48,790 nucleotides of DNA, taken from assembly GCA_903951425.1 (NCBI GenBank), contig CAJBBX010000025.1:1-48790 (forward strand), read 5' to 3'. The notes beneath the pieces were generated by a model. It had not been told where the DNA came from. It did no database searches and saw only the letters and a list, made by a program, of their open reading frames with translations. Below are positions 1 to 48,790 of the stretch, in pieces (within the stretch, counting starts at the first letter, position 1; each line of letters opens with the position of its first letter). The translations under genes and the position numbers were made by a program. Source of the DNA: an uncultured Chthonomonas sp. GTDB taxonomy: Bacteria; Armatimonadota; Chthonomonadetes; Chthonomonadales; CAJBBX01.

Positions 1-1263
1 ATCACGGCCATCGCGGCCGCGCCGCTCCGGCCGCAGGTCGCGCGCGCCGTGGCGCCGGGGGAGCCCCCGCCGGTCCCCACGGGCGGTGTGCCCGCCGGCG
101 AGCTGTGGGTCTCCGGGACCGTCACATCGGCCTCGGCGGGCGGCGAGTTCCAGATGACCGTGGACACGATGATGTCGGCTGCGCTGGGCACCTTCGGGTT
201 TGGTAGGCCTCCGGTGGCTCGGGTTCTGTTCGTCGTATCCCAGAGCCCGGGGCTATCCGGGCCTGTGCCGTCCCCGGGCGGCCGTGTGCAGTGCAGGCTG
301 ACACGCTCCGAGACGGGTCTCAGCTCGGGCTGGTCGCTTCGTTGGGTCGGCGCCGAGGGGGCGGCGGGGCCGGAGGCCACGGTTGCGGGGCCCTCGGGCT
401 TCGGGCCGGACGTGTTCCCCGTGGTGGGAGCTTCCCGGTGGAGCGACACCTACGGAGCGGCACGTGACGGCGGCGTCCGCCAGCACGCCGGGCAGGACAT
501 CATGGCCCCCAGGATGACGCCCCTCGTGGCGCTGTTCGAGGGCGTGGCTCGAGGCTACTTCAGCCCGGGACGTAGCGGCTACACGGTCGATTTGGTCGGT
601 AATGGTCGATCTGCAAGCTATCGTCACCTGAATGACGATACGCCCGGTACCACGGACAACGCAGGCGGCGAGGCGTTTGCCTTCGCGCCGGGCATCGCCG
701 CGGGAATGCGCGTGGTGGCCGGTCAGTTACTGGGTTGGGTGGGGGACAGCGGCAACGCGCGGGGCACGAGCCCGCACCTGCACCTGGAGGTGCATCTGGC
801 AGGGCAGGGGACGGTGAACCCGGCTGACCTGCTCCGGTCCGCCCGCCGCCTCGATGCGCCCTTCGTGGCCGACCTGCAGGCAGACCCGTCCATCGGAGCA
901 GGCGAGCTACGGTACAGCGGCTACGTGGCCTCGGTGGACGCCGCAGCGGGCGTGCTGGTCCTGGATGTGGCCGCTACCGCCGACCGGAAGTCGGCGTCGG
1001 CCGTGAGAACGCCCCTGCGGGCCACCGTGAAGATCCCCGAAGGCGCTTCGGTCCGTGCCAGGGGTGCGCCGGACGTGCCCGTGGCGCTGGCGGATGTACT
1101 GCCGGGGGCCTCAGCGTCAGTGCGGGCATCGGGGCGGGCGGGAACCACGCTGGAGGCGCGCGACGTGACCGTGAGCGTCACGGCATTCCTGCCGGACGCC
1201 GACCTGCGCGCCGCCATGGACAGGGCCGCAGCCGGCTCGGAGCCGGCCGCTCAGATCAAGTAG
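1..1263 (+). CDS. M23 (LytM-type) metallopeptidase, 5' end outside window
   Basis: The reading frame is open to the left edge, so the gene is truncated there; a GTG at 49 is possible but unlikely to be the true start. Residues are counted from that GTG. HAGQD (about 146-150) and HLHLE (about 243-247) are the HxxxD and HxH zinc-ligand motifs of peptidase family M23, which cuts peptidoglycan cross-links outside the cytoplasm. The peptidase core is flanked by two beta-rich segments that look related: one near residue 17 begins GELWVSG and one near residue 287 begins GELRYSG. They resemble short OB/DUF5666-like modules, but that is only a visual impression. No signal peptide can be judged because the N-terminus is missing. 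The gene converges on secA with an 8-base gap and no visible terminator. Confidence 0.85.
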   Translation: MTAIAAAPLRPQVARAVAPGEPPPVPTGGVPAGELWVSGTVTSASAGGEFQMTVDTMMSAALGTFGFGRPPVARVLFVVSQSPGLSGPVPSPGGRVQCRLTRSETGLSSGWSLRWVGAEGAAGPEATVAGPSGFGPDVFPVVGASRWSDTYGAARDGGVRQHAGQDIMAPRMTPLVALFEGVARGYFSPGRSGYTVDLVGNGRSASYRHLNDDTPGTTDNAGGEAFAFAPGIAAGMRVVAGQLLGWVGDSGNARGTSPHLHLEVHLAGQGTVNPADLLRSARRLDAPFVADLQADPSIGAGELRYSGYVASVDAAAGVLVLDVAATADRKSASAVRTPLRATVKIPEGASVRARGAPDVPVALADVLPGASASVRASGRAGTTLEARDVTVSVTAFLPDADLRAAMDRAAAGSEPAAQIK

Positions 1264-1271
1264 GCTACCGG

Positions 1272-4200
1272 CTAGTCGGGGTAGTGGCAGTGCTTGTACT
1301 TCTTCCCGCTGCCGCAGTGGCATGGGTCGTTGCGCCCAGGCCGCTTGCGGGGCGCCCTGGCCTGGGCTGGTGCGCGGGGTGCGCCGCCCTCTGCCTCAAC
1401 CTCCTCCTCCAGGTTGGTGAAGGTGTTGTACTGCTTCCTCCGCGGGGGTTGCTGCTCCTGCTGCACCTGGATCTGGAAGACGATCCGGGCGACCTCGTCC
1501 TGGATGCTATGCTGCATCGCCTCGAACATCTCGAAGGCTTCTTTGTTGTAGACGATCAGCGGATCCTGCTGGGCGTACCCGCGCAGGCTGATGCCCTCGC
1601 GCAGGTAGTCCATGTTGGCCAGATGCTCCATCCACTTCTGGTTGATCACGTTCAGGGCGACGTGCCGCTCCAGATCGCGCATGGCCTCGGGATTGCCGGT
1701 CACCTCGGTGACGTGCGCCTCCTTGGCCTCGTAGGCGGCCTCGACCAGCGCCACCAGCTCCTCCTCGAGGTCATCGCGCCGCTTGCCGCTGAGACCCTCC
1801 CTGGGCATCAGGTTTGAGATGCCGAAGAACTCGTCCAAACCCTTGTATAGCTCGTCCAGATCCCATTCCTGCCCGCTGTTGGCGTCGGGGCAGAACATAA
1901 CGACGGCCTCCGAGACGGTCTGGCGCATGTAGCCGAGCACGACGTCGCGCAGGTTGGCGCCCTGCAGAACCCGGCGGCGGTCGGTGTAGATGACCTCGCG
2001 CTGCTTGTTCATTACGTCGTCGTACTGCAGGACGTGCTTTCGGACTTCGAAGTGGTGCTCTTCGACCTTCTTCTGGGCGCGTTGGATCATCCTCGACAGG
2101 ATGCCCGCGTCCATCATCTGGTCTTCGGGCCAGGCGCGGAGCCATGGGTGCTGCGTCCGTTCGCCGAAGAGGCGCCAGAGCTCGTCTTCCAGCGAGACGA
2201 AGAAGCGGCTCTCGCCGGGGTCGCCCTGGCGGCCCGCTCGTCCCCGGAGTTGGTTGTCGATGCGGCGGCTCTCGTGGCGCTCCGTGCCCAGGATGAAGAG
2301 GCCGCCGACGGTGCGGACCTCCTCGGCGGCCCGCTCGTGCTCCTCGGGCGTCAGGGTGGTCACAGAGTCAAGGACGCTGTGCTTGCCGCCACGACGGTAG
2401 CTCAGGACCACCTCCGCGACCGGCGCTTCCTCGCCTTCGGCCAGCTCGCTGCCATCCACGAGATCGGCGGCGACCCCTACCGATGCCGGCTCCTCCTCGA
2501 CCTCAACCTCGTGCGGCCGGCCGCCAAGGATGATGTCGACGCCTCGGCCGGCCATGTTGGTGGCAATGGTGATGCCGCCCTTCCGGCCGGTCTCGGCGAT
2601 GATGATGGCTTCCTTCTCGTGGTACTTCGCGTTCAGGATGTTGTGCGGGATGCCGTGCCGCAGCGCCTCGTCGATGTTGTTCAGCACCTCGTCGTCGGCG
2701 GGAAGCTCCAGCAGCTTGGCCAGCTCCTGCAGGCTCTGCTCCGACATGGGATCCGGATCGACGCCAAGTCCGCTGGCGATCGGCGCCAGGCCGCGTAGGG
2801 TCTGCTCATCAAGGTTGACGTTGAGCGCCTTGTCCCAAGCCTCTCGCGTCGGCTTGTCGATCTTGGCGGCCTCGAACCGCGAGCGGCATAGCGAGATGAC
2901 GGCCAGCACCTGAAGCTTGTTGTCGGTGATGCGCAGCGATACCTTCTCCGATATCTCGATGGAGCGCGTACCGACCAGGACGGGTTGCTGCTTGGCGTAG
3001 AGCCTCAGGATTTCGGCGGCGATGCCGCGGAACTTGTGCTCAGCGGCCTTGTAGATGATGTCGGGCTGGTCCTTGCGGACCATGGGTCGGTTCGTCGGGA
3101 CCACGACCACATCCAGTCCGTAGATCTTGCGGAACTCGTCTTCCTCGGTCTTGGCCGTTCCCGTCATGCCCGCGAGCTTTAGGTAGAGGCGGAAGAGGTT
3201 CTGGAAGGTGATCGTCGCCAGTGTCTGCGACTCGTGCTTGATCTCGACGCCTTCCTTAGCTTCGATGCTCTGGTGGAGGCCGTCGGAGTAACGCCGGCCG
3301 AACATGAGGCGGCCCGTGAACTCATCGACGATGATGATCTCGCCGTCCTTGACGACGTAGTCGATGTCCTTCTTGAACAGCGCGTGCGCCTTCATGGCCG
3401 CGGTCACGTAGTGCATGGACTCCGGGTCCTCGGAGAGGTTCCGGATGCCCAGCATGTTCTCCATGCGTGTGATGCCGTTTTCGGTAGGCGATACGGTCTT
3501 CTGCTTCTCGTCGACCAGGTAGTGGAAGTCGGGATTGTTGCGGTCGTGGTCCGGGTCGTCGCGCTCCTGCTGGGTCTTGGCGTCCTTGCCCGCCCGCAGC
3601 GTTCGAACCACGCGGTCCACCTTGTAGTACATGCTCGTGTCCTGGTCCACGAAGCCGGAGATGATTAGCGGCGTTCGGGCTTCGTCGATCAGGATGCTGT
3701 CTACTTCGTCGACAATGGCGTAGTGCAGTTCGCGCATCACCAGTTCGTCGGCGCTAAAGGCCATGTTGTCGCGCAGGTAGTCGAACCCGAACTCGTTGTT
3801 CGTGCCGTAGGTCACGTCGCAGGCGTAGGCCTCGCGGCGAGAGATGGGCCGTGTGAACGTGAAGCGCGGGTCCGGGTCCTCGTAGGTCGGGTCGTAGATG
3901 TACGAGCCGCCCTCGTCGCCGGTCTCGGGGCTTTGGCCCTGAATGATGCCCACCGTCATGCCGAGCAGCTCGTAGACGGGGCCCATCCAGACGGCGCCGA
4001 CCTTGGAAAGGTAGTCGTTGGCGGTCACCAGGTGGGCGCCCTTACCGGCTAGGGCGTTCAGGTAGAGCGGCAGCGTGGCCATGAGGGTCTTGCCCTCACC
4101 GGTCTTCAGCTCGGCAATACGGCCATCGTGCGTGACCATGCCGCCGATGAGCTGAACGTCGTAGTGGCGCTGGCCCAGCGTTCTGCGGGCCGCCTCGCGG

Positions 4201-4487
4201 ACCACGGCAAAGGCCTCAGGCAGGATCTCGTCCAGCACGTTGTCGAGGGCCTCGCGCACCTTCTGCTTGCGCTCGGACTCCAGCACGCCGTCGCGATCCA
4301 GCGCTGCAACTAGGGCGGGCCACTCGGTCTGGACGCGCTGCCTGAACTCATCCGTCTTGGCGCGGAGCTGGGCATTGCTCATGGCGGTGAACTGCGGCTC
4401 AAGGGAGCTGACGCGTTCAGCGGCCTTCCGGTACTTAGCCACGTCCCGCTCATTACCATCCATCAATCGGCGTAGGAATGCCACCAT
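1272..4487 (-). CDS. secA: Preprotein translocase ATPase SecA, long form
   Basis: SecA is the cytoplasmic motor that drives unfolded preproteins through SecYEG. Visible motifs are Walker A TGEGKT (129-134), the DEAD-type box with VDEVDSILIDEAR (259-271), the TNMAGRG motif (643-649), the RGRAGRQGD segment, and a C-terminal zinc finger CHCGSGKKYKHCH that in other bacteria binds SecB or ribosomes. At 1071 residues it is clearly longer than the usual 830-930. Extra sequence lies at about 184-217 in NBD1 and at about 518-608 in NBD2, before the conserved GIPHNILNAK stretch. A further acidic loop follows DIILGG near 660-710. The ATG at 4487 gives the normal N-terminus. The gene is transcribed divergently from rodA. 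Confidence 0.97.
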   Translation of the reverse strand: MVAFLRRLMDGNERDVAKYRKAAERVSSLEPQFTAMSNAQLRAKTDEFRQRVQTEWPALVAALDRDGVLESERKQKVREALDNVLDEILPEAFAVVREAARRTLGQRHYDVQLIGGMVTHDGRIAELKTGEGKTLMATLPLYLNALAGKGAHLVTANDYLSKVGAVWMGPVYELLGMTVGIIQGQSPETGDEGGSYIYDPTYEDPDPRFTFTRPISRREAYACDVTYGTNNEFGFDYLRDNMAFSADELVMRELHYAIVDEVDSILIDEARTPLIISGFVDQDTSMYYKVDRVVRTLRAGKDAKTQQERDDPDHDRNNPDFHYLVDEKQKTVSPTENGITRMENMLGIRNLSEDPESMHYVTAAMKAHALFKKDIDYVVKDGEIIIVDEFTGRLMFGRRYSDGLHQSIEAKEGVEIKHESQTLATITFQNLFRLYLKLAGMTGTAKTEEDEFRKIYGLDVVVVPTNRPMVRKDQPDIIYKAAEHKFRGIAAEILRLYAKQQPVLVGTRSIEISEKVSLRITDNKLQVLAVISLCRSRFEAAKIDKPTREAWDKALNVNLDEQTLRGLAPIASGLGVDPDPMSEQSLQELAKLLELPADDEVLNNIDEALRHGIPHNILNAKYHEKEAIIIAETGRKGGITIATNMAGRGVDIILGGRPHEVEVEEEPASVGVAADLVDGSELAEGEEAPVAEVVLSYRRGGKHSVLDSVTTLTPEEHERAAEEVRTVGGLFILGTERHESRRIDNQLRGRAGRQGDPGESRFFVSLEDELWRLFGERTQHPWLRAWPEDQMMDAGILSRMIQRAQKKVEEHHFEVRKHVLQYDDVMNKQREVIYTDRRRVLQGANLRDVVLGYMRQTVSEAVVMFCPDANSGQEWDLDELYKGLDEFFGISNLMPREGLSGKRRDDLEEELVALVEAAYEAKEAHVTEVTGNPEAMRDLERHVALNVINQKWMEHLANMDYLREGISLRGYAQQDPLIVYNKEAFEMFEAMQHSIQDEVARIVFQIQVQQEQQPPRRKQYNTFTNLEEEVEAEGGAPRAPAQARAPRKRPGRNDPCHCGSGKKYKHCHYPD

Positions 4488-4724
4488 AGCTTCGATCCCA
4501 GGTCCTTAGGTGAGGAGTTGGCGCCACACTCGCTGGTCGGGCGCGCCACTTACAGCACGAGCCGCCACGCACCCCGAGGGAGCGGACTGGCGGCTCAAGT
4601 ACCGCGTAGTATACCACCCGGTATATACGCAGGATCGGGGGCCGCGGGTGCAGCCCGCGCCGTATTGGGTATCCTGCGGCAGACGGTGGGACGCTCGGCA
4701 AGGCCGGCGGGAGGGGCGGTTCGC
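4488..4724. promoter_or_regulatory. Divergent secA/rodA intergenic region with AT-rich palindrome
   Basis: This 237-base gap between divergent secA and rodA must hold both promoters. The only AT-rich patch in a GC-rich background is at 4608-4628. It contains the inverted repeat TATACC-ACCC-GGTATA (4610-4625). Read on the minus strand, TATACT (4613-4608) is a fair -10 element for secA. No matching -35 is obvious on either strand. No RNA gene is recognisable in the gap. Confidence 0.4.
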
Positions 4725-5825
4725 TTGGCTATCGCAATTCGAGTACGGAAGGGCGCCGATCCGCTGCTGCTGGGCAGCTGCCTCGGCCTAATGCTCATCG
4801 GGCTGACCTGCCTGGTGAGCGTCTCCGTGCCGGGAGCGCCTCCCTACGTTCAGAAGCAGGTCGCGTGGGCCCTGCTGGGCCTGCCCGTGTTCGCGGCGAT
4901 GGCACTGACGGACCCGGCGCGGCTCGCCAACTGGGCGAAGGCGATCTACATCGCGAACATCGGCCTGCTTCTCGCCGTCGCCGTGGCGGGGAAGGGGGCA
5001 AAGGGTGCGGTCCGCTGGATCATGATCGGCGGCTTCCAGTTCCAGCCCTCCGAGTTCTCCAAGCTGGCTATCATCATCTGCCTCGCCGCATGGCTAGCCG
5101 CAAACCGGGACCAGATTCATCGCGGCCGCGTGTTCGTGAAGTCCTTGTGGCTTGTGCTGCCGCCGATCCTGCTGGTGATGAAGCAGCCCGACCTCGGGAC
5201 CGGGCTGGTGACGCTCTTCGTCTGGGCGGGAATGACCTTCATCGCCGGCGCCCGGCTCCGGCACTTCGCCTATCTGACGCTTGCGGGTCTGGCCATCTTC
5301 GCGCTGATGTGGCGTATCAATGTGCTCCTGCCGTATCAGAAGCACCGAATCATGACCTTCATCGCCCCGCAGTCGGACCCCAAGGAGAAGGGCTACCACG
5401 TCATCCAGTCGCGCATTGCCGTGGGGTCCGGCGAGCTTTTCGGGAAGGGGCTACGCAAAGGCACGCAGGTCCACGGCCGGTTCATCCCCGAGAGCCAGAC
5501 CGACTTCGTGTTCACGGTGATCGCTGAGGAGGGGGGATTCGTCGCGTCGGTGCTGGTGGTCTGCCTCTTCGGCATGGCTCTGTGGCGCATCACGAGGATC
5601 GCGGAGATGTCCGAGGAGCCGCTCCACCGGCTGATGGCTTCGGGCATCTGGACCATGCTGCTGGTGCACATGACCGTCAATATAGGCATGACTCTCGGCA
5701 TCATGCCCGTGGCCGGAGTGCCTCTGCCGTTCGTCTCCTACGGGGGGACTGCGCTGGTGCTGAACCTCGGAAGCCTCGGCCTCCTGACGGGCATCTCCAC
5801 CCATCGAGATCCCCTTGTCTTCTGA
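4725..5825 (+). CDS. rodA: RodA-type SEDS peptidoglycan polymerase
   Basis: This polytopic SEDS-family membrane protein polymerises lipid II glycan strands for cell elongation, working with a class B PBP that is not in this window. RodA rather than FtsW is indicated by KQPDLGTGL, FQPSEFSKLA, PYQKHRIMTF, the IPESQTDFVFTVIAEEGG loop and the signature GVPLPFVSYGG near the C-terminus. About ten hydrophobic segments are present. I chose the TTG at 4725 (366 aa) because GGGAGGGG at 4708-4716 is a good ribosome binding site. The more upstream in-frame start at 4518 would add about 69 low-complexity residues not seen in the family. The 3' end overlaps the next gene by 11 bases if that gene starts at 5815. 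Confidence 0.9.
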   Translation: MAIAIRVRKGADPLLLGSCLGLMLIGLTCLVSVSVPGAPPYVQKQVAWALLGLPVFAAMALTDPARLANWAKAIYIANIGLLLAVAVAGKGAKGAVRWIMIGGFQFQPSEFSKLAIIICLAAWLAANRDQIHRGRVFVKSLWLVLPPILLVMKQPDLGTGLVTLFVWAGMTFIAGARLRHFAYLTLAGLAIFALMWRINVLLPYQKHRIMTFIAPQSDPKEKGYHVIQSRIAVGSGELFGKGLRKGTQVHGRFIPESQTDFVFTVIAEEGGFVASVLVVCLFGMALWRITRIAEMSEEPLHRLMASGIWTMLLVHMTVNIGMTLGIMPVAGVPLPFVSYGGTALVLNLGSLGLLTGISTHRDPLVF

Positions 5826-8313
5826 GCGGCAGAGACGACGCGGCCGCGAGGCAGGCGGGGCGCGGCCCCTCGATCGCCTGGAGGTGATCAGGGCGCTCCG
5901 GATCTCGAACTGGGAGGCTGTCTTCGCCACTGTCCACGCGGCGATCACCGGCGGCGCCATTCAGACGGGGTTCGCCGTCTACCTGAACGCCAGCAACATG
6001 GCCATGGGTGTTCTTGGCTCGATACCCACGTTCACAGCGCTGGTGCAGCTGATCTCCTCCGTCTTCGTGCAGGCATTGCCCGAGCGGCGCTCCTTCACTG
6101 CGTGGTTCTCGCTTGCGGCGCGCCTACTGTGGGTGCCCATTATGCTGGTGCCGTTGACGCTGCCGCCCGGGGTCAGGCTTCCGGCTTTCATCGTCCTTTT
6201 TGCTATTTCCGGCATCCTGATCCAAGTTCCCGTGCCGGCGTTCACCTCGTGGCTGTCCGACCTGGTGCCGCCCGACCATCGCGGCAGGTACTTTGGCCGC
6301 CGCAACATGCTGGCGGGCCTCACCGTGGTCGTGGTCTCGCTGCCTGCGGGTTGGTTCCTCGACCTGGCGGTGAAATCGCATGCCATGCCGGAGCCCGTGG
6401 CCTTCTGCGTCCTCTTCGGCGTTGCCGCCCTGTTCGGCTTCTTCAGCTTCCTCTGCCTCCTCCGCCAGCCCGAGCCGCCCATGGTGACCGCGGCGTCCTC
6501 TTTCAGCGGACTGGGCGGGTTGCTGCAGCAGTATCGTGCGCCGCTGACCGACAAGGCGTTCCGGCGCTTCCTGGCCTTCTCGGGCGTGTTCGCCGTAGGG
6601 CAGTTCGTGGCCGGGCCTTTCTACACTGTATACGCCATTAAGAGCCTCCACCTGAACTTCCTATGGCTCCAAGGCCTGGGCTCGCTGGCGAGCCTGGCGG
6701 GCTTGCTCGCCATGCCGCTCTGGGGATACCTCTCCGACAAGTTCGGCAACAAGCCAATCCTCGTGATCTCGGTTTTCGGCGTGGCGGTGCTGCCGTTGGG
6801 ATGGGTGCCCTGCGTGGCCTCGCAACCGACGCTGACGATAGCGCTGCTGACCATTAACCACCTGGCGGGCGGCCTCTTTTGGGCCGGCGTCGGCCTCACG
6901 CAGTTCAACATTCTGATCGCCGACACGCCCAATGACAAGCGGCCCGTCTACGTGGGGGCCATGTCGGCCTTCACCGGCGCCCTGGGCGGCCTGTCGCCGA
7001 TCCTGGGCGGAGTGCTGCTCTCGGCGCTGGGCGATGTGCGACTGCAAATGGCGGGCCTCACGTTGGGCTCATTCCAGATTCTCTTCATCATTAACAGCCT
7101 GATCCGCTTCGGATCGCTGGGCATGATGCGTGGGCTGGGGCGCGGTAACGAGGCGTCGCCGAAGGAGGTGCTGCAGCAGCTCGGCGGTATCCGGATGGGC
7201 GCCATGGTGAACATGCGCCGCCTCCAGCGGTCGCGAACGGTGGAGGCCCGGTCACAGGCTGCGGAGGCGCTGGGTACAAGCAAGACCGCCCTGGCGGTGG
7301 ACGACCTCGTCGCGGCCCTGATGGATCCCAGCCGCCGGGTCCGGGCTGACGCCGCCGCCGCGCTGGGCGGGATCGGCGACCCGCGCGCAGTGACCGCACT
7401 CATGGCCACGGTAGATGATCCCGGCTCAGGCATCCAGCAGGACGCTTGCCGGGCACTGGGGCATATCGGCGACGCCGCATCCGCGGAGACGCTGGCGAGG
7501 GCCTACGCATTGCCTGATCCTCGCGTTCGCCTAGCTGCCGTGGAGGCCCTTGGAGCTGTCGGAGGGCCGGTCGCCGCCACGGTGGTGTCCGATGCTGCCG
7601 CTACGGGCCTTGAGACGGGTGACGCAGCCCTGGCTGTGGCGGCCCTCCGCGCTGGTGAGCGGCTGGGCGCCCTTCCGCCGGACCTGGTGGCCCGCGCCGC
7701 CGAAAGCGCCCAGCCTGCGGTCCGCCGCGCCGCCGCCGCAACGGCGGGCCAGGTAGGTCATCGCGAGCTCGTGGAGGCGCTGGTAGGGCGGCTCGCCGCG
7801 GAACCCGACCCCGCGGCGCAGGCGGAGGTGGCCTGCGCGGCCGCTGCACTCAGCATATGTTCGGCGTTGCCTGCCATCGTGGCTGCTGCGCTACGCTGCC
7901 CGTCGCCGATCGCGCGTCGGCAACTGGTGTTCGCCGCGGCGCAACTCGCCGGGGTCGGTGACGAGGCATACAGGGCGGTGATGGCCCATGCCATGGAGCG
8001 CGACCAACTGCTGGAGCGGACATTGGCCGATGTCGGACGCATGGCTGAGCAACTGCTGGGCGTACCGGCCGCCCGTCGCACCGAAGTGCTCTGCCGGCGC
8101 GCCGTGCAGCGCTACGCCGCCGGCGACATGGGGGACGCGGTCCGGAACCTGGCTCGCGTCGTGGCCACGGTCCGTGCGGCAGCCGTTGACAGCACGTCCG
8201 GCGAACTGGCGCAGCAGATGGGGCTGATCGAGGAGCCGGCCGATACGCCGCAGGAGCTCTTTGTCGTTGCCGCACTGGCCGTGAAGCAGTGGCTTACCCC
8301 TCCCCGAGGCTGA
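5815..8313 (+). CDS. MFS transporter fused to C-terminal HEAT-like repeats
   Basis: This 832-residue protein has two parts. Residues about 30-445 are a major facilitator-type membrane domain with around 11-12 hydrophobic helices. Between them is the loop PPDHRGRYFGRRN, which resembles the MFS cytoplasmic A-motif. From about residue 475 to at least 700 the sequence turns into alpha-helical HEAT/PBS-lyase-like repeats such as DPSRRVRADAAAALGGIGDP and DPRVRLAAVEALGAVG, followed by a helical tail to 832. The substrate cannot be read from the sequence. The repeat domain should lie in the cytoplasm and act as a protein-protein scaffold or regulatory arm. The TTG at 5815 is the earliest start; a GTG at 5884 is possible. 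The overlap with rodA suggests co-transcription. Confidence 0.85.
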   Translation: MSSERQRRRGREAGGARPLDRLEVIRALRISNWEAVFATVHAAITGGAIQTGFAVYLNASNMAMGVLGSIPTFTALVQLISSVFVQALPERRSFTAWFSLAARLLWVPIMLVPLTLPPGVRLPAFIVLFAISGILIQVPVPAFTSWLSDLVPPDHRGRYFGRRNMLAGLTVVVVSLPAGWFLDLAVKSHAMPEPVAFCVLFGVAALFGFFSFLCLLRQPEPPMVTAASSFSGLGGLLQQYRAPLTDKAFRRFLAFSGVFAVGQFVAGPFYTVYAIKSLHLNFLWLQGLGSLASLAGLLAMPLWGYLSDKFGNKPILVISVFGVAVLPLGWVPCVASQPTLTIALLTINHLAGGLFWAGVGLTQFNILIADTPNDKRPVYVGAMSAFTGALGGLSPILGGVLLSALGDVRLQMAGLTLGSFQILFIINSLIRFGSLGMMRGLGRGNEASPKEVLQQLGGIRMGAMVNMRRLQRSRTVEARSQAAEALGTSKTALAVDDLVAALMDPSRRVRADAAAALGGIGDPRAVTALMATVDDPGSGIQQDACRALGHIGDAASAETLARAYALPDPRVRLAAVEALGAVGGPVAATVVSDAAATGLETGDAALAVAALRAGERLGALPPDLVARAAESAQPAVRRAAAATAGQVGHRELVEALVGRLAAEPDPAAQAEVACAAAALSICSALPAIVAAALRCPSPIARRQLVFAAAQLAGVGDEAYRAVMAHAMERDQLLERTLADVGRMAEQLLGVPAARRTEVLCRRAVQRYAAGDMGDAVRNLARVVATVRAAAVDSTSGELAQQMGLIEEPADTPQELFVVAALAVKQWLTPPRG

Positions 8314-8317
8314 GAGC

Positions 8318-8346
8318 TTGACAGCCGGCTTGCAGTAAGCCATAGT
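8318..8346 (+). promoter_or_regulatory. Sigma-70-type promoter for the HNH-repeat gene
   Basis: A perfect -35 element TTGACA (8318-8323) is followed by exactly 17 bases and then CATAGT (8341-8346), which matches four of six bases of the -10 consensus. Transcription would begin near 8353. The 52-base leader ends at the TTG start at 8405. This is the clearest housekeeping-type promoter in the window. It rules out the in-frame GTG at 8345 as the start. Confidence 0.65.
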
Positions 8347-8404
8347 GTCACCAAGCTGCGGCCATTGGTGGCCGGGCCCGCAAAACACGGGAGGTACTGC
8401 GCGC

Positions 8405-9019
8405 TTGGCGAAGTGGACATGCGAGGCCATCACGGCCAGGATTCGGGAGTTGGACGCCGCCGGTGTGGCGATCAGCTACACAGGCGTTGCGAAGGCGGAC
8501 CTTGCCCTGCTGCGTGCCGCCACGCGGCGACACGGCTCCTGGCGAGCCGCTGTCGAGGAAGCAGGCTTCGACTACGGGCAGGTGCGGGCCTACGACGAGT
8601 GGACCGATGAGCGGATCGTCGATCGCATACGTGAGTTGCATCGTCAGGGCGTTGACCTCTCCTGGCGCTATGTCAGCACCACGGCAGACCCCAGGCTGGC
8701 CGCCGCCGCCACGAAGGGCGCTCACTTCGGTTCGTGGCGGGCGGCGATCCGGGCTGCCGGTATAGAGTATTCCGTTGTGCGGCGGTATCGTCGCTGGGAT
8801 GAGAATGCCATCATCACTCAGTTGCGTCAGATGATGGCCGCCGGGGCGGAGCTCAACGCCAAGGCCGTCGAAACGGCTGATGTGGCCCTGATCACGGCCG
8901 CCCGGCGCCACTTCGGTTCATGGCAGGGAGCCCTGGCTGCGGCCGGCATCGAGTATGCCCGTGTCGCGCTACGGCGCCCGTATGCCCGCCGGGGTAGGGC
9001 CGCCGGTCAGGAGGCCTGA
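8405..9019 (+). CDS. Three tandem homing-endonuclease-associated (HNH_repeat-like) repeats, no nuclease domain
   Basis: The 204-residue product is almost entirely three imperfect repeats of about 55-60 residues, at about 4-60, 66-124 and 131-186. Each has the plan W..e.I...I..l...G, then L..AA, GSW..A, and finally AGI-Y. Examples are RHGSWRAAVEEAGFDY, HFGSWRAAIRAAGIEY and HFGSWQGALAAAGIEY. This pattern matches the HNH_repeat family, normally found beside HNH or LAGLIDADG homing nucleases as a probable DNA-reading module. No HNH, GIY-YIG or LAGLIDADG catalytic motif is present, so a DNA-binding role is inferred. The TTG at 8405 follows GGGAGGT (8389-8395) with a 9-base spacer and lies just downstream of a strong promoter. 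The basic C-terminal tail (RRPYARRGR) would suit nucleic acid binding. Confidence 0.75.
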   Translation: MAKWTCEAITARIRELDAAGVAISYTGVAKADLALLRAATRRHGSWRAAVEEAGFDYGQVRAYDEWTDERIVDRIRELHRQGVDLSWRYVSTTADPRLAAAATKGAHFGSWRAAIRAAGIEYSVVRRYRRWDENAIITQLRQMMAAGAELNAKAVETADVALITAARRHFGSWQGALAAAGIEYARVALRRPYARRGRAAGQEA

Positions 9020-9045
9020 CGCACCGGCCAGGAGGAGCCAACAGG

Positions 9046-11160
9046 TTGGGCAAGTGCTACTTCAACCGAGAGTTCAGCTGGCTGGCGTTTAACCGGCGTG
9101 TGCTGGAAGAGGCCCAGGACCAGAGGCATCCGCTCCTTGAGCGCGCCAAGTTTCTGGCCATCGTCCATGCGAACCTGGATGAGTTCTTCATGATTCGGGT
9201 CTCCGGCCTGTTGGAGCAGGTGGGTTCGGGCGTCAGCGTCCGGTCAGACGACGGGACCACGCCCGTGCAGCAACTCGCCGCCATCCGTCGAGACGTGACG
9301 GCCCTGCTGGCAGAGGCGTGGAGCTGCTTCGAGGAGGACATCGAACCCAAGCTGAGGACGGAAGGCATCATCCTGCAGAGCTATCACGACCTTCCCCCGG
9401 ATCAGGTGGCGGAAGCGCAGGCGTTCTACGGCACCCACGTGTTCCCGGTCCTGACGCCGCTGGCCGTGGACCAGGGCCATCCCTTCCCGCATATTTCCAA
9501 TCTCAGTCTGAGCCTTGCCGTGGTCCTGCGTGGCCCTACGGGGCAACCACGTTTCGCCCGCGTAAAGATACCGGATGTCTTCCCGCGGCTGGTGCCACTC
9601 TCGCCGGACGCCGCCGACGCCTTGCAGCGCGGCAGGCCGCAGTTCGTGCGCCTGTGGCTTGAGGACCTGGTCGCCGCACACCTGGCCGAGCTCTTCCGGG
9701 GCATGGAGGTGGTGGCAAGCTATCCGTTCCGCGTCATCCGCGATGCGGACCTTGAGATATGGACCGACGAGGCCGGCGACCTCCTGCAATCCATTGAGCA
9801 GAGCCTCCACCGCCGCCGGTTCGGAAGCGTGAGCCTCCTTGCGGTGGCTCCTGACATGCCCGAGGATGTGCGCGCCATGCTGGCAGACAACATGTCCCTG
9901 CCTGAGCACTCGGTCTACTCATCACCCGGTCGCCTCGGCTTGAGCGACCTGATGGCGCTGACGAAGCTCGACCTGCCGGACCTGAAGGACCGTCCGTTCC
10001 GGCCACACGTGCCGGCCGACGTGGAACCCAAGGCCGACATCTTCGCCGCCATCCGCCGCCGCGATATCCTGCTGCACCACCCGTTCGACAGCTTCACGCC
10101 CGTGGTCCGCCTTGTCGAGGCCGCGGCTACCGATCCGGCCGTGCTGGCCATCAAGCAGACCATCTACCGCGCCGGCAGCAATTCGCCCATCGTGGCGGCC
10201 CTGTCGGATGCGGCCCGGAGCGGCAAGCAGGTCTCGGTGCAGGTGGAGTTAAAGGCGCGTTTCGATGAGGAGAATAATATCGAGTGGGCCAGAGCCCTGG
10301 AGCGTGCCGGGGCGCATGTGGTCTACGGCGATGTGGCCATGAAGACGCACGCCAAGCTGCTGATGATAGTACGTCAGGACGCCGACGGCATTCGCAGGTA
10401 CCTCCACCTGGGCACTGGGAACTACAATGTGCGGACCGCGGAGCAGTACACCGACCTGGGCCTCCTGACCTGCGATGCCGACCTCGCCGAGGATGTGACC
10501 GACCTCTTCAACGCCCTGACGGGATACAGCGTGGTGGATCGCTACCGTAAGCTGCTCGTGTCGCCCGGGGGCATCCGTGCCGGGGTCGTAGAGCGTATCC
10601 AGAGATCGGCCAAACTGGCCGAGGGCGGCGCGCCTGCTCAGATCATCTTCAAGATGAACTCGCTCACTGACAGGAAGTGCATCGACGCGCTCTACAAGGC
10701 GTCGCAGGCGGGCGTCCGCATCAACCTGATCATCCGCGGCAGCTGCTGCCTGGTGCCGGGAGTACCGGGCCTCAGCGAGAACATCACGGTGACCAGCATC
10801 GTGGGCCGCTTCCTGGAGCACAGCCGCCTCTTCTGCTTCTCTGTTGCAGACGACGACTGGGAGGTCTGGCTGGGTAGCGCGGACCTGATGGAACGCAATC
10901 TGGACCGGCGCGTGGAGTCTCTCTTCCCGATTCTGGACCCAGTCCGCCGAAAGTGGATCACTTCCGAGTACTTGCCCGCGTACATGAGAGATGTAGCCAA
11001 GTCCCGTACGCTCACGCGGTCCGGCGCATATGAGCGCGCGTACGGCGACGGCGAAGGGCAATGGTGGAATGCGCAGGAGTGGTTCATGCAGTTCGCCGAA
11101 CGGCAAACGCTGCGGCAGCAGCGATCCATGGGCCTCCGCAAGCAGAAGGTGAGCGACTGA
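9046..11160 (+). CDS. ppk1: Polyphosphate kinase 1
   Basis: PPK1 reversibly transfers the ATP gamma-phosphate onto inorganic polyphosphate. The protein opens with the family N-terminus YFNREFSWLAFNRRVLEEA. It carries both conserved histidines: one in MKTHAKLLMI (codon 435) and one in YLHLGTGNYN (codon 454). These positions coincide with the E. coli active-site numbering. The length of 704 aa is normal (about 690-720). The TTG start at 9046 is supported by GGAGGAG at 9031-9037 with an 8-base spacer. The gene lies 26 bases after the HNH-repeat gene on the same strand, so the two may share the promoter at 8318. Confidence 0.97.
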   Translation: MGKCYFNREFSWLAFNRRVLEEAQDQRHPLLERAKFLAIVHANLDEFFMIRVSGLLEQVGSGVSVRSDDGTTPVQQLAAIRRDVTALLAEAWSCFEEDIEPKLRTEGIILQSYHDLPPDQVAEAQAFYGTHVFPVLTPLAVDQGHPFPHISNLSLSLAVVLRGPTGQPRFARVKIPDVFPRLVPLSPDAADALQRGRPQFVRLWLEDLVAAHLAELFRGMEVVASYPFRVIRDADLEIWTDEAGDLLQSIEQSLHRRRFGSVSLLAVAPDMPEDVRAMLADNMSLPEHSVYSSPGRLGLSDLMALTKLDLPDLKDRPFRPHVPADVEPKADIFAAIRRRDILLHHPFDSFTPVVRLVEAAATDPAVLAIKQTIYRAGSNSPIVAALSDAARSGKQVSVQVELKARFDEENNIEWARALERAGAHVVYGDVAMKTHAKLLMIVRQDADGIRRYLHLGTGNYNVRTAEQYTDLGLLTCDADLAEDVTDLFNALTGYSVVDRYRKLLVSPGGIRAGVVERIQRSAKLAEGGAPAQIIFKMNSLTDRKCIDALYKASQAGVRINLIIRGSCCLVPGVPGLSENITVTSIVGRFLEHSRLFCFSVADDDWEVWLGSADLMERNLDRRVESLFPILDPVRRKWITSEYLPAYMRDVAKSRTLTRSGAYERAYGDGEGQWWNAQEWFMQFAERQTLRQQRSMGLRKQKVSD

Positions 11161-11190
11161 ACCCGCGGACCTGCGCGACTCTGGCGCAGG

Positions 11191-11210
11191 TATACTGGTG
11201 CCCGCACCAG
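11191..11210 (+). promoter_or_regulatory. Candidate nuo promoter -10 with overlapping inverted repeat
   Basis: The gap between ppk1 and nuoA contains TATACT (11191-11196), a 5/6 match to the -10 consensus. It overlaps an inverted repeat, CTGGTG-CCCG-CACCAG (11195-11210), that could be an operator. No convincing -35 element lies at the right distance. Transcription from here would begin near 11203, downstream of the in-frame GTG at 11198. That supports a nuoA start at 11252. Confidence 0.4.
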
Positions 11211-11251
11211 CACAGGTGCGATCGGCGGCGCCGGCCGCACACCACGATGGA

Positions 11252-11770
11252 ATGGAGCCGACTCAGCACGTGAGTGGATACATACCGATCGTTGTAATGC
11301 TCTGCCTGGCGGCGCTTCTGGCGGCCGTCATGGTTATGGGCTCCCACATTCTGGGTCCGCACAAGCCCAGCCGGTTCAAGGTCGCTCCGTACGAGTGCGG
11401 CGTCACCCCGGTCGGGTCTGCCCGTGAGCGGTTCCCGGTTCGCTTCTTCCTGGTGGCCATGCTTTTCATCGTGTTCGACGTGGAGACAGTCTTCTTGTTC
11501 CCATGGGCCGCCACCTTCGGCGCCGGTGATCGGGGCATCAAGCTTTTCCTGCTGGGCGAGATGGGCGTCTTCATCGCCCTCCTGCTCGTGGCCTACGCCT
11601 ATGTATGGCAGGCCGGAGCGTTGGACTGGAGCGATGGCGCCCGCGTGCAGCATGAGGTCACCCCGCCCGAGGCCCTGTCCGTGCGTACCCCGATCCTCTT
11701 CGGCAACGAAGGGTCAGGTCCGGTGAACCTCCCATCCGTCGCGAAGCTTGCGGTGCCGGCCGATGTGTGA
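11252..11770 (+). CDS. nuoA: NADH-quinone oxidoreductase subunit A, with C-terminal extension
   Basis: NuoA is a small membrane subunit of complex I at the junction with the peripheral arm. Diagnostic features are YECGV (the cysteine loop), RFPVRFFLVAMLFIVFDVE and three hydrophobic helices. The family usually stops soon after the last helix at a sequence like ALEW (here GALDW). This protein continues for about 45 residues in a proline-rich soluble tail. I chose the ATG at 11252 (172 aa), with GTG at 11198 and GTG at 11270 as alternatives; none has a strong ribosome binding site. The 3' end overlaps nuoC by 8 bases. The usual next gene, nuoB, is missing. Confidence 0.92.
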   Translation: MEPTQHVSGYIPIVVMLCLAALLAAVMVMGSHILGPHKPSRFKVAPYECGVTPVGSARERFPVRFFLVAMLFIVFDVETVFLFPWAATFGAGDRGIKLFLLGEMGVFIALLLVAYAYVWQAGALDWSDGARVQHEVTPPEALSVRTPILFGNEGSGPVNLPSVAKLAVPADV

Positions 11771-12398
11771 CGCCGCCAGGCCGGGTTCACTTACCGACGC
11801 CGAGCGCCTGCAGTCGCTGCTGCCCCAGGCTGTGATCAGCATCGACGTCTCTGCTGGCGACGTGCGGGTGATGGTTCGCCGCGAGTGCATCGTGGATGTC
11901 GTTCGGCTCCTGCACGACGACCCCGAGCTCCAGTACACCTTCTTCTGCGAGTGCCTCGGCGTCGACTACCTGGACGTGCATACAGGCGCATCGATCCAGG
12001 GTAAGGGGCACCGGTACGAAGTCGTCTACAACCTCTGCTCGCTGGTCGATCCGGCCACAGGCGCACTCCGGAATAGACGGCTGTTCCTGAAGGTGCCGGT
12101 GCCTGCGACGGACCCGGAAGTGCCCTCGGTCACCTCGGTGTTCGGCGGCGCCGGCTTCCCCGAGCGTGAGGTCTACGACCTGATGGGCATCCGCTTCAGC
12201 GGGCACCCGGACCTGCGCCGGATTCTCATGTCGGACGATTGGTCGGGGCATCCGTTGCGCAAGGACTACCCGCTGGGTGGTGAGCGCGTGCAGTTCCCGG
12301 GCGGCACGACCGGCCCCTCCGTGGGCGAGAGCGTGGTGCAGCACGCCGGCGAGAGCTTCACGGGCCGCACCGCTAGCGCCCTGGGCGATGTGGAGTAG
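11763..12398 (+). CDS. nuoC: NADH-quinone oxidoreductase subunit C (30 kDa)
   Basis: NuoC is a peripheral-arm subunit that packs against NuoD and NuoB near the quinone site. The 30-kDa-subunit signature EREVYDLMGIRFSGHPDLRR followed by HPLRKDYPL is clear. The protein is about 211 aa and is not fused to NuoB or NuoD. I placed the start at ATG 11763, inside the end of nuoA (ATGTGTGA overlap), which implies translational coupling. An in-frame GTG-type start 15 bases upstream is less likely. The C-terminal 35 residues after KDYPLGG are variable. Confidence 0.94.
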   Translation: MCDAARPGSLTDAERLQSLLPQAVISIDVSAGDVRVMVRRECIVDVVRLLHDDPELQYTFFCECLGVDYLDVHTGASIQGKGHRYEVVYNLCSLVDPATGALRNRRLFLKVPVPATDPEVPSVTSVFGGAGFPEREVYDLMGIRFSGHPDLRRILMSDDWSGHPLRKDYPLGGERVQFPGGTTGPSVGESVVQHAGESFTGRTASALGDVE

Positions 12399-12405
12399 AT
12401 CGGAA

Positions 12406-13662
12406 ATGTCAGCCAAACCCGCAACCGGCTCCGCAATCCGGACCCTCGTCGGTATGGCCGCGGCCAACGCCCTGGGCATTACGCTCGACCCCATTGACGA
12501 GACCACTATGGTCGTCAACATGGGTCCGCAGCACCCGTCGACCCATGGCGTCCTGCGACTGGTTATGGAACTTGACGGCGAGACGATCGTCCGCTGCACG
12601 CCGCACATCGGCTACGTTCATACGGGCATCGAGAAGACTGGCGAGTACCAGACCTACATGAAGGCGGTCACGATCACCGACCGCATGGACTACCTCTCTG
12701 CCCACATCAACAACCTGGCCTACACGCTGGCCGTTGAGAAGCTACTGGGCATCGAGATACCGCCGCGCGCCCAGGCGTTGCGAGTGATGCTGTCCGAGAT
12801 TCAGCGCATCGCCAGCCACCTGGTATGGCTCGCGACGCATGCGCTCGATATCGGGGCCATGACGGCCTACTTCTACGCCTTCCGCGACCGCGAGAAGCTT
12901 CTGGACCTGACGGAGATGATGTCGGGCGTCCGGCTGATGCCTTCGTGGATCGTGCCTGGAGGCCTCCGCGGCGATGCGCCGGAGGGCTGGTTCGAGCGGT
13001 GCGCCGCCGTCGTCGATGAGCTACCCATGCGGTTCGGCGAGTATGAGACGCTGCTTGACCAGAACCCAATCTGGCGCGAGCGCACGCAGGGCGTCGGTTG
13101 CATCACGGTGGATGAGTGCCTTAACCTGGGCGTTAGCGGGCCCACACTGCGGGCATCCGGCCTGGCTTACGACGTCCGCAAGGTGGCGCCCTACTGCGGC
13201 TTCGAGCGGTACGACTTCCATGTGCCCGTTGGCACGTTCGGCGACGTGTACGACCGCTACCGCGTCCGCTTGGCCGAGATGCGCCAGAGCCGCGAGATTC
13301 TGAAGCAGGCCATCGAGACCATGCCGGATGGGCCTGTGCGCGTGGGGGACCGAAAGGTCGCGCCGCCGCCACGGGCTGAGCTGGACACCTCCATGGAGGC
13401 TCTGATCCACCACTTTAAGCTGTGGACCGAGGGCATTCGCCCACCAGCCGGCGAGGCTTACGTGCCGGTGGAGTCGCCCAAGGGCGAGATCGGTTTCTAC
13501 CTCGTGTCCGACGGCTCCAACAAGCCGTGGCGCATGCACGAGCGTCCGCCGAGCTTCATGAATCTCCAGGCCCTTCCAAGGCTCTGCCAGGGTCGCCTGA
13601 TCGCCGACGTCGTCGCCATCATCGGTAGCATAGACATCGTGCTGGGGGAGATCGACAGATAA
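12406..13662 (+). CDS. nuoD: NADH-quinone oxidoreductase subunit D (49 kDa)
   Basis: NuoD forms much of the quinone-binding cavity and descends from the large subunit of [NiFe] hydrogenases. Visible marks are MGPQHPSTHGVLR, HIGYVHTGIEK, RMDYLSAHINNLAY and the C-terminal end ADVVAIIGSIDIVLGEIDR. The start at ATG 12406 (418 aa) gives the family-like N-terminus. A longer in-frame opening from 12277 reads into nuoC and lacks any similarity. The stop TAA shares one base with the nuoE ATG. NuoD normally contacts the N2 cluster of NuoB, which is not encoded nearby. Confidence 0.97.
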   Translation: MSAKPATGSAIRTLVGMAAANALGITLDPIDETTMVVNMGPQHPSTHGVLRLVMELDGETIVRCTPHIGYVHTGIEKTGEYQTYMKAVTITDRMDYLSAHINNLAYTLAVEKLLGIEIPPRAQALRVMLSEIQRIASHLVWLATHALDIGAMTAYFYAFRDREKLLDLTEMMSGVRLMPSWIVPGGLRGDAPEGWFERCAAVVDELPMRFGEYETLLDQNPIWRERTQGVGCITVDECLNLGVSGPTLRASGLAYDVRKVAPYCGFERYDFHVPVGTFGDVYDRYRVRLAEMRQSREILKQAIETMPDGPVRVGDRKVAPPPRAELDTSMEALIHHFKLWTEGIRPPAGEAYVPVESPKGEIGFYLVSDGSNKPWRMHERPPSFMNLQALPRLCQGRLIADVVAIIGSIDIVLGEIDR

Positions 13663-14237
13663 TGGTTGCAGCCTCCGCCGGCCGCTTCAGCGAAGCGGGA
13701 TTGGCACAGCTCACGGAGATCGTCTCCCATTACCCGGACCCGGGCGGGGCTATCCTGCCTGCCCTGTGGCTCGCACAGCGCGAGTATGGTGGTTGGTTGC
13801 CCGCCGAGGCCATTGTCGAAGTGGCCGCCCGGCTGGGCCGGCCTGCCTCCGAGATCCAGGGCGTCGCTTCGTTCTACACGATGTACAACATGCAGCAGCG
13901 TGGACGGCACCACATCGAAGTCTGCACCTGCCTGACGTGCGGTTGCCTGGGCGCCTATGAGGTCATCGACGAGCTAGAGAGAATTCTGGGCATCCACCTC
14001 GGCCAGGCGACGGCCGACGGCGAGTTCAGCCTGACCGAGGCCGAGTGCCTGAACTACTGCGAGGCGGCTACCGTCGTCCAGGTGGGTGAGAGGTACTTCG
14101 GCGGAGTGAACGCCGAGAACGCGGCGGATCTCATCGCACGGCTGCGAGGCTCGGAGGAGTGCACGCCAGTGTCGCTGTCCAATGCCATCGTTGAGGCGAT
14201 CGTGCCGGGTTACTTCGCGAGTTCTGCCCATGGCTGA
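13662..14237 (+). CDS. nuoE: NADH-quinone oxidoreductase subunit E (24 kDa, [2Fe-2S])
   Basis: NuoE is the thioredoxin-fold partner of NuoF and binds cluster N1a. The four expected cysteines are present: C88 and C93 in VCTCLTC, then C129 and C133 in ECLNYCEAA. The helical N-terminal part (ALWLAQREYGGWLP, GVASFYTMY) is typical. The protein ends with a tail of about 30 residues beyond the usual fold. The 8-base overlap with nuoF (ATGGCTGA) indicates coupled translation. Confidence 0.96.
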   Translation: MVAASAGRFSEAGLAQLTEIVSHYPDPGGAILPALWLAQREYGGWLPAEAIVEVAARLGRPASEIQGVASFYTMYNMQQRGRHHIEVCTCLTCGCLGAYEVIDELERILGIHLGQATADGEFSLTEAECLNYCEAATVVQVGERYFGGVNAENAADLIARLRGSEECTPVSLSNAIVEAIVPGYFASSAHG

Positions 14238-15561
14238 GCTACAGGTACTGCTGCAGCACCGGAATGTTCCCGGCATCGACGGCATCGACGTGTACGAGAG
14301 CCACGGCGGCTATGCGGGCCTCCGCGCCGCGCTCGGCAAGGAGCGCCAGGGCGTCATCGACGAAGTGAAGGCCTCCGGCTTGCGCGGACGAGGAGGCGCC
14401 GGGTTCCCGACCTGGATCAAGTGGAACGGACTACCCAAGAGCGGGCCTGCCCAGCACTACCTGCTCTGCAACGCAGACGAAGGCGAGCCCGGCACATTCA
14501 AGGATCGCGAACTGCTCCTCAAGTTGCCGCACATGGTTGTTGAGGGTATGGCCATCGCTGCCTACGCCACGCGGTCGACCAACGGCTTCGCCTATGTTCG
14601 AGGCGAGTTCGTCGAGTCTGCCGCGCAACTGCGGAAGGCCATCGATCAGGCATACCGGCGTGGCTACCTGGGCCGCAACATCCTGGGCCACTCGGACTTC
14701 TGCTTCGACCTGCACATCCACACCGGTGCCGGTAGCTACGAGTGCGGAGAAGAGACGGCCCTCATGAGCAGCCTCATGGGCGAGCGCGGGCAGCCGCGGC
14801 TCAAGCCGCCGCACGGCCCCCTGCCGGTGGTGTCCGGCGTATGGGGTTCGCCGACCCTGATCAACAACGTGGAGACCTACGCCTGCGTGCCGCACATCCT
14901 GACCCACGGCGGCGCCTGGTACGCGGCCATGGGTACGCAGCGTAGCCCCGGCACGAAGATCTTCTCGGTGAGCGGCCATGTAGCACGGCCCGGGAACTAC
15001 GAGGTAGAGCTGGGTACGCCGCTGACTGAACTGATCGAACTGGCCGGCGGAGTTGTCGGCGGAGCGTTGAAGGCAGTGATCCCGGGCGGAAGCTCGGTGC
15101 CGATCCTGCCGGCGGAGAAGTGCGCCGGCGTCACGCTGGACTACGAGGGTTGCCAGGCCGCGGGCACGATGCTCGGATCCGGCGGCTTCATGGTCTTCAA
15201 CGATAAGACCGACATCGTCGCCCTCATGCGGCGTACGGCCCAGTTCTACGCCCACGAGTCCTGCGGCAAGTGTACGCCCTGTCGCGAGGGCACACGGTGG
15301 ATGTCGCGCGTGCTGGACCGGATCACTTCAGGCGCCGGCCGCATGGAGGACATCGACCTGCTGCTCTCGATCTGCGACCAGATCGACGGCCGATCCTATT
15401 GCCCGCTGGGCGATGCGGCGTCGTGGCCTATCCGCGCAGGCATCCGCAACTTCCGCCATGAGTTCGAGCACTGGGTGCGCCATGGCAGCTCACCGATCTC
15501 CGGCTTCGTGCCGCCTGTCCGCTCCCACGGGCCCGCTTCCGTTCCGGGCAGGCAGGAGTAA
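14230..15561 (+). CDS. nuoF: NADH-quinone oxidoreductase subunit F (51 kDa, FMN, NADH-binding)
   Basis: NuoF oxidises NADH. The glycine-rich nucleotide/FMN motif GLRGRGGAGFP is at 50-60 and NADEGEPGTFKDR at 81-93. The N3 [4Fe-4S] ligands are C345, C348 and C351 in ESCGKCTPCREG, with C391 in SYCPLGD. I used the ATG at 14230 (443 aa). The frame opens 48 bases earlier inside nuoE, but those residues are not family-like. Length and motifs are all normal. Confidence 0.97.
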   Translation: MAELQVLLQHRNVPGIDGIDVYESHGGYAGLRAALGKERQGVIDEVKASGLRGRGGAGFPTWIKWNGLPKSGPAQHYLLCNADEGEPGTFKDRELLLKLPHMVVEGMAIAAYATRSTNGFAYVRGEFVESAAQLRKAIDQAYRRGYLGRNILGHSDFCFDLHIHTGAGSYECGEETALMSSLMGERGQPRLKPPHGPLPVVSGVWGSPTLINNVETYACVPHILTHGGAWYAAMGTQRSPGTKIFSVSGHVARPGNYEVELGTPLTELIELAGGVVGGALKAVIPGGSSVPILPAEKCAGVTLDYEGCQAAGTMLGSGGFMVFNDKTDIVALMRRTAQFYAHESCGKCTPCREGTRWMSRVLDRITSGAGRMEDIDLLLSICDQIDGRSYCPLGDAASWPIRAGIRNFRHEFEHWVRHGSSPISGFVPPVRSHGPASVPGRQE

Positions 15562-15590
15562 CCTGCGCTCGCTCAGGGCACACTCTCACC

Positions 15591-17732
15591 ATGAATGATA
15601 TCAAACTGGTTAATGTGACCATAGACGGAGTGCCTCTCCAGGTCCCGAAGGGAGAGCGCATCATCGAGTCGGCTCGCCGAGCCGGCATCGATATCCCGTA
15701 CTTCTGCTACCATCCGCGTCTCTCCATGGAGAACGGCGCCAACTGCCGCATGTGCCTGGTCGAGATGGCCATGCCGCGGACCGGCCCCGACGGCACGGTG
15801 ACGCTGGCGAGGCATCCCAAGCCGCAGACAGCTTGCAGCCTCCCCGCCGACGAGGGCATGGTGGTGGAGACGGAGACCGAGGCCATCGTTAAGGCCCGCA
15901 AGGGCGTCCTCGAGTTCCTGCTGATCAACCACCCGCTCGACTGCCCGGTCTGCGACCGCGGCGGCGAGTGCCCGCTCCAGAACAACACGCTACACTACGG
16001 CGCCGGCGCCAGCCGCTACATCGAGGCCAAGCGCCACTACCCGAAGGCCTACCCGCTTTCGGAGCATGTGGTGCTGGATCGAGAGCGCTGTATCCAGTGC
16101 GCCCGATGCACGCGCTTCACCCAGGATATCTCCGGCGATGCGCAACTCGACTTCCTGAAGCGCGGCGCGGACACGCACATCGGAACGTTCAACGCCGAGG
16201 CGTTCTCGTCGCTCTTCTCCGGCAATACGATCGAAATCTGCCCGGTGGGTGCGCTGACCTCGCGCGACTACCGCTTCCAGGCGCGCCCGTGGGACCTCGC
16301 CACCCAGAAGTCCATTTGCCCGGAGTGCAGCAACGGCTGTACTATCAAGCTCGACCACCGCGACGGGCGCGTTCTCCGTGTGAACGGGCGGATCAACGAG
16401 GCCGTGAACGAGGAGTGGACCTGCGACCGTGGCAAGTTCGGCCTCCCGTCCGCCATCTCGGACGAGCGCCTGACTGCGCCGCTCCTGCGCGACGGAGACC
16501 GGTTCCGCGAGGTCTCGTGGGATGTGGCGCTGGGCGTTGTGGCCGACAAGCTGAAGGCCGCCGGCAAGCAGTCCGCAGTCCTTGCCGGCCCGAAGCTGGC
16601 CAACGAAGACCTCTATGCACTTCAGGCGCTGTTCCATGGCGGCTTGGGCTCAAACCGAAGCGACTACCGCATGGGTGCGCGGCACTCGGAGGTGCGCGAC
16701 GCGGCGGCCAAGCTCTTCGGACCGGACCCGATGCCGACCGGCATAGCCGGACTGGAGGCGAGCCCCTGGACCCTGGTGGTCGGCGCCGACCTGGCGGTGG
16801 AGCAGCCGATGCTCTACCTCCGCCTGCGCAAGGCGTGGCGGTTCGGCAAGGCCAAGGCGCTGGAGGTGATCCCGTCCTCCGCTCCGGCCAACACCCACAT
16901 AGGCGCGTTCGCATGGTCCTCGGTGCGTTACGCCGACGGCGGACTGGCCGAAGCCCTCCGTAGCGCCTGCGCCGTGTTGCTGGCCGAGATGCCGGGCCTG
17001 ACGACTTCACCCGAGGTGATCGCCTGGGTCGCGGCCGGGACGTCGCCGGCTGACGGTATAGCTTCACGCCGGATGGCGGCCGCGCTGTCGGTTGGTCCGG
17101 GTTTGATCCTGGTGGGGGAGGATGCGTTCTCCGGCCCGGACTGGCGCGCGGGGCTGGTGGCTCTGGGCCACCTCGCGGCGCTTACGGGCTCTATGGGCTC
17201 CGTGAACCTGCTGGTCTCCAACTGCAACGACCGCGGCGCCGACGCCTTGGGCTTCGGCGATGGGCAACTCGCCACAGCGGGCATTCTGGCCGGAGCCGCC
17301 TCCGGAGCCGTGCCCGCTCTCTGGATCGCCGGCGCCGACCCGGTGACGCAGTACCACGACAGGCCGGCGGCCATAGCCGCATTGGAGCAGGCCTCGTTCC
17401 TGGTAGTGAGCGATATCAGGCTTACCGCTACTGCGCGCATGGCCGATGTTGTTCTGCCCAGTTGCTCAGTAGCCGAGCGTGACGGTACCTTCACAAACGT
17501 CGAAGGGCGCGTGCAACGGTTCTGGAAGGCGTTCGAGCCGCGAGGGTCGGCCTCGCCGGACTGGCTGATCGCCTCCCGCCTTCTGCAGCGGCTGGGCAAG
17601 CCGAGCGTCTGGTTCGGATGGCGTGATGTGCTGGAAGAGGTCCGGTCGCGGGTGCCGGCCTTCGGCGAGGTTCGCTTCGAGGAGTTGGATAAGGACGGAG
17701 CCATGCTCGTGATCCAGCAGGTGGTGGACTGA
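15591..17732 (+). CDS. nuoG: NADH-quinone oxidoreductase subunit G (75 kDa)
   Basis: NuoG carries much of the electron-transfer chain of the peripheral arm. Cluster ligands can be read in order: [2Fe-2S] N1b at C39, C52, C55 and C82; the His-ligated N5 at H114, C118, C121 and C127; N4 at C167, C170, C173 and C217. A further CPECSNGC set (C243, C246, C250) plus C278 is the off-pathway N7 site found in only some bacteria. The C-terminal two thirds are a molybdopterin-oxidoreductase-like domain that is non-catalytic in complex I. The 713-aa length is normal. The stop overlaps the nuoH start by one base. Confidence 0.96.
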   Translation: MNDIKLVNVTIDGVPLQVPKGERIIESARRAGIDIPYFCYHPRLSMENGANCRMCLVEMAMPRTGPDGTVTLARHPKPQTACSLPADEGMVVETETEAIVKARKGVLEFLLINHPLDCPVCDRGGECPLQNNTLHYGAGASRYIEAKRHYPKAYPLSEHVVLDRERCIQCARCTRFTQDISGDAQLDFLKRGADTHIGTFNAEAFSSLFSGNTIEICPVGALTSRDYRFQARPWDLATQKSICPECSNGCTIKLDHRDGRVLRVNGRINEAVNEEWTCDRGKFGLPSAISDERLTAPLLRDGDRFREVSWDVALGVVADKLKAAGKQSAVLAGPKLANEDLYALQALFHGGLGSNRSDYRMGARHSEVRDAAAKLFGPDPMPTGIAGLEASPWTLVVGADLAVEQPMLYLRLRKAWRFGKAKALEVIPSSAPANTHIGAFAWSSVRYADGGLAEALRSACAVLLAEMPGLTTSPEVIAWVAAGTSPADGIASRRMAAALSVGPGLILVGEDAFSGPDWRAGLVALGHLAALTGSMGSVNLLVSNCNDRGADALGFGDGQLATAGILAGAASGAVPALWIAGADPVTQYHDRPAAIAALEQASFLVVSDIRLTATARMADVVLPSCSVAERDGTFTNVEGRVQRFWKAFEPRGSASPDWLIASRLLQRLGKPSVWFGWRDVLEEVRSRVPAFGEVRFEELDKDGAMLVIQQVVD

Positions 17733-18877
17733 TGGTCATACCCAACATCAGCCTCGGCCCGTTCACTCTCGTGGACGTGCTGCCGTATGTGGCGCTGGTG
17801 ACGATCCTCGGGGTCATCCTGCTGGCGACCCCGTTCCTCGTCTGGTACGAGCGTGTGGCGCTTGCCCTGATCCAGGACCGCCTCGGGCCGAACCGCGTCG
17901 GCCCGCGCGGGCTCCTGCAGGCCTTTGCCGACGGCATCAAGCTGTTCTTGAAGGAGGACATCCGGCCCAGCGCCGTCGATGCCACGATCTACTACGCCGC
18001 TCCTGTCCTCATGATGATCCCGGCCTTGGCCGCCTGTGCGGTGCTTCCCGTGGCAGACCTGCGGATCGATATGGGCGGAGGCAGGATCGAGTCGGTTCCC
18101 TTCGTGGTCGGCAACGTCAACATTGGCATCCTGTACCTCTTGGGCCTTACCTCCCTGCAGGTGTATGGGATCGTCCTGGCCGGTTGGGCCTCCAACAATA
18201 AGTACTCGCTGATGGGTGGGCTACGGTCGTCGGCGCAGACGATCAGCTACGAGCTCTCCATGACCATGGCCGTGCTCACGGGCGTCCTGATCAGCGGCTC
18301 AACCAACATGGTCGAGATCGTCCGCTCGCAGGCGGGCACCGTAGCCGACTGGAACATCGCCAAGTTCCTCCCGCTGGGCTTCATCGCCACAGTCGTCTAC
18401 CTGATCGCCATGGTGGCGGAGACGAACCGTGCGCCGTTCGACCTGCCTGAAGCGGAGTCTGAACTGGTGGCCGGCTTCCACACCGAGTACTCCTCCATGA
18501 AGTTCGCCATGTTCTTCATGTGTGAGTACGCCAGCATGCTGGTGATCTCCGGGGTAGCCACAGCGCTCTGGTTCGGCGGCTGGAACAGCCCACATCCGGC
18601 GCTGAACTTCGTGCCCGGCTTCGTCTGGTTCATCCTGAAGGTGGTCGCGTTCGTCATGGTCTACGTTTGGGTTCGGGCCACGTTGCCGCGCCTGCGCTAT
18701 GACGCCCTGATGGCGCTGGGATGGAAGCGGCTCCTGCCGATCGCTCTGGCCGCCCTGGTCCTGACCGCTACGTGGGACGCTGTGCGTACCCCCGCCGACA
18801 AGAAGAGCGGCTGGCCTGTGATAGAGGCGCCGCACGACGCCGACAAGCCGGCAGCGAGGGCGTCCAATGCAAGGTAA
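17732..18877 (+). CDS. nuoH: NADH-quinone oxidoreductase subunit H
   Basis: NuoH is the membrane subunit that completes the quinone tunnel. It shows QDRLGPNRVGPRGLLQ and the acidic loop ETNRAPFDLPEAESELV, with about eight hydrophobic helices in 381 aa. The C-terminus has a short polar tail (about 25 residues) beyond the last helix. The 3' end overlaps nuoJ by 11 bases, leaving no room for nuoI, which normally sits here. Confidence 0.97.
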   Translation: MVIPNISLGPFTLVDVLPYVALVTILGVILLATPFLVWYERVALALIQDRLGPNRVGPRGLLQAFADGIKLFLKEDIRPSAVDATIYYAAPVLMMIPALAACAVLPVADLRIDMGGGRIESVPFVVGNVNIGILYLLGLTSLQVYGIVLAGWASNNKYSLMGGLRSSAQTISYELSMTMAVLTGVLISGSTNMVEIVRSQAGTVADWNIAKFLPLGFIATVVYLIAMVAETNRAPFDLPEAESELVAGFHTEYSSMKFAMFFMCEYASMLVISGVATALWFGGWNSPHPALNFVPGFVWFILKVVAFVMVYVWVRATLPRLRYDALMALGWKRLLPIALAALVLTATWDAVRTPADKKSGWPVIEAPHDADKPAARASNAR

Positions 18878-19379
18878 CAGCATCGGTTTCTGGATCCTGG
18901 CTGCGCTCTGCATCTTCGCGGCCGTGCAGGTCGTCGCGAACCGGAACCCGGTTCGAAGCGCACTGGCGCTTGTGGGCGTGATGTGCTGCCTTTCGGTCTT
19001 CTACTTCGCGCAGGGCGCCGAGTTCGTAGGCGCCGTGCAGCTGATCGTCTACGCCGGCGCCATAATGGTGCTCTTCCTCTTCGTCATCATGCTGCTTAAC
19101 CTCGGTGCGCCGAACCCGATGATGGACCGTGTCGGGCTCAGCAAGCCGGTGGCGCTGTTGGCTTCAGCGGCCCTGCTCGGGAGCTTGGCGCTTGCCGGTG
19201 CCCTGAAGATGGCGCCGGACCGAGTGGGGAAGTCGCCCGTCTCGGGCACGGTCCAGCAGATCGGCTACGCCCTGTTCGACCCAGGCCGGCCGTGGCTCTT
19301 CGCCTTTGAGCTGACGTCTGTGCTGCTGCTGGTGGGTGTGGTCGGCGCCGTGGTGCTGGCCCAGCGGAGGAGCGACTAG
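18867..19379 (+). CDS. nuoJ: NADH-quinone oxidoreductase subunit J
   Basis: NuoJ is a small membrane subunit with five helices in 170 aa. Recognisable stretches are NPVRSALALVGVMCCLSVFYF, AEFVGAVQLIVYAGAIMVLFLFVIML (with the pi-bulge region) and a final helix near VVGAVVLAQRR. It follows nuoH with an 11-base overlap and its stop codon is directly adjacent to the nuoK ATG. Confidence 0.95.
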   Translation: MQGNSIGFWILAALCIFAAVQVVANRNPVRSALALVGVMCCLSVFYFAQGAEFVGAVQLIVYAGAIMVLFLFVIMLLNLGAPNPMMDRVGLSKPVALLASAALLGSLALAGALKMAPDRVGKSPVSGTVQQIGYALFDPGRPWLFAFELTSVLLLVGVVGAVVLAQRRSD

Positions 19380-19688
19380 ATGGGTCCCATCACCGCGACG
19401 CACTACATCGGCCTCTCCGCCATCCTGTTCGCTATCGGGGCGGTGGGGGTTGGCATTAAGCGCAATCCCATCGTGATCTTCATGTGCATTGAGTTGATGC
19501 TGAACGCCGCCAACCTGGCGCTGGTTGCCATGGGCAAGCACCTGGGCTCCATTTCCGGGCAGATGATGGCAATCTTCGTCATGGCCGTGGCGGCCGCCGA
19601 GGTGGCCATCGGTCTCGGGATTATCGTCAGTATCTTCCGCTCGCGCGAGACCATCGACATCGACGAGGTCAATCTGCTCAAGCTGTAG
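19380..19688 (+). CDS. nuoK: NADH-quinone oxidoreductase subunit K
   Basis: NuoK is an MrpC-like proton-path subunit of 102 aa with three helices. The family stretch [16 protein letters not shown] contains the conserved glutamate of helix 2. A second acidic residue appears in [13 protein letters not shown] in helix 3. It begins immediately after the nuoJ stop. Confidence 0.97.
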
Positions 19689-19731
19689 CGCAAGGCGCTC
19701 CAATCGTATCGTGAGAACGGATTAGCATCGC

Positions 19732-21780
19732 ATGCATGACCTGCATACTGCGCAATGGGTGTGGCTGATACCCGCGCTACCACTGGTGGGAGCCCTGCTC
19801 CATGCCGGACTGGGCGCACGGGTGATCGCTGCACTGGGTGACAAACGGGGGCGCTGGCTCGTCGGCGCCGTGGCGACAGTCTTGGTGCTCGCGTCGTTCG
19901 CCGTCTCGTGCGTGGTCCTCAGCGACCTCGTGACCAACGGAGGCGAGCATCGGCGCGCGTTGGCAGGCCTCGGCCCGGGCGGCTCGACGCCTGACTGGAT
20001 CAAGATGGGCTCCGTCCACCTGCGTTTCGAGGCGCTGGTGGATCCGCTGTCCATGCTCATGTGCCTGATCGTCACAGGTGTCGGCGGTCTCATCCACCTG
20101 TACGCCACTGGCTACATGGCGACGGACCGTGACTACCCCCGCTTCTTCACCTACTTCAACCTGTTCATCTTCATGATGCTCGTTCTGGTCCTTGGCTCCA
20201 GTGCGGCCCTCATGTTCGTGGGGTGGGAAGGTGTGGGGCTCTGCTCCTACCTCCTGATCTCCTTCTGGTTCGAGGACCCCGAGAACGCCAAGGCGGGGAA
20301 CAAGGCCTTCATCGTCAACCGCATCGGTGACGTGGGCTTCCTGCTCGGCATGATGACGGTCTTCTCGCTCTTCGGCACGCTGAACTTCCGCGCCGCCGAC
20401 GGCACAGGCTTCCTCGACCTGGCGGAGCACGGCAGGACCGCCGCAGCCGCCCTCACCGTGGGATCAGCCACGCTGATCTCGTTGCTCTTCTTCGTGGGGG
20501 CGTGCGGTAAGTCGGCGCAGTTCCCGCTCTACATCTGGCTGCCGGACGCCATGGCCGGCCCGACGCCGGTTTCGGCGCTGATCCATGCGGCCACCATGGT
20601 GACCGCCGGCGTAGTCATGGTGACGCGCCTATCGCCGATCTTTGCCCAGGCCCCATCCGCCATGCTGCTGGTGGCGGTGATCGGCCTCTTCACGGCAGTC
20701 CTGGCGGCGGGTATCGCCGCAGTCCAGAACGATATCAAGAAGGTGTTGGCCTACTCGACCGTGTCGCAGTTGGGCTATATGTTCCTTGGTTGCGGCGTCG
20801 GCGCGTTCGCGGCAGGCATGTTCCACGTCACGACGCATGCGTTCTTCAAGGCGTTGCTCTTCCTCGGCGCGGGATCGGTCATCCACGCCATGAGCGGCGA
20901 GCAGGACATGCGCAAGATGGGCGGCCTTGCCGGGCGCATCCGCGTTACGCATGGCACCATGGTCGCTGGTTGGCTGGCCATCGCGGGAATTCCGGTCTTC
21001 GCGGGCTTCTGGAGCAAGGATCTAATCCTGAACTCGGCCCTTGGCGCACCGCAGTATGGCGTGCTGCTCTACGCCGTGGGAGTGGGCACCGCCCTACTGA
21101 CAGCGTTCTACATGACCCGCCTGATGGCCAAGACCTTCTGGACGCCGCAGCGTTTCGTCGAGGCGCACGGCGAGCAGGGCCATGGCGCCGATGACAGCCA
21201 CGGGCACGGCCACGGCGGCGTCCACGAGTCGCCGCGCTCGATGACCGTTCCGCTGATTGTGCTGGCGGCCCTTTCGGTTGTCGGCGGGCTCGTGGGAACG
21301 CCCTGGGCCAACGCCTTCGAGCACTTCCTTGAGCCGTCGATCGCCTCGCGAAGCCTCATCGTCCAGCATGAGGGCATGCCGGCGGCCACTGGCCTCCTGG
21401 CGGGGGCCCTCGTCGCAGCGCTAGGCGTTGGGACCGGGCTACATGCCTACCGGACCAAGGGCAAGAGCGGCTTCCTGGCCGACGAGCGGACGCGCACGTC
21501 CAACCCGCTGTTCGTTGGAGCGACCAACCTCTGGTACATCGACGGCATACTCTCCCGCATCTTCATCGGCGGCGGCGGCCAGTTCGCCGACCGCGTGTGG
21601 CGGTGGGCTGATCGAACGCTCATCGATGGCGCCGTCAACGCCGTCGCCTGGATCACCGGCGCGGTCGCCGAGGTGGTTCGTCGCACCCAGTCCGGCTACC
21701 TGCGGAGCTATGCGGTCACGATGCTGGTGGGTGCGGCTGTGGTGGTGGCGTGGGTGCTCGGAGGCTCCGTGCGGCCATGA
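19732..21780 (+). CDS. nuoL: NADH-quinone oxidoreductase subunit L (antiporter-like)
   Basis: NuoL is the distal antiporter-like proton-pumping subunit. Diagnostic sequences are FVGWEGVGLCSYLLI, IWLPDAMAGPTPVSALIHAATMVTAGVVM and YSTVSQLGYMFLG. The long C-terminal lateral-helix region is present (682 aa in total). A histidine-rich hydrophilic loop (GADDSHGHGHGGVH, near residues 484-497) connects two helices; comparable loops are frequent in bacterial NuoL. The start is ATG 19732, 43 bases after nuoK. Confidence 0.97.
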   Translation: MHDLHTAQWVWLIPALPLVGALLHAGLGARVIAALGDKRGRWLVGAVATVLVLASFAVSCVVLSDLVTNGGEHRRALAGLGPGGSTPDWIKMGSVHLRFEALVDPLSMLMCLIVTGVGGLIHLYATGYMATDRDYPRFFTYFNLFIFMMLVLVLGSSAALMFVGWEGVGLCSYLLISFWFEDPENAKAGNKAFIVNRIGDVGFLLGMMTVFSLFGTLNFRAADGTGFLDLAEHGRTAAAALTVGSATLISLLFFVGACGKSAQFPLYIWLPDAMAGPTPVSALIHAATMVTAGVVMVTRLSPIFAQAPSAMLLVAVIGLFTAVLAAGIAAVQNDIKKVLAYSTVSQLGYMFLGCGVGAFAAGMFHVTTHAFFKALLFLGAGSVIHAMSGEQDMRKMGGLAGRIRVTHGTMVAGWLAIAGIPVFAGFWSKDLILNSALGAPQYGVLLYAVGVGTALLTAFYMTRLMAKTFWTPQRFVEAHGEQGHGADDSHGHGHGGVHESPRSMTVPLIVLAALSVVGGLVGTPWANAFEHFLEPSIASRSLIVQHEGMPAATGLLAGALVAALGVGTGLHAYRTKGKSGFLADERTRTSNPLFVGATNLWYIDGILSRIFIGGGGQFADRVWRWADRTLIDGAVNAVAWITGAVAEVVRRTQSGYLRSYAVTMLVGAAVVVAWVLGGSVRP

Positions 21781-21807
21781 TTTCAATTCGCGTAGCGGGT
21801 GCCCCCG

Positions 21808-23421
21808 ATGCTCACTGATCATCTTCTTTCCGCCCTGATCTTCCTGCCGCTGGTGGGCGCACTGGCGCTGCTGGCGCTCTTCCCGGCAGCCCCGGAGGCG
21901 GCGGCGCACGGCGCGGAGGCCGATCCCCACGCCGGCCCGTCCATGCCAGGCGGTCGCGCGGCTGCCATCCGCCTCTTCAGCCTGGTGGTCTCCCTGGCGA
22001 CCTTCGCGCTTTCCTGCGTCCTTCTTGCTAGGTTCCAGTTGAAGGCGGGCTACCAGTTTCTCGAGACCGCCGACTGGCTTCCCATGTTCGGCGCCAAGTA
22101 CACGGTGGGCGTCGACGGCATCAACGTGCTGCTGGTTGCGCTGACGACCTTCCTGTCGGTGCTGGCGATCGGCTACTCGTTTACCGTGACGAAGCGCATC
22201 AAGGAGTACATGGTCTTCCTGCTCGTGCTGGAATCGGCCATGCTCGGCGTTTTCTGTGCGCTGGACCTGATCCTATTCTATGTGTTTTGGGAAGCGGTCC
22301 TGATCCCGATGTACTTCCTCATCGGCATCTGGGGCCACGAGCGCCGCACCTACGCCGCCGTCAAGTTCTTCCTGTACACTTTCGCCGGCAGCGTGCTGAT
22401 GCTGGTTGGTCTGGTTGCGGTGATACGGCTCGTCGGCTCGTCTGACCTGAGCGCCCTGAGCATCCCCGGCAGCGAACTGAACGACAAGCTGCAGGGCTTC
22501 CCGGCGCAGTCCCTCATGTGGATCTACGCCTCCTTCGCCCTGGCCTTCATGGTCAAGGTGCCCATGTTCCCCTTCCATACATGGCTGCCGGACGCGCACG
22601 TTGAGGCGCCGACGGCGGGATCGGTGATCCTCGCTGGCGTCATGCTGAAGATGGGCGTCTACGGCTTCATGCGCATCTGCCTGCCGATGTTCCCGCTCCA
22701 GGCCATGCAGTCATCCGGGCTCTTCATAGCGCTGGCGGTGATCGGCATCATCTACGGCGCCGTCGTGGCCGCGGTTCAGCCGGACATGAAGAAGCTGGTG
22801 GCCTACTCCAGCGTGAGCCACCTGGGCTACGTGATGCTGGGCGTCTTCTCGTTCACGCATCTCGGCATGATGGGGGCCCTGCTGCAGAGCATCAACCATG
22901 GCGTCTCGACAGGCATGCTCTTCTTTCTGGTGGGTTGCCTCTACGAGCGGCGGCACACTCGGGAGATCAGTTCATTTGGCGGCCTGAAACGGTCGGTGCC
23001 GGTGCTCTCATTCTTCTTCCTGGTCGCTATGCTCAGCTCGGTAGCGTTGCCGCTGACCAACGGATTTGTGGGCGAGTTCGCCATCCTGCAGGGGAGCTAC
23101 CTATCGCAGACCTCGGGGCCGGTCTGGACTGCCGTGGCAGCCGTTGGGGCTATCCTGTCAGCGGTCTACATGCTGTGGCTCTTCCAGCGCGTGTTTGCCG
23201 GTCCTGTGTCGAAGGAGGAGAACCGCACCATGCCGGACCTTTCGCTTCGTGAGAAGCTGGTCTTGGTCCCGCTGGTGGTGCTGGTCTTCTGGTTCGGCGT
23301 GGCGGTGACGCCTTGGGTCCGCTACATGGAACCCACGATCACGGCGCCCAGGCTCGTGCGGCCCGAGGCGCCGCCGATTGAGTACATTGCCTTACCTGGC
23401 ATGGATGGAGTGCGGCGATGA
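21808..23421 (+). CDS. nuoM: NADH-quinone oxidoreductase subunit M (antiporter-like)
   Basis: NuoM is the second antiporter-like subunit. It shows FWEAVLIPMYFLIGIWG, the helix-breaking FHTWLPDAHVEAPTAGSVILAG and YSSVSHLGYVMLG. I favour the ATG at 21808 (537 aa); a GTG nine bases upstream is the alternative. A His/Pro-rich loop (AHGAEADPHAGPSMPGG) follows the first helix. The stop overlaps nuoN by four bases (ATGA). Confidence 0.96.
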   Translation: MLTDHLLSALIFLPLVGALALLALFPAAPEAAAHGAEADPHAGPSMPGGRAAAIRLFSLVVSLATFALSCVLLARFQLKAGYQFLETADWLPMFGAKYTVGVDGINVLLVALTTFLSVLAIGYSFTVTKRIKEYMVFLLVLESAMLGVFCALDLILFYVFWEAVLIPMYFLIGIWGHERRTYAAVKFFLYTFAGSVLMLVGLVAVIRLVGSSDLSALSIPGSELNDKLQGFPAQSLMWIYASFALAFMVKVPMFPFHTWLPDAHVEAPTAGSVILAGVMLKMGVYGFMRICLPMFPLQAMQSSGLFIALAVIGIIYGAVVAAVQPDMKKLVAYSSVSHLGYVMLGVFSFTHLGMMGALLQSINHGVSTGMLFFLVGCLYERRHTREISSFGGLKRSVPVLSFFFLVAMLSSVALPLTNGFVGEFAILQGSYLSQTSGPVWTAVAAVGAILSAVYMLWLFQRVFAGPVSKEENRTMPDLSLREKLVLVPLVVLVFWFGVAVTPWVRYMEPTITAPRLVRPEAPPIEYIALPGMDGVRR

Positions 23422-24902
23422 GGCGTGACATCGATGTGATGGCGGAGATCGCCTTCATCTACCCGCAGATTGCCCTCTGGGTCGGCGCCTGTGTGCTGCT
23501 CCTACTTGCTCGCCCGCTGCGGCGCGTGACGTTACCTGGCGCTTCGGCCGCTTTGGCAGGCGTTGCGCTTCTGGCCTCGCTGGCATGTCTAGTTCGTCAG
23601 GGCAACGAGGGGCTGAACGCTATCGCCTTCGGCGGCTCGATTGCCGGGGATCCGCTGACGGCATCGATCTGCACGATCTTGCTGCTCTGCGGCTTGATGG
23701 CCGTCGCCCTCGCTCCCACCTATCTGGCCGCGCGAGGTTACGACAACCCCGAGTACTACGTCCTGCTGCTCACCTCGCTGAGTGGCGCGATGCTGATGTC
23801 CATGGCTCGCGACCTGGTGGTGGTCTTCCTCGGCATTGAGTTGCTCTCGTTCGGCCTCTACATCATGACCGGCTTCGTACGCGAGGATGCTCGAGGCGGC
23901 GAGGCGTCGCTGAAGTACTTCCTGCTTGGTGCGTTCGCCAGTGCCCTGATGCTCTACGGCATCGTGCTGGTGTACGGCTCGTCGGGCAGCACGAACATCG
24001 ATGTCCTCCGCTCCGCGGTCATCAAGGAGAGCGTCCAATCGGCCATGTTTGCGGGCGGGTTGGCGCTGGTGCTCATTGGTCTGGCCTTTAAGGCTGCGGT
24101 GGCTCCGTTCCACCAATGGTCGCCGGATGCCTACGAAGGCGCGCCGCTCCCGGTCACCGCCTTCATGTCCGTGGTGGCCAAGATCGCGGCATTCGCAGTG
24201 CTGATCCGACTGGCCGACTCGCTGGCCCCTCTACACGCCACGTGGCTACCCGCCGTTCGCCTCCTGGCGATTGTTTCGATGCTTGTGGGCAACGTGATCG
24301 CCGTGGCCCAGCGGAATCTCAAGCGTATGCTGGCCTACTCCGGCGTGGCGCACGCAGGCTACCTGATGGTGGCGGTGGCCTCGCTGGGCGCTTCCCACGC
24401 GAAGGGCGCTGCGCTCGATACGCAGACGCTGGCCATGTCGGGGGCGGTCTTCTACCTGCTGGCCTATGCCATCATGACCATGGGCGCTTTCGCCGTGCTC
24501 ACGTACATCACCGGCTCGGGCGCGGAGTGTCAGACGTTGGCCGATCTGAAGGGCCTGGCCCGGCGCCGGCCCGCCGCGGCCTACGGCATGGCGGCGCTGA
24601 TGCTCTCCTTGGGCGGCGTTCCTCCCACCATCGGCTTCATGGGCAAGCTGCAGATCTTCTGGGCTGCGGTAGCCGGGCGGGAGATGGCGTTGGCGGTGAC
24701 GCTGGCATTGGTGAGCGTGGTGGCGGCCTGCTACTACCTGCGGGTGATTCTGACTATGTGCTTCGAGGAGACGGGTGCAGAGCCCGCCACCACCAGCGCG
24801 CCACGGGCTGCAGGCTGGGTGGTGGCGGTCTCCGCTGCGGCCGTCCTGGTTCTGGGTATGATGCCGGGCCTCCTGATGGGCGTGATCGGCATGGTGCGGT
24901 AG
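23418..24902 (+). CDS. nuoN: NADH-quinone oxidoreductase subunit N (antiporter-like)
   Basis: NuoN is the third antiporter-like subunit and the last gene of the operon. It carries FLGIELLSFGLYIMTGF, FHQWSPDAYEGAPLPVTAFM and YSGVAHAGYLMVA, with about 14 helices in 494 aa. It follows nuoM with an ATGA overlap and is closed by the strong hairpin at 24935-24970. Confidence 0.97.
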   Translation: MRRDIDVMAEIAFIYPQIALWVGACVLLLLARPLRRVTLPGASAALAGVALLASLACLVRQGNEGLNAIAFGGSIAGDPLTASICTILLLCGLMAVALAPTYLAARGYDNPEYYVLLLTSLSGAMLMSMARDLVVVFLGIELLSFGLYIMTGFVREDARGGEASLKYFLLGAFASALMLYGIVLVYGSSGSTNIDVLRSAVIKESVQSAMFAGGLALVLIGLAFKAAVAPFHQWSPDAYEGAPLPVTAFMSVVAKIAAFAVLIRLADSLAPLHATWLPAVRLLAIVSMLVGNVIAVAQRNLKRMLAYSGVAHAGYLMVAVASLGASHAKGAALDTQTLAMSGAVFYLLAYAIMTMGAFAVLTYITGSGAECQTLADLKGLARRRPAAAYGMAALMLSLGGVPPTIGFMGKLQIFWAAVAGREMALAVTLALVSVVAACYYLRVILTMCFEETGAEPATTSAPRAAGWVVAVSAAAVLVLGMMPGLLMGVIGMVR

Positions 24903-24934
24903 CGACGTTCTTCTGTCTGCACTCGTAGGGCCTC

Positions 24935-24970
24935 AGCGGATGCCTGAGCCGACCGGCTCAGGCATCCGCT
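24935..24970. terminator. Bidirectional terminator hairpin, nuoN / GNAT gene
   Basis: A perfect 16-base inverted repeat, AGCGGATGCCTGAGCC at 24935-24950 and its complement at 24955-24970, surrounds a GACC loop. On the plus strand it is followed by a T-rich TTGGGTTT, fitting an intrinsic terminator for the nuo operon. The right arm also encodes the last codons and the TGA of the convergent acetyltransferase gene (stop at 24958-24960). Confidence 0.85.
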
Positions 24971-25449
24971 TTGGGTTTAGATCGGAGCATGTGCTCGTAG
25001 ATGCCGGGCGAACTCCCAGGGATCACGGCCGCGCCCACAACACCCTCGTAGAACCCCGTCGGACCCGCTCCGCCGATGATGCCATAGACGTACCCCAACT
25101 CCCGTAGGCCCCACATGGAGGCCACAAGCAATGCCTTGCCGATGCCCTTGCCACGCTCCGCCTCGGCCACACCGGTGGGACCGAAGAACGCTTTGCGCGT
25201 ACACTCGAACGCGGCAAACCCGATGACCTGCCCGTCGCGGATGGCCAGCGTCACGGTGCCGGGTCGGCTCATGAGCCCAGGCGCTACCTCGTCGGCCCAT
25301 GCCGTGCCGAAGTGAGTCGCAACGAACTCGCGCACTGCGGTGGCCTCGAATGGGTTGGCGCGCCGGATCACGACATCCTGGCTCCGCATGGCCTCCAGGC
25401 AGGGCTCAAGCGGCGGGAGCTTCAGCAACTGAACGAGCATATCGGGCAT
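24958..25449 (-). CDS. GNAT-family N-acetyltransferase
   Basis: The 163-residue protein has the GNAT acetyl-CoA-binding signature AERGKGIGKALL (motif A) and the preceding beta strands (VTLAIRDGQVIGFAAFE). The substrate is not evident. A helical N-terminal segment of about 30 residues precedes the GNAT fold. The ATG at 25449 is preceded by AGGAG (about 25454-25459). It ends inside the terminator hairpin shared with nuoN. It lies downstream of the glycosidase gene on the same strand with a 24-base gap, so the two are probably co-transcribed. Confidence 0.85.
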   Translation of the reverse strand: MPDMLVQLLKLPPLEPCLEAMRSQDVVIRRANPFEATAVREFVATHFGTAWADEVAPGLMSRPGTVTLAIRDGQVIGFAAFECTRKAFFGPTGVAEAERGKGIGKALLVASMWGLRELGYVYGIIGGAGPTGFYEGVVGAAVIPGSSPGIYEHMLRSKPKADA

Positions 25450-25473
25450 ACGGATCTCCTGGGTGGGTTCGGG

Positions 25474-27567
25474 TCAGCCGGCGATCACCGTCTCGCCGGG
25501 CACAAGTCGTAGCTCGAACGCGGCGGCTCGACCGTCGTCGGAAAGGCGCGACGCGTTTACGGCGTTGGGGCATGCGGCGGCCGGGATGGCAAGTCGCGCG
25601 CTCACGTCGGCGTCGCTGGTCACGCTGAGGGCTATGATGCGGCCTCGCTCCATCATACCGGATACCCGCGTTCCGGAGGGACCAGCGAGACCCGCGAACT
25701 CCACACGTTCCAGGGCAGGGGAGATGCCCCAAGCGACCCGTAGTTCATCGCCGTCCACGTGCACCGCGGAGGCCTGCAGCCCGTAGAGCCAGGCGCCGAC
25801 GCCTGTGGTGAACCAGGGCACGCGGTACTCCCCGTTGGCGGCTACATGCTCGTTGGGAGAGAGGTATGGACCCGCGCTGGCGGGTCCGCCCTGGACTGCC
25901 TCCCAGGCGCTCTGCGCCTGCTGGTGCATGGAGTGGACGATGGCGAGGTGCCCGGCGGTCCACATCCACTCGGAGGCGTCGAACACGGCGGAGAAGCCCG
26001 GCCTCCAGGCTCGGCCGGAGCGGCACAGCTGGTGGACCTTCGCGGCAGTCCTGCGAGCGGCGGGCGTGCCGACCTGGAGCCGGAACGGATAGATCGGGCC
26101 GAGGACCGAGTAGTGGAAGGCCTGGGCGTCGGGAATGGCGAAGCAACCATCCTCCATGGGCAGTGATCGGGCGACAGCCGCCGATAGCCGGCGCCAGGGC
26201 TCTACGAACCACTGGTCGACGCCGAGCTCCTGGCCCACCTGCGCAGCCCACCCCAGCGACGCTGCCGCTGCACCGATGGTGTACGGCCCATTGCGTACGA
26301 TGCCCACGGACTCGTCGAAATCGACACAGGGCCTCGTGCCCGCGCCGCCACCCGGGAGTTCCTCAACAACCTGCGTCTCAAGGTATCGAGTCACGGCGCG
26401 CAGGACCGGGTAGAGCTCCGCCAGCGTTCCCGGGTCGCGCTCCATCTCCCAGAGCGCCGCGATGCAGGCGGCGAACTGGCCGAGATGAAAGCGCTCGGTG
26501 AGCCAGTTGCCGTGCGGGTCGCGCTCATCGCCAGCCTCGGTGCTGCTCCATGGGTAGAGCGCGCCGCGACCGAGGCCACGAGCGATGGCCTTCGGTAATG
26601 TGGCCAGACGGAAGTAGCAGCAGCGCTTGGCGAGGTCGGTGTGGCCCGCGCTGAGCATGGCCATGAAGGGGTACATCTCATCATGGAACGCGCCGCCGCC
26701 CCAGTAGGGTACAGAGAGCGAGGCCGGCACCGACCACGGCGTCCATTGGCAACGTAGCGTGTAGAGCCCCATGGCCCGGAAGGCGTCCACCTCGGCGCAA
26801 CCCGTCGCCATCCGGCTGCGAGACGCGAATTGCGTCCAGGCGTCGGCCTGCCGCGTCTCTGCCGCCGCGGCTTGGGTGCGGGAGATGGGTGGCGTATAGC
26901 GTAGCCGGTCGCTGAACTGAACCGCCGTGGTGACGACCATGCCCGACCCAGGCTCGGCCTGCAGCGCGTGGGCGGCCGTACACCGCCGCTCCACGGTCTG
27001 GAGCCTGCTCGTGTCGGCCCCCTCGGCCCACGCGGTCACACGGACCTCTCCGAGCATCTGCTCGACGGCGTAGGTGAGGACCGCCCCGTCGGTCTCGGTC
27101 TGCCACTGGGCGCTGTCTGCCTGCTGTCCCAGCGTGTAGGTGACCGTGACCGCCAGTTCGCCTTCAGCGTCGCCGGTGCAGAGCGCGGTGGTTCGGGCGT
27201 AGAAGAGGTTGTCCGGCAGGGAGACGAAGCTGCGCGTGCGGAGCAACACGCGGCCAAAGCTGCACGTGGAGTGGACGATGCCGGTCTCCGGGTCGATGGA
27301 CTGCTTCCAGTCGGCCAGTGTCAGGTGGCGCCCGTCCAGCGAGACCTGCAGTGTCAGCGTGCCGAAGTCCGCCAGTTCGTGCTGTGGCCCATGGATGCGC
27401 CGGCCGGCCCACACGAAGTGCTGGGTGAGTCGCGCCGGAGATGCCTGTCTGCTTCCGCCCGAGTGGTAGCCCGTGGGGCCCAGCGTGGTGCAGATCTCGC
27501 CGTTGCCCGTGAGGGCCGAGACGGCGCCCTCGCTCGTACTGCCCTGATTCTGGTGGAGATTACCCAT
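25474..27567 (-). CDS. GH65-like (alpha/alpha)6-barrel glycoside hydrolase or phosphorylase
   Basis: The 697-aa protein has a beta-rich N-terminal domain (about 15-240), an alpha-helical barrel (about 250-600) and a small C-terminal beta domain, the usual order in clan GH-L enzymes. The stretch YWGGGAFHDEMYPF (289-301) followed by RLATLPKAIA and GALYPWSS matches the family 65 core. CVDFDES-GIVRNGPYT (414-430) aligns by eye with the GPDEYH-NNAYTN acid region, making E419 the candidate general acid. No signal peptide is seen, so it is probably cytoplasmic. The substrate is unknown and hydrolase versus phosphorylase cannot be decided. It is divergent from a secreted hydrolase gene. Confidence 0.75.
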   Translation of the reverse strand: MGNLHQNQGSTSEGAVSALTGNGEICTTLGPTGYHSGGSRQASPARLTQHFVWAGRRIHGPQHELADFGTLTLQVSLDGRHLTLADWKQSIDPETGIVHSTCSFGRVLLRTRSFVSLPDNLFYARTTALCTGDAEGELAVTVTYTLGQQADSAQWQTETDGAVLTYAVEQMLGEVRVTAWAEGADTSRLQTVERRCTAAHALQAEPGSGMVVTTAVQFSDRLRYTPPISRTQAAAAETRQADAWTQFASRSRMATGCAEVDAFRAMGLYTLRCQWTPWSVPASLSVPYWGGGAFHDEMYPFMAMLSAGHTDLAKRCCYFRLATLPKAIARGLGRGALYPWSSTEAGDERDPHGNWLTERFHLGQFAACIAALWEMERDPGTLAELYPVLRAVTRYLETQVVEELPGGGAGTRPCVDFDESVGIVRNGPYTIGAAAASLGWAAQVGQELGVDQWFVEPWRRLSAAVARSLPMEDGCFAIPDAQAFHYSVLGPIYPFRLQVGTPAARRTAAKVHQLCRSGRAWRPGFSAVFDASEWMWTAGHLAIVHSMHQQAQSAWEAVQGGPASAGPYLSPNEHVAANGEYRVPWFTTGVGAWLYGLQASAVHVDGDELRVAWGISPALERVEFAGLAGPSGTRVSGMMERGRIIALSVTSDADVSARLAIPAAACPNAVNASRLSDDGRAAAFELRLVPGETVIAG

Positions 27568-27671
27568 CGAGCCTCTATCGGGTACGCTTTCGGCGCGATC
27601 CCCATTCGGTTTGGTCCGTTATTTCGCCGGCCGCCCCGCCGTTTCCTTCGCCGGCAAGTGGAGGTAAGCCC

Positions 27672-28616
27672 ATGCGACGCATTATCTGGACGGCCCTGGC
27701 CCTGCTTGTGGTTGCGCTCGGGGCCACCGGCGCCCGTGCCGATGCCTCGGCAGACCGCCTGCGCATGGCGTTCTTCGACTACGACCCTGGCCTGAAGCTG
27801 GCCGCCGTGGTCGGGCCTGGTCCTCTCCTTAAGAACGAATCTAAGCGCCAGACAGCGCTACGGCGCCGCCATCGGGTGGAGTTCACCTCTGCGCATGACC
27901 AGCGCGTCACGGCCATCCTCACGCTACCCCTGGCCGGTGCCAAGCCATATCCGGCTATGGTGCTACTGGCCGGTTCGGGCGGTCACAAGGATACCGACTA
28001 CATCCGCCTCGTGGCGGACATGCTGGCGGGAATGGGATGTGCCTCCATCTCCATCGACGCGCAGTACCACGGCGAGAGGTCCAGGAAGGACCGCTCGGGC
28101 GACATCCACCTCATCAACGAGACCACGTCCCGCGACGCCTGGGTCCAGACGGTCATCGACCTGCGCCGGGCGGTGGACTACCTCTGCAGCCGTCCGGACG
28201 TGGACAAAGCGCGGATCGGCTACCTGGGCTTCAGCCAGGGCGGCATGATCGGCGCCACGTTCCTGGGCGTCGAGCCCCGCATTCGGGCCGCGGTGCTGGC
28301 CGTGGCGGGTGGCGGACTGGCGGACTGGGGCGCCAAGCTCGGGCTTACGGTGTCGTCGAGGATGGTGGCCAACGCTGAGATTGTGGAACCCACGCTCCAC
28401 ATCGGCCGATTCGCCCGGAGGCCGTTGCTGATGCTCTCGGCGAAGCGTGATGAACTGATCCCGGAGTCCGCGACGCAAGCCCTCTTTGCCGCTGCCGGCG
28501 AACCCAAGAAGCTGATCTGGTACAACGCCGGCCATATCCTGACCCCCAGCGCCCTGGTCGTCGATGCCAGGCAGTTCATCCTTCGAGAGGTGATCGGTGG
28601 CCCTGCGACTCGCTGA
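27672..28616 (+). CDS. Secreted alpha/beta hydrolase (dienelactone hydrolase / acetylxylan-esterase-like)
   Basis: An N-terminal signal peptide (MRRII, then a hydrophobic core, then GARADA) precedes a single alpha/beta-hydrolase domain in 314 aa. The nucleophile elbow GFSQGG places Ser188 as catalytic. The likely acid is D260 in SAKRDELIP and the histidine H288 in YNAGHIL. The oxyanion region is LLAGSGGHKDTDY. The start at ATG 27672 follows GGAGGT (27660-27665). The substrate is unknown; esters of polysaccharides or small molecules are plausible. The 104-base gap to the divergent glycosidase gene holds both promoters, but none is clear. Confidence 0.85.
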   Translation: MRRIIWTALALLVVALGATGARADASADRLRMAFFDYDPGLKLAAVVGPGPLLKNESKRQTALRRRHRVEFTSAHDQRVTAILTLPLAGAKPYPAMVLLAGSGGHKDTDYIRLVADMLAGMGCASISIDAQYHGERSRKDRSGDIHLINETTSRDAWVQTVIDLRRAVDYLCSRPDVDKARIGYLGFSQGGMIGATFLGVEPRIRAAVLAVAGGGLADWGAKLGLTVSSRMVANAEIVEPTLHIGRFARRPLLMLSAKRDELIPESATQALFAAAGEPKKLIWYNAGHILTPSALVVDARQFILREVIGGPATR

Positions 28617-28700
28617 TTTGCATCGATTTTGCCTGATGCCTTTCCGGTTCTGCCATGTGTCTGTGAGTCCCACCAACGAGCGTCGCGCAAGGGTCGCCGT

Positions 28701-29423
28701 ATGGTGACAGCCATAGAAAGCCAGACCCCGCTACGGCGCTACGACATAGAACAGAAGGTGCTGGAGCAGGTGAGCTACCTTGAGTCGCTGGGCCATCGCG
28801 AAGCCATGCGGCGAATTCGCGGGGCGCCGAACACGGAGTACCAGCCCGAGGCAGTGGTACTTCTAGCTAGGCACTATATGCACGGTGCACAGCGGGACGT
28901 GGGCTGGAGCCTCCTCGCAGTGCTGGCGCAGCGCATGTCGCACCGTGTCCGACGCCTGACAGAACGGATGCTTCCGGGCGTCGCGGACCGGACCGGGTTC
29001 TGTGACGACCTGGTTCGGGATCTCATGACCTCATGGTCAAGCATGGAGCCTGGACATGAGTTCTGGGCCGTTCGCTTCTACGTGGCGTTTGATCGCAAGG
29101 TGACGTCGTTGTGCAAGCGTGAGCGGAGCCGACTCGGCCCGTCGCTTGACGAACGCTACCCCGGGGATGCCGACACAGTGGGTGACCGACTGGCCGCATC
29201 GGAGGCGGTCTCCCTCATCGACTCCATTGCCGGCAAGCAGGCACTGATGATGCTCTCCGAGAAGCACCGGCAGGCCTTCGTCTTGCGGTACCGTGACCAA
29301 CTCTCCGAACTGGAGATCGCCGATCTCCTCGGCGTCACGGACCGGACGGTGCGCAACTACCTTCGAGGGGCCGAGATCGAGCTGACTCGGTGGCGCGCCG
29401 GCAACACAAGGATACCGACATGA
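28701..29423 (+). CDS. Sigma-70-family (ECF-like) RNA polymerase sigma factor
   Basis: The 240-aa product ends in a clear sigma region 4 helix-turn-helix (LSEKHRQAFVLRYRD, then ELEIADLLGVTDRTVRNYLRGA). An upstream helical segment with FCDDLVRDLM resembles region 2, but is diverged. I chose ATG 28701; the frame opens 72 bases earlier with a weaker start. The gene overlaps the following HTH-like gene by 4 bases (ATGA), so the pair is translationally coupled. By analogy with sigma/anti-sigma pairs, its partner may regulate it. Confidence 0.8.
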   Translation: MVTAIESQTPLRRYDIEQKVLEQVSYLESLGHREAMRRIRGAPNTEYQPEAVVLLARHYMHGAQRDVGWSLLAVLAQRMSHRVRRLTERMLPGVADRTGFCDDLVRDLMTSWSSMEPGHEFWAVRFYVAFDRKVTSLCKRERSRLGPSLDERYPGDADTVGDRLAASEAVSLIDSIAGKQALMMLSEKHRQAFVLRYRDQLSELEIADLLGVTDRTVRNYLRGAEIELTRWRAGNTRIPT

Positions 29424-30022
29424 GTGCACCCCTAGAGATGGTGCTGACGCAGTACGCCGATGCGGTTGCCGCCGGCGACGCCAACGTGGCGCGCTGGCTG
29501 GTCGCGTACCCACAGCATGCCCGTGAGTTGGCCGGCTTCGCGGCCGACTTGGCCTGCTACTCCGACCTAGGAGAGGCGTGCATGGAAGAGCCCGACTCGG
29601 ATGACGCGCCATTCATGGCGGCTCTGGCGCGGTTCACGCCGCCGCAGCGATGTGCGCCGATCGCTAGCCTGTGCCACGAGGCGCAACGGTTCGGTCTATC
29701 TACGAACGAACTTGCCGCCAGGCTTGGCCTCGATGTTTCTGTGATTGCGAAGCTCGACAAGAAGCTGATTCGTCCTGCCACGTTGCCGAGACGCCTGGTG
29801 GCTGTTGTGGCCGAGGCGCTCCAACGGTCGGTGGATGAGGTCGCGGCCTACCTCCGCACGCCCTTGGCGCCAGCAACGGCTGTGCGGGCGCTGAGTTTTC
29901 GGGCGCCATCTGCTCCCGTTGTACCCAAGGGGGAAACGTTCGCCGATGCGATCCGGTCGGCGCCGGAGATGCTCGAGGAGGCGCGGAGTGGCTGGCTCGC
30001 CGAGACCGACCTGCTCGGATGA
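29420..30022 (+). CDS. Putative HTH regulator, partner of the sigma factor
   Basis: I do not recognise a family for this 200-aa protein with confidence. The middle part (about 100-150) reads GLSTNELAARLGLDVSVIAKL and then PRRLVAVVAEALQRSVDEV. This looks like an XRE/Cro-type helix-turn-helix with the usual trailing helices. The N-terminal segment (YADAVAAGDANVARWL, YPQHARELAGFAADLA) is helical and resembles short modules found next to ECF sigma factors. The C-terminal 50 residues are Pro/Ala-rich. It is coupled to the sigma gene and precedes the ImmA/IrrE-helicase gene by 39 bases. An HTH protein beside an ImmA/IrrE peptidase is the classical repressor/protease pairing, so it is a candidate substrate. 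That is inference. Confidence 0.6.
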   Translation: MSAPLEMVLTQYADAVAAGDANVARWLVAYPQHARELAGFAADLACYSDLGEACMEEPDSDDAPFMAALARFTPPQRCAPIASLCHEAQRFGLSTNELAARLGLDVSVIAKLDKKLIRPATLPRRLVAVVAEALQRSVDEVAAYLRTPLAPATAVRALSFRAPSAPVVPKGETFADAIRSAPEMLEEARSGWLAETDLLG

Positions 30023-30061
30023 GCGCCCAGAGGCCGCCCGTCGGCCGCAGCAGGCGCTGAC

Positions 30062-33000
30062 GTGGTCCGCGAAGCGCGCATTCGCTCGCTAGCCGCCGCG
30101 TTCCGCGAAGGGCTCGGCGTAGCCGAAACGGCATCAGGCGCCGCTGTGGTTGCTGCGGCGTTGGCCCATCTGGGCATGAGCGCCGTACCACTACGTCCCG
30201 CGGACCCGCTGCTCGTGGGCGCCGTGGCGGTTCTGGATCGCGCCTGGCGCAGCGTCTGGCACTCCTCCGCGCTCGCCGGGCCTGCCCTCATTAGCGTCCT
30301 GGCCCATGAGATCGGCCACGCCGTGCTCGACCCTGACGGCGAGGCCGGTGACCATAGTCTGGCCGATGCGCCCGACTGGTGCGACGGGCCCGCAGAGCTC
30401 GCCTACAGTCCGGCACAACGCGGGGAGACCGAGGCGAACCTCTTCGCGGCTGAGCTACTGGCGCCGCGGCAGGCGGTCCGACACATCATGGTCGGCGAAC
30501 TGACACTACAGCACGCTGTTGAGGCATGGGGTGTGCCGGAGCGCATGGTGCTCGCCCAGTGTGTGGCGCATGCGTTTGACCGTGAGCCCGCCTCGCCGTT
30601 GGTTGCGGGCAGTGGGGCAGCATACCTGGACGCCGACCAGTGGGCGGCAGTCTCAAGCCCGTCACGCCGCCTCATGGTCCACGCAGGGCCGGGGACCGGG
30701 AAGACGCGCTGCATCATAGAGCGTGTCACCCACCTGCTCGAACGCGGCGCCGCGCCGGGGCGATTGCTGGTGTTGACCTTCAGCAACAACGCAGCGAACG
30801 AGCTGATCGAGCGCATGGGCGCCCGTCTGGGCAGTAACGGGCGGCTTGTACGGGTCTTCACGTTCCACGCTTTCGGTCTGGAGCTTCTCCGAACCCATCA
30901 CGCCGCAGCCAAACTGCCTGCGTCCCCCAGGGTGATCGATACGGTCGATGCCATCGAGATGCTGTTGGCTCATCCCGACGCTTTCGAGGCAGCCATGCCC
31001 ACCGGTAGGTCCGAAGTCGCTCGGGCCCACGCTCTTCTCTCTTCCCTCAACCATCTGCGCGAGGCCGGCGTCGATGTCGGCGGCGTTAGGTTGCGGGGTG
31101 AGGCCGGCGAGATGCCCCTGGAGCTGGCCGAGGCCTTCAAGGCATGGAACCGTCTCCTGGCCGATGCAGGCGCCATCGACTTCGCGGGCATGGTGACCGG
31201 CGCGGCGCGCCTGCTCCTTGCCGAACCGAGCGTGGGAAGCGCTGTTGGGCAGTCCCTCGACCATGTCCTGATCGATGAGGCCCAGGATATCAGCCTGATG
31301 GATGCCGTACTGGTGCGCGCCATCTCGGAGCATGGCGCATCGATCTGGGCGGTGGGCGACACGGCACAGGCGATCTACACGTTTCGGCCATCGGCGCTGG
31401 GCTCCGACCTGTCGATCCTGCGTAACGGCATCGCCGTGCATGATAGCGTTTCACTGACCGCTAACTACCGGTCCCTCGGCGACCTGGTCCGGCTCCATGC
31501 CGAGCTGGCGCGTCTGCTCGACCTCGACGCTGCCAATTCCGGCCTGCGTGTTTCGGTTCGGGGCGGTGGCGGCGAGGCCCTCCTTGTCAACGCCGAGGAC
31601 GAGGACGCGCAAGCCGAGGGATTGGCCAACCACCTGAAGGGCCGCCGCGACCGCATGGGCGCCGACGACTCCGCGGTGTTGTGTCGAACGCATGTCCAGT
31701 GTCGGGCCATCGCCAGGGCCCTCCAACTCCGCGGCCTGCGGGTGTCCGTGGAGGGCGGGCTCCTGGACTGCCGCCCTGCCATGGGCCTCGCGGCGGTTGT
31801 TGCGCTCTTCGGTGAGGCGGGAAGCGCACCGATCGCATCAGCCAATGGGCTGGCGGGGCTGGGCCTCACAGCTGGCGAGGTCAAGCGCTGGTCTAGCGCG
31901 ACGGATGCCGGACGCGGCACGCCTTTCGCGGCCCTTAGGGCCATGGAAGACCGATCCGCAGGACTGGCACGCGCATGCGATGTCCTGACTGCGGCGTCGG
32001 CGGGCCGGGGCGCTGCCTCGCTCCTGGGTCGTCTCCTGTTCAGCGGCCTCGGCCTGTGGCGACGGACCGGTATGGAGGCCGCCGCGCAGCCCGGTCACTT
32101 GCGTACGCTGCTGCGATTGGCCGACAAGTCCGAAACCCCGGAGCGTTTCATCGCGCGCCTCCGGATGACGCTGGAACTTGCCGATGACCGATCGGGGCAG
32201 GAGGCGGTGACGGGTCCGACGGACGCAATCCGCATCATGACGGCGCACTCTGCCAAAGGGCTCGAGTTCGGCGCCGTGGTGGTGCCTTACGTGGCGAACG
32301 GCGGCTTCCCGCTTCATCGTAGAGGCGGTCACGGCCCGGACGGCGAGGAAGGCGACGACGCGCTTGGCGAGGCACGGCTACTCTATGTCGCCGCCACACG
32401 GGCGCGCGACTCCCTGACGCTCATTGCTCCCGAGCGCACGGGACCGGCACGACGCCGCGCCGGCGACACCCTCGGGCGGCTGGCGCGCCATGCGTTCGAA
32501 GCCGCAGGCCTGCCTACGGTGCGTTGGAAATCCCCAACACAACTGCCTGCGGTCGACTCTCCGCCAGCGCCGACGGCCGACCTTCGAGTTCCTCGCTGGC
32601 TACTCGATGCATACCACGCCTGCCCCATGCGGTACCTCCTCGCACGCAGTCATCGGGCCCCCCGGTTTCTACCTCCACCATACGCCTATCGCAAGGCACT
32701 GGTCGCTTCGGTGCAGTGGATCGAGGCTGTGCGGCGTTACGGCCGTTCCGTGAGCTACGATGAAGCGATGGATCAGTGGTGCGCGGTATGGGCGTCGTAT
32801 GTGGCGGCAGAGCACATGGAGATGGCGGTCTGGCCCTTGCGGGCCGCGACAGCACTCCAATCCTGGCTCGACAGCAGCGTCCGACTGCCGGGCGACTTCC
32901 AGCGACAGGTTGAGGTGGATACCGGCGCAGGCATCGTGATACAGCGCGCCGAGTATGTGGTCGAAACGGCCTCAACCGTCATGGTAGCCGTCATTGATGA

Positions 33001-33298
33001 TGGTGCGACGGACGTGGCGCCGCCGGTTGGTGGCGCAGCCGGGAGGGCGTCGCTCTGCGCAGCGGCCCTGGCGGAGGGACGAGCGGCATCGGTTGCTCGG
33101 CTACGTCTGCACGGCAACGCGCAGGACGACCTGTCGCCGCGGGCGCAAGTGAAGGGGAAGGAACTCCTGGCGGAATACAGGCGGTCGCTAACGGGCATCG
33201 CGACGGGGCGATTTGGACCCAAAATGCACCATGAGACCTGTTCCGGGTGCGCCTATTTGTTTGCGTGCCCCGCAGTGTCGGCTCCGGGGGCCGCGTGA
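30062..33298 (+). CDS. ImmA/IrrE zinc peptidase - UvrD-type helicase - Cas4/AddB-like Fe-S fusion
   Basis: This single 1078-aa frame joins three modules. Residues 1-140 form an ImmA/IrrE metallopeptidase: AHEIGH (81-86) and the downstream ETEANLFAAELLAPR (122-136) that supplies the third ligand. Residues about 190-800 form a superfamily 1A helicase: AGPGTGKT (208-215), LTFSNNAANEL, DEAQD (405-409), GDTAQAIY (432-439), TAHSAKGLEF (727-736) and YVAATRARD (775-783). The C-terminus has C854 in YHACPMRYLL and C1060/C1063/C1069 (C-X2-C-X5-C), the four-cysteine Fe-S staple layout of Cas4/AddB-type PD-(D/E)XK nucleases. The nuclease core between them seems degenerate: IDDGA replaces the usual D-x-K-T-G. 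The GTG at 30062 has a weak ribosome binding site. Its stop overlaps rimI by one base. Confidence 0.85.
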   Translation: MVREARIRSLAAAFREGLGVAETASGAAVVAAALAHLGMSAVPLRPADPLLVGAVAVLDRAWRSVWHSSALAGPALISVLAHEIGHAVLDPDGEAGDHSLADAPDWCDGPAELAYSPAQRGETEANLFAAELLAPRQAVRHIMVGELTLQHAVEAWGVPERMVLAQCVAHAFDREPASPLVAGSGAAYLDADQWAAVSSPSRRLMVHAGPGTGKTRCIIERVTHLLERGAAPGRLLVLTFSNNAANELIERMGARLGSNGRLVRVFTFHAFGLELLRTHHAAAKLPASPRVIDTVDAIEMLLAHPDAFEAAMPTGRSEVARAHALLSSLNHLREAGVDVGGVRLRGEAGEMPLELAEAFKAWNRLLADAGAIDFAGMVTGAARLLLAEPSVGSAVGQSLDHVLIDEAQDISLMDAVLVRAISEHGASIWAVGDTAQAIYTFRPSALGSDLSILRNGIAVHDSVSLTANYRSLGDLVRLHAELARLLDLDAANSGLRVSVRGGGGEALLVNAEDEDAQAEGLANHLKGRRDRMGADDSAVLCRTHVQCRAIARALQLRGLRVSVEGGLLDCRPAMGLAAVVALFGEAGSAPIASANGLAGLGLTAGEVKRWSSATDAGRGTPFAALRAMEDRSAGLARACDVLTAASAGRGAASLLGRLLFSGLGLWRRTGMEAAAQPGHLRTLLRLADKSETPERFIARLRMTLELADDRSGQEAVTGPTDAIRIMTAHSAKGLEFGAVVVPYVANGGFPLHRRGGHGPDGEEGDDALGEARLLYVAATRARDSLTLIAPERTGPARRRAGDTLGRLARHAFEAAGLPTVRWKSPTQLPAVDSPPAPTADLRVPRWLLDAYHACPMRYLLARSHRAPRFLPPPYAYRKALVASVQWIEAVRRYGRSVSYDEAMDQWCAVWASYVAAEHMEMAVWPLRAATALQSWLDSSVRLPGDFQRQVEVDTGAGIVIQRAEYVVETASTVMVAVIDDGATDVAPPVGGAAGRASLCAAALAEGRAASVARLRLHGNAQDDLSPRAQVKGKELLAEYRRSLTGIATGRFGPKMHHETCSGCAYLFACPAVSAPGAA

Positions 33299-33786
33299 TG
33301 GCTCTCGTTGCGTCTATCCGACCCATGGAAAATGAGCATGTCGATGCCGTGGTGGCCATCGACCATGCCAGCTATCCGACGCCGTGGACCGACCAGGCCT
33401 ATCGCACGGAGCTACGAAACCGGTCTGCCGTCTACATCGTGGCTGAGGGCTGGGATGGTCGGGTGCTCGGATACGCGGGCATGTGGATCGTCGTGGACGA
33501 GATGCACGTGACTACTGTCGCCGTCGACCCTGGTCTCCGCCGCATGGGGATCGCCCGACGGTTGCTGATCGCGCTCTGCCGCGAGGGCATGGAACGCGGC
33601 GCTGGCCGAATGACCCTGGAGGTCCGCTCGCGCAACTTAGCGGCGATCGCACTCTACGAGCAGCTGGGCTTCGAGCGCCAGGGCCGCCGGCGCGGCTACT
33701 ACCAGGACACCGGCGATGATGCAATCATCATGTGGCAGGACAATGTGCAGTCAGTCCTCAGGCTGGCTGAAGGGGACGCCGCATGA
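33298..33786 (+). CDS. rimI: Ribosomal protein S18-alanine N-acetyltransferase (RimI-like)
   Basis: RimI acetylates the N-terminal alanine of ribosomal protein S18. The GNAT signature VDPGLRRMGIARRLL, the LEVRSRNLAAIALYEQLGF stretch and the C-terminal RRGYYQDTGDDAIIM all fit RimI. Adjacency to tsaD strengthens the call, since rimI and tsaD are often neighbours. ATG 33298 shares one base with the helicase stop (TGATG) and gives 162 aa; GTG 33295 is the alternative. tsaB, which often sits here, is absent. Confidence 0.88.
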   Translation: MALVASIRPMENEHVDAVVAIDHASYPTPWTDQAYRTELRNRSAVYIVAEGWDGRVLGYAGMWIVVDEMHVTTVAVDPGLRRMGIARRLLIALCREGMERGAGRMTLEVRSRNLAAIALYEQLGFERQGRRRGYYQDTGDDAIIMWQDNVQSVLRLAEGDAA

Positions 33787-34814
33787 TCGTCTTGGGGCTG
33801 GAGACGAGTTGCGACGAGACCTCCGCAGCCGTCGTGAAGGACGGCGCGATCCTCAGTTCGCTGGTGGCCAGCCAGGCGGATCTGCACGCCAGGTGGGGCG
33901 GCGTGGTGCCGGAGGTGGCCTCCCGCAGGCACCTGGAGCGCGTGCTACCTGTGATCGACGAAGCGCTTGCTGCGGCCGGCGTGGGTTTCGGCGACCTTTC
34001 TGCCATTGCGGTCACCAACCGGCCCGGCCTCGCCGGCGCGCTCGTAGTGGGTGTTGCCGCGGCCAAGGCGCTGGCAGCGGCAACCGGCGTCGTCCTACTC
34101 GGAGTGAATCACCTGCATGGCCATCTGACCGCGGGCGCATACTCGGGCGGCGACCTGGGTCCCCCCTATGTCGCTCTCCTCGTATCAGGTGGCCACACTG
34201 AGATCATCTATGTAGCCGGCGACGCCGACTACCTGTGCATGGGCCGAACACGCGACGATGCCGCCGGCGAGTGCCTGGACAAGTGTGCCCGTGTCATGGG
34301 GTTGCCGTACCCTGGCGGGCCGCACGTAGAGCGGCTCGCGCGGGACGGCCGACAGGGTGAACGGCCGCTACCCCGCGCCTGGCTGGGAGGCTCCCTGGAC
34401 TTCAGCTTCAGTGGCCTGAAGACGGCTGTGCTTCGCCGCGCCGAGGCGGGGCTGACGCCCCAGCGTGTGCCGGGGCTCTGCGCAGCGTTGCAGGAGTCGG
34501 TCATCGATGTGCTGGTCCGCAAGTCCGTACAGGGAGCAATGCAGGCCCGGGTGCGCCACCTCGTCCTCGGCGGTGGCGTGACGGCGAACCGAGCTCTGGT
34601 TGCCGCCGCAACCCAGGCGGGCGCCAGGGCCGGCGTCACCGTGGTGGCGCCGCCGCTGGACCTTTGCACCGACAACGCGGCCATGATCGCCCTCCACGGC
34701 TGGCGGCTGCTGCGGGCGGGGCGGCACGACAGCCTCGACCTGGACGTGCTGGCGTCCGATCCGATCCCTCGCATGGCCGACGACTGGAAACCGGCGCCGT
34801 CCACATCCGTATAA
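33783..34814 (+). CDS. tsaD: tRNA N6-adenosine threonylcarbamoyltransferase TsaD
   Basis: TsaD transfers threonylcarbamoyl from TC-AMP to A37 of ANN-decoding tRNAs, in complex with TsaB and TsaE, which are encoded elsewhere. The N-terminus MIVLGLETSCDETSAAVV and the metal-binding NHLHGH (H110 and H114) are diagnostic. LVSGGHTEI, GEALDK-like GECLDK and PYPGGP also match. The length of 343 aa is normal. It overlaps rimI by four bases (ATGA). Confidence 0.97.
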   Translation: MIVLGLETSCDETSAAVVKDGAILSSLVASQADLHARWGGVVPEVASRRHLERVLPVIDEALAAAGVGFGDLSAIAVTNRPGLAGALVVGVAAAKALAAATGVVLLGVNHLHGHLTAGAYSGGDLGPPYVALLVSGGHTEIIYVAGDADYLCMGRTRDDAAGECLDKCARVMGLPYPGGPHVERLARDGRQGERPLPRAWLGGSLDFSFSGLKTAVLRRAEAGLTPQRVPGLCAALQESVIDVLVRKSVQGAMQARVRHLVLGGGVTANRALVAAATQAGARAGVTVVAPPLDLCTDNAAMIALHGWRLLRAGRHDSLDLDVLASDPIPRMADDWKPAPSTSV

Positions 34815-34820
34815 CGCAGC

Positions 34821-35540
34821 ATGAGTACACAGATTCGACGGACCACGGAAGCCGGGGCGGCCCGGCAGAGACTGGTCATCGCGGCCGTCGGTGCTACCGT
34901 CCTGGCCAACCTGCCGGGACTGCAGGTGCTGCTCGTCCCCGTGCGCCTGTTCGTCACCTACATCCACGAGGGTTGCCATGCCGTGATGGCCCTGGTTACG
35001 GGCGGCATGGTCGAGCAGATCGGCGTCATGTCGAGCGGGGACGGGGTAACGGTTTCGCGCGGCGGCATGCCGTTCCTGATCTACATGGCCGGCTATGTGG
35101 GCACATCGGCATTCGGGGCCCTCTGCCTGATGGGCGCTCGGCGCCAGGGTAACGGCAAGTCCGTGCTGGCGTTCATGGGGATGGCGGTCCTCGCCATCAC
35201 TGCTCTCTGGACGCGAAACGGGTTCGGCCTCCTGGCAGGCATCGGCGTTGCCGCGGCGCTGGGCGGCCTAGCTGGGTTGCTGCGAGGTCGTGCTGCGGAT
35301 CTGGCGGCGGCGCTCTTGTCCGTGTTGCTCTGCCTGAACGCGCTCATGGACCTGCGCACGCTGCTGCTGCTTACTACGGTCACCGACGCGCCGAACGATG
35401 CGGTGTTCATGTCTCAGATGTTCGGCCTGCCTCCCGTGCTGTGGGCGCTGGTCTGGGCGGCGGCTTCGCTGGCCATCACATGGGCGGCCCTGAAGTGGGT
35501 CTGGTCGGGCGCGTCGGTCAGAACGCCTAGTCGGGCCTGA
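34821..35540 (+). CDS. M50B-type membrane metalloprotease-like protein
   Basis: This 239-aa integral membrane protein has HEGCH (49-53), an HExxH zinc motif inside a hydrophobic helix. It is followed by VTGG and GGMPFLIYMAGYVGTSAFG, the layout of the Peptidase_M50B family of site-2-protease relatives. About six hydrophobic segments are visible. A substrate cannot be named. It starts 6 bases after tsaD and probably closes that operon. Its last 14 bases overlap the convergent rnhB gene. Confidence 0.75.
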   Translation: MSTQIRRTTEAGAARQRLVIAAVGATVLANLPGLQVLLVPVRLFVTYIHEGCHAVMALVTGGMVEQIGVMSSGDGVTVSRGGMPFLIYMAGYVGTSAFGALCLMGARRQGNGKSVLAFMGMAVLAITALWTRNGFGLLAGIGVAAALGGLAGLLRGRAADLAAALLSVLLCLNALMDLRTLLLLTTVTDAPNDAVFMSQMFGLPPVLWALVWAAASLAITWAALKWVWSGASVRTPSRA

Positions 35541-36573
35541 AGGCGTCCAGATGGTGGGTCAGCGTGGGTTGGCCGCCGGCGCCGCACAAGTCCACCAGAA
35601 CCACATCGAACCGGCAGTTCAACACGGATCCGATGCGATCTAGGTAGTCCTCTGCCGCCAGGATGATGCGGCGCCGCTTGGCCGCGCTGATCCGGTCCAG
35701 CAGGTCGGCCGTGGGCCGGTCGGTCGCCTTGACCTCGGTGAAGACCAGGCAGTCGCCGTCGCGCGTCACGAGGTCTATCTCGCCCCGGGGGCAGGAGAAC
35801 CGGCGGCAGACCAGCGTATGGCCGCGGGCTTCCAGTAGCTTGGCCGCCGCATCTTCGCCCGCCCAACCCCGCGCGTTGATGCCGTCATCCAGATCCAGCG
35901 TCAGTTGCGCCCCACACGCCGCGACAGGTCCAAAGCTGCGCCGGTGGATCGGGCATGGGCCCAGTTGCCTGAGCGCCGCCACATGCATGGGGGTCGGGTA
36001 TCCCATGTGCCGCGCGAACCCATAGCCCGGGTAGAGCAGGTCCGCCGCGCGCATGCCGGCGTCGCGCGCCTCCTTGGCCACGATCGATGCCGCTGCGATG
36101 GAGACTGACCGGGCATCGCCCTTGACGATCGCGGTGAACGGGACGGGGAAGTAGGGAACCGGCAGGCCGTCGATGAGGGCGCCGTCGATTGCCGCGCAGG
36201 TGTTGGCCATGGCGCGGCGCATGGCTTCGTGCGTAGCGCGGAGGATGTTCAGGCGATCGATCTCCTCCGGTCCGGCCTCAGCCACGCCGACGGCCAGCGC
36301 GTGTTCGCGGATGTACTCGAGCGCGGAGCCCCGGCCCCGAACCGACAGCGCCTTGGAGTCGCGGATGGGCCCTGGCGGAAGCTCGAATGGGAGCGCAACG
36401 GCTGCCGCTACGACAGGCCCTGCCAGCGGTCCACGGCCCACCTCATCCACTCCGGCGATCATGCGCCAGCCCCTGGCGCGGGCAGCGCGCTCCTCCGACC
36501 AGACGTCCCAGCCGGCCCGGGGCTTACCGGAGCGAGCGGATGCGCGAGGGTGGCCAGAAGGTGACATCTGCAC
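35527..36573 (-). CDS. rnhB: Ribonuclease HII fused to a YraN (UPF0102) endonuclease-like domain
   Basis: Residues about 25-215 are RNase HII, which removes ribonucleotides and RNA primers from DNA. It has AGVDEVGRGPLAGPV (D43, E44), D135 in ALIDG and KGDARSVSIAAASIVAKEARD ending at D171. After a short linker, residues about 233-348 form a YraN-type domain: GWAGEDAAAKLLEARGH, GEIDLV (D267) and VFTEVKA (E280, K282), the restriction-endonuclease-fold catalytic triad. In many genomes rnhB and yraN are separate neighbours; here they are one frame. The start is uncertain. GTG 36573 overlaps lepB by 50 bases; ATG 36567 and ATG 36462 are alternatives, the last giving an unusually short N-terminus. 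Confidence 0.92.
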   Translation of the reverse strand: MQMSPSGHPRASARSGKPRAGWDVWSEERAARARGWRMIAGVDEVGRGPLAGPVVAAAVALPFELPPGPIRDSKALSVRGRGSALEYIREHALAVGVAEAGPEEIDRLNILRATHEAMRRAMANTCAAIDGALIDGLPVPYFPVPFTAIVKGDARSVSIAAASIVAKEARDAGMRAADLLYPGYGFARHMGYPTPMHVAALRQLGPCPIHRRSFGPVAACGAQLTLDLDDGINARGWAGEDAAAKLLEARGHTLVCRRFSCPRGEIDLVTRDGDCLVFTEVKATDRPTADLLDRISAAKRRRIILAAEDYLDRIGSVLNCRFDVVLVDLCGAGGQPTLTHHLDAFRPD

Positions 36574-37261
36574 GGCCGATGACCCGTGAACGGGGCAACG
36601 TGCCCCAATAGCGGCCGTCGTTGCTGTTGTTGCGGTTGTCGCCCATCACGAAGAGCTCATTGGGGCCCAGCTTCAGAGGCCCTCGTGTCGCATACTCGGC
36701 CGCGGGCGTCTCACGCATGGGTTCGCGGATGTAGGGCTCCTTCAGTTGCTTGCCGTTGCGGTAGACAGACGTGGCGCCATCAGGTTCGGTGCGGACCTCT
36801 ATGGTGTCGCCCGGAATGCCGATCAGCCGCTTGATGAGCACATTCTCGGCGGCTTGGCCGCCCTGGATGTCCGCCTTGCGCTCGGCTCGGAAGACGATGA
36901 TATCGCCATGCTGTGGTCGCCCGAACCGATACACCAGCTTGTTGACGAAGATGTGGTCATGGATTGTGGTGTCGTAATGGGTCCCCGTCGACGTCGAGTC
37001 GCCGGCGTTGTGCCCGGCCAGTGTGGGCTCCATCGATTCGGTGGGGATGAAGAACGCCTGAACAAAGAAGGGCCGGACGATCAGGAAGACCACGATGCCC
37101 GCCAGAACCAGCGATTCGGAAAGCTCCGCGATGGCCCGCGCGAAGGAGTGGTTGACGCGCACCATGACGAGCCGCACCAGCGTGAGCGCCAGGGCCGTCA
37201 ACACGATGGTGGTTGTGCTCAGGTTAGCCAGCCACTCAGTGGCGCCGATCTCCTCAGGCAC
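36524..37261 (-). CDS. lepB: Signal peptidase I
   Basis: LepB cleaves signal peptides from exported proteins at the outer face of the membrane. Catalytic Ser76 lies in FIPTESMEPTL and Lys144 in VLIKRLIGIPGD. The GDIIVFRAE box and the MGDNRNNSNDGR signature are intact. Two hydrophobic segments (about 15-35 and 48-66) anchor the N-terminus. The length of 245 aa is normal. It is downstream of rplS in the ffh-trmD-type operon, a common place for lepB. Confidence 0.96.
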   Translation of the reverse strand: MPEEIGATEWLANLSTTTIVLTALALTLVRLVMVRVNHSFARAIAELSESLVLAGIVVFLIVRPFFVQAFFIPTESMEPTLAGHNAGDSTSTGTHYDTTIHDHIFVNKLVYRFGRPQHGDIIVFRAERKADIQGGQAAENVLIKRLIGIPGDTIEVRTEPDGATSVYRNGKQLKEPYIREPMRETPAAEYATRGPLKLGPNELFVMGDNRNNSNDGRYWGTLPRSRVIGRADVTFWPPSRIRSLR

Positions 37262-37313
37262 TACCGCATCCTCTTACTCCGGCGCCGAACGACCGGTATG
37301 ACATGCTCCGCAA

Positions 37314-37343
37314 GGGCGCCGCCAACGGCTCATGGCAGCGCCC
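37314..37343 (-). terminator. Possible hairpin between rplS and lepB
   Basis: On the minus strand GGGCGCTGCC and GGCGGCGCCC form a 10-base stem (one G-U pair) around a 10-base loop, 20-50 bases after the rplS stop. There is no U-tract, so it may attenuate rather than end transcription into lepB, or only protect the upstream mRNA end. Confidence 0.4.
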
Positions 37344-37363
37344 TCGAGCAGAGCGGGGAGCCT

Positions 37364-37726
37364 CTAGCCGACCACCTTGCCGGAGCGGTCTTCCTTGATA
37401 CGGGCCTTCTTACCGATGACGTCGCGCAGGTAGTAGAGCTTGGCGCGGCGAACGCGTCCACGGCGAACGACCTCAATCCGGTCCACACGCGGGGAGTGGA
37501 GGAGGAAGGTGCGCTCGACGCCGATCTGGTGTGAGATCTTGCGGACGGTGAAGTGCAGGCGGCTGAGCGACCCGCCCTTGGCGATCACGTCGCCCTGGAA
37601 CATCTGGATGCGCTCTTTGCCACCTTCGACGACCTTGGCGTAGACGCGGACCGTGTCCCCGGCCTTGAAGACAGGTACATCAGCCTTGAGCTGTGCCCTC
37701 TCGATGTCTGTGATAATCGGATTCAT
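37364..37726 (-). CDS. rplS: 50S ribosomal protein L19
   Basis: L19 sits at the 30S-50S interface. The 120-aa product has the family run [42 protein letters not shown] and AKLYYLRD. The start at ATG 37726 has a strong AGGAGG (37732-37737). That ribosome binding site also contains part of the trmD stop codon, so L19 translation is closely linked to trmD termination. Confidence 0.98.
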
Positions 37727-37731
37727 ATGAG

Positions 37732-37738
37732 CCTCCTA
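37732..37738 (-). promoter_or_regulatory. rplS ribosome binding site overlapping trmD stop
   Basis: The minus-strand sequence TAGGAGG contains the TAG stop of trmD and the consensus Shine-Dalgarno for rplS, spaced 5 bases from its ATG. The arrangement favours re-initiation by ribosomes finishing trmD. Confidence 0.7.
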
Positions 37739-38515
37739 ATCCATACACTTATCAAGCGCCGGCGGCCCAACAGGCTCCAGGTCCCCGGCGCCGGGAAGTT
37801 CGGCGCTAAGCAACTTCAGGTCCGTATCCGTCAATCGCGCCTTGGCCCAGAGGTCGGGCCGGCGCCGCCGTGTCAGGAGCAGCTGTTGTCGCCGCCGCCA
37901 CTTGTCCATCGTAACATGGTCGCCGTTCAGCAGGATGTCCGGTATGGCGCATTCCCGGAACTGCCTCGGCCTGGTGAATTGCGGATAGTCAAGCAGATCG
38001 CCGCTGAACGTGTCATTGGCGGCCGCGCCATCCCATCCCAGCACACCCGGCAAGAGCCTTGAGACTGCGTCAACCATCACCAGCGCCGGCAGCTCCCCGC
38101 CGGTCAGCACGAAATCGCCGATCGAGACCAGGTCGGTCACCAGCAGTTGCCGCACACGGTCGTCAACGCCCTCGTACCGACCGCAGATCACGGTTACGCA
38201 GTCCTCGCGGGACAAGGCTTCGGCCATCGGCTGGTCGAAGCGTGAGCCCTGCGGATCCGTGAGCAGAACGCGCCCCATTGCTCCCTGGCTTGCGAGCCCA
38301 TCCAGCGCCCGCGCAATCGGCTCCACCTTCATAACCATGCCGCCGCCGCCGCCGCACGGTGTGTCATCCGTCGTCCTATGGCGGTCCTCCGTATAGTCGC
38401 GGAGGTTCACCACGTTGACCTCAATTAGCCCCTGCTCAACCGCCCTGCCGATAATGCTGTGGCGGATGCCTTCAGACACCATCTCCGGCAGGATCGTCAG
38501 GATGTCGAATCGCAT
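37736..38515 (-). CDS. trmD: tRNA (guanine-N1)-methyltransferase TrmD
   Basis: TrmD methylates G37 of tRNAs with G36 using SAM, via a knotted SPOUT fold. It opens MRFDILTILPEMV and shows RHRTTDDTPCGGGGGMVMK, CGRYEGVDDRV and GDFVLTGGELPALVMVDAVSRLLPG. The length of 259 aa is normal. The 5' end overlaps rimM by 19 bases. Confidence 0.98.
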   Translation of the reverse strand: MRFDILTILPEMVSEGIRHSIIGRAVEQGLIEVNVVNLRDYTEDRHRTTDDTPCGGGGGMVMKVEPIARALDGLASQGAMGRVLLTDPQGSRFDQPMAEALSREDCVTVICGRYEGVDDRVRQLLVTDLVSIGDFVLTGGELPALVMVDAVSRLLPGVLGWDGAAANDTFSGDLLDYPQFTRPRQFRECAIPDILLNGDHVTMDKWRRRQQLLLTRRRRPDLWAKARLTDTDLKLLSAELPGAGDLEPVGPPALDKCMD

Positions 38516-39030
38516 GGCGCCGGCGCCTCAGGCAGAAGTCCCTCGGGCGGATCGATCACGATCCGCCGACGCGCCTGGTCCACCTCCACCACGATCGGCC
38601 TCACGGCCGGAATGAGCGCATCGCCCACCACGAGGAGATCCTGGGCGGGGTAATGGAGCACGTCGCTGAGCGCGCCGACAAGGCGGCCCTGCACCGTCCA
38701 TACTTCCATGCCCACGATGTCGTCGATGTAGTGGCTGTCGTCCTGCAGAGGCACCGCGTCTCCGCGGCGCACTTGCACGATGGAGCCACGCCACGTCTCG
38801 GCGTCGTCGATGCTCTCAACACCCGTCAGCTTCAGCAGGGCCTGGCCCTTATGCAGCCTCGTGGCCTGAACTTCCATGAGCGCCGGCCCACGCGTCTTGG
38901 GCCGCAGGCAGACCCGCTTGAGCTCGGCGAACCGCTCCGGGAAGTCGGTCAGAATCTTGACCTTGACTTCGCCGCGGCGGCCAAACGGAGCCACCACCTC
39001 ACCGATCGTCCAGTCCCACTCAGGCAGCAC
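38497..39030 (-). CDS. rimM: Ribosome maturation factor RimM
   Basis: RimM assists 30S head assembly around S19. The N-terminal domain begins with IGEVVAPFGRRGEVKVKILTD. The PRC-barrel follows (HYIDDIVGMEVWT, LGAL-like LVGALSDVLHYPAQDLLVV, IPAVRPIVVEVD). The length of 177 aa is normal. The start is GTG 39030, without a strong ribosome binding site. Its place between khpA and trmD is the classical one. Confidence 0.96.
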   Translation of the reverse strand: MLPEWDWTIGEVVAPFGRRGEVKVKILTDFPERFAELKRVCLRPKTRGPALMEVQATRLHKGQALLKLTGVESIDDAETWRGSIVQVRRGDAVPLQDDSHYIDDIVGMEVWTVQGRLVGALSDVLHYPAQDLLVVGDALIPAVRPIVVEVDQARRRIVIDPPEGLLPEAPAPCDSTS

Positions 39031-39039
39031 CCGGGCGCC

Positions 39040-39300
39040 CTAGCTCGTGAAGTCGACGTAGATGCGCCGCTCCCGCTTCTCGGCCACGGCCTTGGCGACC
39101 ATGCGCAGCGAGTTGGCGACCCGGCCCTGCTTGCCGATCACCTTGCCCAGGTCGGCGTTGTCCACGACGACCTCATAGGCATCGGACGAGGCGTCACCGG
39201 AGTGCGATACGCGGACCCAACTCGGATGGTCCACCATCGCCTTGACAACATGGTTCAGCATGGCGCCGATCGCGTCGGACCCCACGGTCTCATCAGCCAT
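39040..39300 (-). CDS. khpA: KH-domain RNA-binding protein KhpA
   Basis: This 86-aa protein is a single KH domain with the GKVIGKQGRVANSLRMV motif that contacts RNA. In other bacteria KhpA pairs with KhpB/Jag and affects cell elongation and sRNA binding. It lies between rpsP and rimM, as in many genomes. Confidence 0.93.
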   Translation of the reverse strand: MADETVGSDAIGAMLNHVVKAMVDHPSWVRVSHSGDASSDAYEVVVDNADLGKVIGKQGRVANSLRMVAKAVAEKRERRIYVDFTS

Positions 39301-39306
39301 GGTAGA

Positions 39307-39570
39307 CTAGCCGGCCTTCTGCGTCGGCGGGATGATCCCGGCCTTCTGCAGGAGGGACTTAGCGGTATCGGTGGGCTGGGCGCCGCACTTCAGCCAGTGC
39401 GCCGCGCGCTCAGCGTCGATGCGGATGGCGCCCGGGTCGGTGCGCGGATCGTAGTGGCCGATGGCCTCGATAAACCGGCCGTCGCGGGGGCTGGTGCTGT
39501 TGGCGACAACCACGCGGTAGATGGGGCGTCCCTTGGCTCCCAGGCGCCGTAATCTGATCTTTACAGACAA
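39307..39570 (-). CDS. rpsP: 30S ribosomal protein S16
   Basis: S16 is an early-binding 30S protein. The 87-aa product has [25 protein letters not shown] and [15 protein letters not shown]. The start codon is TTG (39570) with GGAGG about 7 bases upstream. It is the first ribosomal gene after ffh, and a small hairpin precedes it. Confidence 0.97.
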
Positions 39571-39593
39571 GGTACTTCCTCCTTCAGCTCTGG

Positions 39594-39614
39594 CTCGGCG
39601 CTTCGTGCGCCGAG
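39594..39614 (-). repeat. Perfect hairpin in the ffh-rpsP intergenic leader
   Basis: CTCGGCGC (39594-39601) and GCGCCGAG (39607-39614) form a perfect 8-base stem with a 5-base loop. It is the main structure in the 67-base gap between ffh and rpsP, 13 bases upstream of the rpsP Shine-Dalgarno region. It may be an mRNA processing or autoregulatory site, but no known S16 leader is recognised. Confidence 0.5.
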
Positions 39615-39637
39615 AGGCTGTGACTGCATAGCTAGAG

Positions 39638-40975
39638 CTATCGGAACGCCGGAAGGCGGAACTTGCCCTTCTTCCGGCGCAGGACGCCGTCGGCGCCCAT
39701 CATCTGTTTCATCATCTGCCGCATGGCGTCGAACTGGCGCAGGAACTGGTTCACCTCCTGCACCGTGCCTCCGCATCCGGCAGCGATCCTCCGCTTACGG
39801 CTGGCGTTGATGATGGCCGGGTCCTCCCGTTCGGCGACCGTCATGCTGAGCACGATCGCCTCCTGCCGGGCGAATGCCTTCTCGTCAACCTCCACGTCCT
39901 TCAGCTTGCTCATCCCGGGGATCATGCCGATCACCTGGCTGAGCGGGCCCATCTTACGCATGTTCTGCATCTGCTCGAGATAGTCGGTCAGGTCGAACCG
40001 GTTCTCTCGCAGGTTGCGCGCCAGCTCCAGCGCCTTCTTCTCGTCGACGGCCTCCTGGGCCTTCTCGATGAGCGACAAGACGTCGCCCATGCCCAGGATG
40101 CGAGAAGCCAACCGGTCCGGATGGAAGACCTCCAGAGCGTCAAGCTTCTCACCATCGCCGATGAACTTCACCGGTACGCCTGTGACACTGCGGATCGAGA
40201 GCGCCGCCCCGCCCCTGGCGTCTCCGTCCAGCTTCGTCAGGATGAACCCGGTCAACTCCACTTGCTCGTGGAACTTCTGGGCCATCCCAACGGCGTCCTG
40301 GCCGGTCATGGCGTCTACTACCAGCAGCACTTCGGCCGGCGAGGCCTGCTTGCGGACCTCGCTGACCTCCTGCATCATCGCTTCATCAATGTGAAGCCGG
40401 CCGGCCGTATCCAAGATGACCACGTCCGAACCCGTCTTGCGCGACTCCTTCAGGGCATCTGCGGCGATCTGCGGCGCCGGCGTACCCTCGGCTCCGGAGT
40501 AGACCGGAACGTTCAGTTGCTTGCCCAAGACCTGCAACTGCCTGATGGCCGCCGGGCGATGGATGTCGCATGCCACCATCATGGGGTTGCGCCCCTGACG
40601 GCGGGCCCAGTTGGCCAGCTTGCCGCATGTCGTCGTCTTGCCCGACCCCTGCAGGCCGCAGACCATGATCACGGTCGGCGGACGCGGAGCGAACAGGATG
40701 CGGGCCTCAGTGGCACCCAGCAACCGGACCATCTCGCCATGAACGATGCGAATGACGGTCTGGGCGCCCGAGAGGCTCTCAAATACCTGGCCGCCGACGG
40801 CCTGCTCGCGGACCGCGGCGACGAACTCCTTCACCACCCGGAAGCTGACATCGGCTTCCAGCAAGGCGAGCCGAACCTCGCGCAGGGCGTCATTGACATC
40901 CTGCTCGGAGAGCCGGCCACGCCCTCTTAGCCGGTCAAAGACCGACTGGAGCTTATCGCTCAGGTTACCGAACAC
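39638..40975 (-). CDS. ffh: Signal recognition particle GTPase Ffh
   Basis: Ffh binds signal sequences and 4.5S RNA and delivers nascent chains to FtsY. It shows the P-loop [40 protein letters not shown] and GxGEKxDALE ([12 protein letters not shown]). A methionine-rich M domain near the C-terminus includes [14 protein letters not shown] and [10 protein letters not shown]. The length is 445 aa. The GTG at 40975 gives the normal N-terminus [10 protein letters not shown]. The gene heads the translation operon and is divergent from gdhA. Confidence 0.98.
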
Positions 40976-41264
40976 TGCGAGTGGCGCGTCCTAACACAAC
41001 AATGCCCGACGCCCTGTGCAGACGGCTGTGCCGTTGCGCGTGAGCGCGGGCAGGCGATGGCGGATAATTGCTGCTCGGTCTTCCGAGCCCTGCTAGTATA
41101 TCGCTTCGACGGAGGCTAAGTCAACCGTGGGGCTGCTGCGCCTGCGGGGTATACTGCCAAGGCCGCCACGGCGGCCCAGAGTCGAGGGCCGCGTACCGAA
41201 GTGGATTGCCCTCCCCGGGCGTCATGACATCGGTAGCCCATCGCCTTCGCATACGGAGGGCATT
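40976..41264. promoter_or_regulatory. Divergent ffh/gdhA intergenic region
   Basis: This 289-base non-coding gap serves two divergent transcripts. Toward gdhA, TGCTAGTAT (41091-41099) is an extended -10-like element. Just upstream is the inverted repeat GCTCGG-TCTT-CCGAGC (41073-41088), which sits where an operator or activator site could lie. TTGCTG at 41068-41073 is 20 bases from the -10, too far for a good -35. Nothing resembling an SRP RNA or tRNA is seen. The gdhA leader would be about 160 bases. Confidence 0.4.
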
Positions 41265-42548
41265 ATGGCAGTTTCCGGCGCCTCACGCTGCGGTTCCATT
41301 CGCGAGAGCACGAATCCCTACGAGAATGCCGTCCAGCAGTTGGAGATCGTGGCCGACCGACTGGGGCTCGACGAGGGGCTCTTGCAGGTTCTGAGCTATC
41401 CCCAGCGCGAGTTGACCGTCAACTTCCCCGTGAAGATGGATAACGGCACTACTCGCGTCTTCAAGGGCTACCGTGTGCAGCACAACTGCGCCCGCGGGCC
41501 CGCCAAGGGCGGCATCCGCTACAGCCCCACGACAGGGCTCGACGAAGTCCGCGCCCTGGCCATGTGGATGACATGGAAGTGCGCGCTGGTCAGCATCCCG
41601 TTCGGCGGAGCCAAGGGCGGCGTCATGTGCGACAGCCGGGCCCTCTCCATCCAGGAACTGGAGCGACTAACGCGCCGATATACAACGGCTATCAGCGTGG
41701 TGCTGGGACCAAACCGAGACATCCCTGCGCCGGACGCAGGCACCAATCCGCAGGTGATGGGCTGGATCATGGATACCTACTCCATGCACCAGGGCTTCAC
41801 AGTGCCGGCGGTGGTGACGGGCAAGCCCATCTCGATCGGCGGCTCCGAGGGGCGGGTGGAGGCCACAGGGCGTGGGATCGTCATTGCGGCAGAGCGTGTA
41901 GCGCATGACCTGGGCATTCGCCTTCAGGATGCGACCATCGCGGTGCAAGGCTTGGGCAACGTGGGCTCGGCCGCGGCCAAGCTCTTCTCGCAGTTGGGCG
42001 CCCGCGTTGTGGGTGTCTGCGACTATCAGGGCGGTGTCTTCAACCAGGCCGGCGTGGACGTGGCTGCGGCCATTGAGCGGGTCGGCCGCGGTGAGCCGCT
42101 CCAGGGCGCGGGCCTCGGCGACGCAATCAGCTCGGAACAGCTTCTGGAGTTGCCGGTCGACATCCTCGTTCCGGCTGCCACGGAGAACCAGATCACGCAG
42201 GCCAACGCAGGCCGGATCCAGGCGAGGGCCATCGTTGAGGGCGCCAATGGGCCCACGACGCCGGTGGCCGACCGCATCCTCTGCGAGCGCGACGTGATGC
42301 TGGTGCCAGACATCCTGGCAAACGCCGGCGGCGTCATCGTCTCCTACTTTGAGTGGGTGCAGGACCTGCAGAGCTTCTTCTGGAGCGAGGTCGAGGTCAA
42401 TGACCGGATGAAGCGCATGCTCCTGCACGCTTACGATGCTGTGGCGGCCATGGCCAAGGCAGAGCAGGTGAACCTTCGAACGGCGGCGTACCTGATTGGC
42501 GTACAGCGCGTCGCCGAGGCGACCAAGGTGCGCGGCATCTATCCCTAG
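41265..42548 (+). CDS. gdhA: Glutamate dehydrogenase (Glu/Leu/Phe/Val dehydrogenase family)
   Basis: The enzyme interconverts glutamate with 2-oxoglutarate and ammonia. The substrate-side motif KGGIRYSP, the active-site segment PFGGAKGGV (catalytic Lys) and PAPDAGTNPQVMGWIMD are diagnostic. The Rossmann motif VQGLGNVGSAAA binds the nucleotide. The C-terminal PDILANAGGVIVSYFEWVQ is typical of the NAD-type clostridial/archaeal group. ATG 41265 (427 aa) follows GGAGGG (41255-41260). A longer frame from 41127 adds 46 Arg/Pro-rich residues and is rejected. Confidence 0.95.
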   Translation: MAVSGASRCGSIRESTNPYENAVQQLEIVADRLGLDEGLLQVLSYPQRELTVNFPVKMDNGTTRVFKGYRVQHNCARGPAKGGIRYSPTTGLDEVRALAMWMTWKCALVSIPFGGAKGGVMCDSRALSIQELERLTRRYTTAISVVLGPNRDIPAPDAGTNPQVMGWIMDTYSMHQGFTVPAVVTGKPISIGGSEGRVEATGRGIVIAAERVAHDLGIRLQDATIAVQGLGNVGSAAAKLFSQLGARVVGVCDYQGGVFNQAGVDVAAAIERVGRGEPLQGAGLGDAISSEQLLELPVDILVPAATENQITQANAGRIQARAIVEGANGPTTPVADRILCERDVMLVPDILANAGGVIVSYFEWVQDLQSFFWSEVEVNDRMKRMLLHAYDAVAAMAKAEQVNLRTAAYLIGVQRVAEATKVRGIYP

Positions 42549-42587
42549 GGCAGTTGGCGGCGTTCCTTATGGAAAGGATTTCAGGCT

Positions 42588-43598
42588 ATGTTTAGAGTTG
42601 CGATCGCGGGGGCGGGTGGTATGGCGCATATGCACGCGTCATGCTACACGGCCAACCCCAATGCCTGTGTGGTAGGCGTCTACGACAAGCGGCCCGAAGC
42701 GGCCGCCGAGATGGCGGCCGCCAACGGCGCGACCGCCTATGCGAGCTTCGCCGAGATGCTCGATGCGGCCCGGCCGGACGTCGTCGATGTCTGCGTGCCG
42801 ACGCCGTGGCATGTCGACTACGTGGTGGCGGCCGCCGAGGCGGGCCTCAAGGGCATCGTCGTCGAGAAGCCCATGGGCCGTAGCGTCGCCGACTGCGAGC
42901 GGATGGCCGCCGCCTGCGCCGCGTCGGGCACGCCGCTCTTCGTGGCCCATGTGCTGCGCTTCTTTCCCGAGTTCGCCGAGGCGAAGCGGCAGGTCGACGC
43001 CGGCGCCGTGGGGAACGTGGTGACCGTCCGGACGCGCCGCGGCGGCTCGTTCCCGCGGGCTTGGGAGAACTGGTACGGCAAGCCGGACTGGTCGGGCGGA
43101 GTGATCCTCGATCTGGTTATCCACGATTTGGACTGGTTGCGCTGGACGTTCGGCGACGTGGAGCGGGTCTTCGCCAAGGGCATTTCGCCAAAGCTACCGC
43201 CCGATTCGGAGGTCACCTCCGACTATGCACTCATCACGCTCAAGTTCAAGTCCGGCCTGATCGGCCATGTGGAGGCGACGTGGGCGGATCCCGGCGGCTT
43301 CAAGGTGGGCTTCGAGATCGCCGGTGACGCAGGCCTGCTGGAGTCCAACTTCAACCAGCCTGCCGGTGTGCCGTTCATGGCGGCCCTACAGCGCGGCGCC
43401 GAGGCCGGTGCGGCCGTGGCCGTACCGGAGAGCCCCACCGCGGTGAACCCCTACTATGCCGAACTGGACCACTTCCTGACCTGCCTGGCAACGGGCGCAA
43501 CGCCGTCGATCACGCCCAGGGATGGCTGCGAGGCGGTGCGGATTGCCCTGGCGGCCTTCGAGTCGGCGCAGACCGGCGAGCCCGTCGTCCTGCCGTAG
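42588..43598 (+). CDS. Gfo/Idh/MocA-family NAD(P)-dependent oxidoreductase (first copy)
   Basis: A 336-aa dehydrogenase with an N-terminal Rossmann fold (FRVAIAGAGGMAHMHASCY) and the family EKPMG motif with its catalytic-site lysine. The C-terminal alpha/beta domain includes GGVILDLVIHDLDWLRW, where the HDLD histidine is a typical active-site residue. Members oxidise or reduce sugars, inositols and glycosides. The exact substrate is unknown. An AAAGGA ribosome binding site precedes the ATG. It is 27 bases upstream of a second, different family member and probably in one operon with it. Confidence 0.9.
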   Translation: MFRVAIAGAGGMAHMHASCYTANPNACVVGVYDKRPEAAAEMAAANGATAYASFAEMLDAARPDVVDVCVPTPWHVDYVVAAAEAGLKGIVVEKPMGRSVADCERMAAACAASGTPLFVAHVLRFFPEFAEAKRQVDAGAVGNVVTVRTRRGGSFPRAWENWYGKPDWSGGVILDLVIHDLDWLRWTFGDVERVFAKGISPKLPPDSEVTSDYALITLKFKSGLIGHVEATWADPGGFKVGFEIAGDAGLLESNFNQPAGVPFMAALQRGAEAGAAVAVPESPTAVNPYYAELDHFLTCLATGATPSITPRDGCEAVRIALAAFESAQTGEPVVLP

Positions 43599-43625
43599 CG
43601 AGTGAGGGATAGGGGAGAAACAGAT

Positions 43626-44618
43626 ATGACTGTCAAAATCGGCATCCTGAGCGTCGCTCACATGCACGCCTACAGCTACGCTTCTGCGGTGAACGCCCTG
43701 CCCGAGACCGAGCTCGTGGGCATCGCCGACCATGACCAGGCCCGGGCCGAGTCGGCGGCCAAGGCATTTGCCACGCGAGCCTTCGGCTCCTACGAGGAGT
43801 TGCTGGCGGCGGACATCGACGCCGTGATCGTGGGCTCCGAGAACGTGCGGCATCGCCCTCTCACCGAGATGGCCGCAGCCGCGGGCAAGCACATCCTCTG
43901 CGAGAAGCCGCTGGCAACGAGCGTGGCGGATGGCCGCGCCATGCTGGCCGCGTGCAAGAGCGCGGGTGTGCGGCTGATGACGGCTTTCCCTTGCCGGTTC
44001 AGCCCGGCGATGGTGCGGCTGAAGTCTGCCGTCGACAACGGCGACATCGGCAAGGTTGTCGCCCTTCGCGGGACGAACCGGGGGCGCTGCCCGTTCGACT
44101 GGTTCACGCAGCTCGATCAGAGCGGCGGCGGTGCGGTCATCGACCATACGGTTCACGTTACCGACCTGATGCGCTGGTTGCTTAAGGCGGAGGTGACCGA
44201 GGTCTACGCCGAGATATCGAACCGGATGTTCCAGAAGGAGTTTGACGATACGGGCTTCCTGACGCTGGTGTTCGACAACGGCGTCTTCGCCACGCTAGAC
44301 TCGAGTTGGTCCCGGCCCAAGTCGTTCCCGACCTGGGGCGACGTAACGCTCTCCGTGGTCGGTGAGAACGGGGTCGTTACGTTGGACATGTTCTCGCAGA
44401 ACCTGGTGCTCTACTCGGACAAGACGGGCGGCGTCTCTTGGGCGCCATGGGGGAGCAACATCGACGAACTGATGGTTGCCGCATTTGCCAAGGCGGTCGC
44501 CTCCGGCGCCGCGTTGCCCATCACCGGCGAGGACGGCCTCGCCGCCGCGGCGGTGAGCTTCGCGGCCTACGCCTCCGCCAAGGCCGGCAAGCCCGTGGCG
44601 CCAGAAGTCGTGCTGTAG
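43626..44618 (+). CDS. Gfo/Idh/MocA-family oxidoreductase (second copy)
   Basis: This 330-aa paralogue has the same two-domain plan: CEKPLATS for EKP, and GGGAVIDHTVHVTDLMRW for the active-site helix. The dinucleotide loop reads IGILSVAHMHAYSY, lacking the usual GxGxxG glycines, so its cofactor binding may differ from the first copy. ATG 43626 follows GGGGAG (about 43612-43616). The terminator-like hairpin at 44650-44688 follows the stop. Confidence 0.9.
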   Translation: MTVKIGILSVAHMHAYSYASAVNALPETELVGIADHDQARAESAAKAFATRAFGSYEELLAADIDAVIVGSENVRHRPLTEMAAAAGKHILCEKPLATSVADGRAMLAACKSAGVRLMTAFPCRFSPAMVRLKSAVDNGDIGKVVALRGTNRGRCPFDWFTQLDQSGGGAVIDHTVHVTDLMRWLLKAEVTEVYAEISNRMFQKEFDDTGFLTLVFDNGVFATLDSSWSRPKSFPTWGDVTLSVVGENGVVTLDMFSQNLVLYSDKTGGVSWAPWGSNIDELMVAAFAKAVASGAALPITGEDGLAAAAVSFAAYASAKAGKPVAPEVVL

Positions 44619-44649
44619 CCGCTACGCGAACCCGACAGCCAAACGGCAG

Positions 44650-44688
44650 GACGGCCGGGACTCCCTCCCAAGAGGGGCCCCGGCCGTC
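44650..44688. terminator. Bidirectional terminator-like hairpin
   Basis: GACGGCCGGG (44650-44659) pairs perfectly with CCCGGCCGTC (44679-44688). The loop can itself pair through CCTC-CCAA-GAGG. It separates the convergent oxidoreductase and DUF1080 genes. There is no strong T-tract on either side. Confidence 0.65.
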
Positions 44689-44707
44689 TGTGCCTTGTGC
44701 GCTAGGC

Positions 44708-45976
44708 CTACTCGGTCGCTACGGGCAACTCCCGAACGTAGATGTTCTTCCACTCAAGCTGGGCGCCGTGGTGCTGGAGCTCAAGCTGGCCGGTGGGGTA
44801 GATGGGCTTGGACCGATCCCAGTAGTTCTCCATCACGACATTGTGTACGATCAGCACGTCGTTCAGGAAGACGGTGACCCGCTCGCCGACCATGAGGATG
44901 CGGAATCGGTTCCACTCGCCGGGGGCCTTGTCGGCCTTGGTGGTGGGTTTGCTGGGGTTCTTCTGGTTGTTGTAGAGCGCCCCTGAGCCCACTTCGGTGT
45001 CCCATACCTGGATCTGTGGCGAGCCGCGCAGGTAGACGCCGCTGTCGCCGCCGGGCAGGATCTTCCAGTCCACCAGCATTTCGAAGTTGGCGTAGTCCTT
45101 CACCGTGCAGAGGCTGTCGTTCTTGCCGTCGTAGACGATGACGCCATCGACGACCTTCCAGTGCTCCAGCGCCGTCACGGTGGACTTGGCCTCAGCGGCC
45201 TTGAGGGCGTCGGGGGTCATCTTGGCGCGGGTTTCGGGGTTGCCGACGAGGCCCTTCCAACCCTTCAGGGTCTTGCCGTCGAAGAGCGCGCTGAAGCCGG
45301 CGGGCGCCGTGTTGGGCTTCTCGGCAACGGAGAGGTCCTTCACCTCTATGTTGCGAAACCAGACTGCGCTTGGGCCATGGCCCAGGAACCCGAGGCGGCC
45401 GCGGTCGCGCAGCATTCCGGGATGCTCGGCGAGGACCTCCGGGCTCGTGACCTTGTTCAGGTCCACGTCCACAATGAGCTTGCCGTTGATCTTGATGGTG
45501 ATGTGCCGCCCACGCGCCGTGATCTCCTCGCGGTTCCATTGGCCCGCGGGTTTGGTGGCGCCGCGCTTGGCCGCGGCGATCTTGTAGATCGAACCGCAAT
45601 ACTGACCGGGCAGGAGGTTGGCGTAGATCGGGTCGTAGTCGTCCAGTACCTGGACCTCCATGCCGCCCTCAAAGCTTGCGTTGCCCTGGTCGGTGGCTGC
45701 ACGGAGAGCGATCCCGTTGTTGCCGGCTCTGTCGGTCTTGAACTCGAACCGGAAGATGAAGTCCGAGTAGTCCTTATCGGTGTAAAGGTTACCGCCGCCG
45801 TCCGCAGGCGCGAGCAACGCGCCGTCTTCCACGACGTAGCCGGGACCCGCCTTGCCGAGCAGCGTCCAGCCCGTCAGGTCCTTGCCGTTGAACAGCTTCT
45901 CGAATTCGGCCGCCTGCGTCGACGGCGCCAGGGCCAGGAGCGCCGCCACACACATCAGTGCGCGAAGCCTGCGCAT
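44708..45976 (-). CDS. Secreted tandem DUF1080 (3-keto-disaccharide hydrolase family) protein
   Basis: A signal peptide (MRRLRALMCVAALLALAPSTQA, cleaved near residue 22) precedes two DUF1080 beta-sandwich domains, at about 25-215 and 225-420. Each opens with the family phrase: FEKLFNGKDLTGW in the first and FSALFDGKTLKGW in the second. Each has a central N-G-I/V-x-L-R strand (NNGIALRA, DSGVYLRG), then W-N-R (GQWNREEI, GEWNRFRI) and a closing strand (VWFRNIEV, LEWKNIYV). The family (PF06439) is named for cleavage of 3-keto glycosides. The start at ATG 45976 has AAGGAAG upstream. It converges on two Gfo/Idh/MocA dehydrogenases that could make keto-sugars, but the link is inference. Confidence 0.88.
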   Translation of the reverse strand: MRRLRALMCVAALLALAPSTQAAEFEKLFNGKDLTGWTLLGKAGPGYVVEDGALLAPADGGGNLYTDKDYSDFIFRFEFKTDRAGNNGIALRAATDQGNASFEGGMEVQVLDDYDPIYANLLPGQYCGSIYKIAAAKRGATKPAGQWNREEITARGRHITIKINGKLIVDVDLNKVTSPEVLAEHPGMLRDRGRLGFLGHGPSAVWFRNIEVKDLSVAEKPNTAPAGFSALFDGKTLKGWKGLVGNPETRAKMTPDALKAAEAKSTVTALEHWKVVDGVIVYDGKNDSLCTVKDYANFEMLVDWKILPGGDSGVYLRGSPQIQVWDTEVGSGALYNNQKNPSKPTTKADKAPGEWNRFRILMVGERVTVFLNDVLIVHNVVMENYWDRSKPIYPTGQLELQHHGAQLEWKNIYVRELPVATE

Positions 45977-46019
45977 ACGCTCACTTCCTTTCTGTCGACG
46001 GCTCAGGCCGCCGGGACAA

Positions 46020-47090
46020 CTAACAGATTCTGGGCAGCTGCTCGCCGCTCAGCATATCGACGATCCGCTCGCCGCCGATCACGCTGCGCAGCGCGACCAT
46101 GCCGGGATCGCAAGCCTCGACGCGGCCGATCACGGCCGGACGCGCGCCGGGCAACGTGTCGGCCATGGCCGACACAGCCGCGTCTGCCTGTGCAGCCGGG
46201 ACGAATGCCACGAACCGGCCCTCATTGGCGACGTAGATCGGATCGAAGCCCAGCAGTTCGCAGGCGGCCGCCACCTGCGGCTGCACCTCGATGGCGCTCT
46301 CGGTCAGGTGAATCGACGTGCCCGATGTCTCAGCTATTTCGACAACAGCGGACGCGAGTCCTCCGCGAGTAGCGTCGCGCAGGCAGTGGATGTCGATCCC
46401 TGCGTCAATCATTGCACGAACCGTGGGCCAGACCGGTGCGCAGTCGGAGGTGATCTCGGCCTCGAACTCCAGGCCTTCGCGAACCGTCATCACCGCCATG
46501 CCGTGGCGGCCCACGTCGCCGCTCAGGATCACCGCGTCGCCCGGAGTGACGCGCTGCGGGCGGCTATCGGCGCCGGGCCGGACGAGGCCCACACCGGCCG
46601 TGTTGATGTACATCCCGTCGCCCCGCCCATGCTCGACGACCTTGGTGTCGCCTGTAACGATGTGGACGCCGGCGATCCTGGCGGCATCGGCCATGGAGCA
46701 GACCATCTCCCAGAGCGTCTCCATTGCGAGGCCCTCTTCGAGGATGAAGCCCGTCGTGAGCCACCGTGGCTCGGCGCAGCACATGGCCAGGTCGTTGGCT
46801 GTGCCATTGATCGCCATGGCCCCGATGGTACTCCCCGGGAAACGGAGCGGGTGCACCACATAGCTGTCGGTGGTCATGGCGATCCTGCCGCCGGTTACGG
46901 CATGGGCGCCGACATCAAGCACGGCGCCGTCGTGCCCCTGGTTCAGTTCGGCGTTGTCGAAGGCGGCGCGAAACATGTCGGAGATGAGCCGCGCCATGAT
47001 TCGGCCGCCTCCGCCGTGGGCCATGACGACCCGGGGATACCTGGAGATCGGGATGGGGCAGACCGACCAGCCTGCGTTCCTCTCGCTCAT
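46020..47090 (-). CDS. hypE: Hydrogenase expression/formation protein HypE
   Basis: HypE dehydrates the thiocarboxamide on its C-terminal cysteine to a thiocyanate, the source of the CN ligands of the [NiFe] site. The protein has [15 protein letters not shown] at the start, the ATP-binding region [12 protein letters not shown] and [15 protein letters not shown]. It terminates in PRIC, ending in the essential cysteine. ATG 47090 (356 aa) overlaps the hypD stop by four bases; the longer frame upstream lies inside hypD. Confidence 0.97.
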
Positions 47091-48187
47091 TCGCTCACTC
47101 CTGTCCGGCGGCGGTAACGGAAGTAGGCAGCGCAGGCGCCTTCCGACGAGACCATGGTGGCGCCCAGGGGCCGTTCCGGCGTGCAGACGGTCCCGAACAT
47201 GGGGCAGTCGCTGGGCTTCAGGCGCCCCTGCAGCACGAGGCCGCTGAGGCACTCGGCGGGCTCGTCGGCGGTCATGGCCAGCAGTCCGAACCGCCTTGCG
47301 GCATCGTAGTCGGCGTACTCGTCTCGGAGGTCCCAGCCCGACTGCGGAATGGAGCCCAGGCCGCGCCACTTCCGGTCCACTGTCTCGAAGACCTGGGCGC
47401 AGAGCCGCTGGGCGCTCGGGTTGCCCTCGTGGCGAACCATGCGGGCATACTGGTTCGCCACGCCGATCTCGCCGCTCTCCAACATCCCAACGCAGCGCAG
47501 GATTCCGGCGAGGATGTCCACCGGCTCGAACCCGGTGACCACGATCGGGACGCCGCGCTCCCTGGCGATGGGCTCATACTCGCCACATCCCATGATGGTG
47601 CAGACGTGGCCTGCGGCCAGGAAGCCGTTCACGAGGCAGTCGGGATCATCCAGGACGGCGCCGATGGCGGGCGGCACCAGCACGTGGGAGACAAGCACGC
47701 TGAAGTTGGGCACGCCCATAGCGCGGGCCTGGAAGACAGCCATGGCGTTGGGCGGCGCCGTGGTCTCGAACCCAACGGCGAAGAAGACGACCTGCTTGTC
47801 CGGTGTCTTCTGGGCGATGGCCAGCGCGTCCATGGGCGAGTAGACGATCCGCACGTCGGCGCCGGCGGCCCTCTCGGCCAGCATGTCGGTGCCGCTGCCG
47901 GGCACGCGCAGCATATCGCCGTAGGAGCAAAGGACTACATCGGAGCGCCGGGCGAGGGCGATGGCTCGGTCGATCTGCTCAATGGGCGTGACGCAGACAG
48001 GGCAACCGGGGCCATGGACCAGTGTTAGTGACCCCGGTAGCAGTTGATCGATCCCGAAGCGCACGATGGAATGCGTCTGCCCGCCGCAGACCTCCATGAG
48101 GGTCCAAGGACGGGTCACCGTTCGACGGATGGCCTTCACCAGCGCATCGGCGGCCTGCGGGTCGCGGAACTCGTCAACGAACCTCAT
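47087..48187 (-). CDS. hypD: Hydrogenase formation protein HypD
   Basis: HypD is an Fe-S protein that, with HypC, carries the Fe(CN)2CO unit. Conserved cysteine motifs are present: [23 protein letters not shown] and the C-terminal cysteines around ECLSG, DCPMFG and [12 protein letters not shown] 48187 (366 aa) matches the family start and overlaps hypC by four bases; the 90-residue upstream extension of the frame is Arg-rich shadow sequence. Confidence 0.97.
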
Positions 48188-48459
48188 GGCACCTCGGGCG
48201 CCTCGGCCGCGTCGGGCTCCTGCATCATCCGCAGGTACTCCAGCGTCTTGTTGGCCTCCGCCTCGTCGATCACGCTCAGGGCGAAGCCCACATGGACGAG
48301 CACGTAGTCTCCTTCGGTGGCTTCGGGCGTGTAGGCAAGGCTTACGTCGCGGAGCACGCCGCCGAAGTCGATGCGGCCGCTCCGGGTGAGCGCCGGATCG
48401 ACGCCGTTGGCGGCGTTCTGTGTTATCTGAACTATCTTGCCAGGTACCGCAAGGCACAT
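48184..48459 (-). CDS. hypC: Hydrogenase assembly chaperone HypC
   Basis: HypC/HupF-family chaperone of 91 aa beginning MCLAVPGK. Cys2 is the residue that holds the iron complex after removal of the initiator Met. It binds HypD and the hydrogenase large-subunit precursor. A strong AGGAGGA (48466-48472) precedes the ATG and overlaps the hypF stop. Confidence 0.97.
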
Positions 48460-48465
48460 GGTGTG

Positions 48466-48475
48466 ATCCTCCTTA
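48466..48475 (-). promoter_or_regulatory. hypC ribosome binding site overlapping hypF stop
   Basis: On the minus strand TAAGGAGGA joins the hypF TAA stop (48473-48475) to a near-perfect Shine-Dalgarno for hypC, seven bases from its ATG. It couples translation of the two genes. Confidence 0.7.
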
Positions 48476-48790
48476 GGGGGGTGGGCCGGCGGTGCTGCCC
48501 GCTACGGCGTATAGCTGCCCGAGGGCGATGCCGCCATCGTTCGGCGGCACGTGGTGCTGAGTAAACACGGTGGCGCCGACGCCTTCGACGGCCTCGATCA
48601 CCAACTCAAGGAGCAGTCGGCTCTGGAAGCACCCGCCCGAAACCGCGACCCGGTCCAACCCGGATGCCACGACCACGTGCGCCGCCATGCGGGCCAACGC
48701 GCGATGGAAGCGCATTGATATGGTTCCCAACGGCACGCCGGACTTTCGGTCGCTCTGTATGGCTGCCACCGTGGGCCGCCAGTCGATCCA
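48473..48790 (-). CDS. hypF: Carbamoyltransferase HypF, C-terminal fragment (5' part outside window)
   Basis: The frame is open to the right edge, so only about 105 C-terminal residues are seen. IDWRPTV at the edge, the helix FHRALARMAAHV, VAVSGGCFQSRLLLE and HHVPPNDGGIALGQ are the closing motifs of HypF, which makes carbamoyl-adenylate for HypE from carbamoyl phosphate. A GTG at 48769 is internal, not the start. Gene order hypF-C-D-E is normal. Confidence 0.93.
   Translation of the reverse strand, partial: WIDWRPTVAAIQSDRKSGVPLGTISMRFHRALARMAAHVVVASGLDRVAVSGGCFQSRLLLELVIEAVEGVGATVFTQHHVPPNDGGIALGQLYAVAGSTAGPPP

Follow-up and report, generated by a model that had tools for sequence, protein, structure and literature searches.

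An open reading frame in the genome of an uncultured Chthonomonas species raises the question of what a membrane carrier does with a long HEAT-repeat arm on its end, and whether its contact with the upstream gene, rodA, says anything about that function. The window, meaning the whole stretch of DNA analyzed (48,790 nucleotides), is one of the 188 contigs of this genome, which spans 6.08 Mb and is 100 percent complete. Those near relatives that carry a name belong to the Armatimonadetes; an uncultured Chthonomonas, at 92 percent identity, is the closest. Coordinates of the features are collected in Table 1.

Table 1. The fusion gene, its parts and the adjoining rodA gene; positions are those of the window.
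Feature	Position	Strand	Basis and remarks
rodA	4518..5825	+	TIGR02210, 375.7 bits, cut-off 336.7; neighbor only, outside any conserved unit
MFS-HEAT fusion gene	5815..8313	+	832 aa; TTG start codon, start not certain
12-helix MFS domain, residues about 21-440	5875..7134	+	Pfam MFS_1, predicted model, fold match, positive-inside loops
Joint, residues 441-475	7135..7239	+	Low model confidence at 440-461; sequence conserved within Armatimonadota
HEAT solenoid, residues 476-723, eight helix hairpins	7240..7983	+	Pfam HEAT_2, model, alphaRep match
C-terminal helical module, residues 724-832	7984..8310	+	Model and conservation; E814 inside, Y719 just before

The N-terminal part is recognized by Pfam MFS_1 (6.2e-29; 101.4 bits against a cut-off of 33.4) and the following part by HEAT_2 (3.9e-24 in three stretches; 85.2 bits against 27.7). 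Both scores bear out a preliminary description of this locus, which had read an MFS domain running into at least five HEAT repeats; eight hairpins are read in the predicted structure. The structure prediction proposed there, run with AlphaFold on an eight-row alignment, gave a full-length model (mean pLDDT 81.7, pTM 0.52) with 12 membrane helices, followed by a poorly predicted joint (residues 440-461) and a helical arm to the end; at this pTM the position of the arm relative to the membrane is only loosely placed.

The predicted 12-helix fold is like that of the MFS carriers YegT, NupG, SotB, AmpG, G6PT and LacY. Fold comparison of the MFS part identifies YegT as the best match (Z score of 33.4, rmsd of 3.4, 387 aligned residues), with NupG, like YegT a nucleoside:H+ symporter, at a Z score of 32.1 and MCT10, SotB and AmpG at 30.9 to 31.1. 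Sequence identity is 11 to 14 percent to YegT and NupG and 10 to 17 percent to the fold-matched MFS carriers as a whole, and many families fall within a few Z units of one another, so that no substrate can be named from the fold; an NCBIfam search of the fusion protein named no specific carrier. Unlike the matched carriers, the protein has a HEAT arm that lies outside the alignment: among the fold matches listed, the aligned part stops near residue 500, and among the matches listed by Foldseek and VIA no chain spans both halves.

The stretch GYLSDKFGNKP between helices 8 and 9 is motif-A-like. Lys and Arg number 19 per 115 residues in the predicted cytoplasmic loops versus 3 per 59 outside (loop borders set by hand), and this bias points to a cytoplasmic location of the C-terminal arm. 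Several polar residues of the membrane helices are conserved in a 35-row alignment (D183 in 35/35, Q78, Q363 and R431 each in 33/35, R103 in 30/35), in keeping with a functional carrier. In helix 1, 29 of the 35 Armatimonadota rows have an acid at residue 34, which, by analogy with MFS antiporters, is a possible proton site; in a wider alignment of 56 fused rows the position is E or D in 24 and A in 19, where misalignment is possible. In the same wider alignment Q363 is Q in 43/56 fused rows, whereas another residue is more frequent there among 27 unfused rows, and Q363 may possibly be a mark of the fused group.

The arm with its tail occupies residues 441-832, 392 residues, in agreement with the earlier estimate of about 390. 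It also matches Pfam HEAT_PBS (8e-07). Modeled alone, residues 462-832 gave a mean pLDDT of 93.5 and a pTM of 0.85, with 22 helices that we read as one lead-in helix, the eight HEAT hairpins and five end helices; the structural match is a designed alphaRep (PDB ID: 4zv6, Z score of 26.2, rmsd of 3.2, 273 residues). The repeat consensus and solenoid are shared with the HEAT/PBS-lyase repeat proteins NblB and CpcE/F and with designed alphaRep. Unlike NblB and CpcE, however, the protein scores far under the NCBIfam cut-offs for those families (49.1 bits against 300 and 32.1 against 330, respectively), and assignment as a bilin lyase was rejected. HEAT proteins are plentiful in this genome, with 40 HEAT_2 matches across about 16 open frames.

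Conservation in the HEAT part is mostly that of the repeat consensus. Y719 is present in all 58 Armatimonadota fused proteins and in 21 of the 26 fused proteins from KSB1 and Verrucomicrobiota, which suggests a feature retained in the arm; E814 is E in 53/58 of the former and is not conserved in the latter. A profile of the end module, made from residues 691-832 alone, matched five fused KSB1 proteins at 3e-9 to 2e-7 and 13 (at E<1e-4) of the 21 fused proteins fetched from Verrucomicrobiota; it did not match the remaining eight at that level. Taken with Y719, these matches indicate a module common to several phyla, though not to every fused protein.

The homolog search that had been proposed for this architecture used a whole-protein profile of 35 rows. 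It matched 209 of 291 Armatimonadota genomes at E<=1e-60, mostly once in each, and among the 150 matches listed (148 genomes) all extend into HEAT and 149 begin at profile position 69 or earlier; weaker matches beyond these 150 include MFS-only proteins. Of the 31 genomes in the window's order, 29 match, with no profile match in G014 (64 percent complete) or G017 (95 percent). A search of relatives found some match at E<=0.001 in 61/61 genomes, the weak end of which consists of generic MFS or HEAT proteins. To judge by these sequences, the fusion is kept as one protein across Armatimonadota. No published description of it was found in the open-licence literature.

The architecture recurs, with a scattered distribution, in two further phyla. 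In KSB1, 22 of 82 genomes match at E<=1e-80, five with fused proteins (G339-G343) and the rest with MFS-only ones. Among Verrucomicrobiota, 54 of 240 genomes match at E<=1e-60, and 21 rows in 20 genomes continue into HEAT. All four matches among 249 genomes of the phylum of a proteobacterium, G293, are MFS-only, as are those in six plasmid records. MFS-only relatives of about 500 residues (L110, L111, L172, L173, L177-L179) occur in KSB1, Verrucomicrobiota and Pseudomonadota.

Phylogenetic trees of the MFS part were built after removal of some rows: L072 (too short) and L004 (lacking an MFS match) before the first tree, from which L078 is also absent; L002, L042 and L098 (long branches) and near-copies before the second; the third followed longer thinning. 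The Armatimonadota fused proteins group together in an earlier tree (support 96), and in a wider tree two Armatimonadota rows, L081 and L083, fall outside the Armatimonadota fused group. Fused proteins of KSB1 and most of those of Verrucomicrobiota form a separate block. The labels fused and alone switch at least twice on the earlier tree and at least three times on the wider one; a constraint that keeps all fused rows in a single clade passed the AU test (p-AU 0.074, on the tree before Verrucomicrobiota were added).

What, then, does the fused protein do? HEAT arms usually bind proteins, and for this reason we favor a secondary MFS carrier whose predicted cytoplasmic HEAT arm docks a partner protein, a reading that we consider probable. 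A paper on another carrier-HEAT family (PMC5381601) also states that they usually do. The MFS part would move a small solute; its C-terminus leads on to a HEAT solenoid, predicted to lie in the cytoplasm, that ends in a conserved helical module of its own; the arm would bind a cytosolic partner; and the bound partner may regulate the carrier or receive its substrate. Several points count against this reading, namely that a repeat consensus needs no partner, that the acid at residue 34 is variable, and that a transport-dead sensor would look alike. Such a sensor, or transceptor, whose MFS part would transport little or nothing but would sense a solute and use the HEAT arm for signaling, is the strongest rival, though an unlikely one: the large conserved cytoplasmic arm and the wide, mostly single-copy presence in Armatimonadota without shared gene neighbors would fit it, but the polar residues conserved in the membrane helices are more in keeping with a functional carrier, as are the MFS-only relatives, which have most general features in common with the fused proteins.

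The other clue to function lay in rodA. The 11-base overlap in the preliminary description is confirmed (rodA stop ending at 5825, fusion TTG at 5815) provided that this TTG is the true start, which is uncertain because the first 16 residues of the protein are poorly conserved. The overlap recurs in two genomes of the same genus, and of the 12 genomes of family f1 seven have rodA directly upstream of the fusion (G000, which is the window's genome, and G001, G002, G004, G006, G009 and G011). In the other members it is about 3.9 kb off (G007) or on another contig (G003, G005, G008 and G010). Outside f1, RodA was found at none of the 55 fused loci (at seven of them the upstream DNA is shorter than 1.1 kb). 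A RodA match exists somewhere in the genome in 58 of 61 relatives; in one of them, G015, assembled as one contig of 3.44 Mb, the best match (2,130,590) and the fusion (1,631,682) are about 0.5 Mb apart. Being confined to f1, the rodA contact looks like family-level local gene order. A general functional link to RodA or SecA was rejected on these grounds, and the suggested role near the cell-elongation machinery finds no support. Upstream of the fusion gene, secA (1272-4487, minus strand) and rodA (plus strand) are arranged head to head, and G007 keeps this pair though its fusion gene lies further on.

Gene neighborhoods elsewhere are variable. A co-directional upstream neighbor within 60 bp is found at 30 of 62 fused loci, and its identity varies; when ORFs were clustered over 76 loci, no cluster apart from the fusion gene itself occurred in more than 7. 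Pfam names, drawn from 30 chosen neighbors, differ by locus and include VanW, PhyH, APH, WbsX, DAHP synthase, sulfatase, cyclase, Mur ligase, apiosidase, UvrB, deacetylase, PIN, amidase-like, M56, GNAT and ADH. A conserved operon partner was therefore rejected. Separate genes for the two halves, among unrelated neighbors, had been named as the finding that would speak against the proposal: the neighbors are indeed unrelated, yet as a rule the two halves form one protein, with MFS-only relatives existing as well. The next gene in the window (8345-9019, plus strand, 224 aa) encodes a product with three stretches that match HNH_repeat (6.7e-14), a repeat associated with homing endonucleases; Pfam lists no nuclease domain for it. 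In G002 and G007, too, this gene comes next after the fusion.

These neighborhoods bear on the earlier idea of lipid-linked precursor handling with the repeats as a docking platform, which we take to mean a flippase for envelope components or lipid precursors that would act together with RodA. The gene order within f1 and the 11-base overlap in the same genus could be cited for it, together with the lipid-moving MFS proteins MFSD2A and SPNS2 among the fold matches (beside many sugar and drug carriers) and an amidase-like gene adjoining the fusion at one f14 locus, but the absence of RodA from the loci outside f1, the distance between the two genes in G015 and the predominance of neighbors unrelated to the envelope make it improbable. 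MurJ is moreover present in the window's genome and in 47/47 good-quality genomes searched. A vacancy for a lipid II flippase was rejected, since the genome has a separate MurJ; the MurJ domain (PF03023) is not listed for the fusion protein. Of the docking-platform proposal, a transporter whose cytoplasmic HEAT arm could dock a partner is supported and the lipid-precursor context is unsupported.

The closest published architecture is that of the NTT-HEAT and NTT-HEAT-cNBD fusions, described in PMC5381601 (2017) as widespread in bacteria and of unknown function as fusions. HEAT-transporter fusions, previously called uncommon, are so only in a relative sense given this published family. Both kinds of protein join a membrane carrier to a C-terminal HEAT region in one chain; they differ in that the carrier of NTT-HEAT is NTT/TLC (PF03219), whereas here it is a general MFS_1 domain, and in the further conserved C-terminal module of MFS-HEAT. 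The identical order of parts might suggest a relative of the NTT-HEAT nucleotide carriers, but PF03219 has no match in the fusion protein at E<=1 and none in the host genome; membership was rejected, and we regard such kinship as very improbable.

That an assembly or frame artifact joined two genes is next to impossible: the gene appears as two adjacent ORFs of 625 and 190 aa in the relative G021 (L066:8333-10788), but 65 fetched loci carry a single frame continuing into HEAT, and dN/dS is low across all parts (about 0.04 for MFS, 0.07 for HEAT and 0.12 for residues 691-832, in one same-genus pair, G000 versus G002). The fusion gene is intact, under purifying selection and no chimera. In G021 the two ORFs lie in different frames and jointly match the whole protein; the split is likely a frameshift or sequencing error, because the congeners G016 and G028 keep one 818-aa frame there.

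A large membrane protein kept by most Armatimonadota genomes, usually in one copy and without a conserved operon, likely has a general role, and its conserved arm offers a direct handle on that function through a putative binding partner. With this protein the carrier-HEAT fusion is found in ordinary MFS carriers besides the NTT family, so that the plan of a carrier joined to a docking solenoid is a recurrent one. More tentatively, we speculate that MFS-HEAT with its C-terminal module could be a carrier-scaffold family of ancient origin, present in nearly all genomes of much of Armatimonadota and either retained in or transferred to KSB1 and Verrucomicrobiota, whose solenoid would recruit one dedicated cytosolic enzyme and so couple transport directly to metabolism. 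If this is true, a phylum of which very few members have been studied would have a core device in the carrier-scaffold family.
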